Positions 1 to 64,000 of a stretch of DNA of 64,000 bases are shown here, piece by piece; position 1 is the first letter of the stretch, and each line of letters begins with the position of its first letter. Position numbers and translations under genes: made by a program. The DNA is from Brachionus koreanus (lineage: Eukaryota; Rotifera; Eurotatoria; Ploima; Brachionidae), in contig PJRA01000453.1 in the NCBI GenBank assembly GCA_016987375.1, forward strand, positions 527,638 through 591,637, written 5' to 3'. Below the pieces are notes generated by a model. That model saw only the letters and a list, made by a program, of their open reading frames with translations, had not been told where the DNA came from and did no database searches.

Positions 1-3
1 AAA

Positions 4-1419
4 TTAAATAATCAAGACCAAATTTTCTTTATGATTAACAAAAGCAAAATGACCTGATCTGGAAAACTTGAAATGATCGAATACATGGCCAGTTCGCAAT
101 TTATTACTAATTATCATTTCTCCTTTATGATTGTAGTAAGATACCTTATCGAATCCATTGAAGGCAATATACTTTTCTTTATGATAATCCAGACATATTT
201 TTGATGATTTGAGATCATCAAATGTAATCTTAGATAACAATTCTCCACTTGAACGGCTTATCAGCCTGAGCTCGTTCTCTAACTTGACAAAAATTTTCAT
301 ATCATTTATACCAATAACTTCGCCTTTTAAGTAAAACGAGCTATTTTCCTTGCTTTTCTGGCCATAGCATCTGGTCAATTTCAATCTTTCATCATACTCA
401 CGAATGAATGGCTTCTTTTCGCATATAACAAATATGGTTTTTTTGTTCATTAATAGTGATTGAACTTCAAAGTTGAGAGGTTGGTCTTGTATGTACTTGA
501 GATTGGTGTCATACATGTAAAGTACGTGGTCGTTTTTGGACTTGCGGAAATCTAGAAGGATATAATTGTCATAAACACAAAATGCTGACAAACTTCCAGA
601 ATTACAAACTTCAATTTTGTGCAAAATAGATCCGTTGTAATAGACTATTTTGGCAAAAACCGATATTACTTTACCATAGACTTTTTCATACAAAACAAGT
701 AGTTTATTTTTGGATATTAAAGTAATGTGCTTTTGAAACAAATGATCTTCAACTACATGATCGATTTTGTAAACTCGTTGTTGAACTAAATTATTCAGGT
801 AGGTTATTTTAGCCACTATATCTACTTTATTAACTGAATCATAAGTTATGTCTCCAATGAATGGAATTTGAATGTCAGCATTGTTTTTTGTAAATACTAT
901 ACCAATCGATGGACTTGGATCTGGTATCAGCCAAGTGCATGCATCGTTCAGTTTTGAGACTAGTAATTCTGTTTTTTCAATCAAAAGTCGGCCATCTTCT
1001 TCGCTTACATTTTTTTTGGAATTAAACGCAGCCAAGTCATCCAAAATAATAGCATAGGCTGAATTTATAGTTGATTTATTTGCCTCAAATTTTGGATTAT
1101 TCTCATATCTTTCTTGATAATCTAAGAGCACATCGCGCTGATAAAGCTCCACATCGTTTATCATAACATCTCTTTTGTTTATAATCTCTTTTATTAGTTG
1201 TTCGGTGGCCTTATTTATGTCGCTGATCACTTTTTGGCACTCTTTTTCGATTTTGTTTCGTCCAAGTTGATAACCATTGTTAATAGTGTCTACTTTTTGC
1301 TTTAAATTTACTAAATGATTGGCCAAATCCGAGCTCATTTTGGGACTTAGATAACTTAAGTTAGTTGAGTTTAAGTTATCGTAGTATGCTGGAGAACTTG
1401 ATTCATTATCGCTCATCAT
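4..1419 (-). CDS. Coiled-coil TRIM-like protein without RING, 471 aa
   Basis: This is an uninterrupted ATG-to-stop frame of 471 aa. Residues about 30-160 are rich in K/E/Q/N and helical, like the coiled coil that follows the RING/B-box in TRIM proteins. Residues about 170-471 are beta-rich repeats resembling the C-terminal propeller-like region of TRIM/NHL-type proteins. No zinc-binding cysteine cluster is visible before the coiled coil. The C-terminus (SGHFAFVNHKENLVLII) closely matches the end of the neighbouring gene at 3395-4510 (SGHFAFLNNSKNFIVIL), as do internal motifs (FYLKGEVI versus FYIPGNVI), so the two are paralogues on the same strand about 2 kb apart. Function is inferred only; it may be a scaffold that has lost ligase activity. 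A separate upstream RING exon cannot be excluded. Confidence 0.7.
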   Translation of the reverse strand: MMSDNESSSPAYYDNLNSTNLSYLSPKMSSDLANHLVNLKQKVDTINNGYQLGRNKIEKECQKVISDINKATEQLIKEIINKRDVMINDVELYQRDVLLDYQERYENNPKFEANKSTINSAYAIILDDLAAFNSKKNVSEEDGRLLIEKTELLVSKLNDACTWLIPDPSPSIGIVFTKNNADIQIPFIGDITYDSVNKVDIVAKITYLNNLVQQRVYKIDHVVEDHLFQKHITLISKNKLLVLYEKVYGKVISVFAKIVYYNGSILHKIEVCNSGSLSAFCVYDNYILLDFRKSKNDHVLYMYDTNLKYIQDQPLNFEVQSLLMNKKTIFVICEKKPFIREYDERLKLTRCYGQKSKENSSFYLKGEVIGINDMKIFVKLENELRLISRSSGELLSKITFDDLKSSKICLDYHKEKYIAFNGFDKVSYYNHKGEMIISNKLRTGHVFDHFKFSRSGHFAFVNHKENLVLII

Positions 1420-2944
1420 AAATTGTTTGTTTTGAATTTTCTAAGACATAAAAAAAACAAGTATAAATCCTCTAGATGCCAATTTAAAGTTAATTGATTT
1501 TAAAAAAGTATATGAAAAATAAATAACCTAGTAAGTAAATTTTATTAGGCAAATAGTGAATAAGAATCTAAAAGCACAAAAATTATGATAGCATAATTCG
1601 GATTTTCAAAATCTAACAGAAACATTTTCTCTTCTATTACATCATTTAAAGTTACGTTGTGTTACTATGATTTTGAATAAAAAATTTAAATAATTTTTTT
1701 TAGAACAATTTCGAAAAATAAAATTGAAAAAAAAGAACACTATTTTTTTATGGGTTTGAAAAACACATTGATTCAATTATGATATAAAAATTCAAGATTA
1801 AAAAGCCTAATATTTAAAGAGAAACTATAAAAAATGAAGCAGCGAAAATTAGCTACAGTTTTTAGTTACAAATCATTAAAAAACACAAACGACTAAATAA
1901 AATGATTGATTGATAGTTTTGATTGTAGTTTAAAATTTTTAATTTTCCAACATTTTTTATGTATTGTTTATATAATAAAAATTTGACATAACATTATCCT
2001 AAAACTATTTATGTTTAAATATAATGAATAAATTAGAATTTTGTTTTTTCTCTTTTTAGATAAAATTTTTATTTTAAAAAAAAGCTTTTGCTCGTAAATT
2101 TAATTACGCTTAGAAACAGAATCTTCTTACGAAATAGAACTGGTTGCAAATATTTAAAAAAAAAATGCTGCTATACTAAGTCAATAATTATTTTAAACAT
2201 TCTGAAATCAATATTTTTAAAAATTAGTAACGATTTTATTTATTTAGAAAAAATAATTTTTTTTTTTGTTTAATAAAACTTTTTTTTTGCATTACTCAAA
2301 ATAGACTTGAATATATTTTTCATTTAGATAATAAAATTTGTTTATACTGAGAGAAAGCTTTTTATTTTTAAATTTTTCTTTCTAATATTCATCATTTCTC
2401 TAAATGCCTAATTGTAATTTTAATTTTTGCATTTTTTTTCTTTGGTAGGTTAAAATTTTTCATTGAAAAAATGGTATTTAGTAATTTTATTTTTTGCTTT
2501 ACGCATACTCAAATATTTAATTATCCATATTAGAATATAATTCACTTTATTCTTTCTAATATCAAAGTGTCTTTTAAATTTTTTTATACTTAAGGCCCAT
2601 ATAGGTTTTCAGTTTTTTTAACTTTAAAAATCTGATAAAAATCAGTATAAATTTTTTTAATCGATTTTTTTATAATTAAGAAAATAAAAATTAAATTTCT
2701 TTTTATTTTTTAAAATATGTTTACCATATAGATTTATAAGTATTCAAGCTATTAAATCAAATTTTAAAAAATAAATAAATTTTCATAGTTTACAAAATAG
2801 TGTTTGTAAAGAATTTAAATTTAATTTTTTTGCTTGGATAAGAATTCAATTTCTCATTGTCTTTTCAGTAAGGTTTTAATACTAAATACTAAATAAAAAA
2901 TAATATAAATTTTTTTAAAGGATTTATTTGAAAATTTTAATATT

Positions 2945-3160
2945 TTGTCCAGCATGATAATAGAGGTTAAGCGCTCATCTTCTTTTGGATTTATTGAGAG
3001 AGGGCTGTAATCTAAAACAGAGCTAACAGCATAGAGCTGATATTCTACACCAAAATTATCATCTATTAAAAACTGATGCTAGTTTTTGAAAATTCCAACT
3101 CTCTGCCTTTATGACTAATACACAAACAACTCGGCTATACGGCCTCCAAAATATATATTC
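2945..3160 (-). repeat. Possible tRNA-derived SINE relic
   Basis: Read on the minus strand, about 3155 to 3090 shows TAGCCGAGTTG, like a pol III A box, and about 50 nt later GAGTTGGAATTTTC, like a degenerate B box. About 150 bp of non-AT-rich sequence follow. This order (tRNA-like head, then unrelated body) is typical of SINEs. I saw no second copy in the window and the B box is a weak match, so this is a suggestion only. Confidence 0.3.
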
Positions 3161-3313
3161 AAAATATTCAAATTAATTAAAATTTTATTTTTCAACTAAA
3201 TGACAAATAAAAAATTAGATAAAAATATTAATTTCTAATAAGTGAAATAAATAAAACACTAAGAAGATTATTTACATAAAAATGTTTAAAATTTTTTCTT
3301 GGGAACAGCAACA

Positions 3314-3330
3314 AACACACACACACACAC
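3314..3330. repeat. (CA)n microsatellite
   Basis: This is a short pure CA dinucleotide run downstream of the RING-like gene. Confidence 0.85.
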
Positions 3331-3394
3331 TCAAAAATCCAATAATTGACAAGAGAAGAAAAAAAAAAATAAAAGCATATCGATTTTTTTTCTA

Positions 3395-4510
3395 CTATAA
3401 AATTACAATAAAATTTTTAGAATTATTTAAAAAAGCGAAGTGGCCCGAATGAGTCAGCTGAAATTCGTCAAACTGTTCTGGATATCTAATTTTATTACTT
3501 ACAATTAACTCACCAGTTGAGTTATACAGTGACAACTTTGAAAATCCATTATACACCAAATAATTATTCATTTTATCCAAAAAAACACTAGAGCTACTTA
3601 AATCGTCAACATTAAATTTAAGCAACACTTCTCCTTTTCCTTTAGATAGAACTGTGATGCAATTTTCATGTTTTGTAAAAATTTTGTCTGATGTAACATT
3701 GATAACATTGCCCGGTATGTAAAATGATCGTTTTGAATTTTTATTCTGTCCAAATTTGGCAAGCTTGACCAACTCGAAGCCATATTCACGAATATAAATT
3801 TTTTTATAGTCAGACAAAACATAAATATTAGTCTCATTCATAATAATTTTATTTATTTCAAAATTAAATAATTTCGAAACAATTAAATTAAGGCTTAAGT
3901 CAAATAGTCTCAAGTCAAAGTGTTTTTTTCCATTTGAGAAGACCAAAAGAATTTTTTTGTCATTTGCACAACATGAAAAAAAATAAAATAAATGATTGTT
4001 TATTTCTTTTTCGTTTACTATTCTATAATTGCTTATTAGTTGCAGGTATGTGGTATTTATTTTTCCATGAAATACTTCGGTTACAAAAAGCACCAAGTTA
4101 TCGTTTAATACCTTGATTAGTTTTCGAATAGGCTTGTATTCTAAAAAATTAGACAAATTGTAAAGTCTGTATTTGAATTCGTTGTTTAAATAGGCTATCT
4201 TGTTTGATGTATCATTGTCGCTAGTAATTTCATTACGAGTCTGAATCATTTCTTGTCTTTGCTCTGGCAAATCTCTAATTTCTGAAGGGTAATTCAGCTT
4301 ACTAATTAATTCCAAGAATTTGTAATGAGCTTGATTTACTGCCAAATCATTCAAAAGGTGTTGTTTTTTACAGTAATTGCAGAAAAAACTTGATAGCGTA
4401 ACGCTACAATTTGAACAAATGCTTTGTCCACATGGCAGCACCTTTGGTATTCGAATCAAAGAATTACATTGAAAACATTTTTTTAATTCTTCAATAATTT
4501 CTAGGCTCAT
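3395..4510 (-). CDS. TRIM-like protein with degenerate RING, 371 aa
   Basis: The open frame reaches 4570, but its first codon there is TTG. The first ATG is at 4510 (MSLEIIEELKKC) and lies directly before the zinc finger, so it is taken as the start. The N-terminus carries a RING-like array: Cys12, Cys15, Cys27, Gln29, Cys32, Cys35, Cys44, Cys47. The usual His of a C3HC4 RING (PCGHSxC) is Gln29 here (PCGQSIC), leaving seven of eight ligands. A short helical region and a beta-rich C-terminal region follow, homologous to the gene at 4-1419. RING domains recruit E2 ubiquitin conjugases; with the His replaced, zinc binding and activity are uncertain. Confidence 0.75.
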   Translation of the reverse strand: MSLEIIEELKKCFQCNSLIRIPKVLPCGQSICSNCSVTLSSFFCNYCKKQHLLNDLAVNQAHYKFLELISKLNYPSEIRDLPEQRQEMIQTRNEITSDNDTSNKIAYLNNEFKYRLYNLSNFLEYKPIRKLIKVLNDNLVLFVTEVFHGKINTTYLQLISNYRIVNEKEINNHLFYFFSCCANDKKILLVFSNGKKHFDLRLFDLSLNLIVSKLFNFEINKIIMNETNIYVLSDYKKIYIREYGFELVKLAKFGQNKNSKRSFYIPGNVINVTSDKIFTKHENCITVLSKGKGEVLLKFNVDDLSSSSVFLDKMNNYLVYNGFSKLSLYNSTGELIVSNKIRYPEQFDEFQLTHSGHFAFLNNSKNFIVIL

Positions 4511-5518
4511 CTCTAGATTGATTCTTGTTTCCTTTATGAATGACAAACTGAGAAGACTCTTGTTACACAATATAATTTAGCATAATTTTAGTGAAATTAT
4601 TGAAATCGATTGCTCATAATTTATTGCAAGCAGTTGCAAGACTTCTTTCCCATACAGTATCTATCTACATTCAACTAATCAAAAAAAATTCTATTTTATT
4701 TAATTTAAATAAAAAGATTTATAATAATTTAGGGAGTGAACTGAACAAAATTCAAAAATAAAAATATTTTATGAATAAGGAAAATTTAAAGAAAGCTTTC
4801 TTAATTCGAAAATACCATAAATGTAAATAATGCAGCTAGCTTATATTATCTAAATAAATATCAATCTGGGATTAAAGAGGCTTTGGGTATTCGGATTTTT
4901 TCCTTTCTAGTAATCGACATATGCTTTGAATAATTATACTAATAAAATATTATTTGAAGCAGTTCAAATTATATATCTAAATGCTTAATTAAATTTCTCC
5001 CTCAGTTCTAAATTAGATTGCTTGTTAAATTTTACAGAGTTTAATACTAAGCTTGTTTTATTTTCTAAATTATTACATATAAAAAAAGAATGATTTCCCG
5101 AGGAAATTTTAATAAATTTCAACAGTTGAAATTGGTTTTTCTCAACATATAATTTGAAAAAGTTCACCAAAAAATAATTTGGCTGATGAAATTATGATTA
5201 ATTATACATTCTATTTTGGATAGAACCTTTTTTGAAATAAAAAGAAATTTGGGTTTCATTATTTATTAGAATTTATCATTATTGAAAAATATTAACTAAA
5301 AAAATTGAAGATTTATTTTAAATTTTTTTAAAAATTTAATCGGTGTCGCGTGTCAGTATCTATATTAACTAATCTTTATAACTATTTCTCTTTTCTTTTA
5401 AATAATTATTGTAATATTAGATTTATTTCACAAATCAATAACTATCCTTATTTTCAATAAAACATTTAAAACTGTTAATTTTTCTTAAATATTCGAATAA
5501 TAAATTAAATTGTGCAAT
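4511..5518. other. Gene-poor AT-rich spacer
   Basis: No coding frame, RNA gene or repeat could be supported here. The short frame at 4985-5170 has low-complexity codon content and no recognisable motif. Confidence 0.6.
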
Positions 5519-5633
5519 GACAGTTTGGCCGGGTGGTCTAAGGCGCCAGACTCGAGTTTGAAATAAAACTTAAAATTTAAATGTGTGTTCTGGTCAGTGT
5601 ATACTGGCGTGGGTTCAAATCCCACTGCTGTAA
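5519..5633 (+). pseudogene. Decayed tRNA-Leu-like gene with CGA anticodon
   Basis: This aligns end to end with the intact 115-nt tRNA-Leu(CAA) genes elsewhere in the window, including a 31-nt intron after position 37, the long variable arm and a perfect B box (GGTTCAAATCC). It differs at important sites: the anticodon reads CGA instead of CAA, the near-invariant A14 is G, and the first and last acceptor-stem pairs are mismatched (GACAGTT against TGCTGTA). These changes suggest a tRNA pseudogene. If transcribed and spliced it would carry a Ser-codon (UCG) anticodon on a Leu body. Confidence 0.8.
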
Positions 5634-7721
5634 ATTTTTTTTTTGTCAAAAAATAAAAATTTAATTTAATCTAAAGAAATCAATTTATTCAAGTTTAAAT
5701 TAAATTTTCTAGACATTACTACGTCAAGTTTTAATTTCAAATTTATTTATTTTATTTTGTAAAAAATTTTAACATATGGATTCTCTTTTTACATGTATAA
5801 CTTTTAATCCTTTAAAAAAATTTAAATCTACAGGTAAGCACTAACATTGCTTATTATTTTACTCTTAGCGTATTTTTTAATCCTATTTTGCTTTATGATT
5901 TTTTTTATTAGTAAAAATCTTTTTGAATGCAACATACAATCGGCTAAATTTTAATTATGGCTCCAAAATATCACAGAACAGCATTACCTTAATTTAAAAT
6001 AAATTTTAAATTTTTAAATTATAAATTTTGAATTTATTAGAAAACTCAAAACATGAATTTTGTGTAAATTAAAAAAAACGGCCAGAGTTAAACAATGAAA
6101 CTAAACAACAGATCCTTCTAAATTAGGTTTATTAAACTAAAATTAAATTTAGTTTTACGAAACTAAAAATATGAAAAAATGAAACAGTCTGAAATTTTTA
6201 CTAATGTGAAGTTAAAACTAAAATTTATTATCGATAGAACATTTTAAAAATTGAATAAAACTTGTATTATATTTTTAATTATATTTTATAGTTTTTTTTT
6301 TGAATAAAATAAATCAAAACTTAATTTTCAACAATTTCTGTAACAACTTTTGCTCGAGCCAGATTTTAAAAATAAAAAATAATAGGACAGCTAGTGTTAG
6401 GTGATTGATGAGACATTTTTAAAAAAATATATTATTGAGAAACGTATAATTTTTTCTGATTTAAGCAAAATAGATTTAATTGTTTGATATAAAAACATAT
6501 GCATCTTAGGAACACAAAAACATAGGTTTTGGTAATGGATAAAGGTCATAATCAATTCCTAAAGGGATTCTAATTTATAGAAACTAAAAGAAAAGGAAAA
6601 AAAATATTTTTTTTTCTTATAAATTTTTATTTAATTAAATTGTTTTTAATTAGTTATTTTTAATACATCATTTCAGGTCTAAAAAGGAAAAATAAAAATT
6701 TTAAAAATTATATTTTATATAAGTTTGATTTATGTTTTAATATGTTTTAGGGTTTATGTGTTATATGTTTAAGTTTTAGTTTCATAAAATTTAATTTGTT
6801 TTTAAATTAATTGTATCCTATTTAAATTTTTTAATAATTATTAAAATTTAATGAAAAAATAATAAAATTTTTCTATAAACAGTTTATTCTTAATTATATC
6901 CCATTTTAATTACAACCTTTTGATAGACCAGAAGCAATTAACGGCTATAAACGCAAGACGACTAAATTAAAAAATAAATCTAACAAAAAAAAATACTTAA
7001 TAGACAATTAAATATTTGCAAAGACAATAATTTTGTCTGATAGATGTAAAGCTTTTCCTTCAAATCAAAAGCTTATTGATTTGAGAAAACCTAATAATTC
7101 CTAATAATAGGAAATGAAAACTCACATATGTTTTTTTCTTCAATATAAAATTTAAAATTAAATTTTACGTTTAATTTTTACATAATCAGCCTCAAGCAAA
7201 GAAAAAAGAATTATTTTTAAAAATTAAAACTAAAAAATTTTGAAATATGCTTCGCAAAAAACATGATTTAACTTGTATTTAGTAATTTTTGTAATTTTTT
7301 TTTCTAAAATAAAACTAAATAAAAAACAAACAAGTAGATAAAACTTTCTCATTTAAAAATTGGAACAAAATTAAAGCAAAATTTGCAATCAAAATTTGGA
7401 AATTTTTTAGCTTTTAATTATTCTCGAATAAAAAAAATTTAGATGAGTAATCAACATAATTTTCAATCTTAATAAATAAAATAAATACATACGAAAATAA
7501 AAAATAAAAATATATGAATAAATCCTAGGAAAAAAAAAACTTTCGAAATTTCAAAAACACAAAGACTTAACAAAAAAAAAAAAAGAAAAATTAAAAATAA
7601 AAATTATCATTTTAACATTTTATTTTTTATTATTAATAATAATAAAAGTTACACAAAAATCTTAATTAAAGATGCCAAATTGATCGATCTTTTAACATAT
7701 GCCACATTTGTCAATTTTAAA
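5634..7721. other. 2-kb AT-rich spacer upstream of OTUD7-like gene
   Basis: I found no reading frame, RNA gene or repeat with support. The 5' UTR and promoter of the OTUD7-like gene presumably lie at the right end, but no core-promoter motif stands out from the A/T background. Confidence 0.55.
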
Positions 7722-9623
7722 ATGCACTCAAGCACTGATAACCGAACTAAACAGCCTCAGTTCACTCGAGGATACTCAAAAGTAATCGCCAACGAAGAAC
7801 TAACTAACGACATGCGCTCAAAAATTGAAAAATCGTTCAAAAGCGACACATTGTCATCCTCTTCGTCAACTTCGTCAACCAACAACAACTCACGTTTATA
7901 CATTCAAAACGAATATTCGTTCATGTTGCCAAATCTGAATCATGTAAAAGACTACAAATTTCGCGAATACTTGCACAGCGATTTGATTGAAATACCGACC
8001 GAGTACGCTCTTACGGAGTCGGGTCATTTAAATTGGTGGACTCAGAACGAATGGGAAGGCGTTTGCAAGCCGCTCTATCCGATGAGCACGTCTGGCGACG
8101 GTAATTGTCTTCTGCACGCCGCATCGCTCTCCATGTGGGGTCTACACGACAGATCGCTTGTTCTTCGCAAGGCTCTGCACTCAACCCTCGAAAATTTAAA
8201 AGAAAATCAAAGTCCTTTGTGGCGTAGATGGAAATGGGAACAAATGTGTCAAAATAAAAAGCTAAATCTCATCTTTTCGGATGAGGAGTGGTCAAATGAA
8301 TGGAAAGCTCTTTTAAAACTATCTTCTTACAAACCTAGAGTGTCACTAGATGGCTTGGCTCAAAAAGAGTCCGCTAGTTTGGTCAATCAAGACGGCCTCG
8401 TATACTACGAAAGTCTAGAAGAGTTTCATGTGTTTCTCCTAGCACATATACTGCAAAGACCTATTATAATTGTTTCGGACACCATGTTGCACGACTCAGA
8501 CGGACAACCGCTCGCGCCCATTCCGTTTGGCGGCATTTATTTGCCCTTGGAGTGCGACACTGAGTCTTGTCAACGATTTCCATTGGTCTTGGCCTACGAT
8601 TCAGCTCATTTCACAGCTCTCGTTCTCATGAACGACCCTGACTTGGACTATTCCAACATGCCCTACGCAAGCATCAATGAACTTAACAAAATGCTACACA
8701 ACCGAGCTCCCTATTCGTGCATACCTCTAACCGATTCGAATAATAAAATGCTGCCACTTCACTTCAAGTTTGATCCGGGCGAAAACTTCGACTGGTCTAA
8801 ATTTGACTCCACTTGTCCACTAAGTCAAAATCAAGAGATGTTCTTGATGCAAAAATATCTTGACTTGGTTCGCATTGAGCTTCATGACAGTCCTACAATG
8901 ATAAAAAAGAATCTACCAACAAATACAAGTGGTTATAAAATAAGCATTTGTAACATAAAAGTAAATGAGCCGTACGCAATTCAGCCGACCAAGTCGAATA
9001 AAATACAAAAATTTTTCAGCAATATGTTCAAAGTAAAAAATGACGAGAACAAGTTCGAAAGTCGTTTTTTAAATTCGGACAAAATATTACACAAGACATT
9101 AAAATCAAATAGTCTCTTGAAAAGTTTCAAGACTGGGAAAATAATATCCAAAGATGAAAACAGACCTGAGACGCTTGATCCCAACGGTCATCCGGAATTT
9201 TTGAGCTATTCAAAGGTTGCCGAGGGCATCGGTACTACCGAGCCCGAGCAGACCGTTTTCCACAAGCTAAAAGAGTTTAATTGTTGGGCTGATGTGAACA
9301 ATTGGCTCCATTCAAGAAACAATTCTCAAAAAAATATGCTCTGCTGCAAGCTTAATTTAATCAAACCGCCAAAATATGACATTATAATCAGCAACTATAT
9401 CGAGTCGGCCAGACAAAAGTACAGAGCTTTGCTAAGCCAAAACGAGGAGATTAGGAGCATACCTGTTTATCAACAAGCTCAAGAAATTCCAATTACACAT
9501 ACAAATGGTGATAGCCAAAATCAAATTCGAAGTATGAATTTAAAAAATGGAATTAAAAATGATAATCCGGTACAGTATAGTTACAATCATCAGCAAGATA
9601 GACAAAAAATGAGTTACCATTAG
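7722..9623 (+). CDS. OTUD7: OTU-family deubiquitinase, OTUD7/Cezanne type
   Basis: This is a single-exon frame of 633 aa from the ATG at 7722; the frame extends upstream to a TTG at 7680 that is unlikely to be used. The OTU catalytic motif GDGNCLLHA places the Cys nucleophile at about residue 129, and AYDSAHFTALV places the catalytic His at about residue 296. LNWW, LHDRSLVLRKAL, YESLEEFHVF and APIPFGGIYLPLE are family-specific blocks shared with vertebrate Cezanne/OTUD7, whose members cleave Lys11-linked ubiquitin. A later block ending IESARQKYRAL also matches the family. The N-terminal UBA-like domain and the C-terminal A20-type zinc finger of vertebrate OTUD7 are not present in this exon. 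No splice-supported extra exon was found. Confidence 0.93.
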   Translation: MHSSTDNRTKQPQFTRGYSKVIANEELTNDMRSKIEKSFKSDTLSSSSSTSSTNNNSRLYIQNEYSFMLPNLNHVKDYKFREYLHSDLIEIPTEYALTESGHLNWWTQNEWEGVCKPLYPMSTSGDGNCLLHAASLSMWGLHDRSLVLRKALHSTLENLKENQSPLWRRWKWEQMCQNKKLNLIFSDEEWSNEWKALLKLSSYKPRVSLDGLAQKESASLVNQDGLVYYESLEEFHVFLLAHILQRPIIIVSDTMLHDSDGQPLAPIPFGGIYLPLECDTESCQRFPLVLAYDSAHFTALVLMNDPDLDYSNMPYASINELNKMLHNRAPYSCIPLTDSNNKMLPLHFKFDPGENFDWSKFDSTCPLSQNQEMFLMQKYLDLVRIELHDSPTMIKKNLPTNTSGYKISICNIKVNEPYAIQPTKSNKIQKFFSNMFKVKNDENKFESRFLNSDKILHKTLKSNSLLKSFKTGKIISKDENRPETLDPNGHPEFLSYSKVAEGIGTTEPEQTVFHKLKEFNCWADVNNWLHSRNNSQKNMLCCKLNLIKPPKYDIIISNYIESARQKYRALLSQNEEIRSIPVYQQAQEIPITHTNGDSQNQIRSMNLKNGIKNDNPVQYSYNHQQDRQKMSYH

Positions 9624-10207
9624 ATCAATTAGTTTTTATTTATAATTTTATAATTGTAAATAAATAAGTATTTTTTTTTTTTTAATTTTATTTGTATTAT
9701 TTTGTAAAGAGTTGTTGAATATTTTTAATCATCTGTAATACTCAAAGTAAAATTAAAATCGAATCTAATTTTTAATTCTATTTTGAGAATTTTGATCACA
9801 ATTTTTTTCGAGCTAAGATGATGGTGATTGAAAATTGAACACAAGGATGTTTGAAAGAAAGACAAGCAAAAAAATAGATCTGACAATGCAATAATAATTA
9901 AGATAAAAATTTAAAAAAGCTTTAGTTAGAGTAGAATTTGAAATTTTTTTAAATATTTTTTTTTTTTGCAACTTGGTCGTTAATAATTTTAGTCGACCAC
10001 AAAGCCATTTTAAAAAAAAAAAAATACCGAGAATGTATTTTAAATATAGTAAAATTTTATCAATAATAAAATAATTAACTATTTTTATTTAAAAAAAATT
10101 TTTTTTAATTTATTTTTCGTTATTTTTTAGATCAACAGGTAACACTGTTGAATAGATTAAAGATGAATATTGTTTTTTTTTGTTTCTAATTTAATTTTAG
10201 ACAAAAA
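9624..10207. other. Spacer with likely CHMP1 5' UTR intron
   Basis: This AT-rich interval holds a plausible intron 7 nt before the CHMP1 start codon: GT at 10139-10140 and a pyrimidine-rich AG at 10199-10200. A second pyrimidine-rich AG at 10129-10130 lies just upstream, so the piece 10131-10138 could be a micro-exon or the start of a trans-spliced leader-accepting 5' UTR. Transcript data would decide. Confidence 0.4.
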
Positions 10208-10816
10208 ATGGGCAACGAAGGAAGTGCCATGGAGAGAAATTTATTTAATTTGAAATTTGCGGCTAAAGAGCTAGAACGGAGCGCCAAAAAGTGCGAAAAA
10301 GATTCGGTTAATGAAAAACTTAAGTTGAAGCGCGCTATCGAGCAAGGAAATATGGAAGGTGCTAAGATATATGCTGAAAATTCGATAAGAAACAAAAATC
10401 AAGCCTTGGCGTTTAGGCGAATGTCGTCAAGAGTTGACGCTGTTTCCCAGCGAGTCCAAACGGCTCTCACTACCAAAAAGGTTACTCATTCTATGGCTGG
10501 TGTGGTCAAGAGCATGGAAGCAGCCATGAAAAGCATGAATTTAGAGCAAATATCGAATCTAATGGACCGTTTCGAGCAACAGTTTGAAAGTTTGGACGTT
10601 CAATCGAATGTAATGAGCGATGCCATGCAGTCCACTACAACTATGACAACTCCGCAGAATGAAGTCGATTCTTTGATGCAACAAGTGGCCGATGAGGCTG
10701 GAATTGAGCTAAATCAAAATTTGCCTCAAGCCAATCAATCTGCTTTAGGTGTTTCGACTGCGTCACAAGATCAAGATGAGCTGACGCAGCGTTTAGCTAA
10801 GCTACGTCAAACATAA
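10208..10816 (+). CDS. CHMP1B: ESCRT-III subunit CHMP1
   Basis: This is a 202-aa intronless coding frame. It matches CHMP1 along its whole length: basic N-terminal helix (ERNLFNLKFAAKELERSAKK), KVTHSMAGVVKSMEAAMKSM in the core, TTTMTTPQNEVDSLMQQVADEAG, and a C-terminal MIT-interacting motif (DELTQRLAKLRQ). CHMP1 polymerises on endosomal, midbody and nuclear-envelope membranes and recruits VPS4 and spastin through the MIM. The N-terminus is about five residues longer than in vertebrate CHMP1B (MGNEGSAMERNLF); the second Met (MERNLF) is an alternative start that matches vertebrate length better. Confidence 0.95.
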   Translation: MGNEGSAMERNLFNLKFAAKELERSAKKCEKDSVNEKLKLKRAIEQGNMEGAKIYAENSIRNKNQALAFRRMSSRVDAVSQRVQTALTTKKVTHSMAGVVKSMEAAMKSMNLEQISNLMDRFEQQFESLDVQSNVMSDAMQSTTTMTTPQNEVDSLMQQVADEAGIELNQNLPQANQSALGVSTASQDQDELTQRLAKLRQT

Positions 10817-12171
10817 ATTATTTACTAATTTGTATAGTTGTATTTAACTTTACAGTATGAACACTTATTTTTCACTATGAATTCTTTAACGAGGACTTTT
10901 TTTAATGTTGCTAAGCTACTCTAAAATTATTCTAAAATAAAATTATAAATTTTAAATAATATGCATATTTTTTTTCTCATTCTGTTCCACTAATAAGCAA
11001 CCAAACAAAAAAAGATAATGCCGGCAAAAAATAAAATACAGGTAAACTATTTTAGCTACTATTTCTGGTTTCTAAATCGATTCAAGCAATTTATTTTATG
11101 TGAAATTATGTTCAAGTTTGTGTTGTTATTGTTTTTATTTTTTTCTTAAAGAAAATAACAATAAGAGGAAAAAAAACAAAATTTTTGGCTAATATATAAG
11201 TTTTTATTGAAAACTTGTTTGAATTGAGTTTTTATTTATGTGAAAAGTTGAATTACTATTTCTATTCTAATACTGAGTGCAACATTGTTTTGTCCAGCTT
11301 TCATTAGTAATGGTATGAAATGACCGCAGTATAAAAATTATTTTTTTTTACACTTTTTTTTTCTTAATTCCCAATAATTTTAGTCTCAAAATTCTGATTT
11401 AAAATAAGATAATTAACTTTTGTTTTTTAAGTTTTAATTTAATTCGTTTCGAAAAGCTTTTGACAATTTAAATTTTTCGAAATTGGACAATTTTTTTTTA
11501 AATACAATTAATGTTTTTTTGTCAGATATGAAAAATAAAATTTTTCAGATATTTTTTGTGTTTCGTCAAATTTTTAATAAAAATGTCAGTTATTCAATAT
11601 AAAAGTCAGATATAAAAAAGTTAAAATTATAATTTTGTCTAAAAAATTTCAGGTATAAAAAATAATCAAATTTTAAAAAAATATGATGTCTGATAAAAAA
11701 AAAGTTTGTACTATTTATTCTAGGCTTTAGTAATTTTTTTGGATTTACCAGTACTCGCAACTTGCCTAATGTTAGACGCCATGACTCTTTAGGAACTTCT
11801 TCGACAAGCTATTCTCATTATATGCTTAGAAATGTAGTGTTTGAACCATTAGGGACATATACAAGTGCTTTGTTTCCAATTATCTTGATAAAGTTGAAAT
11901 ACAGAGTTGTTGAAATGTTGATTTATTTTCGGCCAAAAAAACTACCCTATAATTCATTTTTTATATTTAAAATTTAAGCCAAATTAGCAATTATATTATC
12001 TATAAAAATAAAAAGGAGTCTTTGTCATAAATTACAGTTACAAACTGATTTTAAGTTCCAAAGAAGAATTCACAATTTTAAAAAAAAATTAACAAATTAG
12101 TCATAGTTATCTGGCCCTTTTTTGTTATCTCAAAATCTATCAAATTATCTGATGATAGAGATTTGACAACA
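10817..12171. other. Spacer with one unexplained coding-like patch
   Basis: Mostly AT-rich. At about 11726-11900 on the plus strand base composition rises and a frame reads through without obvious low complexity (contains TSYSHYMLRNVVFEPLG), but I do not recognise it. It could be a decayed mobile-element fragment. The rest shows nothing. Confidence 0.45.
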
Positions 12172-13196
12172 ATGAAAAAATTTCAAAAATTAAGTTTAAG
12201 TAAGTGACTATATCATCATTGTTTTCATTTTTTAATTAAAAAAAGTGAAAAAGTTATCACATTTATTTGTGGACTAGGACTCTTAACTGGAAGAAATAAC
12301 TAAATTAATTTTTTGATAGCAAGAAATTCACAAAGAACCAGAGGATCATTTACTATGGAAGTATTTGAATCAAGAAGAATTGCAAGCAATGGAAAATATG
12401 GAGCTAACACGAGTAGAAAATTTCATGTCAGAAAAATTCAATTTGAAAGAGTATGAAATCGATTTGAAACAAGCTTGCTTTTTGGACTATTATTTGACTC
12501 AATATTGGTGGGCTCGCAAAGAAAAAGGCTTTAATCTAGAACAAACATCATCTTTTTTTTCCATAGCTTACAATCTAATGGAAAATTTAAGCGAAAAAAA
12601 ATTTAATTATATCGATAATTTGGCAGATTTTAAACTAATGCTGTCTGTGCTGAATGAACGTGTTAGACTTTTTTCCGAACAACAACTAAAAGATATGATC
12701 AAACACTTTTCTTTAACATTTTTTCAAAACATAAAGTTGTATTTGTTTGTGATTGAGGAAGAACAAAATGAAATAGCTGTGAGCAGAGATATTGTTGTCG
12801 AGTGTCCGAAATTACCAAGTTTACCTTATCCGCCTCCTCTTGATGAGGCACTACCTATTAATCTTTATGAAAAGTATATTCTTCAAATACCAGATGAGCC
12901 AAACGAAGAAGAAAAGCTTAGAGAAGAACTTGAGAAACCTGACAATATTGTTTTGTCAGACGAAGTAATTGAGCAAATACATGATAAATTTGAAGGACTT
13001 GGTATAGATGAAGCCAAAAAAATTATTTTCGAAGTCACCAATGAGTTGGTAACAGAACTAAAAGTATCAAAGCAAATTTGTTAAAAAAAAATTGTAAAAA
13101 TTAAATTTTTTTTTTTAGGATGAAATGAAAACAAAAATCAAGAATCGTGAAGCAGCACTTCTCAACGAGTTAGCCAAGAGTGCCAAGAAAAAATAA
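12172..13196 (+). CDS. CFAP119: Ciliary protein, CFAP119/CCDC189 (C1a-32)-like
   Basis: Three-exon model: 12172-12199, 12324-13063, 13119-13196 (281 aa). Exon 2 is the well-supported body. Exon 1 uses a perfect GTAAGT donor and keeps phase with the AG at 12322-12323, but is short and tentative. The exon 2 donor could instead be the GT at 13049. The core (DYYLTQYWWARKEKGF, then LEQTSSFFSIAYNLMENL and FFQNIKLYLFV) resembles the family of Chlamydomonas FAP119/C1a-32 and animal CCDC189, a subunit of the C1a projection of the central-pair apparatus in motile cilia. The C-terminus is acidic/lysine-rich. The family call rests on remembered pattern similarity, not an alignment. The gene is tail-to-tail with MFSD8; only 66 bp separate the stop codons. 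Confidence 0.6.
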
Positions 13197-13262
13197 AATT
13201 TTTTTTTTATATTTCTTTTAAAAAAATATATTTTTTTCTCAAAACAATAAATAAAGTTTATT

Positions 13263-15297
13263 TCAATATTTATACGGTTCATATCTTTTATAAGTTACAA
13301 TAATTATGAATATTGCCAGAAACACAATTCCGCTTAAGGAAATAAACGAAACACGTGGTCCATATAAGCCATACAAATAGGACACAACAATAGGCCCAAT
13401 AGCTCTGGACAAGCTTCCAAAACTGGTCAATATTCCCATCATTAGACCTTGGGGTTTCGGACCCAAAAGCTTCGAGTAGATAGCAAACGACATTACATTA
13501 GCTATTGAATATCCAGTCACTAAAAGAGCAAAACCAATTAAAAACTGAAATAATTGAACGATGGGTGTATAAAAACACCAGTCATAATTTAATGGACAGC
13601 CTCTTGGAGGCTCTTCTGAAGTCCGCAAACTAGTTGTTGTGTTCATTGGTACCGATGAAGTTGAATTTTTTTTTCCTGGCTGTATGGCTTAAATTTCAAA
13701 TAAAAACATCTTGGTAGAAAAAAAATAAACCAACTCACTTGGTATTTGTACTGATGGAAAGTCATGTCCCCATGGTAAAAATGCCACTACTGCTACAAAC
13801 AAAAGAATATAGCCAAACAACATTAATGCTTTTTCTTTAAATCTAAATAAAATCATTTATTTCATTTTTTTGTATTTTTTATAAATAAAAGCCAAAAACT
13901 GTGTTCACTTTTTGGTTAAAAATTTGCTCATTAAAACTACCACGACTCCTAATATTCCAAATCCGCCTAAAATCAAACCATTGTAAAGAGTTGCTTCACT
14001 TTTTGACCAAGCATACATGTCTATAGTCAGAGGAGTACTAAGACTATTAAGATAAAAAAAATTTTTTAAAAATTTTTATCAAATTTTCTAAAAACTTACG
14101 TTTCGAAAAAACTGAATATAAAACAGTTTATAAAAAATAAAATTAGTGCTAAAATTATGGCTGTTTGATCTGGCGGGGGCATTTGTCTGAAAGATTCGCT
14201 CAAATCTTTAAGAGTTTTAAATCAAACAAAAGAAAAAATTTAAATTTATTTATTCATACCTGATGAATTAATAGAAACAAATTTATCCATATTTTTACCA
14301 TCAATTACAACATATTCATTAAACTTGAATATTAATAGACATATGAGTAAAAGATAAATAGTTATAGACAAAAACGATGGACTTGTATAAAAATTTAAGT
14401 GAAATCCAGTCACATCAATTAATCCAGGAAACCCAATTGGAACAAGTAATGCCTGCAAAACAGGGCCTCTTCAAATTTTTCTTATCAATAAATATTTTCA
14501 TTTATTCAATTTGATTTACATGATAAATCCAAGGCCTTGACATGCGGATATATTTGCCAAAACAGCAGTTCTTTCTTCCATATTGGTTGCTGATGAGGCA
14601 TACGATCTAATTATAGCCGCAGTTGCTTTCAATATTAATAAATTTTAAGAAAAAATATTTTTTTCAAAAATAAAATTTTACATGCACCGATTCCCATTAT
14701 AAATCTGGCAAAGAGCATCCATGTTTTTGGCTGGCCCAATTTAGCCACATTAATGTCTTGTAAATAAATGTAGAGTAAATTTCCTAGTATAGTGATCACC
14801 ATTGTAATCAAAATTGGAATTTTGTGACATGATATTTTATTGCTCCAGTATCCGAATATTGGAGATGAAATTAGTTGACCAATGCTGAATGAAGAAACAA
14901 TCCATCCGAAAAAAATTGTGTCTGTTGTTTCATCAATCTTTATAAAAAGGCTAATACATACAAAAATAATTATTAAAACTTGTAAAATTTTGTTCTTACT
15001 ATCTGCAAAAATGGCCAAATAGAAGAAATAGTTATGGTAAATGAGACAGCTGAGAGAAACATACAAATATAGCATACTTTGATTGAAAAAAATCTGTCTC
15101 GTTTTTGCTCTTCTGTTTCTTGGGATGGTATGCAAAAGCGAAATCGTTCTTTTCTATTTAATAAATATTTTACAAAACTTTTATCTTTTAAAAAATTATT
15201 TTTGTTTATTTAACCTAATTGTTGGAGATGTGATATATTTGGGAAGTTGCTGATTAACTGAACCATAATTTTTTAAAAGAGGCGAATTTTCGTCCAT
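13263..15297 (-). CDS. MFSD8: Lysosomal MFS transporter MFSD8/CLN7
   Basis: Nine coding exons were reconstructed, all GT-AG and in phase: 15297-15215, 15153-15000, 14937-14682, 14625-14520, 14468-14260, 14205-14100, 14043-13909, 13842-13739, 13687-13263. They give 525 aa; human MFSD8 has 518. Collinear family blocks include SSIWPFLQIIDETTDTIFFGW, SSFSIGQLISSPIFGYWSN, ERTAVLANISACQGLGFI, STPLTIDMYAWSKSEATLYNG, GCPLNYDWCFYTP and LYSKLLGPKPQGLMMG (quoted in pieces). Twelve membrane segments are expected, with an N-terminal acidic di-leucine-type signal (DENSPLL) of the kind used for lysosomal sorting. MFSD8 is mutated in human CLN7 neuronal ceroid lipofuscinosis. All introns are 49-68 bp. Confidence 0.95.
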
Positions 15298-15624
15298 TAT
15301 TACTTGGTTTCAATTAAAAAAAAAATGAATTCCTAATTTTTAAATTAACTTAATTTTAAAGATCATAATTCATGTGATTTTTTAATTTATTTTTAATTCA
15401 TGAGATTTTTTCTAATCTCAAATTGATAAAAACAGGGTTCATTATTCGATCACTTTTTGTAATTTTTGACAGAATTTTAGAAATTTCTTTACTTATGCAA
15501 AATTTAAATGTTGAGCGATAAGATTTAGGTGAGAACATGTCATTTGCATTGCTAAACTATTACAAAAATGAAGATCGACATAAATAATGATCTTTATATA
15601 AAAAAATATATATTTGGCAAAATA

Positions 15625-16123
15625 ATGATATTAAAACATTTTTGTTGGACATTTTTTTTAAGCGTTTCACTTAGCTTATGCTATGGTTTCGAACAAAATT
15701 TGCTTCAAAAAGAAAAAATGCACGTCGAACAGTTCATTAAAACTGTTTATGGATCAAATCGTCAAGCGTACATACTAATTTATTATTTGAAAAAAAAACA
15801 ATTTCATTTTTAAAATTTAGTAATGTATGCTGCAAAATTGATCCCCCAATGATTCCAATTTTTTCCAGCGATGGACATCTTCTCCATTACCAGCAAGCAC
15901 CTTGTCCAGAACAATACAAAACTTGTTGCAAAGGTTTCATAAGCATCCTTGGCTACTGTATAGGTATTTTTATAAAAACAGAAAAAGAATTTATTGTTCA
16001 AATTTGTGTTCTTATAAAGGACTAGAAGAGGCCACTGAAATGCTACCTACTTGGCAGCAGTTGGCCGAATCACAAGGCATTTCGTTATCAGAAGCTATTC
16101 AATTATCAGGATTATTGGGCTGA
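15625..16123 (+). CDS. Small secreted Cys-rich protein, three exons
   Basis: Model: 15625-15767, 15821-15963, 16020-16123, all GT-AG and in phase; an upstream in-frame ATG at 15568 is possible. From 15625 the product is about 129 aa. Residues 1-20 form a clear signal peptide (MILKHFCWTFFLSVSLSLCYG). The middle exon holds two CC pairs in a short span (VCCKIDPP, then CPEQYKTCCKGF) and GYC, with nine residues of proline-rich linker. The C-terminal exon is a short helix-prone segment (EEATEMLPTWQQLAESQGIS). I recognise no family. It lies directly upstream of the secreted AA15 gene, same strand, about 400 bp apart. Confidence 0.6.
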
Positions 16124-16370
16124 ATTTCTAAACTTAATATTTAATAAAATTTTAACAAATAATTGAAAATTCTTAAATTAATCTTAAATTTTAGATTAAT
16201 CTTAGATACATATTATTTTTTTGCTCGATTGAGCAAGGTATAATAACTATTGTTAAAATAAAAAAAAAATTTTTTATAAGCAAAATATTATCTAAAATCT
16301 AAGTGTCAACACAATTGCTTAAATTCAAATCCGTAAAATTGTTTATCAAAAATAAATTAGCTAATAATAT

Positions 16371-16480
16371 CCAATGGGTCTAATGCCAAAATTTCAATAA
16401 ATCTGTTTATTGTATCTAACCAGTCAATCAAATGCCAAATTAAATTATATAACAAAATTTTCCAATGGGTATAAAAACTA
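16371..16480 (+). promoter_or_regulatory. Probable promoter of AA15 gene: TATA box and CCAAT repeats
   Basis: TATAAAAA at 16470-16477 lies about 45-50 bp before the ATG at 16523, fitting a short 5' UTR. The motif CCAATGGGT occurs twice, at 16371-16379 and at 16462-16470, the second directly abutting the TATA box. Confidence 0.5.
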
Positions 16481-16522
16481 AACTTTTTACATTACAAATC
16501 AAATAAAAACAGAGGCTTGAAA

Positions 16523-17940
16523 ATGATAAAAATTGTTTTTTCTATTTTAATTGGAATTATTCTCAACACAGTAGACATTGAATGTCATGGGTTTTTGATT
16601 GATCCTCCAGCTAGGAGTTCTGCTTGGCGCGAAGATCCAAGGTTTCCCAAATATTTTTCTGACAATCAAATGTTTTGTGGTGGATTTGACACCCAATGGA
16701 GGAAAAATAGTAATAAATTCTTATTTATGCTTTTTTCTAGAGCTCAAAATTTTAATTCAAAGAGGGAAGATGTGGTATATGTGGTGAAAATTGGAGTGGG
16801 ACTCGTTTGTTTGAAAAAGGTGGTAAATACTATACCGGTCTAAAAGTCAGAACATATAAAGAAAATGAAGAAATCCAAGTCAAATCTAAAGTTGTTTTCC
16901 TTTAATCTACGAATTTTTTTTCTAAATTTCAAAAAGATAACTGCTAATCACGAAGGCTTTATTGAGTATAGAATTTGCAATGTGGACAACATTAAAGGTG
17001 GAGAAGCGACTCAAAAATGCTTGAATAAAATGCTTCTTAGAGATAAATATGGCCGGGCAAGATTTAGAGTCCTTCCAAATTTTGTTGGAGTAATAACAAC
17101 AAAGCTAGCTTTACCAAAAGGATTTACTTGCAACCACTGTGTCATGCAATGGAGGTATCACACTGCAAATAGCTGGAATAGAGACAGATATTCGGGTAGA
17201 AGTTGCAAAGGATGTGGACCTCAAGAAGAATTTTACGGTACTAAATTAAATTAATGACTCATTTTCTAAATTTATTTTTAGGATGTGCTGATGTTGAAAT
17301 ATTAGAGTCTGGTAAATCAAGTAAAAAATATGAAAGAGAGCAGTCGGATTCAAAGTCCGATAGTCAAGAACAAACAAATGATACTGATTTATTGATTAAT
17401 TTATTAAACGAATTGATTCAATTAAAAAATGAAAAAGATAAAGAAGAAAACAGTGAAAAACAAAAAGTTCAAGATTCAGATGAAGGATTAACTGCGTTTG
17501 TAGATATTCCTCAAGTTAATCAAAAAACAAAGACTATTTCATATTTAGACCAACATTTTGCTAGTGAACAATTTGCAAAAAGAGATTCTTTGACACTTGA
17601 TGGCAATATGGAAATATTCGAAGAATCTAATATTAAAACAGCTGACCCAGTTGCTGAAGACACTAATGCTCTTCTAGATTCTCGATTAGTAGATGAAAAA
17701 GCTAATTCTATTGTATTTCCTGATGAGCCAAGACCAAGCGAGGAATTTTTTAATAGAGGGATTGTCAATTTCGATGAATCTTCACAAGAGATATTAGATA
17801 GAAGAGATGAGGAGCATGTTGGAGTCCCGCTTCAAAATAGAGGAGAAGAAGAAATATCAACAAACAAGAAAATAAAAAAAGATATGTTCTATAATGCATT
17901 GAAAAAAATATTTAGAAACAAAATGGCTGAAATGAATTAA
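16523..17940 (+). CDS. Secreted AA15-type lytic polysaccharide monooxygenase
   Basis: Exons 16523-16709, 16763-16890, 16937-17237, 17282-17940 (424 aa), all in phase; the exon 2 acceptor was chosen because it joins KN to GRCGICGENW in frame. A signal peptide ends at Cys21, exposing His22 as the mature N-terminus (HGFLIDPPARSSAW), and NH at residues 109-110 gives the second His of the copper histidine brace. Other family blocks are FCGGFDTQW, CGICGENWSG, CNHCVMQWRYHTANSW and CGPQEEFYGCADV. AA15 enzymes oxidatively cleave chitin or cellulose in animals. After the catalytic domain (about residue 213) comes an unusual tail of about 210 residues, rich in E, D, S, K and N, with no carbohydrate-binding module. 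The tail could be a disordered linker or secreted-matrix segment. Confidence 0.9.
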
Positions 17941-18913
17941 GAAAAAAAAATAAAATAGTTTTTTCTCAAAGAAATTTTTATTAAATTTAAAAAACATGAT
18001 TATTTATTAATAAAATTAATAGAAAAATTTTTACTTTTTAATTAAAAATTAAATTCAATCAAAAAAAAATTACGAAAAAATTGAGATCTAACCTATTATA
18101 GCAGCATTTAGTACAGTCTTTAACAAATTGTTTGGATATTTTTTTGGACAAATTGGCATTTCTAATTTTTTTTTGGTCTTATTCTTACAAAACACAAATT
18201 ATCTATTTTATATGGGTAAAGAAAATAAACGCTCAAAGAAATTCAATTTATTTATCAAAATCAGAAAATTGAGATTATCAAATAAAAAAAAATTAAATTT
18301 TAAAATAAAATGTTTTCCAGTATTTTTTTGGGTTAATAAGATTAGTTTAGTTAATTTTATTTTTATGAATAAATATAAATGGCACAAATGATGACATACA
18401 CGGTTGTTTCCAGTATATGCATCTGAATTACTTTATATAGATTTTATTTTCAATTTAATTTAATAATTAAATGAATAAAGAAAAAAAAGGTTTTATGTCG
18501 AATCTATTTATTTATTTATTATTTCAATGAACGCCTTTAAGGCGATGTTAAAAAAAAAAAGAAAAATAAAGTAAAGAAGTTTAGAGAAATTAAAGAGAAA
18601 TTTAAGTTTTTGACACAGTTCTATATTGATTAGAATTATTATGAAGGTTTTTGTGTTTGGCCTAGTAAATTTGTAGAGCTCTTGTTTGTCAAAGTCATTT
18701 CCTAGAGCTCGCATACATTTTTGTCGTTGTCTATATTTGTTCTCATTTTATCAATTTAATAAAATTATATTTAAAAAATTTTTATTTTACTTTAGTTTTT
18801 TCACTAAAAAAAATAATTAAAACTTTTGCGTTAGTGTAAGAGACAAGGAATATATTATCGAAAAAATAAATTAATTTTTAAAAAATTTAACTTAATATCT
18901 AGAAAAGAAATAA
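17941..18913. other. Spacer with LINE-type 3' end
   Basis: Apart from the probable LINE 3' end at about 18505-18740, listed separately, this spacer is AT-rich without recognisable genes. The 87-aa frame at 18128-18391 is Phe/Lys/Asn low complexity and is not supported. Confidence 0.5.
18505..18740 (-). mobile_element. Probable non-LTR retrotransposon 3' end
   Basis: On the minus strand a short coding remnant (RALGNDFDKQELYKFTR) is followed by a T-rich stretch, a hairpin CGCCTTAAAGGCG at about 18532-18544 and a terminal (ATAA)n tail at about 18508-18525. A small hairpin just before a short tandem-repeat tail is typical of CR1/L2-like LINE ends. The coding part is too short for a firm family call. 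Confidence 0.4.
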
Positions 18914-18995
18914 GACGAGGTGGCCGAGTGGTTAAGGCGATGGACTGCTAATCCATTGTGTTTTGCACGCGAGGGTTCGAATCCCTTCCTCGTCG
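18914..18995 (+). tRNA. tRNA-Ser(GCT)
   Basis: This 82-nt gene has a perfect 7-bp acceptor stem (GACGAGG with CCTCGTC), A box TGGCCGAGTGG, anticodon GCT in loop CTGCTAA, a long variable arm and B box GGTTCGAATCC, followed by a T run that can terminate pol III. It matches eukaryotic tRNA-Ser(GCT), which reads AGC/AGU. It converges on the tRNA-Leu at 19056-19170. Confidence 0.97.
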
Positions 18996-19055
18996 AATCT
19001 TTTTTTTTTTCATTTATTGATCTAAAAAAAGTCGAGAAAATTGAAAGAAAAAATT

Positions 19056-19170
19056 TGACAGCAGTGGGATTTGAACCCACGCCAGTATACACTGACCAGA
19101 ACACACATTTAAATTCTAAGCTATGTTTCAAACTTGAGTCTGGCGCCTTAGACCACTCGGCCATACTGTC
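19056..19170 (-). tRNA. tRNA-Leu(CAA) with 31-nt intron
   Basis: This 115-nt gene has acceptor stem GACAGTA/TGCTGTC, A box, anticodon CAA, a 31-nt intron one base 3' of the anticodon, a long variable arm and B box GGTTCAAATCC. Introns in tRNA-Leu(CAA) are common in eukaryotes. The 60-bp spacer to the convergent tRNA-Ser holds T runs for both genes. Confidence 0.97.
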
Positions 19171-19598
19171 TTATTGATATTTCAATTGTATAATTCTTTT
19201 TAATTATGTAAAATGGTAAAAATTTTTTTATAACTTGCTGAACTAACAATTAAATATTTTAAATAATTAAATTATGAGTTAAAATTTGAATTTATTTGTG
19301 CTATTAAATTTATTTCATAAATTGGTTAATTTGTCTCTATTATTTTATGAAGATTTAGTAATTCTAAAAATTTTTTTTAGTAAATTATTCGACTAAGAGA
19401 TAAATTAAATAAATTTTTAAAGTGTAAAATATTTTATTAATTTCTCAAAAAAAATTTTTTTTTTCACTATAATAAAGTATGTCTATCTTAAAATTAATTT
19501 TTGTTATGTATATACCGTTTTTTTTTTTAATTTTTTGGTTGTAAAAAAACAATATTTATTAATCAATATGAATAGTTATACAATTAAAATATCATTAA

Positions 19599-19713
19599 GA
19601 CAGTATGGCCGAGTGGTCTAAGGCGCCAGACTCAAGTTTGAAACATAGCTTAGAATTTAAATGTGTGTTCTGGTCAGTGTATACTGGCGTGGGTTCAAAT
19701 CCCACTGCTGTCA
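19599..19713 (+). tRNA. tRNA-Leu(CAA) with 31-nt intron
   Basis: Same sequence as the copy at 19056-19170, in inverted orientation, including an identical intron. It forms the inner gene of the right palindrome arm. Confidence 0.97.
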
Positions 19714-19773
19714 AATTTTTTCTTTCAATTTTCTCGACTTTTTTTAGATCAATAAATGAAAAAAAAAAAGATT

Positions 19774-19855
19774 CGACGAGGAAGGGATTCGAACCCTCGC
19801 GTGCAAAACACAATGGATTAGCAGTCCATCGCCTTAACCACTCGGCCACCTCGTC
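19774..19855 (-). tRNA. tRNA-Ser(GCT)
   Basis: Same sequence as the copy at 18914-18995, on the opposite strand and convergent with the tRNA-Leu at 19599 across a 60-bp spacer. Confidence 0.97.
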
Positions 19856-19906
19856 TTATTTCTTTTCTAGATATTAAGTTAAATTTTTTAAAAATTAATT
19901 TATTTT

Positions 19907-22010
<2,104 letters not shown>

Positions 22011-23090
22011 AAATTCTTACTAAATGTAAAAAATATTTTTTGTCATATGTTTTTTTTTTTTGGAATTTTTTTTGGTTAAATTATCTTTGTATACCAATAT
22101 TCACAATTCAAAACAAACAAACATGATTCTCTTACAAAAAAGGTCTGATTTTAGACAAATTTAAAAAAAAAATTTTTAAACTTTTTTCTTTTTCTCATGA
22201 GGCTTTAAAAAAGTCCATTGTTATAGTTTAATAAAATAAAAATTTAAATAAAATAATTTTTTATTTCTAATGCTTTTTTATGAATGAATTGTAAAAAAAT
22301 TTATACATTAAGACAGTATGATCGAGTGGTTTAAGGCGTTATTTATTTAAGAATTGAAAAAAATATATAATTGAACATTAATTTATTATTATATTATATT
22401 CAATCAAACGATTATCAAATGTTAATTAATTTAATTATATATAAAAATATAATTAAAAAACTTTTTTTAGAATTTTAAAACCGACAAATGAACATTTTTT
22501 GTTATTAGTTATTCACTTTGAAAATATTCAATAAAGATTGTTTCATTCTTTCCATTTCTTCCATTATTTGGAATATTCATTTTTAGAATTTGAAGTGTTC
22601 CGATATCTTCCATCCTTTCGCGTGGTCAATCCTTATCTTCCGCTAATGTTATTTTTTAATAAAAACATTTTTTCATATGACAAGTCAACGAGTAGCAAAA
22701 TACAATAGCGACAGATATACTGATGAAAAAAGAAATAAGCACCGAAAAAATAAAGATCTAAACAGTCGAGAAGAAAAAAGACCCCTATTGTTTCTTTAGA
22801 AATTTTTTTTCCTAGTTTTGTTTTCATATGTTCCAAAAATTACTCCTGTCATACAATTAGTGTTGATTTTTTAAAATTATAATATTAAAAAAATTTAATT
22901 AATGTATGTTTTCATGTGATTCCAAAACAAATAATGCTCATTTAGATATAACATTTAATAGCACAAATAAATTCAAATTTTAACTCATAATTTAATTATT
23001 TAAAATATTTAATTGTTAGTTCAGCAAGTTATAAAAAATTTTTACCATTTTACATAATTAAAAAGAATTATACAATTGAAATATCAATAA
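22011..23090. other. Spacer with tRNA-Leu fragment and duplicated flank
   Basis: AT-rich. It contains a 5' tRNA-Leu fragment at 22312-22340. From about 22949 it is the inverted copy of the flank of the first tRNA pair (19171-19308). No coding frame was supported. Confidence 0.6.
22312..22340 (+). pseudogene. Truncated tRNA-Leu 5' fragment
   Basis: 29 nt match the first 27-29 nt of the tRNA-Leu genes (GACAGTATG, then CGAGTGGTTTAAGGCG) with three substitutions, including one in the D stem. The rest of the gene is absent. Confidence 0.75.
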
Positions 23091-23205
23091 GACAGTATGG
23101 CCGAGTGGTCTAAGGCGCCAGACTCAAGTTTGAAACATAGCTTAGAATTTAAATGTGTGTTCTGGTCAGTGTATACTGGCGTGGGTTCAAATCCCACTGC
23201 TGTCA
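23091..23205 (+). tRNA. tRNA-Leu(CAA) with 31-nt intron
   Basis: A full-length copy identical in mature sequence and intron to that at 19599. It is convergent with the tRNA-Ser at 23265. Confidence 0.97.
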
Positions 23206-23264
23206 AATTTTTTCTTTCAATTTTCTCGACTTTTTTTAGATCAATAAATGAAAAAAAAAAGATT

Positions 23265-23346
23265 CGACGAGGAAGGGATTCGAACCCTCGCGTGCAAAAC
23301 ACAATGGATTAGCAGTCCATCGCCTTAACCACTCGGCCACCTCGTC
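23265..23346 (-). tRNA. tRNA-Ser(GCT)
   Basis: Full-length 82-nt copy with anticodon GCT, in the same convergent arrangement and with the same spacer type (59 bp) as the other pairs. Confidence 0.97.
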
Positions 23347-23427
23347 TCTTACACTAACGCATAAATTTTAATTATTTATTTTAGTAGTAAGTTGAATTGC
23401 AACTTGGAAAAATACCCGAGCAGAGTT

Positions 23428-24110
23428 CTAATGAGCTATAGCAGTCGCTTCTTTTTTCACAAGCGACTTAAAAATATTCAACGTTTTTGCGCTAACTATT
23501 TCTTCCGGTAATTCGTTCCACATGTTTACAACTCTATTTGTGAAAAAATGGAAACGCGAGGAACAGTTTTTTATCTGTTCAGGACGTAGAGTCTTGGAAT
23601 GCCTTCTTAAATCGTATACTTGACCACTTAGACCAAAGATTAACCCTTTTTTAAACTCAACTAACTCCATTTTATTTATTATAACATCTGGATCAGATCT
23701 CTTCTCAATCTTCTCGAAGTTAGATCCGTCAGGCCGAATTTAGGTAAGGGTGTCGAGTAAGTCAGGTGCTTTAAATTTTGAACTAACTTAGTAGCCCTAC
23801 GTTGAATCTTTTCTTGAATATCTTTTTAATATCAATATCTTTTTTTAGGTAAGGACACCAAGAGGTTTTGGCAAATTCTAAGTGAGGTCTGACAATTGAA
23901 GTGTACAGAAGTTTAATGTTGTTAACATTGGGATATCTAAGAGATTTCTTCAACATACCCAAAATCCTATTTGCTTTAGCTGTAACATAGTTTACTTGTA
24001 TGTCCCATTTTAGGGCATTTTTGACATATATTCCAAGATCTCTTTCGCATACTGATTTATTAAGTGAAAATGAGTCAATTTTGTAATCATGTTTTGAGTT
24101 TATTGATTTT
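23428..24110 (-). mobile_element. LINE reverse transcriptase relic (CR1/L2/Jockey-like)
   Basis: On the minus strand, translation from about 24105 gives the C-terminal part of a non-LTR retrotransposon reverse transcriptase: ERDLGIYVKNALKWD, AKANRILGMLKKSLR, LLYTSIVRPHLE, then RRATKLVQNLKHLTY in another frame, LTSRRLRRDLIQML, and FFTNRVVNMWNELPEEIV in a third. At least two frameshifts separate the pieces, so the copy is dead and lacks its 5' part. It ends at a stop at 23428, about 80 bp from tRNA-Ser 23265-23346. Confidence 0.9.
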
Positions 24111-24188
24111 ATTGAAAAATTAAGTTAAACAAAAATTTTTAAATCTAATTTTATTAAATAGACCAAATAAAATAATGCAAAAAAAAAT

Positions 24189-25217
24189 TTAATTTTGTTT
24201 TTTAGTAATCTCAATTTTCTGATTTTGATAAAAAATTGAATTTTTTACTAGAGAATTTCTTTGAGCGTATATTTTTTTAACCCATACATAATAGATAATT
24301 TGTTTTGTAATAATAAGAGCAAAAAAAATAAGAAATGCTAATTTGTCCAAAAAATATCCAAATGACTCATTAAAGACTGTACTAAATGCTGCTAAAATAG
24401 AATGGTAAATAAACATAAATGAGATTAAAGTAATTGCTGTCAGACTATATTTGTCTAATGAAGTCAGATACGAGACTGTTGGTAGCAAACGAGATATTAA
24501 TGCCTTGTAGCTTACTGAAGAGAGTAGCATTGTTGCTGTTGATGGAAGCCTTGAGCTTGCTGATTTAAAATCAATTACAAAAGGTCCGAGTGATGCAAAC
24601 GAAATGAGAACAATTGGTAAAATTGCATTCCAATAAAAATAACCAGGTGAGCGAAAAGCTTGACAAGTAATTTGAACGCCCGGATACGTTTTTTTTCCAA
24701 AGGAGTATTCTCTTTCAACTTTTTCTAAATTGGCCTTAACAATTTCATGTAAATACCAATTACTTTTGTCTAAATTATTTGAGATTTTAATTTTGGATAT
24801 TTCTTCTTGCATTAAAATTAGATTTATCTTCTTAGAAGATTTTTTGCTCAACAGCATAATGCTCAAGTTTTGAATATCTAGAGGAAAATTTTCCAATTCT
24901 AAATTTTCCCAAAATATACCCTTTACTTTTTGAACTTCAAAAACAACAAATTTTGAATCTTGTTCAATTATTTTACGAAATAATTCATGCTTAGATTCAC
25001 TTATTGAATTTTCGATATACAATTCTGGAGTCCAGGCCAAATTATTGGCATCTTGTTTCAGATTTTTAACACTAGGATCAACCCATTTTGACTCAATAAG
25101 AATTTCTGCTTGAAATCGTTGATTCAGAGTGTCTATGTCATATATTTTTGTAAAGCTGACCCGAACGCTTACATCAATCGGATGAAAACTTTCACTAGAG
25201 CTTGTAAGATATTCCAT
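24189..25217 (-). CDS. Cys-loop-less pentameric ligand-gated ion channel subunit
   Basis: This is an intronless 342-aa frame from the ATG at 25217. The N-terminal beta-sandwich has pLGIC landmarks (ESKWVDPSV, AWTPELYIEN, LENFPLDIQNLSI). Four membrane segments follow: GYFYWNAILPIVLISF, a pore helix starting SRLPSTATMLLSSVSY, SLTAITLISFMFIYHSI, and AFLIFFALIITKQIIYYV. The two cysteines that flank the FPxDxQ turn in typical animal receptors are absent; Glu104 and Leu118 occupy about those positions, as in prokaryotic pLGICs and the known animal Cys-less relatives. The M3-M4 loop is very short. No clear signal peptide is present at the chosen start; an upstream exon may be missing. Ligand and ion selectivity cannot be read from the sequence. 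Confidence 0.85.
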   Translation of the reverse strand: MEYLTSSSESFHPIDVSVRVSFTKIYDIDTLNQRFQAEILIESKWVDPSVKNLKQDANNLAWTPELYIENSISESKHELFRKIIEQDSKFVVFEVQKVKGIFWENLELENFPLDIQNLSIMLLSKKSSKKINLILMQEEISKIKISNNLDKSNWYLHEIVKANLEKVEREYSFGKKTYPGVQITCQAFRSPGYFYWNAILPIVLISFASLGPFVIDFKSASSRLPSTATMLLSSVSYKALISRLLPTVSYLTSLDKYSLTAITLISFMFIYHSILAAFSTVFNESFGYFLDKLAFLIFFALIITKQIIYYVWVKKIYAQRNSLVKNSIFYQNQKIEITKKQN

Positions 25218-25489
25218 TTTTTTTCCAAAAAATTTACTGAGGAAATTAGAAAGCTTTTGCTGAATTTTATAGAAAACGAAATAAACTTTAGAATTTTACA
25301 TAAATTATGATATTCAAATAAAAAAGTTCAACTCAATATAAAAAATTTTTGGTGTAAATTATCAAATGTAACAATTAACCTTAAGCAGCATAAAAAATTC
25401 ACAATAGAAGGAATATGAGATTTTAAAATTTGAATAAATAAATGTGTGTTTAAATCAATTAATGCAGCAAGAGCTTTAAAAATCAACAA
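25218..25489. other. Spacer between channel gene and tRNA-Leu
   Basis: Presumed 5' region of the channel gene. I see no promoter motif above background. Confidence 0.4.
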
Positions 25490-25604
25490 GACAGTATGGC
25501 CGAGTGGTCTAAGGCGCCAGACTCAAGTTTGAAACATAGCTTAGAATTTAAATGTGTGTTCTGGTCAGTGTATACTGGCGTGGGTTCAAATCCCACTGCT
25601 GTCA
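25490..25604 (+). tRNA. tRNA-Leu(CAA) with 31-nt intron
   Basis: Full-length copy identical to the others. Unlike the other pairs, its tRNA-Ser partner lies 247 bp downstream on the same strand and the usual 60-bp spacer is missing. Confidence 0.97.
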
Positions 25605-25851
25605 AATTTTTTTTTTATCAAAGAAAATAATTCATTCAATAAAATAAATTTATATATTTTTTTAAATTTAAAGATGCAAGTGAAAAATCTTCGATTTGAA
25701 AAAAATTTAATTTTATCAATATTTTTTTCGAGATTTCAATCATTTTTCCCTCTAAAATTATAAAGCTTTAAAAACTTTAAAATTTTTTAAAATGATGAAA
25801 GCTCGCTTTTAAAAATTGTCATTATGGTAAAAGCTCTACCAAAAGAAATAA

Positions 25852-25933
25852 GACGAGGTGGCCGAGTGGTTAAGGCGATGGACTGCTAATCCATTGTGTT
25901 TTGCACGCGAGGGTTCGAATCCCTTCCTCGTCG
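25852..25933 (+). tRNA. tRNA-Ser(GCT)
   Basis: Full-length copy, same strand as the tRNA-Leu at 25490. It keeps about 8 bp of the 5' flank (AAGAAATAAGACG) seen before the copy at 18914, followed by a terminator-like T run. Confidence 0.97.
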
Positions 25934-26887
25934 AATTTTTTCTTTATTGAATGAGTAAAATTTTACCAAAAATGTGTTTAAGTAAAAGAAAAAAAAGTAA
26001 ATTTTAAATCTTTTAATTTAATTTAAAAATTTTCTTTGATATGAACAAATTTTTCTATAAACTAAAAGTAAATATCTTGATGGGGTTTTTAAACCCAGTT
26101 TTTAAAATTTTAAATACTGCTTGGGATATGTTAAAGAATAGTGACGTAAATGTGTAATAATGAAGATTTACAATATCTATGCAAAATTAGTACCATCAGT
26201 TAGATTCCAAAATATAACCACTTGAAAAAACAATTAAAATTCAAGATTAATTCAAAACATATTTTTATGCACGATCCATTCAACAACGACATCAAATTAT
26301 AAAGATTTATTTCCTTCATCCATAAAACACTTTTAATTAATAAAGAAGTATTTTTTATTATTACATTAGTAGTAGTATAGTATAGTAGTTTAGTGGTTTA
26401 TTGCAACGCATAAATGCGTAAATCTGACAACAGAATATGTGCAAAAAATATAATATATTAGATACATTATATGTAGATACAATTTTATAAAATTAATTTT
26501 ATACCTTAATAAAATTTCTAATTATTTTATAGAAATTAAATTTTTCTGTCTTTGAAATTAAAAAATAAATATTTGAAACATATTAAAAACCGATGCTTTC
26601 ATAGCGAAATCATAATAGCAAAAATATTAATTTGATCAAACTTTAGTTTAAAATATTTAATTTGAAAATATTTGATTTATTTAAGAAGCGAAAACTCGTG
26701 AAAGCTTAAATATAAATTTATCAAAAGATACTAAAAATTAAATGTCTTTTCAAAATGATAATATTTTGGTTTTCAAAAGCTCTATTTACATGATATTTTC
26801 GTGATTTTTAAAATTTTTTAAGTTAAGTCAGCTAATATAAATAAGTTAGTGATTTTAGCTACTCTATTAAATTAATTTTATTTGAAA
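25934..26887. other. AT-rich spacer
   Basis: No coding frame or RNA gene was supported. Short repeats of TAGTAGTATAG occur near 26365-26395. Confidence 0.5.
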
Positions 26888-27303
26888 ATGAACTTCAAGT
26901 TCTTGTTCACTTTAATAGGTATATTAAATAAAAACAAAAATATACTTCTTTTAAAACAACTTTAGTACTAGGTTTAATAAATACAAATGCCTTTAGAATT
27001 GAAGATAAAGAACCACCATTAGCAATTAACTCAAAAGAAAAGATATTAGGAATAACGAGATTTACCAAGCCGACTCTAAGCGTGGATTCTCTTCCGTCTT
27101 TGACCAACAGAGAAACTATTCTTGTAATTACCTCACCAATTATTCTGATATTTTTTGCAATTTCGGCCATTTACTTTGGTACAAAAATGTATCGGAAAAG
27201 AAAAAGTACGAAAGAAGCGACAACAAGCAATATAAGAATCAGCGAATCGAGGAATCATATGATGACTATTCAAGAGTCGACAGTTGAAATGAGAGAAATT
27301 TAA
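26888..27303 (+). CDS. Small single-pass type I membrane protein
   Basis: Two exons, 26888-26918 and 26966-27303, joined in phase 1 across a 47-bp GT-AG intron, give 122 aa. The joined N-terminus forms a signal peptide (MNFKFLFTLIVLGLINTNA) that neither exon encodes alone, which supports the model. The short ectodomain (about 45 residues) contains no cysteine. One membrane helix (ILVITSPIILIFFAISAIYF) is followed by a basic stop-transfer KMYRKRK and a Ser/Thr-rich cytoplasmic tail. I recognise no family. It sits between two tRNA modules. Confidence 0.65.
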
Positions 27304-27829
27304 TGAGAATCATGAAACATACTATTAATGTTGTAATTATTGTAAATTTAAAATAAATTTTAATTGATTCATTTAAATTTATTTTTAAATGAAAAGTGCA
27401 TTTTTTAATGATATTTGTATACATTTAATATCAAAAAATAATTTTTTGTAAATAAAATTAATTAAAGTCAATTAATATTGGTATTTTTAAAAATTTCAAT
27501 TAAAGAATATTGTTTTATCTAAAACTAAATTCTCATAAAATTATCATTTAATATAAAATCTTGAGCTTTTTTTTTAAGCCTTATCTAGCTAAAAAAAACG
27601 ATTAAAAATTTCGTGAAAGCCAACAACTGTATTTAATTGACATAAAATAAAAATTAAAAAAAATTTATTCATTTATAAGAACAATTTTTAAGGCAAATAA
27701 AATTCAATAAAATCGATTTGTAAAAGTAATTTTACTTATTATAAATAAATTTTAAATTTTAAAGAAAAAATAAAAATCTGAAAAGCTTTGTATTTGTTAA
27801 AAAGAATAATATAATTGAAAAATCAACTA
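27304..27829. other. AT-rich spacer
   Basis: Nothing recognisable apart from a short similarity to tRNA-flanking sequence just before 27830. Confidence 0.5.
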
Positions 27830-27944
27830 GACAGTATGGCCGAGTGGTCTAAGGCGCCAGACTCAAGTTTGAAACATAGCTTAGAATTTAAATGTGTGTT
27901 CTGGTCAGTGTATACTGGCGTGGGTTCAAATCCCACTGCTGTCA
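27830..27944 (+). tRNA. tRNA-Leu(CAA) with 31-nt intron
   Basis: Full-length copy, same sequence and intron as the others, convergent with tRNA-Ser 28003-28084. Confidence 0.97.
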
Positions 27945-28002
27945 AATTTTTTCTTTCAATTTTCTCGACTTTTTTTAGATCGATAAATGAAAAAAAAAGA
28001 TT

Positions 28003-28084
28003 CGACGAGGAAGGGATTCGAACCCTCGCGTGCAAAACACAATGGATTAGCAGTCCATCGCCTTAACCACTCGGCCACCTCGTC
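28003..28084 (-). tRNA. tRNA-Ser(GCT)
   Basis: Full-length copy, facing tRNA-Leu 27830 across a 58-bp version of the shared spacer (one substitution and a shorter A run). Confidence 0.97.
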
Positions 28085-30797
28085 TCTTAAGTTATTTTTA
28101 TTTAATCAATTCCTTTTTTTTTCAAGCAAAATTTTACAGGTATGTGAATCAACTAAAAGTGTAAAAGTCGACTAATGTCTGAACAAATAATTAAAGTGAT
28201 AGTGTTATTTTAGATATTATAGATACCTTCAAAATTGTGTGAATTAATTTTGGAATGTTGAAACTATTTATTTCCTAATAATATTTTTCAAAGTTTGAAA
28301 GAAGTAACTTTTTTTAATAAATAGTTGATCACAAAAATCCAATAGAATGTTTAACATACATTTTCAATGCGTAAAAAATAACAAATTGTATTTTAAAAAA
28401 TTATTTTTATTTCAATTATCTAGAACACAATTTTTTTTTATCGCTCTCATTTTCTAATTTTAAAATTTTATCAATTCTAATATTTGCTAAATAAATTAAT
28501 CAAAAACTTAATCGTTATCTATTAGATAAATTTTCATTTATAAAGCAACTTTAATTTTTATCAAACTTTAAAACTTATATTTTTTTTGATTAAATAGATT
28601 AGAAACTAGAAACAAATAAATTAGAAACAAATTTATTCATTTTTAAGCATTTTTGGTTAGTTCAAACTGTGCTCAGACTTTCAATTTAAAATTTTCCATA
28701 TTTTAAACATTTATTCTTCTGAATGAATGTAGAGATCTGCGTTTTTAATTTAAATATTAAACTCTTTAGTTATTTAATTCTATTAAATTTCAAAAATTTT
28801 CAAATTTTAAATTAAGTCCTGCCAAGTCATTATTGGAAAAAAAACCTATTAGCAATAGCAGTAATTCGTAAAAAATATCTCCGAGTTATTTTAGATTAAA
28901 AACGCAGAGCATTCTAATCTGTTAATAACAATCCCAAATTTGGTAAGGTTCATTTCATTGAAAAATGGACCTTTTTTCGACCAATTTTTTTTCTATATTA
29001 GGATGTAATTTTGTATGAGGCTAACATTTATATCAAAATAAACCTTTAAAAAAAATAATATTTCTTAGTTATATCGTTTTAGATATTTTTGACTAAAATT
29101 TTAAAAAATAACGCAAAATGATAACTATTTTAATTTGATTTTTTTCATGAACTAAATTAGCGTTTTTATAGGCTTTAAAAAAAATATTAATTTTTTGGCC
29201 TGTCTCTTATAGAAAAAAATAAATTACAAAAACATATGAAATTTAACCTTTTTCAATCAAAAAACAATATACAAAGGTACTAATTAAATATGATCAGTTT
29301 GTAGCAATTTTTTTGTTTTACAAAATCATGAATCGCCATCTCAATCTCAAAAAAAAAACAGAATAAAACAGTCAAAATTAAGTCTTAATTTTTCAATTTT
29401 AAAATTATTTGTAATTAAAAAAAAATTAATTAATATTAGTTTAAAATTTTGCTTTTGCTTTTTTTAATTTAAGATTCTTCTTTGTAAAACTCTTCAGACC
29501 AAATAATGATTTTTATTTATTAAATTTTAATTAATAATTTTAATACATTTTTTTTGAACTTAGAGAAATATGAAGATCTCAAATTTAAAAAAAAATATCA
29601 CGAATAGATAGTAATATAAATTTTAATAAACTACAAGTATATTCAAAAATGGCTAATTGATAAAAATTTAAAATTTAAAGATAAAAAACTCGAAGCTCAA
29701 TTTGATAGAAATGTAAACCTCATAAAATACATACTAATATACTTCATTTCAAGTAAAATAATCGTTTTTTATTCAACTGAAAACTAGGGTTGTTTCTTCA
29801 AGACATCATACAGCGAGATTAACATTGCCAACAATACAAGAGTTTAAAGGAATCAAACTTCTTTCTTAAAATTTAAAAATTTTTCTTGCAATAAAAATAA
29901 AGGCTATTTGAAAAACATGTAAAAAAATTAATCAAAAAATAGCTGGTTTAAAAAATTAGCCGTAAGCTGTTATAGTGAGGTATATTTGTGCGCAACTACT
30001 TGGAGACTCAAGTTTCCCACACCATTTTTACTACTACTAATACTATTACTCTATTTTCTTAATCAAGACCAAGTTGAAGAATGGTGTAGTTAGCTTTGTT
30101 GGCTCTAAAGGCCATCAATGGTACAAGAGAGAAATCGAACTATTCTCTGATAGATGGCTAAAGAACACAGAGCGTAATGGTTTATACTTTAAAATTTAGA
30201 TTATTCATGTAAAAAAATTTGGTAGCTATTTCTTATTGAAATTAAAATATGATTATTGAATGTATCAACTGCTCACAGTTTGAATTCAATATCTGAATGA
30301 ATAAACAAACGATTTTAAATTTTTAAATCCGCTTAGCTTTAGCTAGAAACACATTTTTAAATAACTAAAATATCTTAATAATAATTTACTAGCAAAATAT
30401 GTCTTTAATATGTAAAAAAATTTTGAATGCTGTTTTGATTTAAAGTAAAAATTAAAAAATAATTTTTTTCATTAATTTTGAAAATCATTATTTTTCTTTT
30501 AGCTTATAAAAATACATGCGCTTAATTAGGTAATTAACATTTCTTTAGCTTTGACCTTTAGAAATTTTTCTAATTTATAATCAATCAAAAAAAAAAATTA
30601 TCATCACTTTATTCAAAATCTATTTAATTAGATTAAAATTGACAGAACTTAAAAAAAAAATATTGAGCAATTTAAATAGTAAAATTTTTCTTTAAATATT
30701 TTAAAAATTTGATATAAAATAACAGGAACAACACAAATAATCTTTAACATAAAAAAAAAAAACAGCTGATATATACAGTGTTACTAATTTATTAGAT
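28085..30797. other. Gene-poor region downstream of Lbx
   Basis: AT-rich. The only supported content is a mariner-type transposase relic at about 29787-30199. No tRNA or coding exon was recognised in the rest. Confidence 0.55.
29787..30199 (+). mobile_element. Mariner-type transposase C-terminal relic
   Basis: Translation gives LFLQD, a frame break, then HHTARLTLPTIQEFKGIKLL, matching the mariner HDNARPH region around the second catalytic Asp. After about 250 bp of eroded sequence it gives KREIELFSDRWLKNTERNGL and ends in a stop, matching a mariner C-terminus. It is dead by frameshift. It resembles the relic at about 47205-47510. Confidence 0.75.
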
Positions 30798-31850
30798 CTA
30801 TTTATTAACCGAGCTAGTCGATCTACAATCATCATCAATCATTTGGCTACTTAGCATACTTTGACTTAAATTGCTGTAATTTTCAGCATCTTCAACATCA
30901 ACCTCTTCGTCTACATCTTCATCCTCATCAGCACCACTAAAATCACTATCTGAAGCTCTATTATCGATTTTCGATCTATCATCATCAGTTTTGACAATTT
31001 TATCAACATCCAAACCAGCATCTATTACTTTCATGGTCTTGGCTGCATTAACATCATTTTTAAGCTCTTCTAGATCACGCTTTTGTTTGGCACGTCTGTT
31101 CTGAAACCATGTGATCACTTGAGCAGTGGTCAATTGCAATTCATAGGCGATTCGATCTCTATCATGAGGAGACAGATACTTTTGAGCACTAAACCGCTTT
31201 TCTAATTCAAATATTTGATTTGCCGTAAAAGCGGTTCGATTTTTTCTTTTGCGTTTCAACGAATTGTCAGATATTTGTTTGACAATTGGCTTCAGAGTCT
31301 CACTTCCATCAAAGCTACTACTTGAACTATTTAGTCTTCTATTGTCCGAAAAATCCATCTTATCCACCTTAACTTCCTGTGGCGGCAAAGCTGATTTATT
31401 GATGTTGTTGGCCAAATTAAGCAATTTGTCCAATGGAGACACATTTTCATTCTCAGCTGAATTTATTCTGTCGCCATCGAGTCTCATTCTTTTCATGTTA
31501 AAATCATTTTCCATCGATTTGTGTCCATTTATCAATTGACTGTAATAGGTGGAGAAAAGAGCGAGTGAGTCTTCTGATTTGAACAAGTTTTGCATCGGGT
31601 TAAAGAACTGATTGAAGAAAATATTCGGATAGGAGCTTTTTAGGTAGTGGTACTTGGCCATGTCTAGTTCAGCATGAGGAACGGACTCGTCTGAGAGACT
31701 TGATGTCGATGTACTGGACACAAGCGATGCCGGACTAAGACTAGGACTTGTTTTCGGACAATCTGATTGATATTGGCTAAGTTTGCGCTTTTTATGCTCT
31801 GCACCAGAACTGTCCAAAATATCCTCAATAAAAAATGAGTTTTTTGGCAT
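30798..31850 (-). CDS. LBX: Lbx/ladybird-class homeobox transcription factor
   Basis: This 350-aa frame starts at the ATG at 31850. The homeodomain spans about residues 199-258 (KNRTAFTANQIFELEKRF, LSPHDRDRIAYELQL, AQVITWFQNRRAKQKRDLEE). The Lbx signature is the combination of ELEKRF, QKYLSP and TWFQNRRAK followed by KRDLEELK. An eh1-like repressor motif (SFFIEDIL) sits at residues 5-12, as in Lbx proteins that recruit Groucho. The C-terminus is strongly acidic (about residues 305-330). Lbx factors pattern muscle precursors and dorsal neurons in other animals. No intron is needed. Long AT-rich flanks on both sides (2.7 and 2.7-3.8 kb) could hold enhancers. Confidence 0.85.
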   Translation of the reverse strand: MPKNSFFIEDILDSSGAEHKKRKLSQYQSDCPKTSPSLSPASLVSSTSTSSLSDESVPHAELDMAKYHYLKSSYPNIFFNQFFNPMQNLFKSEDSLALFSTYYSQLINGHKSMENDFNMKRMRLDGDRINSAENENVSPLDKLLNLANNINKSALPPQEVKVDKMDFSDNRRLNSSSSSFDGSETLKPIVKQISDNSLKRKRKNRTAFTANQIFELEKRFSAQKYLSPHDRDRIAYELQLTTAQVITWFQNRRAKQKRDLEELKNDVNAAKTMKVIDAGLDVDKIVKTDDDRSKIDNRASDSDFSGADEDEDVDEEVDVEDAENYSNLSQSMLSSQMIDDDCRSTSSVNK

Positions 31851-34559
31851 GTTGCTTCTTTTTATTTTTCTAGAATAAATAAAAAATAAACATTAAAAAA
31901 ATCAAATATTTTTATTATGATATTTAATTGAGCCGATTAAAATTTGTTTTCAGAAAGGTTTTCAATGACAAAAAGTGAGGGTAGATAAAAAGAGTAGTTG
32001 AACGAAAATTAAGATAGAATTACCAAGGTAAATCCAAATAAATACGAATCAATAAAGGAAAAAAAAAGAAGGAAGCATTTGGTTTTAAAAATTTTAATTT
32101 CTTATTTTTCTTGTTTTGATTAATTGCTTGTTGTGTAGAATTTCGTATTAGACTATTTATATTATTTTCATTCAGCTAAAAAAAAATTAAAAAAAAATCT
32201 ATAAATGATAATCTAAATAAAAATTAGCAATTAAAAATTTTTTTAGAATAATAAAAAGTTTTCAAAAACGGAAAATATTTTAGCACAAATAGCTTGAAAA
32301 AAATTTTTTTTTTCTTATACATAAAAAATAAAAAAAAAAAAAAACAAACAAAATAAAAATAAATAAATTCTTTTTTTTGGTTTAAATTAGCCAGATAAGA
32401 AAACTTTAATTGATTTTAAAATTTATGGCTTTTTTTGAAAATTTAAAATTACAAAGTTTGTTTGATCTTTGCATCATTAGAAATCGATTTTTAGCCTAAA
32501 TGAATAGAGCGATAATTACTTTTTCTAATACTCACATTTATCATAAAAAAAAAAAAAAACTAATTTTTTTTGTTTGTTTGAGCCTATCGTCTAAGTTCTA
32601 AATCAAATTAAATGCTTATTTTTGTATTGAGATTTAAATGGCAAGGTGTTACTCGAAACAAATAAAGAATTTTCAATAATCGTAAAGTAATAAATAAAAA
32701 CTATTCGTTTGATCTCTAAGATAGATCTATTTTGCATCTCATTTAAAAAAAGCTAATAAAAATTTTTTTTTTGTTTTGATCTTGAAAGATATTTAGAAAC
32801 TAATTAAATTAATTGCCGTACAAAATTTATTACTTTTCGATTTAGTCATAGAAATAAATTTAAATAAAGACCTGTTAAAAAAATAAACCGAATTTGGAAA
32901 AATTAATCATTAAAATTTGATTTATTTACATTTTCTCTTGGGCCTTAATCGGTCAGTTGTTTAGGATTATTTTTCACGGGTTTGATTAGCCGTAACCAGT
33001 CATTCAATACTCACCTGTTGTGTCTAAATGTTAAATCTTATTAATTTAATGTTAGTTAACTAATTTTTTAGCTCTCTTTACGGACTTAGATCTAAAATCT
33101 TATGTGACTTTTTGCAAATTTTTTTTTTTTTCATTTAGAAAAAAATAATTCAAGCTTTTAAACCAAGAATTCCATTTAATTATCTAATTGTAAAAGACCT
33201 GGTTTGTGTGGGGATAAATTAAATGCATTCAAAAATTAGAAAAATATATAACTAATGCAAATTGATATGTATACCGATGGGATACCTAAGATGTAAAATT
33301 CTTATTCTCTTAAGATTAGAACGAAGGAGGCAAGATTTGATAGTTTGACTTAGAGATAAATTTCGATTTAGAATAATAAGCAAAAAATTTTAAAATAGCC
33401 TATCTGTTCTATAGAAATAGCCGATAAATGAAGACATCTAATTCAGTATGAACAAATGAGCATCTAAAAATGAAAATCATTTATCTCTTTAAGAAGTTAT
33501 TAATATCTAAATCAGTTGTTATTTATTTTTGTAATATAAATAAAACATTTAAAAAAAAAGACTTATCTTATCCCAAGTCTAACTGGTCATTTATCTTTCG
33601 GAACTTTTTCTAAATTGTTGATCAAAAGAATAATTATAAATGTCATAGTGAGTAAAGCAGAACAATTTGTTCTAGCTTTAGATCGAATCAATTTATTATG
33701 ATATTGAAAATTGATCAATTTTATTACAGTTGTTTTTCAAGATTTTAGAGCATAGATAAGATAGATTTATTATAGATAATAATACTCATCTATAAATGTA
33801 AAAATATGCCTAAAATAGACCGACTAGTTTGTTATCGCTCCAATTTCAAGCGCTTCATTGACCGCATCACTTAAAAATTACATAAAAAAATTCTTAGCGC
33901 GAGTCACTAAGGTAAAGAAAAAATAGTTTTTTTGATTTAATCAGAATATTTTATTTATATACTTAGAAACAAAAATTAATGACAAAACTAATCTACAACT
34001 GTTAATTTGATTTTTTTATTTGATTCGGTTTAAAAAAATTAATTTTATGAGTCATTAGCATGTTTAATATGTAGTGAGACATTTAAATACGGCCAGTTGA
34101 TTTTAAAAAGCCGATTTAAGAAAAAAAAGCTAATTTTTAAAACATTTAAAAATAATTATTTTTAATAAAATAGTAATTAAATGTATTATTATTTTTTTCT
34201 TTATTTATAATTTAAATAATTAAAAAATATGATAAGAAAGGTGTGAATAATAAAAACATGTAAGCGGATTATAATTCTTCTCAAATAAATACTATTTGAT
34301 TTCTTAGATTAGCCAAGATTAATTCATTTATATAATAAAAGCTAGATATTTTTGTATTTTAATAATCCAGAGACAAGAAAATAGCTCGAAAAAAAAATTC
34401 AATCCATTAACTATTAATCATTTTAAACGCATTTAACTACTATTCACAATTTTCTAATTTAAAAGATTAATTTATTTTCCTACATTTTCAATTAATTTAA
34501 AATGTATTGCTAATTTTAAAAATTAAATAGAAAATAATTTATATAAATTGAACTACAAA
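31851..34559. other. Upstream non-coding region of Lbx
   Basis: 2.7 kb of AT-rich sequence without recognisable genes or repeats, plausibly the Lbx 5' regulatory region. No specific binding sites are claimed. Confidence 0.45.
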
Positions 34560-34788
34560 TGGTCATGTTCTTAGAATGTCAACAGACAAAATTCCTAGAG
34601 TTGCACTATTTTGGACATCTCAAGGAATGAGAAATGCTGGAAGACCAAAGATGACCTGGAGGAGAATAGTTGAAAGAGATCCAAGAGAGATGAAACTCAC
34701 ATGGGAAAAAGCAGAAATTATCGCTAAGGAATGGGTGAAATGGAGGGAATGTGTGGACGCCTTATGCTTCACTGGGAGTAGAAGTTAA
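34560..34788 (+). mobile_element. LINE ORF2 C-terminal fragment
   Basis: The frame begins GHVLRMSTDKIPR and continues with AGRPKMTWRRIVERD, EIIAKEWVKWRECVDALC and a stop. This matches the common C-terminus of endonuclease/reverse transcriptase proteins of non-LTR elements (GRPKxTWRR...WRxxVxALC). Only about 76 codons remain. Confidence 0.85.
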
Positions 34789-34884
34789 AAGAAGAAGAAT
34801 AACTACAAATAAAGAAAGATTGGAGTTTAGTGATTATTTGTGAAAAAACTGTTATATAACTGTCTTATTATCGTACATGTCATT

Positions 34885-35400
34885 TTATATGGGTATTCTA
34901 TAATAGCACCATGTCATTATTGTCGAAAATTGTCCAAAAATGTTTTTTTTTTCAATTTTCAATGTTCGACAATAACGACATGTCAGTATTCTATATAAAC
35001 ATGTTGATTACTTTAATTATTAAATTAAATACTTTAAGCAAAATTTAAGTATTATTTTAAGCGTTTATTTCTTTCTGTAATTATTTTTTAACATTTAAAA
35101 ATTTTATCATTTGGAATAAATTAAAAAAAAATTCAACAAAAAGAAATAAAAACATTAATTTAAATTTTTTTAAATCTCAAAATTTCCCTAAAAATATGTG
35201 TCCCTAAATTTAGAATTTTTTTTTCACATGTAAAAAGAAATACATTAATTATTTAAACTTTTTTGTTAATGATTCCCCCAAAAAACCATATGTTTTTATA
35301 GAATACTGATATATCGTTATTGTCGAACAGTGAAAATTGAAAAATATTACATTTTTGGACAAATTTTCGAAAAAAACGACATGATGCTACTCCATTTTGA
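34885..35400. mobile_element. Foldback element with hairpin-in-hairpin arms
   Basis: The arms about 34893-35000 and 35286-35395 are inverted copies of about 105 bp with scattered differences, separated by about 285 bp. Each arm is itself palindromic: ATGTCATTATTGTCGAA at 34911 pairs with TTCGACAATAACGACAT at 34965-34981, and a weaker version occurs at about 35312-35382. No reading frame lies inside. This looks like a foldback/MITE-type DNA element; no clear target duplication was seen. Confidence 0.7.
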
Positions 35401-35670
35401 AAACCAGTGTTCAATAATTTCAAATCAATTTTGGAACTTTTCTCAATGTTTAATAAACAGTATTTAAGAGTGAATAAAAAAATATTTCGAAAAAATCGAG
35501 CAAATATTTTATTTGAGGCCAGGCCAAAATTTCAATTTTCAAAATATTTAATTTAATTATTTAAATTTCTTTTAGTTAATTTAAATTTGAATCTTTTTTT
35601 TTTCTTGATATCACATTAATTTTAAGTATCATTTTTTTTGGAATAATTTTTAAAACTACTTTTAAATTAA

Positions 35671-37242
35671 ATGAGTTCTCCATCGATCTTATCATTTTTA
35701 GAATGTGTATCAAAATCTCCCGATAATAGAACAGATAATGTAAAAAAAATTTAATTGATTAAATTTTCAATTTTTTTCTAAATATTCAAGGAATTTATTT
35801 TAATCTACGAATATTTGAAAAAACTAGAAACTCTAGATGCATTTAAAGATTCAACTCTTCATTCCATGACTTATTCAATAAAAGTAAAACAATATCAGAA
35901 AGACAATTTTATATTTCAGTAAATAGAAAAAAAAAATTTTTTATTTTGTTCTAAAAATTAAAAATTAAGAAAAGGAGATTTGATTACAAGCTGGTTTATT
36001 TTATTCAGTGGTTCGGTTAAAATTGATGATCAAATTTTAAAACCGATTAACAAGTAGTCATTTTTTTAATAATTTTTTACTAGAAATAAATTTTACCAAA
36101 ATGCTGTCCAAGATTTGGTCGGAAAACTCATTTTCAAAATTTTCGATCAATTGACTCAATCGCTCTTGAGGATTCATTACTTTTAATAGTAAAATATTTA
36201 ATAAAATTCAATTTTTTCCTGTTTTAAATCTAAAACAAAGATTGATTATCATGGTGTTGAAAAGTTGTCTGAAGAAAAAAAATTGCCATCTAGTCCAAGT
36301 ATCATAACAGCACAGTCATGCATCGAAAACCTTAATGATAATCAAGAAAATATGGATATAATTGTTTTAAATGATGACAGTTCAAGTTGTCATTCCAAAG
36401 ACCTTGAGAACATATGTAACCAAGATGCGGAAATTATTTGTCTTACTGATGATGATGAAAATTATTATCACAGTGCATCTAATCAAAATGATGACCCTGA
36501 AGAAGATTCAGAATGCATCGAGTTGTGTTCAATTAATAAAAAATTACCACTAAGACGAGAAAATTTTGATTTTGATGACCAAGAAGTATTGGAAAGATGG
36601 CGAATTAAGAAAAGAGCTAATCCGAATGTAAATCTGTCTATGACCAATTATGGACTGAGGGCTTTTGGGGAAATTAGACTGGCACCTGAACGAAGATTCA
36701 AGCCAAATTTATTTTTCGATGAATCTCTTGATGAAACAAATTTATCTGATGAAGAAAAATATAAAATTGATCTTGAGGCACTTGAGCAAAAGATAAATTC
36801 TCAGTCATCTAGATTTAGCTTATTGATTGAAAATTATGATACTTTATTTAAAAAGTCTTTAGATATTTTAGATCAAAAGTACAAAAAAAATACTGAGGAT
36901 ATAATGCACCATTTTTGTCTTGAAAAAGATAAATTGATAGAAAATAATGACATTTGGTATCAGAATGAATTGAATAAGTTAAATTTTGACCGGAACAAGT
37001 TATTGAATCAGGCTGAAAGTAAAAAAAATAAAGCAGAAAAGGCTCTTAGAGACCTTTTTGATTCTGGTTGTTATGTTAAAGGCAAATTTAGAGAGTATGT
37101 AATCCTGGAGACTAAGCAACCCAAGGCAAGGCGACGGGCTTATTTTGATGATGGAAAGAGGTACATGCTTCTCTCCAAAAATCATATAAAAAATATTCTC
37201 ATTGAGGACATGATTTACGAATATTATTATGGCAAACCTTGA
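35671..37242 (+). CDS. Chimeric gene: RapGEF2-derived cyclic-nucleotide-binding-like N-terminus plus acidic/coiled-coil tail
   Basis: Five exons, 35671-35739, 35791-35918, 35970-36053, 36113-36188, 36241-37242 (452 aa), all GT-AG with 51-59 bp introns. Exons 1-4 are 69, 128, 84 and 76 nt, exactly as coding exons 1-4 of the RapGEF2 gene at 38002-53032, with the same phases. They align: SWFILFSGSVKIDD with CWYILLSGSVFIDG, and KFGRKTH with GFGRRST; the next exon opens IDYHG against IDYPK. The cyclic-nucleotide-binding fold therefore seems kept. Exon 5 has no second such domain, REM, PDZ, RA or GEF region. Instead it encodes an acidic linker (LTDDDENYY, PEEDSECIEL), a conserved-looking block (NYGLRAFGEIRLAPERRF), a coiled coil (about residues 270-380) and a basic C-terminus (PKARRRAYFDDGKRYM). 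I do not recognise this tail. It is tail-to-tail with RapGEF2, 759 bp apart. Confidence 0.85.
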
Positions 37243-38001
37243 TTGAAAATGTGTTTAATTTTTTTTTTTTGAGTAGAATTAACTTTGTATATAAAAATCA
37301 TGAAAAATCAACAGCCATTTTTTTTAATAATTTATTGTTGGATTGATAAAAAATTTACTCTTGAACAATTTTTGTACATTTAAATAAAGTAAAAATTAAA
37401 TTTAAAAATTTTTTATTTTTTAAAAATAATCGTTTCTGATTTTAATTTTTTTTTTCTTTAAAGATAAAACTTGAATTTTACAAAATAAAATAATAAGCGA
37501 TAAAAAAATAATTAATAATTACAGAGCGATTTCAAATCTTTCTGAATGTAAGTAAATTTTGGTAGAAATCAATTATAAAAAAAAATAATAATCAAGGTAA
37601 TTTATCTATTTAAATAAATATCAAATTGCACAAAAATAGCTTCTTGTTTTTTGTTTGGTTTTGTTTTATTTTTTTTGTTTTTTTTTTTGTTTAAAACACA
37701 GCCAATTGCATATACCATTCATAAGCGGATAGCTTTAGAATTTGATCAGTCTTTTAGCGGAACAATTCGGTTTTTTAGTACATTTTCAATTGTTAATTAA
37801 CAAATGGTACAAAATTTACAATAGAGCAAATATCCTAGTGGAAAATTTTCATAAAAATTTCAATTCAATAAAAATTTACAATAATTTAAAAAAAAATCAA
37901 TAAAATATTCAACAAAATTTCTCTCAAAAGTGATATAAAAATTTGTGACAAAAAAAATTGATAAAAATAATTCTTCATGTTTGGTCATATGAGCAACAAG
38001 A

Positions 38002-41000
38002 TCACACAGCTGATATTTGGTCTTCTTCATCTAAAAAAAAAAAGTTATATATTTTTTTTTCAATTTATTGTTTTCACATTTACCTAAATTGGTGTCTTTA
38101 ATGACTGGTTTGGCCAAATGCATTTCGCCATTAGGATGACTTTTTTTTGTCTTATTTCTAATATTGTGTTCTTGTCCTAAGTCTAGAAAAATAAATATAA
38201 AAAGACACTTTTAATAGAAAAAATAAATAAATTACATTTAGTAATCATAAAACTTCTCTGTTGAAAAATTGGAGAACATTGGTCCTGGTCAACATTGGAT
38301 GCCATGCTAGCCCGACCGGAATCAGCATCGCCGTGATGCATACCAGAGGACTTTATCACTGCTGTGCCATTAATTACAGTGGTCTGTGGACCTCTGGTTT
38401 CGTTTTGAAACTTTCCATTTAACTTAACTGTCGACACACTAGCATTCTCATTTGAAATTGAAAACTTGTTCAACGGTTGAGAGCTGCTCATTGATCGAAG
38501 CTTGGTTTTTGGCGAAAGAGGAACTGGCGGTGAAAAAGAACCAACTGCATTGTTGTGTAAATTTGTATTGGTGATCGAAGAAGATGATGAGTTTAGCGCT
38601 AGTCGTGAATTGCTCAAATGTGACAATGGCACCGACGAGGACGAAGAAGAATTTTTTACTGTTTTTGTTTTTGTCTCGGAGAGTGCGAGAAGTTTTTTCA
38701 TAGCTTCAGGAGAATGAGCACCTATGAATAAAATGATTATATTTTTTCTTAAAAAAAATTGGATTAGAGCTCATGCTGGATGAAAACAAGTTCTAGGTAT
38801 AAAAATAAACGGACAAACTTTTTTTTTTTAAATAAACTCAATTGTTTGATTAGAATGCCAAAAAAGAAAAAAAATTTTAAACAAATTTTCAATAAGTCAA
38901 ATGTTTATGCTCTTTTATTAAAATCAAAAAAAAAAACTTGTGTTTTAAATCAAATATTTATCTTTTCGGAATTAAAAATGTTTATAAAAAATCAGAGTTT
39001 TTTAAAAGTCACAAGTCTCAAGCCAAGTGCAAGTCAAAAACTTATAGTTTTTATTCTTTAAAAATCAATACAAATTTTTAATCATAAGAAAAAATTGTTG
39101 AAAATTTTCTTTTGTTAAAGAAAGTCAAATGTTAAAAAATTGGCTTAACTTGTAAATTTATATTTCAAAAATAATAAATTTAATTTTATAATTTGGAGAA
39201 TAAAGTAATAAAAAAATTTCAAGTTAATTCAAAAGACTATTTTTCTTTATATTAAATCGATATTGTTCAATACCTTTGGAACTAGAATCAGTGAACTTAA
39301 ATAATAAAATTCATTCCTTATTTTGATCTTCATTTTCTGGATATTGTGAGATTAAAATAAAACAAATATTCTTCTTTTTTAATAAATTAAGTAAATTAAA
39401 ATATTTAAAAATATACTGCAAGAAAGTGCAACATACTCTGTTGCACCTTTTTTATCTAACAATGACAAAAAATAAAACATCAATAAAATTTTAATTGACT
39501 ATCAATTTGATTTCGCCAAAAAAAAAAATTTGAAAATTTTATTTTAGATAAAAAAAATGCAACAAACTATATTGCACTTTAGTGCAGTATTTTTTTAAGA
39601 CTATTTTTTTTTAGTAAATTTATCAAAATAGGAAGAAATTTGTTTTGTTTGTATTTGAATTTTACAATTCCATTTTCTGGCTGTTTTATTAAAGTGTGTT
39701 GACTAGTGTTGGGGGCCGACCAAGAGGCCACGTGTCCGGCCAGAAAAAAAAAATACCGAGACCGTGGCAGGCCGGCGAAGCAGCGACCAACAAAAAGACC
39801 GACCGAGAAATGGCCGGCCAAATTTTAGAAGACCGTGTGGTGGCCGGCCTACTATCGGCCAAAATAAATATTTAGTTATTAAATGTCTAAATTATAAATA
39901 AAAGATTTTTAAAAAATATATAAAACATTATTTTAAAAAATTACCTAAAATAAAATAAAAGATAAATATAAATATAACTCTTTATGCCAATAAATTTTTT
40001 TAAAAATCTAACTAAATTTTTATATTGGACCGTGAGGTGGCCGGCCGGTCTGCACACGGTCGGCCGTTTAACGGCCTTTCTGTTGGCCAGCCACCATACG
40101 GCCGGTCCGTCACTTGGCCGGCCACCACACGGTCGGTCCTTTTAAAGACGGCTCACATACGGCCGTTAAATTCACGGCCATAAAAGGCCGTTTATAGCGA
40201 CCGGGCAAAGTTGACCGTTACCCAACACTAGTGTTGACCAGCAAATATCATGTTTTAATCCACATCAACTTCAATAATTAAGATAAAAAAAATTGACCTA
40301 TGAAGATTGAAAAAAAAATTTTAAAATTCGTACTTGGACTCTAATTTTGGACTTTTAAACCACCCTGTAAAAAATTTTCTAACAGAAATTCATGTAAAGA
40401 AAAAACCTATTTTGTATCGTTTTTTCATTGAAAAATTCAATCGGTTCAAATAAAATTTTTTTTTTCTAAACTAATAAAAAAGCAAAAAAGTTGGCTTATT
40501 AAATTTTTTTTAAAATTAATTTCTTTAAAGTAATTAAATTAAATTTTTTTTTTTGTATTTGATGAAAACCCTCAGACGTTGACTTTAGTTTAACTCTTTT
40601 CTCTACTTAACTATTTATTTTTCAAGTTTGTCCATTAGTGAATTTTTAAAAGCACAAATCAATCATTTTTTTTTCAAAATCCTTAACCTTTTGTCATTCG
40701 AAAGAAGACGAGCTAGATGAGCTTATAAATGAGTGTATTCTAAATCGATTTTTTTTGCCTTCAAAATTAAAATTAAATAAATAGTTGAGCTTTTTTTCTT
40801 ACCAAACAAGGAGCTTTTCTGCGAGTTTAGAATTCCGTTTCCGGTAGAGACCCCGCTAATAGCATTATTGACCATTGATCCAGTAGAAATATTGTGCATG
40901 TTGCTGTTGTTTAGAACATTGATGCTACTAAGGCTGTTTGCATGAGAGTTGCATGGCGATCCGCGTTTTCTCAGCGTATTGCCATTCGTCGAATTTTCCA

Positions 41001-44000
41001 AAGTTGACGAAAAAAGACGCAGTCGCTCTTCAGATGTTTCCAAATTTTTCGGCAAATTGTTCAAGTAATGCCGCACTTTTCTCACCATTACAGACTTAAT
41101 TTGATCAAGTTTAAAAAATGTCTAACATAAAATTATTTAATTTACTTCTTCATATAGCTTTTTTATGTGGTCGGCCTTTATGTTCAAACGGGTAAACTGA
41201 TGCGAACCAAAGCCGTAGTTGCGCTCGATTAGCGAGGGATTTGTGCAGCCAAATAGACTGAATATGATGCTGTGGCTAGTAGGCACGTCTTTCATTGACG
41301 TCAAATCGAATGGTGAGCTTGTCATCTGCACAATTGAGCGAACTGTTTTGGAAATTTTTCTCAATTTTTCAAAATTTATCAGCTCGTCTTCTAGAGTGCC
41401 GCCTGATTCATTTGTAAAATACAAATCTTTTTGACATACAGGAAAAAATGGTATCTGAAACAAAAAGTTAAGATAATAAATTTTTTTTTTTTTTTTTCAT
41501 TTTTATTTAAATTAAAATAAAATTACAATTGGAGCTTGAACTGATTCGCTTTTAAGCAAATTGCGGTACTTGCTCATGTTAAGTGATGGATCCATGATAG
41601 CCTTAAGTTCGGAAAGTATTTTTTTATTCTTGTTTGAGACTTTTTCCCATGTTTCCTTCAAACGTGTCACATTCGTATTGTCTAGGCCACTCACAATGGC
41701 AAAAAGAGAGTTGAAATTTTTGCATTTTTCACATACATCTGCAATTTGAATAAAATTTTTAATTATTTTAGCTCTTTTGAGAATGTTCGATTCGCGCAAT
41801 ATTTCGTTAATAACCCAGTAGAGTTCTTGATTGGAAAGCTCGGCAAAATTTTTCAAATTTTTGAAACCATTTTCAGTCTCTTTGTTGAATATTTTTTCAA
41901 TATATTCACTTGATTCGATTGATTTGAATATACAATAGTCTCTGAGAGTTAGTTGAGCTGCCACTTCAATTGGATCAAGTTGTAGAAAAGTTGTGTTCCA
42001 GTCTTTTAATAGCTCTTCAACAGCAGTCGAATCACTTAGAAACTGTTCTGATGAAACATTTGATTTTAAATAGTAGCGGGCATTTAGTGGTAACTTTTCG
42101 GCCAGGTTGTTTATTTGATCTGGCAATCGTTTTTGCTTTATCAAACGATCTTGGTCAACACTTACTTCACACAAAGCATATGCACTTAAATTACAAAATA
42201 AATTATTAACTTAATTAGTCCACGATTCTTTAGTTTTATTAAAACGCTCAGATTATTTGCAATTTTTTTACTCTCCTTATGCGCTCCTTGTGGAGCATAG
42301 TATCATTTGATTTCTATTTTAATTTTATATCAAAAGGTCTAAGGATTGTTCTGCAAAATGAATCACTTTTATTTAGGTTTAATAAAAAAATTTTTGTTAA
42401 AAAATGTTAGTGGCAACTTTTCAGTCAGATTGATTATTTGATCTCGCAATCGTTTTTGCTTATCAGCTCATCTTCTAGAGTTTTTAAAGAGGTCTGTTTT
42501 GGATGATAGAAATTTTTTATCAAATACTACAATTTGCCAAACAATACTTAGATCTTTAGACAAAAATTTAATTTAATTATAATTTTTGAAGTATTTTCTG
42601 AAAAATTTACATGCAAAGAATGAATACATAAAGTGATGAATTACCCTTTACTCAAATTTATTAAATAAAAAACTAAAGAATCTGTATTAATTTTTATTCT
42701 TTTTATTTTTCAAATTGTCTGAAATCATCTATGGACAAATATTGACATGACTCTAAACCCTTGCTACCTTGACTGAATTCAATAAAGCATGTGAACTAAA
42801 CAATCAAGCAAATTTTTCAATTTTTGTCAATTTGTTATAACAGGATCGACAATGTTCTCTCTTATGTGCATTAAAATAAAAAGGGAATCAAAAAGGAATT
42901 TTGACATTCCAATTGTTAAAAGATATTTATAAGTCAAACAGCTTCAAAACTCGACCCTTTAATAGTGCTAAGCCTCTTTTTAATCTTTTTTCCATGAAAA
43001 TAAGCATATTTTGCAACAAAAATTAATTAATTTTAATATTTTTTTGATTTCTGATTGAAAAAAATAAAATTTATTAAGCTACAAAAAAGCATAAAGCGAC
43101 GAAAAATCCCTCAAAATTATGATTGTTAAAATAATATTTCAATTATTTGAGCTAATTTTTTTTTTTTTAAAGGAGTAAAAAAATTATCAAAATTGTCTTA
43201 CTTGCTTCCAATGTCGTCGATAATGTTAAATTCATTTAGAGCTAGCATTACAACCTCTTTTGCCGTTGTTTCTTTATGAACTACCAAATATTTAAATGTC
43301 TGATCATTTTTGTATATTTTGAGAACATGTTCGCTCAAATATTGTTGTTGCTCCTGTAAAGTCATTTTAGCCAGACTGACATCAATCTGATTTGACTCAT
43401 TATTGACATTACTAGCACTATTAGTTCTGCTCAATCCTGTTGAATAATCAGTAGCTCTGTTAATTGCACTGACCGAACCAGAAAGACTTGAAGCAGTGCT
43501 CGAGTGAAAATTAGACAACGAAGGAGATGGTGAACGAGTTATGGACTTTAGCGATGGAGCAGACGAATCGCCATGTGACAGCGATTCGAGTTCTTTCGAA
43601 TGAGCCTTTCGATTAAGTCTTCCCAAAAATTTTTTCAACTGATTACTCTGACCACCAGTTTCCTTATGATTGATCATTTTGAAGTGATTTTTGTCTCTTG
43701 ATTTGTTTCGCGGTGTCATGCTATTTGGCGGTAGCGGTGGCATTGAGCCGATTGACTTTTTAGCCGGTTCATTGGACGTTGCCTCTTGGCCACTTGAATC
43801 CTTTCTTGAATCTTGTATATAATCAATTATGTACGAACCATTTGGATAGTTTTTTTTGTTTCTGTGCGGCGATTTTTCCGGATGAAGCATCATTTCGCTG
43901 TAGCCAATGGGGTTGTACTTGAGCTTGATGCTCGAATGGGTCGAAGACTTTAGAACTTCGATTGCGTTGGAAAGCGGTATGTGCTGAAATGAATGAGAGT

Positions 44001-47000
44001 TTACCTCGAGTATCTGATCGCCTTTTCTCATTCCCAATTCATAGGCCTTGCAGTCTTTGTCTACTTTGGACACAAAAATTCCATAGCCTTTCTCCCATCC
44101 GCCTTGAATCGAGAACATGAGACTCTCGTCTCGTTTAGACCGGGCCAAAGTGATCACCCTTGGCCTAGACTTGGTCGATATCGCTATATTCAGCACTCTG
44201 TACTGATCGTGCATTTTTTCCCTATGCAATTGATCTTGAAATTTATCTACAAATTCGTACAAATCTCGATTTTTTTCAAAGTCATTAAAATGATTTGTTA
44301 TCCACTCAAGAATGATGCGATAGACTTTTTTTTTGACATTAGTCTGTGTCAATGAGCTAAAGTAGTCACTCAATTTTTGGGATACATTGACAGGATTTTT
44401 GATAAAAACTCGATATGTAAGCAAAAAGTCTTGGATATAAGTTGGGTCGACTAGTGAATAGGAATCGTCCATAATCAGACGTTCTATTAGTTTGTCCGGC
44501 GTAGCTTTTAGTACTATCTCACCGGTCTTGTCACTTGAGTTGTTTATGGGCCTGAATTCACATATCATTACCAATTTATTATTTTCATAATAGGATTTTG
44601 TGTTCTCTTTGCTCTTGCTTAGAATTTCATAGTAGTCGTTTTGTTTTACAAGGACAAATTGACAGTCATCGCATTTCGTTCGCATGACACCCTCGTGATA
44701 CACCGATTCTAGAACTGGTGCTGTTCCAAAGCTTTAAATAAAAATATTTATAAAATTTTTTTTTCTTTTTATTAAGTCATTTTATTACTGATCACCAACG
44801 TTGTAGACTTTAATAGTCGAGTCCGGTAGAAAACACTCAACTTGACCATTGAGTACAACGGCCCATGAATCCAATTTTTCGTTATTGTCCAATACAATTG
44901 TGTCCGCTTTATCCACAATTCCCAGAACCATACAAGAACATAATTTTCGTGTAATTGGCTCAGTTAAATTGCTGAACGCCTTTAAGATTTAAAGTAAATA
45001 AATAATCCGAAAGAACAGGCTTTGTGTTTTGTGTGTGTGGGGGGGTAGGTAGAAATGAAGAAGGATTAGCAAAAGATTAGCCTAATGACCATTGAGAGAG
45101 TCGTCAAAAAAAAAAAGCTTATGAGTATTTCGATAAATGTGTAGATTGTATCGAATGTACGTCCAAATAAACAAAAATATTTTTTTTAAATTTAATAAGC
45201 TGTTAACAATATAATTAAGATGCTTATTATAAATAAATGCTTGATTTGTGGTCTATGATAATAAAGCCAAAGCTAGTTTCCCTCGAATGGCTTAAATTTA
45301 GATCACTTAATATATTGACACTTCCTAATGATTAATTTTGAATACGAGTCAATACGTGACCTGAATTAAGTATAACTTTTTCAAAAGTTAATTCTATTTT
45401 AACCTGTTTTTGAATTCAAGTCAAAAAACTAATAAATAAAAAACATATTTTTGTAAGCAATAAATTTTTTTTGGCGGAAATTAACCGTTTAGATTAACTT
45501 AAGATAATTGAACATATTGTTATTTAAATTGCTGCTAAGTTTGACCTAGATTGCTTATGGCAGCTGTGCCGAAATAAATAATATTTGGACTCTATAAATA
45601 AAATAAATGATGGCAAAATTATTCCAATTCAATCGATTGAGCTAATTGAACTATTTGGTAGTTTTTAATGATTTTTATTTAATTTTATATTTTTGCCATA
45701 ATCAAATAATTAAGTAGATATTAAAATTGGAAAAAAAATCTCCCCGAATAAAAGAAACTCGGTACTATTTAACACTTAACAGGATCGGTGTCAATTTTAC
45801 ACATTTTTCATTCCAAAAAAAACAAATTTTTGTTTAAAATATTTATTTTTAATTACAGATTTAGAAGGTTTTAGGTGGATATAATTTATTCTTTAAAAGA
45901 AATATGAGAATAAAGAAGGCTTAAAATTGTTACCAGTCCTTTGAGTGTTACAAGAGAATTAAAAAATCATGTCTCATGTAAAACAGAAGGTCAATTCAAT
46001 ATTATAGAATTTAAATGACTTTTAAAAAAAGTTTTCATAAGTTATCTACTAGTCACCTTTTCCAACTAGTCATAACTTGTACTTAAACCAGACTTGTTAG
46101 GGTTTTTTTTTTCATTACTTTTATGTAAATCTGAAAAATACCAAATAAGAAAACGTAAAACGAAAATTTCTTTTATTTGAGTCACTTTTTGGGCTGAAAA
46201 CTTTTTCGAATAGAAAAAATATTTTTGTTGACAAAAATTTTTAAAATTTGATGAAATACGGTAAGGGATTTTTAAAAAGTAAAAAAAATTTTTTTTAAAT
46301 TTTTGATCATTTTTGAATATTTTAAATGAAACTTCCTAATGATTCAATTGATTAGTGTTGTGTCAATTTTTTTATGAAAATTTTTAATTATTATCGTTAA
46401 GGGCGAGATCAAGGTTTCACTTTATGCTAAGATAAAAATTTTTTTTTTTTGTAAGTTCAATCAATTGAACTTATTGAACTAAGTAGCTAGATATTTTTAT
46501 TAATGGAAATAAATTTTTTATGAAAAAATTTTAAAATAGAATTTTTAAAAAATAAACACATCTTAGAGTTTCTAGTTTTAAATTTAGGTTTTTGTTTTTA
46601 TTTTTAAATATACCTGAATCGGAATCTTAAAATTTATTGATTCATTTTACGTTTTTTTGTTTAAAATTTTTACGGATTCTTTGATACATGGTTATTCTAG
46701 TTAAATTGAGGATAAATTTACTAATAAACAATTATGTATTAAAAAAAATACAGTTAAAAATTCATCATTAATAGCATATTTTGGTCTAATGAAAATTATT
46801 TAAATGATCGGTGCTCAGATATTTTCCAATTTATAAATTTGGCATTGCATTTTTAACTTAAAGAATTATTTCTAAAAAAAGTTTACTTATTATTTTGAGT
46901 CATAAAATTTTGCGTTTTTTAAAAGGCAGATTTTTGGAATCTTTGTAATTCTAAAACTTTTAATCAAATTAAAGGCTAAAATAATAAAAAAAAACAGAAT

Positions 47001-50000
47001 TGAATGCTCTTCAAAATGTTATTTAATATGAACAAAATGATTTTAATTTTTTGTTTTTTAATTCTAAAAAATAAGTACTTAAGATGAAAATTTTGGTACT
47101 GATACGTCATTATTGGAAAAAAGGCCAATCGTCATAATGTCTAATGAAAGGTGAAAGATTTTTTTAAAGTAAGAACGAATGAATCATTCATTTCATGTAA
47201 AATATCCTTTTTGTTCAGCGGAAAACTAAGTTTATTTCTTCAAGATAACGTTAGACCTCATACATCTAGAACAATGGCAAAAATAGTAGAGTTGGACGGG
47301 ATAAAACTTCTTTCTCATCCATTATATAAAGCTCTTTTTAGAGGACGACATTTTCCTAACTTAGACCTAGTTGAATAAGGCTCTCGTGAATTTTTTGACT
47401 CCAAAAGCCGTGAATGGTCCTAGAAAGGAAACGAACTACTTGCTGAATGATGCCTTAAGGCTATAAGGCGTAATGCTTTATATTTTGAAGATTATCAACA
47501 TGCTTTTTTTAATTGATAAATTGAAAAAAGTTAAAATAAAACGCAAAATTTTTTGACTCATCTTAATATTTATTTTTATGATTTTTAATTAAAACAATTT
47601 TAACCTAAAAAAAAAAGAAAAACAAATAAAAAAAATTGAACATTTAAATTTTGGCATTTAAAATCTAAACTAAACTTATTCAATTATTTCTCTAATAAGA
47701 AAACATTTTTTATTTATTTTAACACAAGAAGCACCAAACAATTTTTAATGTATTTTTTTTTAACTCAAAAATATTTTTAAAAAAAATCTAAATAATCTTA
47801 CAAAATAATATCATTTTAAAGAAAATTTTAAAATCTTTATTATTCAAAAAAGATATATTTGTTTGAAAAATCCATTCAAAACATACGAGGATTTAAAAAT
47901 TTTTGCTTGGTGCTTCTAGTGTTGAATTTTTCATAAAATTCAATGAAAACTAAAAACAACTTAAAAAGAAAACAAACAAAAAAATGATTTTTTAATTTCT
48001 CACAAGCTTAACATTGTTAAAATGACGCAAATAATATTCGAAAATAGTGTTTTATATTGAAGCTAGTCTAATATTCACAAATAATATTTAATGGATAAAT
48101 AGCGCAAACTACACGCTTGATAAGTAGCCTGTTAGATAGATTATTTTCACTAAATTGTACTGTTACTTTGATTGAACGAGCGTTGACGCTACTTAATGTA
48201 AAATTTTTTTTTAAAAAAAAATTTATCTCTTGGGCTCTCTCAACCACTTTAAAAAGTCTGTATCAAATTTAAATTTTTGATGTTGAAGATAAAACTAAAA
48301 TTTGAAATGTATTCATAATTTTTTAGCATCCTAAAGCAAACATGTTTATCATATCATGCCTACTTTTCTAATCAAAAACAAACAGATAAACATTTTACAT
48401 GTAGAAAAAATTTGTTCAAGTTAATAAACAAGCTAGAACTTACTGGCAATGTTTGCATGAACTCGACCAAATTGTCTATGTCTTCATCAGTTCGGTCCTT
48501 GGGGTCCTTTTCGAGCACTTCTCGGACCGCGTCTTTAGTTATCATTTGTATAGATGATTGCTCGGAGGCGTCGTCGTTAATGCTATTGCTATTGGATGCA
48601 GTTATACCTGTGGTGTTGTATCCGCCGTGCAAACTGACCGTATTTGCCGACGAACACGACAACATGGACGCTTGATTTTGATTCATTAAATTTTGATTAT
48701 TTACAATATTCGAAATTAAAGAGGACGATTTGGACGAGCATATTGATGACGAACATGATTGATCGTGTTGTTGTCTCAACATTCGTTTAGCACTAATTGC
48801 CTCATCTAAAGTGTCTATGGTGTTTATACTAGCATTTATATTTGTACAACTACTAATTGTTTGTTGACTTGTGTCTAATGTTAATGACTCGTTATGAGTT
48901 GATGTGAACGCTCTGTTCTTAGATGATTGCTTTGGCTTGCTAGCCGACTTGTTTAAATTACCTGTTAGAATACAAATGGATTTTAGTTGCTGGTCTTTGG
49001 AGGGCGACTCGTTCGCATCGAAATCGCTCTGTTCAGTGCAAGCTATGTTGAGAATGTGCGGGTCTTCGTCCTCGCGCGCCTCCTCGTCAAAGTTGCCCGT
49101 TTCTTCGTGCATCGAGTTGGCAATCAATATCGGACTGTTGGACGACGACGAGGCCAGCGTCTTGAACGTGGTCAAGTGCTTGCTCTCTTGATCATGATGG
49201 CTTATGCGATGCTCTTCGGCGAACATGTACTTGTGGAACGATTTGTGGTGCGATTGCATTTGCTGCGATTGTATTTGTATGGTGGTTACTTGATTGAGTA
49301 TTGTCGAATCGTTTTGTTCATTTGGTTTCGGGTAATCGATCTAGACACAACATAATTAGTGTAACCCAATAGCGTTGTTTTAGATAAGTTGAAATTTAAG
49401 ATTTTAACAAGTTTGCTAGTCGAATGCAAAATATGTCATTAGAATTTTCAAGTAGATAATAAAAAAAAATCGACTCTGAATTCTAAAATTGCCTCATAGC
49501 TCTTCATTTTAAATCAAGATAAATTTAAAATTAGCTTGTGTATGTAAATTAATAGTTCCTTAGCGAATCATGATCTATTTGGACTTAAATTTGTCTAAAG
49601 AAAGCATTCAAACAGCTAAAAAAAAGATAAATGATGCTCTTTAACATTTTTTTATGTTTGCCTAAATTGAAAAATTAATAAATTTGAATAAAAAAATGCT
49701 TTTTAAATTTTCGTTTGATTAAAAAAAGGGCTTCTAATGTAAATAACAACTCTCGAGTCTTTGATGTATAAGTCTAGAAAAATTTTTAAAGTCACGTCCG
49801 CACCACTAAAATCTAAATTTTTCACACTTATTTGATACAAATAAACAAAAAAAAATTTTTGAATTCTTGTCAATTTCATGTACCACTTCATATAAAAGCT
49901 TTATCTCACTTGAATGCGGACTAAAACACGCATTTTTTGGAAAATAAAGAAAAAAAATAAATTAATTTAATTCTAAAAAAGTATCAATCAAATAATGAAA

Positions 50001-53000
50001 AATGATACACCAGATATGATTGTTATTTAGATAGACAAAGTAGCATTGGATTTTATTTTAGAATTAATCAGTTTTACTTCCTTGCATTAGAAATATTCAA
50101 AATTTTGATAGATTGTTACGCACAATTTTTTTATTTATTTATTTATTTTTTTTTTTGAAAAATATAGTATTAATTTAAATTATAGAATTCCTGAGCAACA
50201 AGAATAGAAGCAATTTTCACAAACTGAAATTCATTTGAAAAAAATTGCTCATCACAATTAAAAATTTAGGTTAGATTTCTGTAAAAACAACCCAGAAAAT
50301 AAGGGTCATATTAATCGCCAGCTATGAAGTATTTGTCACATGAAGGAAAAATGTCTCATTATTAACAATGCATCATGCATGTATGAAAAGCTGTATAGCA
50401 CGCACTACCTATTTCCTTTATTCAATGAAATTCAATCAAAAAAATAAATTAAATTACATCATTTTATTTCCTCATGAATTTAACTAGTTCAAGTGGTCTG
50501 CATTCGACATAGACATTATTAAAATATTTTAAAATTGCTTACAACTAGCATTTCGGAGGTTTCTAGAACTAAGCAGTCGTGTACTCGCAACAAATGGCCA
50601 GTTGATCTTCGTCCAAATCTAAAATTCAGCAATTAAGTCCGAACTAAAATTTGAATAAAATAAATAATCCTACCCAGATCGGGGCAAAAACATAGAACCG
50701 TCTATAAACACAGATCCAGATAGTAAAATATACCAACAGTTAATTACATCTCCAGATCTAAAAAAAAAACAAAAGTTATTCTTTTCGAATTAGAACAAAT
50801 AGAGCTTTATCAATGAGCCATCATTCTAACCTTCTGAGTAATTGTTTGCTTTAAAATGAAAACTAAAAAAAAAATAACTTAGAATAATGACCAGACTAAT
50901 TTGCTCTATCTCTTTTAAAAAATAAATAGAAATTTAGTAGTAATTAGAATTTAAACTAGAACTCAAAACTCATAAAAAATGTTGAATTGAATGATTTTGA
51001 TGATAAAATTTAGATTAGATTTTTTGAATAGATTAGCTCGAGGATTAGGTGAATAAATAGAAAAATAGTTTAAAATTTAAATTTGTCAAGTCTAAAATTT
51101 TCTAGATCCGAAAAACAATTAGATTGTATAATATCCTTCCGCGAACCATTGTGTGTTATGTAATCCTTTTGTTAGAGTCAAGTATTAATACAAGATATCT
51201 TGACAATTTGAAGCAAAAATATTCAAGACTAACAAATGGTTCATTAATCTAAAATTTTTTATTTGACTGACCATAGTTTCTAGTTGATTTAATTTATTAG
51301 TTATATAACTAAGAAGCATTTTTTTTTAATTTTTTTATTAACACCTTAAAAAAAGAATGGTCATGAATGGCTTCAATTTATTTTATTGCCAAGTTTTACG
51401 AGCAATAAATTTGGCTTTTCATAATTTTAGTTTTGTAGAACGCTAATAAAGTTAATATTTACTGTTAAAGTGATCATGTTCACCTAAATCAGGTAACTAA
51501 GCCTACATAGATTTAGCTCGTTTAAGTCTCATAAGAAATTCTAAAAACATATAACAATGCTAATTGTGCATTTATGAATTCTTATTTGTAGAGATTATTT
51601 TTTAAATAAAAGACTTGATTTTTTCTATTTTTTTTTTAATTCAAAATTGGACAACTGACTATTTTTTGTATAATTCTCAAAATTTTTGAATATTTTTCAA
51701 TATTATTTAAAAGATAATTTCTTAAATAATTTCTAATGTTAGCCTTTTTTATTTTAACTAGTCTATGTTTGTGTACTATTTGTTTGATTGTTTATAGGCT
51801 ATGAGTTTAAAATTAAATTCTTAATTGAATTTAATTATTCTAATGCTAATAATGAATTGATATTAAGACTTAAGAATTTTATTAAGCTCAGTTTATACAT
51901 ATATTTGAAATCTAGTTCAAAATAATTTCTCAACAAAGACGTCAAACTGTATTTCCTGGCAAAGAATGCTTCATTTTTTATTTTGATCAATTAGAAACAA
52001 AATAGGAAAAATGAGAATCTTTTAATTCTAATTACTTATTGTGTATAGTTTTCCTCTTATGTAACAAATTTGTCATTCAAACCGATGATGCTAGCCAAAT
52101 AATAAAATAGCTAATTTAACACTTAATTTAATTTTAGGTCTAGAAAAATGATTTTTACTTGTTATGGTACCTTGGGGAAATCATTTTTTTTACAACAAAA
52201 AAAAAAGAATTAAATATTTAAATCTTTAACCGAGAGTGAAGTTTAAAAAAATTAAGATACTATTTTTAGCTGAATAAATATTTCTAGTTATAAGATTAAA
52301 TGCCTTGAAAAAATAAATTTTAAAATAGCGCAAGTTTAATTAATAAATTAAGAAAAAATCAAATATAAATGAAAAATTTCAAATGTAAATATTGGCAATT
52401 TGAGAAGGATTTAATTTTCGTGACTGGTACAAAACATCAACTATAATGGATTAATTAAAATTTAGTTCAAACAAACTTAGAAATATTAATTCTCATCGTT
52501 GAACTAGACACAAAATCATATAAACTTATTTCAATTAGCTTAAATACAAATTTGTTTAGCAATAAATTAAATAATTTTAATATATATTTTTTTTAATTTT
52601 TGTCTGGTATTACAGTTCTTCTTTGACATAAACTAAATAGATCATTTTCTAATCATCATTCTAACTAAATTTAATATAAAAAAATTCTATAATTTTAAGA
52701 CAAATAAAAAGTATGAGCAAAAAAAATTATTTTGAAAAATTTTATTCAATATAATTGAAATAATGACTCACCTGTATAATACATCATTGGCCTCATGTTT
52801 TTCGTATTTAATTGTTTTGCATAGAGATCGAATGGCCGAATCGCGTAACGAGGACAAAGCCTCTAGACTTTTTAAATTAGCGCTTATCAGCGATAAATCC
52901 TTGATTGAAAAAAAAAATTTCAATTAATTCTAATTTTTGAAATGAAGCATTTTATGGGCGTACTTGTTGAGACCGCTCGTGGACCGGTCGGAGCAAGCTC

Positions 53001-53032
53001 TCACGAAACGCCGGGTCTATGTACGAAGCCAT
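38002..53032 (-). CDS. RAPGEF2: Rap guanine-nucleotide exchange factor, PDZ-GEF (RapGEF2/6)
   Basis: Thirteen coding exons: 53032-52964, 52899-52772, 50757-50674, 50618-50543, 49340-48444, 44979-44789, 44731-43202, 42184-41527, 41454-41146, 41094-40803, 38721-38236, 38182-38084, 38030-38002. All junctions are GT-AG and in phase; the product has 1615 aa. Domains: first cyclic-nucleotide-binding-like fold about 24-120; low-complexity linker; VLEKDPKDRTDEDIDNLVEF before the second such fold about 419-510; RasGEF N-terminal (REM) about 563-641; PDZ about 669-753 (GYGIFVSKV, GDQILEVN); RA about 950-1060; CDC25 GEF about 1065-1290 (KNFNSLFAIVSGL, WEKVSNKN). The C-terminus DQISAV-stop matches the PDZ ligand of vertebrate RapGEF2 (EQVSAV). 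It activates Rap1 at junctions and synapses. Introns 2, 4, 5, 7 and 10 are 1-3.5 kb. Confidence 0.96.
39416..39587. mobile_element. Short TIR element (MITE) in RapGEF2 intron 10
   Basis: Imperfect inverted termini of about 30 bp: CTGCAAGAAAGTGCAACA at 39416 against CTGCACTAAAGTGCAATA read back from 39587. Both are flanked by TA, the Tc1/mariner target duplication. The interior is AT-rich and non-coding. A diverged relative of the interior and right flank occurs at about 58900-59215. Confidence 0.65.
39704..40230. mobile_element. Non-autonomous hAT-type element with perfect 8-bp target duplication
   Basis: Termini are perfect 10-bp inverted repeats, TAGTGTTGGG at 39704 and CCCAACACTA ending at 40230. 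The flanking octamer GTGTTGAC is identical on both sides (39696-39703 and 40231-40238). An 8-bp duplication and a TAGTGTTGGG-like terminus are hallmarks of hAT transposons. The 527-bp element has GC-rich subterminal blocks (39712-39860 and about 40028-40220) dense in GGCCGG/CGGCC motifs on both strands, around an AT-rich core. There is no transposase frame. It lies in RapGEF2 intron 10. Confidence 0.92.
42405..42480. pseudogene. Composite fragment of RapGEF2 exons 8 and 9 inside intron 7
   Basis: 42405-42462 matches part of exon 8 at about 42084-42141 (GGCAACTTTTC, TTATTTGATCT, GCAATCGTTTTTGCTT) at roughly 85-90%. The next 20 bp (ATCAGCTCATCTTCTAGAG) match exon 9 at about 41378-41397 with one difference. 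The two pieces are not adjacent in the gene and intron 8 is missing between them. Confidence 0.75.
47205..47510 (+). mobile_element. Mariner-type transposase relic in RapGEF2 intron 5
   Basis: The frame reads LSLFLQDNVRPHTSRTMAK then LDGIKLLSHPLY, the mariner catalytic HDNARPH region and following VLPHPPYS-like segment. A stop follows and eroded C-terminal residues (RRNALYFEDY) in another frame. It lies opposite to the host gene's strand. Confidence 0.8.
47723..47921. mobile_element. Putative small foldback element in RapGEF2 intron 5
   Basis: Inverted termini CACAAGAAGCACCAAACAA (47723) and TTGCTTGGTGCTTCTAGTG (ending 47921) bracket about 160 bp of AT-rich sequence. TTAA precedes the left end and TTGA follows the right, reminiscent of a TTAA target duplication with one change. 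Family uncertain. Confidence 0.5.
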
Positions 53033-55613
53033 TTTCTTTATCAGTCCTAATTCATATTGATACAATAAAACAATGAAAATAGCAACAACAAAAAAAACTA
53101 TTTTTTCTAAAAATTTGTAATCTAAACGAAACAAAGCGATTTGAATTAAATGGCAACATATTTTTGTATTAATATCCACAAGAAGAGATATGCGTGCTAT
53201 TTATTGTTTAAACTCGTTTGTAGCTTCTCTTGGATATTTTGAGTAAGTATTGTTTTCAAACACATACACACACACACACACGTAATATTGAGTGTGTATG
53301 TGTGGGATTTATATAACTTGTATATGACAATTAACAAACGGTTTACACAATCTACATAACGGTACAAGTCGATATTTGGATTCCGTAGAGTACGAGAAAA
53401 ACAAAATTATAATAACAATGATCAACACCTAAATTATGATTAACATCAAGCATATTAAAATAATAGAGTAAAAAAGAGTTTTTATTATTTTGATTTTTCT
53501 CTCTCATTCTTTCTCTCATTTTCCTCACAAACACATATTTAGCTTTATTCGCATAAAAATTTAACATTATAATAAAGTGACTTTGATTAAGTCTTTGTTT
53601 ATTCAAGGTCGATTGAATGACCTACAAGTATATCCGACCGTACAAAACATGTTTTCTAATTGACACATAATATATTTTCTCTCCAGGATATATTTTTAAT
53701 TAAGCATGTTTTCTTAGAGCTGAAATTCCTTAAAAAATCTCTAATTCAAATTAAATATACTTTGCGGTAAATACAAACAATTATTTTAATATTTAAAAAA
53801 AAAAAATTCTAGTAAAGAAAAACAAACTAAGCTCTCAATAAGAAAACGCAAAGTAAAATTTTTTCAATGTTTTTTTTCTTTTCTCAAAGCTAATCTCTTC
53901 ATTCGAACTTTACTAGTTAGATACACTGGTATAAAACAAAAATTTTTGCTATCGCATTAATTTACTTTTTTGAATAGATAAAATTTATTTTAATATTCTT
54001 CTTTTATTTTTTTTAAGTTGACAAGTAATTAATTTTATCTAATTTTTGGTCGGACTTTCTTGAACCTTTGAATAATTTATTATGAAAAATATCTTAAAAC
54101 TAAAATATTTGATCTCAATTGCGTAAGAATTATAGAAAATTTACCTATTTAAAAAAAATACTGTCAAAATGACTCAATATTTGAATAATCTCTAGCTCAA
54201 GATTCAAGATTACCTATTTTAATATTGATAAAATTTGATATTGTGATTGAAACTAATTTAATCTTTCCAAAAAATAATCTATTTTGAAAAATGGGGATTT
54301 TGCTTGATTGCAGTATAGAATGGATGCTTTTAAGAAAATTTGACCGCTCATAAAAAATGCAAAAATTATTCGATTTTAAAATGCTTAAAGGTGCATATAA
54401 TAATAAAGGTTAGAATAGATAAACAAGCCTAATCTGCCATTGATCTTCAGACAAAATTTTACTTTAACTCAATCGAAAGCCTAGACAAAAACAAAATAGT
54501 GAAATTATCTTGATTTTTTAAAAAAAAATTATTATTTTTAAAAAGATAAATATTTGCTCTCTAGTTTTACCAATAAGAAACCATATCATCATATTTATGA
54601 CACAGAAATTTGCCGATTTTTGAACTATGTTTTTTTTTTCTTTTATATTGAATAAACTTATTGCTATTAAATTTTCTTGATAAATTAATTTTCTTTTAGA
54701 TGAGAAAACATGGATCATAGGAAAATAGTTTTTAATTAGAAATTTGATAAGGAATTCTATGAAATTAAAATAAAAAATAATTTAATCATGAATGACCTGA
54801 GAGAATTCCATTTTATCTCAACTATGTCGTCATAATTTTAACTGTCGCTATGATTAATGCGAGTATTTAGATTAATCTTTAGAATTATATAAAAAATTCG
54901 AAGGTGCTTCATAAAGATAGTAATTTAAGGTTAGAAACTAGTTTCGTAATGATTTATTGTTCGTTTGACATTTAAAAATAACCAACTGGCATTTATCTAG
55001 CATTTCAATATCTAGCCTTAACAAGCGATAAGGAAACACTTGATTTATTTAATTTAAAATTAAATGCTCTGAATATTTTTGAAAATTTCTTCCTAAAAAT
55101 CAATTTAGTAAAAAAAATCCTTTGAGAAAAATAGTTGAAAAAATATTTTTTCTTTATTTTCGGGTGCTTCGATATTTTTAATTACAGCTTTGAAAATTTT
55201 TCCTTTTTAAATGAAATACAAAAATTATTCATATTTATTGTTTCATTAAAAAAAAAATATGATTTTTAACCTAATTGACTTTAGAATATTTAAAAAATGT
55301 TGATAAATTATTTTGAATTGCTTTTAAAAAAATCAATATAAATAAAATAATTTAAATTGCAAATTTTTGAATTGGAAAAAAAGACAATTTTCTTGCAGTA
55401 ACTTAAATAATAAATTATTTAAACTCTCTCTCTCTTTAAATATAAGAAAGATGTATGCTGTAATTATTATACATTAACATAAAAATGCATCGCCATTCTA
55501 TTCAAAAAAACTTATTTGAAATTATTATATATTAAATAAATAAATATTTATAAGCTTATTATTTTGAAATTTAAAAAATTCAATTATTCAGAATAAATTA
55601 AAATATTGCCAAA
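53033..55613. other. Intergenic region between RapGEF2 and NF-YC starts
   Basis: This head-to-head spacer holds the presumed promoters of both genes. It contains a CA-rich hairpin at about 53261-53304 and no supported coding exon. Short frames in it are low complexity. Confidence 0.5.
53261..53304. repeat. CA microsatellite forming a perfect hairpin
   Basis: CACATACACAC followed by more CA repeats is matched 20 bp later by GTGTGTATGTGTG, its reverse complement, about 230 bp upstream of the RapGEF2 start codon. Confidence 0.7.
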
Positions 55614-56464
55614 ATGGAATATGCAGCAGGTGCCTCAAGTGAAGGAGTCGGCTTGTTGGAGAGCTTTTGGCCTCGAATGACTCGAGAAGTGCAGAATTTA
55701 GCTTCTGTAAGATTTTTAGAAAAAATTTTTTTTTGATATTTTTTCAATTTGGTCCAAGTCTGATTTCAAAAATCCAGAATTACCATTAGCAAGAATAAAA
55801 AAAATTATGAAACTTGACGACGAAGTTAAAATGATCAGCGCTGAAGCTCCAATTATATTTGCCAAAGCGGCAGAAATGTTCATTCAAGAAGTTACAATTA
55901 GAGCTTGGATTCACACCGAAGATAACAAGCGAAGAACTTTACAGGTATGATTTAGATATAAAAATAATTAGAATTTTTTAAACATGTTCGTTTTAGAGAA
56001 ATGACGTAGCTTTGGCAATATCTAAATATGATCAATTTGATTTTTTGATTGATATAGTTCCAAGAGAAGAAATAAAACCAGCCAAAAAAGAGTCCAATTC
56101 TCCGAATGCAAGTTTGAACACAACAGGATCAAATATGAATGCCACAGTTCTAAATTCGCTTGATCCGAATACGGCCAATTTATTATCGGCCATAAACGGC
56201 TCGAACAACAGTTCAGTCTCTGCTAGCCAAAATAATAATGGAAATATTCAATATTTTTTTGCTGTGCCAGCGAACGGCACCAATTCAACTTCCAATTCTG
56301 GGCCTGTTCAATTTCAGACTCTTCAAGGCCTTCCCAATAACATCCAAGGACTTCAATCTATACAAGGTCTGCAAGGTATTCAAGGCCTTCAAGGTGCTCA
56401 AATAATTCTAGGCTCTTCAAATGGACAACCATCTGTATTTTCCGTGGCAAATAGAGACAACTAA
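55614..56464 (+). CDS. NFYC: Nuclear transcription factor Y subunit gamma (NF-YC)
   Basis: Exons 55614-55706, 55759-55944, 55997-56464 (248 aa), all in phase 0 with 52-bp introns. The histone-fold domain is almost invariant: [84 protein letters not shown] dimerises with NF-YB, and NF-YA then binds to form the CCAAT-binding trimer. The C-terminal part is N/S/Q-rich, as in the transactivation region of the family, and includes short tandem GLQ(S/G)IQ repeats. It is tail-to-tail with PWP1, 280 bp apart. Confidence 0.96.
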
Positions 56465-56744
56465 ATTTAAAATAATAAGCAAATTATTTCCATTTATTTC
56501 AATTGATTTTCGGATTGTAAAATCCTTCTGTAAATAATTGTTTTTTTTTTTTCGTTTTTGCTGAGATAAAAAAATTTCGGCTAATTTTAAGAGAATTAAA
56601 AATTTTCTTTTTTTTCTTCAATTTAATATCTTAGATTAATTTCTCTCTTTTTTTTTTCTTAATTTTTATAATTCTTCAAATTAAAAAAAAATTTTTAATA
56701 GAAAAATTGTTTCATTAAAGTCTTAAAAAAAATTTTTTTCTCAA

Positions 56745-58500
56745 CTATTTATTAAGTTTATTTTTTTTGACATTTAAATTTTTGAATTTTAGAGCTCGTT
56801 CTCTTCGTTTAGAGATTTTTTGCTCCATTTTTTGCTCCTCTTCAGCCAAATCAATATTCATGCGTTCATAGAATCTTTCTCTTACTTCTTTAATTTCACG
56901 AATGTCCCATACTTTTGGCTCGTTGCATTTTGTACCAGCAAAAGAGAATACAAATGCCGAGTCCGGCGACGATTTTACACAAGTCACTTCTCCCTGAAAA
57001 AAAAATATATTTTTGCTTATTAAAATTAATTTAAATTTTTTACAGTTTTGAGTTTATCTTCATAGATTTTTTCGAAATTATGACTTTTAATATCCCATAT
57101 TTTCACTATTTCATCCTCACATGCTGAAATTAAAAGTCCAGGTACTTTTGAACTCAAAGAAAGACCACACACAGATGAATCATGAGCTTTTATGCAAGCT
57201 ACTGGTTTATCATTTCTAATATCAATTAAATTAATTGTTCCCTCATCATCAGAGCTCTTGAAAGTTTGTAAAAAAAAATATTTTCCAAAAATTTTTAAAA
57301 GTCGCTTGTTACCAAAAAGTAATTGGGCTCCAATTTATTCCACATGACCCTTTCTATGTCACTTTCAAGTTTCCATATTTTTTTATTTGTCTTGGGATTT
57401 CGACAATCATACAAAGCCACTGTTGAATCGCATGAACCGGAAAGAAGCGTAAAAGCCTCAACTGGATGAAACTCAACAGCTTGAACTCTATCTTTATGAT
57501 TTTTGATTTTAGTAGCCTGTTTCATTTCTTCTAAATTCCATAAAACTATTGTTTTGTCAGCGGATGCACTTGCCAAAATATTTCGGTTCAAATAATTGTA
57601 AGACAAGTCCAATACGGCATCAGTGTGACCCGCTATTTTTGGTTTTTTGCCTAATTCTGCTTTCATTTTTTTCTTTTTAATTTTTTTGGTTGAGCCCAGA
57701 GTAAATTCAGGCTCTAAACTATCCATTAGATCAAGATCCCATATTTCAATCCACGGATTCATAGTTCCAATTGCCAAATAGTTCACAGCTGAGTCTGTAT
57801 CAGTTGGATCAAAGTCCAACCATTCAACACACACAGGCACTGAAGATAATAGTAAATCGTGATGAATATAAAAGTCACCTTCTTCTTCATTATAGACTAA
57901 AATAAATTTTTTTAATTTAAAATTATTTAAAAATAAATTAATAAAAACCGAATATATTCAATGAGCTGTCGTCATCGTCAACAGTACCACAAACGAGCAA
58001 ATTGTCATTTGGTTTTATTTCAATGTCTTCTTCATCCGAATCTTCACCCTATTATTTTTTTTAATTAAATGAATTATTTAAATAAAAAAAAATTACATCA
58101 TCTTTTTTTGTTAAAAATGCATCGTCGACATTTGTTGGAAAACAAGCCAAAGAATTTAATTGTTCTAATTTAAGTTCATCATCTAATATTAAAAAAAAAC
58201 TTTCATAAATTTTTTTATAAATCTATTTTTTTATCTACCTTCATTATCATAGTTGTCCAAGTTGTATTTTTTATCTATATTATCTGTTTCATTTCCAGAC
58301 TCATTATTTTTATCCTCGTGTGTTGAAATATCACCATCGTTCTTAATTTCATTTTCAGACCCGCTTTCGGCCTCACTTTCTTCTTCATTAGGACCCATCT
58401 CGGAAAAAAGTTGTTTCATTTCATTTTCATCAATTTTTATTCTAATGGGTGTTTTACTAACACCTTTTTTAACCCATGTCATGCTTGATATGAAGCGCAT
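56745..58500 (-). CDS. PWP1: Periodic tryptophan protein 1 (WD-repeat), ribosome biogenesis
   Basis: Six exons, 58500-58239, 58182-58097, 58048-57949, 57896-57313, 57256-57044, 56993-56745 (497 aa; human PWP1 501). All junctions are GT-AG and in phase. N-terminus MRFISSMTWVKKGVSKTPI matches the family start, followed by an acidic stretch. WD blocks include VEWLDFDP, GTMNPWIEIWDLDLMDSLEP, GHTDAVLDLSYNYLNRNILA, SASADKTIVLWN, SGSCDSTVALYDCR, VKIWDI and KVWDI. PWP1 is a nucleolar/chromatin WD40 protein involved in Pol I transcription and rRNA processing. The exon 4 donor (GTAACA) lies upstream of where the open frame ends, which an ORF-only view would miss. Confidence 0.95.
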
Positions 58501-60396
58501 TTTTTATTTTTTTAAAATTATTTTTTTTTTTAATTAATTCAGCAATGGTTTTAAATTTTCAAATTCATGTACTTGAAGCAAATAAATTTTAAAGTTTATT
58601 CTGAATTTTAATATTTATTTAAAAATGTAAGGGAGGGATATGAAAACCTGAGCTTTCTTACTACTCAAAAGTAAAAGAGGTTAAAAATTTATGCTTTTAG
58701 TTGTAATTTTTCTGAATTTTTTTCCTATGATCATTCCTAGATTAAAATTTCTGTCGATTTTTTACTAAGGGCAGAAAAGTAGTAGAAAAGGCTACTCGAC
58801 AAAAATAAAATATTCTTAAATTCACATATACTTTCATCAATGCATTTTATTAAAAAAATATATGTGTTTGAAAAAGTGTTCCACAAGACTGCATTATCAC
58901 CAACACTCTTTTCAATCTTTTCAATTTTTTGGTATTGTAAAATTCAAACACAAAAAAAACAAAAATTCTTTTTTGTTATGGAAGAAAAAGGGAGAAAATA
59001 AAACATTTATAAGATTTTTTAATTGATTATTGATTTGATTTCCTAAAAAAAAAGAAATTAAAAATTTTTTTTAAGGTAAAATATGTGCAGCAAAGTATTT
59101 TGGACTTTTTTAGAATATTTTTTTAAATGTTTTTATTTTTTAGAAAATTTTAATTCATCAAAAAGGAAAAAAATTTGTTTATTTTGTAATTTAATTTTAC
59201 AACATCGTTTATAGTTTTAGGTATAAACAATTTGGATAGAAAATCATAATTTTCTTTTCCTCAAAAATCATAATATTTCAATAAAACAATTAAAATAATT
59301 TCTCTTGATTTAACAATTAACCGGATGATTGAATTATTTCATAATAAAGGCATTTATTAACTTTAAATGAATAATTTTATTACATTAAGCTTTATGAGTT
59401 ATGATATTGAAAACAATTATTAAATGAAATTTCTTAATTTTTTAAATTTAATGGTAATTTTCATTTTGATTTATTTAAGTAGCGTTCTAGAATATCCGCT
59501 ATTTGCTAATCAAATATTTGCAATTCAATCTCCTGCATTGATTTCTTGCTGATCTCTGATTCTAAATGCATCTAGTATCTGTTTGCCTATAGATAAAATT
59601 TTCTACTCGGCACATGCAGTTAAATATTCATTAAATTTGTTATCTAAAGATTAGTATTAAATAGATAAATTATAAGCCTATAAATTTATAACTATTGAAA
59701 CTATAAATTTGTGTTTTTTTTTCTACCCTTTCTTCAGTTTGTCAAGTTTTATCTCTCAAGCGAAATAATGGTGAAGAAATCATGTTAATTTTTCTATTTC
59801 AAAAACTATCATTTAGAGAATAACTGAGGCACTTTTAATTTATTAAGAAAATTTCATCTGACAGAAAGAATCTAAGCAAAAAATTGAAAATTACTAGATA
59901 AATTTTCATACAAAGTCTGATAAGAGACACGTAAACAATAATAGCTATAACTTATCTTTCACTAACAAAACCGATTTTCATCAATAAATACTATTACAAA
60001 TTTATCTTTAGTTTTTAGTTTAGGAAATCGATTAAATTAATGGTGAACAAAAACAGAAACCACTATCTGATAAACAATTATTTAAGTAGATATATTAAAT
60101 ATTGTAGCAAAAAATATTAATCAAAACAAAACAATGATTGATTTTAATCTTCCTAAAGGCTTATACTAACTTTGTTCTTCTAACTCAAATTTTTATAATC
60201 TATTTTAAAAAAGCTTTAAATCTTCTCTAATCACGCCATTCATTTCACGACTTTTTCATTACAAGATTTTATTTACATTTAGATGAAATAATGAGCATGA
60301 TTGATTATACTCGATTTTAAGAAATTTAAGCAAAATCAGTCTTAGCTAATTCTAGTTGAAAAAAAAAATTCAAAAATTTTTTTCAAATTATCATTA
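58501..60396. other. AT-rich spacer with a dispersed-repeat copy
   Basis: Contains a diverged copy (about 58850-59215) of the repeat found at about 39340-39680. Nothing else was recognised. Confidence 0.5.
58850..59215. repeat. Diverged dispersed-repeat copy related to 39340-39680
   Basis: Ordered shared blocks include AAAATAAAACAT, TTTTAATTGA, ATTTGATTTC followed by an A run, a GTGCA/GCAACA-like end and a right part ending ATTTTACAA. Divergence is high and indels are frequent; alignment by eye only. Confidence 0.5.
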
Positions 60397-60821
60397 ATGT
60401 TTGAAGCAATTTTAAGATTAATATTTTTTATTTTATTAAATATTAGCGCTTGTAAGTTATTTATTTTGATTAAACTTAATATTTAATATTTTTTTGTTAA
60501 GTAAGAGCCTTGAAGTGTTTTAACTGCAATAGCTTTGATAATCCAAGATGTTTACATCCAGACTCTAATTTGCTTGTAACATGCAGTCAAAACCATACAG
60601 CATGTGCCAAATATGTTCAAGTGAATCAAAATGGTTACATTCAAAATGTGGTTAGATTATGTGCTGCTGCTTTGCTTGAAAACAGCTGTGCCGAAGATAG
60701 CATATGCATTTACTGGTGTGATCATGATAGCTGTAACCACTCAACAAAGCCTGGAAATTACATTTTAAATACTATATATTTATTTGTTTTAGTCAATTTT
60801 TTTTCAAAGACTTTCTACTGA
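60397..60821 (+). CDS. Ly6/uPAR-like three-finger GPI-anchored protein
   Basis: Two exons, 60397-60451 and 60502-60821, joined in phase 1, give 124 aa. The joined N-terminus is a signal peptide (MFEAILRLIFFILLNIS) that ends just before the mature LKCFNCNS. Ten cysteines follow in three-finger order: a leading CxxC and a closing C-N (DSCNHS). A hydrophobic C-terminus (ILNTIYLFVLVNFFS) fits GPI attachment. Animal relatives include Ly6 proteins and the fly quiver/sleepless group, which modulate channels and receptors at the membrane. The acceptor at 60500-60501 was chosen because the next AG would create a stop. Confidence 0.8.
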
Positions 60822-62336
60822 ATAAATTATTTAATAGTTTTTATTTATTTTTTTTAAGCTAAAATGTTCTGAGTTACAGTGAACCAGTTCGCATTTTTAC
60901 CTAATATTTGATCATTTTTTAGGGTTTCATAGAAACATATTATACTTTTTTAATTTGAATTTTTTAATCATGTTTTTCTTAATGGGATTTCATGTAACCA
61001 AAGATCTTATTAAATTAGTTCGAAAATAGAATATCATTTACAAAACTAATAAATTAAAATGCAAGTATATTTCGACCTAAAATTAAAAAATTAATACCTA
61101 GCTACTGCAAATATATTCTAAACTTGATTACTGTTGATACTTTTTTGCGATTATTTTATTGAACAAATTAAATTTTTTGAAGTTCTTAAATCTATCTAAT
61201 CTAAATTCTAATTCTAATTCTGTGCATAGAAACTTTAACTCTAATGTTTTTATTAGACATCGTAATAGAGGACACAAGTTTATATCTGGATCTTGAAATC
61301 AAAAATAAAGCTTTGTGTTTTTTGTTAGACTTTTTTATTTTTAATTTAAAAATTTTTTTCATAATGTAAGGGCATTTTTATTTAAAAAAAAAAAGCATTT
61401 TAATCTTTACAAAGCTTTTTTAGACAAAAAAAGTAATTTTGTATCATTGACTATTTAAAAAAAAGGATAAATTTTGGTGAAAAAAATTCTAAAAACTTTC
61501 TTATAATTGAAGAAATAAGGCATTAATTTTACTTACAAAATTATTTGACTTACATATTAAAGCTTATTTTTAAATAGGAATCTCTGATTCAATAATAATT
61601 TAAACATAATTTTTAATTATTTTTCATTGATTTTTGTTTTATAAAATAAAATTTTGCTTATTTAAATTTCTAAAAAAAAAATCTTGTTTTAAAGAAAATT
61701 TAAATTTATGATTCGAGAAAATCATGAAAGATTTTAAAAACAATAATTTTAACTCATTTTTTAATTCAATCATTAAATACATTTTTTAGCATTCATAGAA
61801 ATAGCGATTTTAATAATGAGTAATAAGATAAATAGAAAATTTTATAATTTGGGCTTTAATTTTTCAATCATGATTCTCAAATATCAAGGTTTCTAAGAGC
61901 AGCTTTTTTATTTTTATTCTATTTTGTACATTTTTCTTGCTCTTTAATAAAAATTTCAACAAATTTTGAATCAATTCTTAAGTTTGTTTCATCAATGTGT
62001 TTCCCTACGTAGTTTAATATTTCCCCCAAAACATAAAAAATAAGCATCAATTGAACATTTGGAAGAAGCAATCTTTTACTTTACCTTTTTAACTTTCAAC
62101 CGAATAGAGCATAAATGCTTAAAAAGCTATTAGGAAAATTTTTCGCTGATAAAAACTAGATATCATAAACAATTTTTTTTAATAAAAATAAAATTATTGA
62201 AAAAATTGATTTTTATGAAAAATATTTATTAAATAAAATGATTCTTTTAATCTTGGCTATCAATGAATAAAATTTTCAAATAAAGTTTTATTTATTCAAG
62301 CAATCATTACCAAGAAAAGTTTTTTCTTAGAAAAAA
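60822..62336. other. AT-rich spacer
   Basis: No reading frame, RNA gene or repeat could be supported. Confidence 0.5.
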
Positions 62337-64000
62337 TTAAAAATTTAAAAAAATAATTAAGAAAAGGCTGCTAAAAACTGGACTGAATTTCAAGACAGTT
62401 GAATCTGAGCTTGTTGTAATAATTGCAGAAGCAGTCGTTCCAGATCCACCGGTAGTAACATCATTTGATTCTTCGGTTGACAAACTTCCTGATTCATTTG
62501 TAGAGTTGCCATTAGAGCTATCAGAATTAGAAATTTTCAAAGCTGCCAATTCAAGAGATTCTGAAATTTTCTGTGCTGCAATGATTTCTGCCAAGTCTTT
62601 CATTAATTGAAAATCTATTTCACGCATAGAAAACTCTATGTCTCTAATGGTTTTAGCTAAAAACCTCAAACTTGTAGGATTAATAAAAAGTTTTAATTGT
62701 GGATAATCGAAAACACATTCACTAAGATCTTCTAATTTGGAAAGTTTTCCTCTTAAACAAAATGTCATGTTTGAATAATAAGTCAAATTATTTAATACTC
62801 CTTGAAGGTCTAAGTTTTTCATTAAAATTTTAGAAACATCAAAATACATACTAATTTGATCGTATATTTGATAGTTTTTAAGTAAATCAACTGTCATGGT
62901 TCTAAAATCTGTTTTTAATACATAATTATACAACTCAATAATTTTGATGACGTCCGTTTGAGGTGAAATAAATGAAAGGAGAAAGTTTGAGTAAAAGCAT
63001 TGCTGGAATTGAAAAGGATTCAATAATTGAGAAAAAAAACATTGAGTATTTTCATTAAATAGATAATTTTCAAATAATTCCCGGAAATTTAAGTGTTCAA
63101 TGGCAAAAAGTAAAATATGTCGTAAATCAATCGAAAAAAAAGAAAGTGAATTACTAAAAAAGTCTTCATAAAAATCATTGTAAAAGACCATAAAGCAACT
63201 TTGACTATCATTTTGCGTCAATAAACAGTTTGTTAAATTTCTTAATCCTGGAACATCCAATATTGGTTGAAAGAAGTCTTGTTGTAATAATATCAAAAGA
63301 CCAGTTTTCATATCATACTTAAGAAGTGTATCAAGCATCATTAAATTTTGGCTAACATTACCAAATGAATTCAAAAGCATTTTAAATGTTTCATCAAAAC
63401 AAGCTTGACTTTCATTTTGCATCAATAAACAGTTGGTTAGATTTCTTAAGCCTGGAACATCCAATATTGGTTGAAATAAGTCCTGTTGTAATAATAACAA
63501 AAGACCAGTTTTCATATCATACTTGAGGAGTGTATCAAACATCATTAAATTTTGGCTCACATTACCAAATGAATTCAAAAGCATTTTAAATGTTTCATCA
63601 AAACAAGCTTGACTTTCATTTTGCATCAATAAACAGTTGGTTAGATTTCTTAAGCCTGGAACATCCAATATTGGTTGAAATAAGTCCTGTTGTAATAATA
63701 ACAAAAGACCAGTTTTCATATCATACTTGAGGAGTGTATCAAGCATCATTAAATTTTGTCTCACATTACCATAAGATTTAATTAATGCAAGTATGAATGT
63801 TTCATTTTTTAAACATGGATTCAGTTTTGTTGTATCATTTAATTGATCTATTAGACAAGAAGCTAAATTTTCTGTTATTGTTAAATTTTTATTTTGATAT
63901 ATATATTTATTGAATATGTTTGACCATGTATTGTTTATGTTTAATGATAAAATTAGATTAGTAAGCGTGTCTTGTGGAATTTTATCGAGTAAAGCATTTA
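62337..64000 (-). CDS. GPI-anchored-type surface protein with 68-residue tandem repeats, 5' end outside window
   Basis: The frame is open from the window edge (64000) to a stop at 62337, so the N-terminus is missing. It contains three tandem 204-bp/68-residue units (starting at about 63758, 63554 and 63350, reading down) with QNLMMLDTLLKYDMKTGLLL, FQPILDVPGLRNLTNCLL and paired cysteines; a diverged further unit lies upstream toward 64000. The first two are almost identical, the third more diverged and then departing in sequence. Several N-glycosylation sequons (NLTN, NESQ, NVSQ) are present. The C-terminus has a Ser/Thr/Gly-rich stalk (about 60 residues) and a hydrophobic tail (FSPVFSSLFLIIFLNF), suiting GPI anchoring. 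I recognise no family. Confidence 0.75.
   Translation of the reverse strand, partial: NALLDKIPQDTLTNLILSLNINNTWSNIFNKYIYQNKNLTITENLASCLIDQLNDTTKLNPCLKNETFILALIKSYGNVRQNLMMLDTLLKYDMKTGLLLLLQQDLFQPILDVPGLRNLTNCLLMQNESQACFDETFKMLLNSFGNVSQNLMMFDTLLKYDMKTGLLLLLQQDLFQPILDVPGLRNLTNCLLMQNESQACFDETFKMLLNSFGNVSQNLMMLDTLLKYDMKTGLLILLQQDFFQPILDVPGLRNLTNCLLTQNDSQSCFMVFYNDFYEDFFSNSLSFFSIDLRHILLFAIEHLNFRELFENYLFNENTQCFFSQLLNPFQFQQCFYSNFLLSFISPQTDVIKIIELYNYVLKTDFRTMTVDLLKNYQIYDQISMYFDVSKILMKNLDLQGVLNNLTYYSNMTFCLRGKLSKLEDLSECVFDYPQLKLFINPTSLRFLAKTIRDIEFSMREIDFQLMKDLAEIIAAQKISESLELAALKISNSDSSNGNSTNESGSLSTEESNDVTTGGSGTTASAIITTSSDSTVLKFSPVFSSLFLIIFLNF
63132..63758 (-). repeat. 204-bp in-frame tandem repeats
   Basis: The marker CATCATTAAATTTTG (plus strand) recurs at 63744, 63540 and 63336, exactly 204 bp apart. 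Because 204 is a multiple of three, the array keeps the reading frame. Units 1 and 2 differ at only a few positions. Confidence 0.9.

Follow-up and report, generated by a model that had tools for sequence, protein, structure and literature searches.

A five-exon gene beside RapGEF2 in the rotifer Brachionus koreanus: a probable partial duplicate of its neighbor with a different tail

A five-exon gene in the window (the whole stretch of Brachionus koreanus DNA that was analyzed, 64,000 nt) begins like RapGEF2, a gene that adjoins it, and continues with sequence unlike RapGEF2, which raises the question of how the two parts came to be joined and what the resulting protein may do. The reading preferred here, at a probability of roughly 0.6, is that the gene arose by an old partial duplication of RapGEF2 at the DNA level and that its product is now a non-catalytic adaptor. 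The gene is called the chimeric gene below, and feature coordinates are collected in Table 1.

Table 1. Coordinates of the chimeric gene, of parts of its protein and of the adjoining RapGEF2 gene within the window
Feature	Position	Strand	Remarks
Exon 1, chimeric gene	35671-35739	+	69 nt, followed by phase 0; counterpart of RapGEF2 exon 1
Exon 2, chimeric gene	35791-35918	+	128 nt, followed by phase 2; N-terminal portion of the cyclic-nucleotide-binding-like fold
Exon 3, chimeric gene	35970-36053	+	84 nt, followed by phase 2; exon closest to RapGEF2 (13/28 residues)
Exon 4, chimeric gene	36113-36188	+	76 nt, followed by phase 0; phosphate-binding cassette region FGRKTHFQNFRS, with R replacing the canonical E
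Exon 5 including stop codon, chimeric gene	36241-37242	+	IDY junction, then tail (333 aa counted from exon start)
SUMO-interaction-like motif 1, IIVLNDD	36358-36378	+	Residues 159-165
SUMO-interaction-like motif 2, IICLTDD	36433-36453	+	Residues 184-190
CIEL in ECIELCSI	36514-36525	+	Residues 211-214; CIEL or CIEF in P0001-P0003; SIM-like, fails the consensus
Predicted antiparallel helical hairpin	36748-37065	+	Tail residues 170-222 and 229-275; AlphaFold2
Conserved C-terminal module	37024-37239	+	72 aa; 31/72 columns invariant in 5 sequences
AATAAA, possible polyadenylation signal	37383-37388	+	141 bp past the stop of the chimeric gene
RapGEF2/PDZ-GEF gene	38002-53032	-	13 coding exons, 1615 aa, modeled by hand; intact, probable parent
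RapGEF2 exons 1-4	53032-52964, 52899-52772, 50757-50674, 50618-50543	-	69, 128, 84 and 76 nt; phases 0, 2, 2 and 0

The chimeric gene (35671-37242, forward strand) encodes 452 aa in five exons, with all 452 codons open. Its four introns (51, 51, 59 and 52 bp) are all of the GT-AG type and have the length of about 50 bp that had been predicted. Exon 5 lies inside a stop-to-stop run of 345 codons, compared with 101-143 codons for the longest run per sequence when 20 first-order Markov sequences of 64 kb were simulated. By codon scores trained on RapGEF2, the coding frame was favored for exons 2, 3 and 5 and not for exons 1 and 4. A scan for bacterial promoters, which is not applicable to an animal gene, returned no excess over shuffled sequences.

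Several elements were recorded on the upstream side of the gene. An inverted repeat of 84 nt (34926-35009 and 35283-35366, 87% complementary, spaced by 273 nt) lies just upstream of it. A frame of 78 residues (34552-34788, forward strand) ends 0.9 kb upstream; it has at least 136 matches in the genome at E <= 1e-3 (150 of 277 candidates scored) and no match in Pfam, and it looks like the 3' coding end of a non-LTR retrotransposon. A homeobox gene lies on the reverse strand at 30798-31892, where an open frame encodes a homeodomain (Pfam E 1.1e-20).

The adjoining gene carries the Pfam domains cNMP_binding, RasGEF_N, PDZ, RA and RasGEF (the last at E 5.9e-55). The original prediction had claimed that coding exons 1 to 4 have the same lengths (69-128-84-76 nt) and the same phases (0-2-2-0) in the chimeric gene and RapGEF2, and both gene models agree with this. 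It had also aligned the two proteins through the cyclic-nucleotide-binding-like fold: their N-termini of 119 residues indeed align without gaps, with 39 residues identical and 68 positive (blastp E 3e-21), and the alignment has a z score of 12.4 against 20,000 shuffles. All four exons contribute identities (5/23, 12/42, 13/28 and 9/26 for exons 1 to 4). Both exons 5 then open with IDY, as had been noted, encoded by ATT GAT TAT in the chimeric gene and ATC GAT TAC in RapGEF2. The reading frame was said to have stayed open despite strong protein divergence, and the open codons and the identity of one-third bear this out.

The first 140 residues were searched against all six frames of the entire 83-Mb genome (five candidates scored). 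At E <= 1, matches elsewhere than in the gene itself were confined to exon 3 of RapGEF2 (E 0.002) and one locus on C12 (E 0.04). For a common blastp comparison, 12 loci were taken, consisting of five of the 40 cyclic-nucleotide-binding matches (the C12 locus included) and seven RasGEF loci. Residues 1-122 of RapGEF2 scored 84 bits, the C12 locus 33, the second cyclic-nucleotide-binding-like domain of RapGEF2 28 and another frame 19; the second-best locus lies inside an uninterrupted frame of 461 residues. The claimed derivation from RapGEF2 therefore holds among the loci compared, and RapGEF2 remains a better match than any other locus in that comparison. On the chimeric protein, the sole Pfam match above its cut-off is cNMP_binding (28.5 bits against a cut-off of 27.5, E 1.5e-6). 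No REM, PDZ, RA or RasGEF (CDC25) domain was found in Pfam at E <= 10, and no second cyclic-nucleotide-binding-like domain was detected in the chimeric protein.

Of 122 residues, 42 are common to RapGEF2 and the chimeric gene; a provisional human RAPGEF2 N-terminus shares 36 with the chimeric gene and 67 with RapGEF2. These counts fit a fast-evolving, old copy, as far as they can be read from three sequences, which do not date the duplication. Among solved structures, the top match by sequence for the chimeric protein is Epac2 (E 1.5e-7), which would suit an N-terminus derived from Epac or from another cyclic-nucleotide-binding family. Epac2 is also the first match of the RapGEF2 N-terminus (E 2.3e-16), whose 24 matches include no chain of RapGEF2 itself, and the structure library therefore cannot separate the two origins. 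Against an Epac-type origin, a RapGEF2 gene on the same contig matches the entire N-terminus and has identical introns, and such an origin is regarded as highly improbable.

The two genes are convergent, with stop codons ending at 37242 (forward strand) and 38002 (reverse strand), 0.76 kb apart, in keeping with the inverted position at the 3' end of the parent that had been described. The first four RapGEF2 introns measure 64, 2014, 55 and 1202 bp; the second and fourth have the length of 1-2 kb originally ascribed to all of them, and the first and third do not. Exon 5 is 897 nt long in RapGEF2 versus 1002 nt in the chimeric gene. A GC-rich palindromic element of the GGCCGGCC type (39690-40260) was observed in the RapGEF2 intron that precedes exon 11. 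It has at least 128 matching pieces in the genome (40 of 64 candidates scored), some of them adjacent in both orientations, and looks like a foldback or MITE-like element.

In the chimeric gene, a diverged version of exons 1-4 of RapGEF2 and of the first codons of exon 5, with introns in place, is joined to the tail within one exon. Parental exons and intron positions are thus kept and are followed by joined coding sequence unlike the parent, the pattern that defines a partial duplication at the DNA level, and on these features of the sequence an origin of this kind from RapGEF2 is very probable. A retroposed chimeric gene was considered and rejected because the parental introns have not been lost; with all four intron positions kept, the copy is unlikely to be a processed one. 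Copying is taken to have run from RapGEF2 to the chimeric gene because RapGEF2 is the complete, domain-rich gene. In the proposed course of events, the stretch from the RapGEF2 start codon into exon 5 would have been duplicated, inverted and placed beside the 3' end of its parent, at a time before the split of the Brachionus lineages compared. The copied exon 5 would have run into other sequence or been rebuilt, and the tail may accordingly have been picked up or have grown from exon 5.

Beyond the IDY junction the two proteins part. The original prediction had the remainder of RapGEF2 replaced by about 330 residues; the stretch found is 333 aa long, and no RapGEF2 match to it falls under a blastp E of 1.5, which amounts to no alignment. 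Genome searches found no second copy of the tail and no donor gene, and the tail appears to be single-copy. Searches of the tail against Pfam, NCBIfam and PDB sequences and with Foldseek gave no significant match, and VIA-align on the tail model returned common helical arrangements only. This region had been described as an acidic linker, a coiled coil and a basic tail. The linker stands (residues 120-222, with 25 acidic and 6 basic residues), and for the rest a predicted helical hairpin together with a conserved C-terminal module is the better description. In the AlphaFold2 model of the tail, made from six sequences, the mean pLDDT is 60 for the whole model and ten-residue blocks of the hairpin are mostly above 90; the C-terminal segment is predicted, at lower confidence, as two strands and a helix. 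Invariant columns of the C-terminal module were counted with omission of P0002 (described below), from which part of the module is missing; in three sequences, 50 of 68 positions are invariant.

One variant, compatible with the preferred reading, would have the tail descend from RapGEF2 exon 5, with a disordered linker drifting in sequence and a coiled coil arising de novo. It agrees with the IDY at the start of both exons 5, with the predicted disorder of the opening stretch of the new exon and with the outcome of the donor search in the genome. Since the tail, and hence its C-terminal module, does not align to RapGEF2, descent from exon 5 is considered rather unlikely.

Relatives were sought in a protein search in which only the 7,998 candidates with the most shared words were scored. 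P0002, from Brachionus plicatilis, matched at 54% over the whole query (E 6.4e-126), P0001 at 68% over 71% of the query and P0003 at 61% over 66%; P0004 was insignificant (E 3.4). A profile search with the tail added P0005 (B. calyciflorus, 45%) and P0006 (34%). This search admits only proteins of limited length, for which reason P0002 is missing from it. When P0006 was searched back, the chimeric gene was its top place in the genome (E 8.6e-21) and the next was at E 0.002. A search with residues 385-452 returned only P0001 (eight candidates), although P0003 carries the module; having missed P0003, it provides no evidence that the tail is absent outside Brachionus. These relatives, with B. plicatilis and B. 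calyciflorus among their sources, lend support to the view of the gene as an old, functional duplicate, and the gene is no novelty of this species.

P0002 joins the same N-terminus to the same tail, and 70 of 103 comparable N-terminal residues agree. Missing from it are 19 exon 2 residues, a piece of 10 residues and, within the C-terminal module, a further 23; two of these three stretches are present in P0001 and P0003. Its cNMP_binding score of 20.8 bits is below the cut-off of 27.5, and it has no RasGEF match. The gaps and the low score point to a faulty protein model or to decay of the gene in B. plicatilis, and the faulty model is the more probable of the two. P0001, P0003, P0005 and P0006, in their predicted forms, consist of the tail alone with no N-terminus, so the joined form is seen in two species only.

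The predicted tail-only forms of P0001 and P0003 would also suit two misjoined genes, in which exons 1-4 are a RapGEF2 pseudogene fragment and the tail is a separate gene with its start in intron 4 or exon 5. The tail frame is open from 36205, in intron 4, and the codon scores of exons 1 and 4 point the same way. Against this, the four intron positions are kept, 119 codons run without stop or frameshift despite heavy divergence, and P0002 unites both halves with its N-terminus conserved to the extent given above. Moreover, the first ATG of the tail frame, at 36352 (residue 157), lies downstream of the P0001 and P0003 starts. Misjoining is therefore judged quite improbable.

As REM, PDZ, RA and GEF domains were not detected, the chimeric protein is not expected to act as an exchange factor for Rap in the manner of RapGEF2. 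For the alternative role of an adaptor the odds are put at about even. In an adaptor, the cyclic-nucleotide-binding-like fold would serve to bind proteins and would not bind nucleotides in the canonical way, and the helical hairpin and C-terminal module would provide self-association or binding to a fixed partner. The phosphate-binding cassette reads FGR in the chimeric gene, RapGEF2 and P0002, and FGE in all five other cyclic-nucleotide-binding loci that were read (two of the five being one gene). The canonical FGE glutamate is absent from the cassette of the chimeric gene and the conserved cassette arginine is kept, by which the protein may bind some ligand. The literature is divided on nucleotide binding by the parent. 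According to PMC4032295, PDZ-GEFs bind neither cAMP nor cGMP, whereas in PMC5611689 human RapGEF2 cDNA gives cAMP-dependent ERK activation that a point change in the nucleotide-binding domain abolishes. PMC5611689 also places the cAMP site at residues 124-238 and describes constitutive ERK activation in HEK293 cells by cDNA without residues 2-242.

From this constitutive activation, as described in PMC5611689, the human nucleotide-binding region is inhibitory in cis, which gives some ground to the main functional rival of an adaptor, a competitive regulator. Its free N-terminal domain would bind RapGEF2 or the N-terminal partners of RapGEF2 in trans and so lower or relocate Rap signaling, and the descent of the domain from RapGEF2 speaks for it as well. 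However, just a third of the N-terminal residues are kept (39/119), the well-kept C-terminal module would be needless in a mere carrier, and the cAMP site as placed in that paper lies beyond the part present in the chimeric gene. A competitive regulator is thus considered unlikely.

To return to the adaptor, two SUMO-interaction-like motifs in the acidic linker would dock sumoylated, probably nuclear, partners. The consensus of a SUMO-interacting motif (SIM), as given in PMC10765799, is a V/I-V/I-x-V/I/L core with an acidic flank. Two strict patterns are present in the 100-residue linker, and two or more were obtained in 15 of 20,000 shuffles of the linker and in 79 of 20,000 shuffles of the whole 452 residues; the RapGEF2 protein has zero strict patterns. 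P0001, P0002 and P0003 retain the two sites, with the first core of P0001 reading LIVL, outside the strict pattern. Invariant columns of the linker number 19 of 34 in three motif windows versus 5 of 58 elsewhere. Because the pattern and the windows were picked after the alignment had been viewed, the motifs are a lead and not proof, and docking of sumoylated partners through them is offered tentatively, at somewhat less than even odds. The original prediction had proposed either a competitive partner of RapGEF2 or an independent nuclear protein, and the motifs lean towards the nuclear protein, so far as sequence patterns can indicate. A more far-reaching proposal is regarded as doubtful: a rotifer gene family would have recruited a domain that regulates a Rap exchange factor as the input of an adaptor that reads SUMO, with a C-terminal module unmatched in the Pfam, NCBIfam and PDB searches, and a sensor fold of the Rap/cAMP type would thereby be connected with sumoylated partners in the nucleus. 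If the SUMO reading is true, Brachionus would be a test case for a sensor domain changing pathway.

No account of the chimeric gene was found among the papers listed on rotifer RapGEF, on RapGEF2/PDZ-GEF duplication or on Brachionus lineage-specific genes, with the literature on chimeric genes barely covered. A close counterpart is P0002, an apparent ortholog with the same N-terminus and the same tail, which differs in the three short stretches absent from its model and in its name, 'rap guanine nucleotide exchange factor 6-like isoform X1', which implies a GEF. With no exchange domain found in P0002, this name is likely an error. To proteins with SUMO-interacting motifs, the likeness consists of two V/I-V/I-x-L cores with acidic residues in a linker predicted to be disordered; the difference is that no known domain was found in the tail of the chimeric gene.

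Partial duplication is a familiar source of genes, and the chimeric gene resembles other such chimeras in its parental part with introns and its unrelated coding sequence. It differs from them in that no donor of its tail was found in the genome. Its descent is readable despite a protein identity of one-third because four intron positions are shared and an intact parent lies 0.8 kb away. Compared with RapGEF2/PDZ-GEF itself, the chimeric gene has another tail and short introns throughout, and REM, PDZ, RA and RasGEF domains and the second fold were not detected in it. It has in common with RapGEF2 the N-terminal cyclic-nucleotide-binding-like fold, the four intron positions with their phases and the IDY that opens exon 5. 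Without the catalytic domains of RapGEF2 and with a conserved, unmatched module in their place, it illustrates how a signaling domain may become an adaptor.
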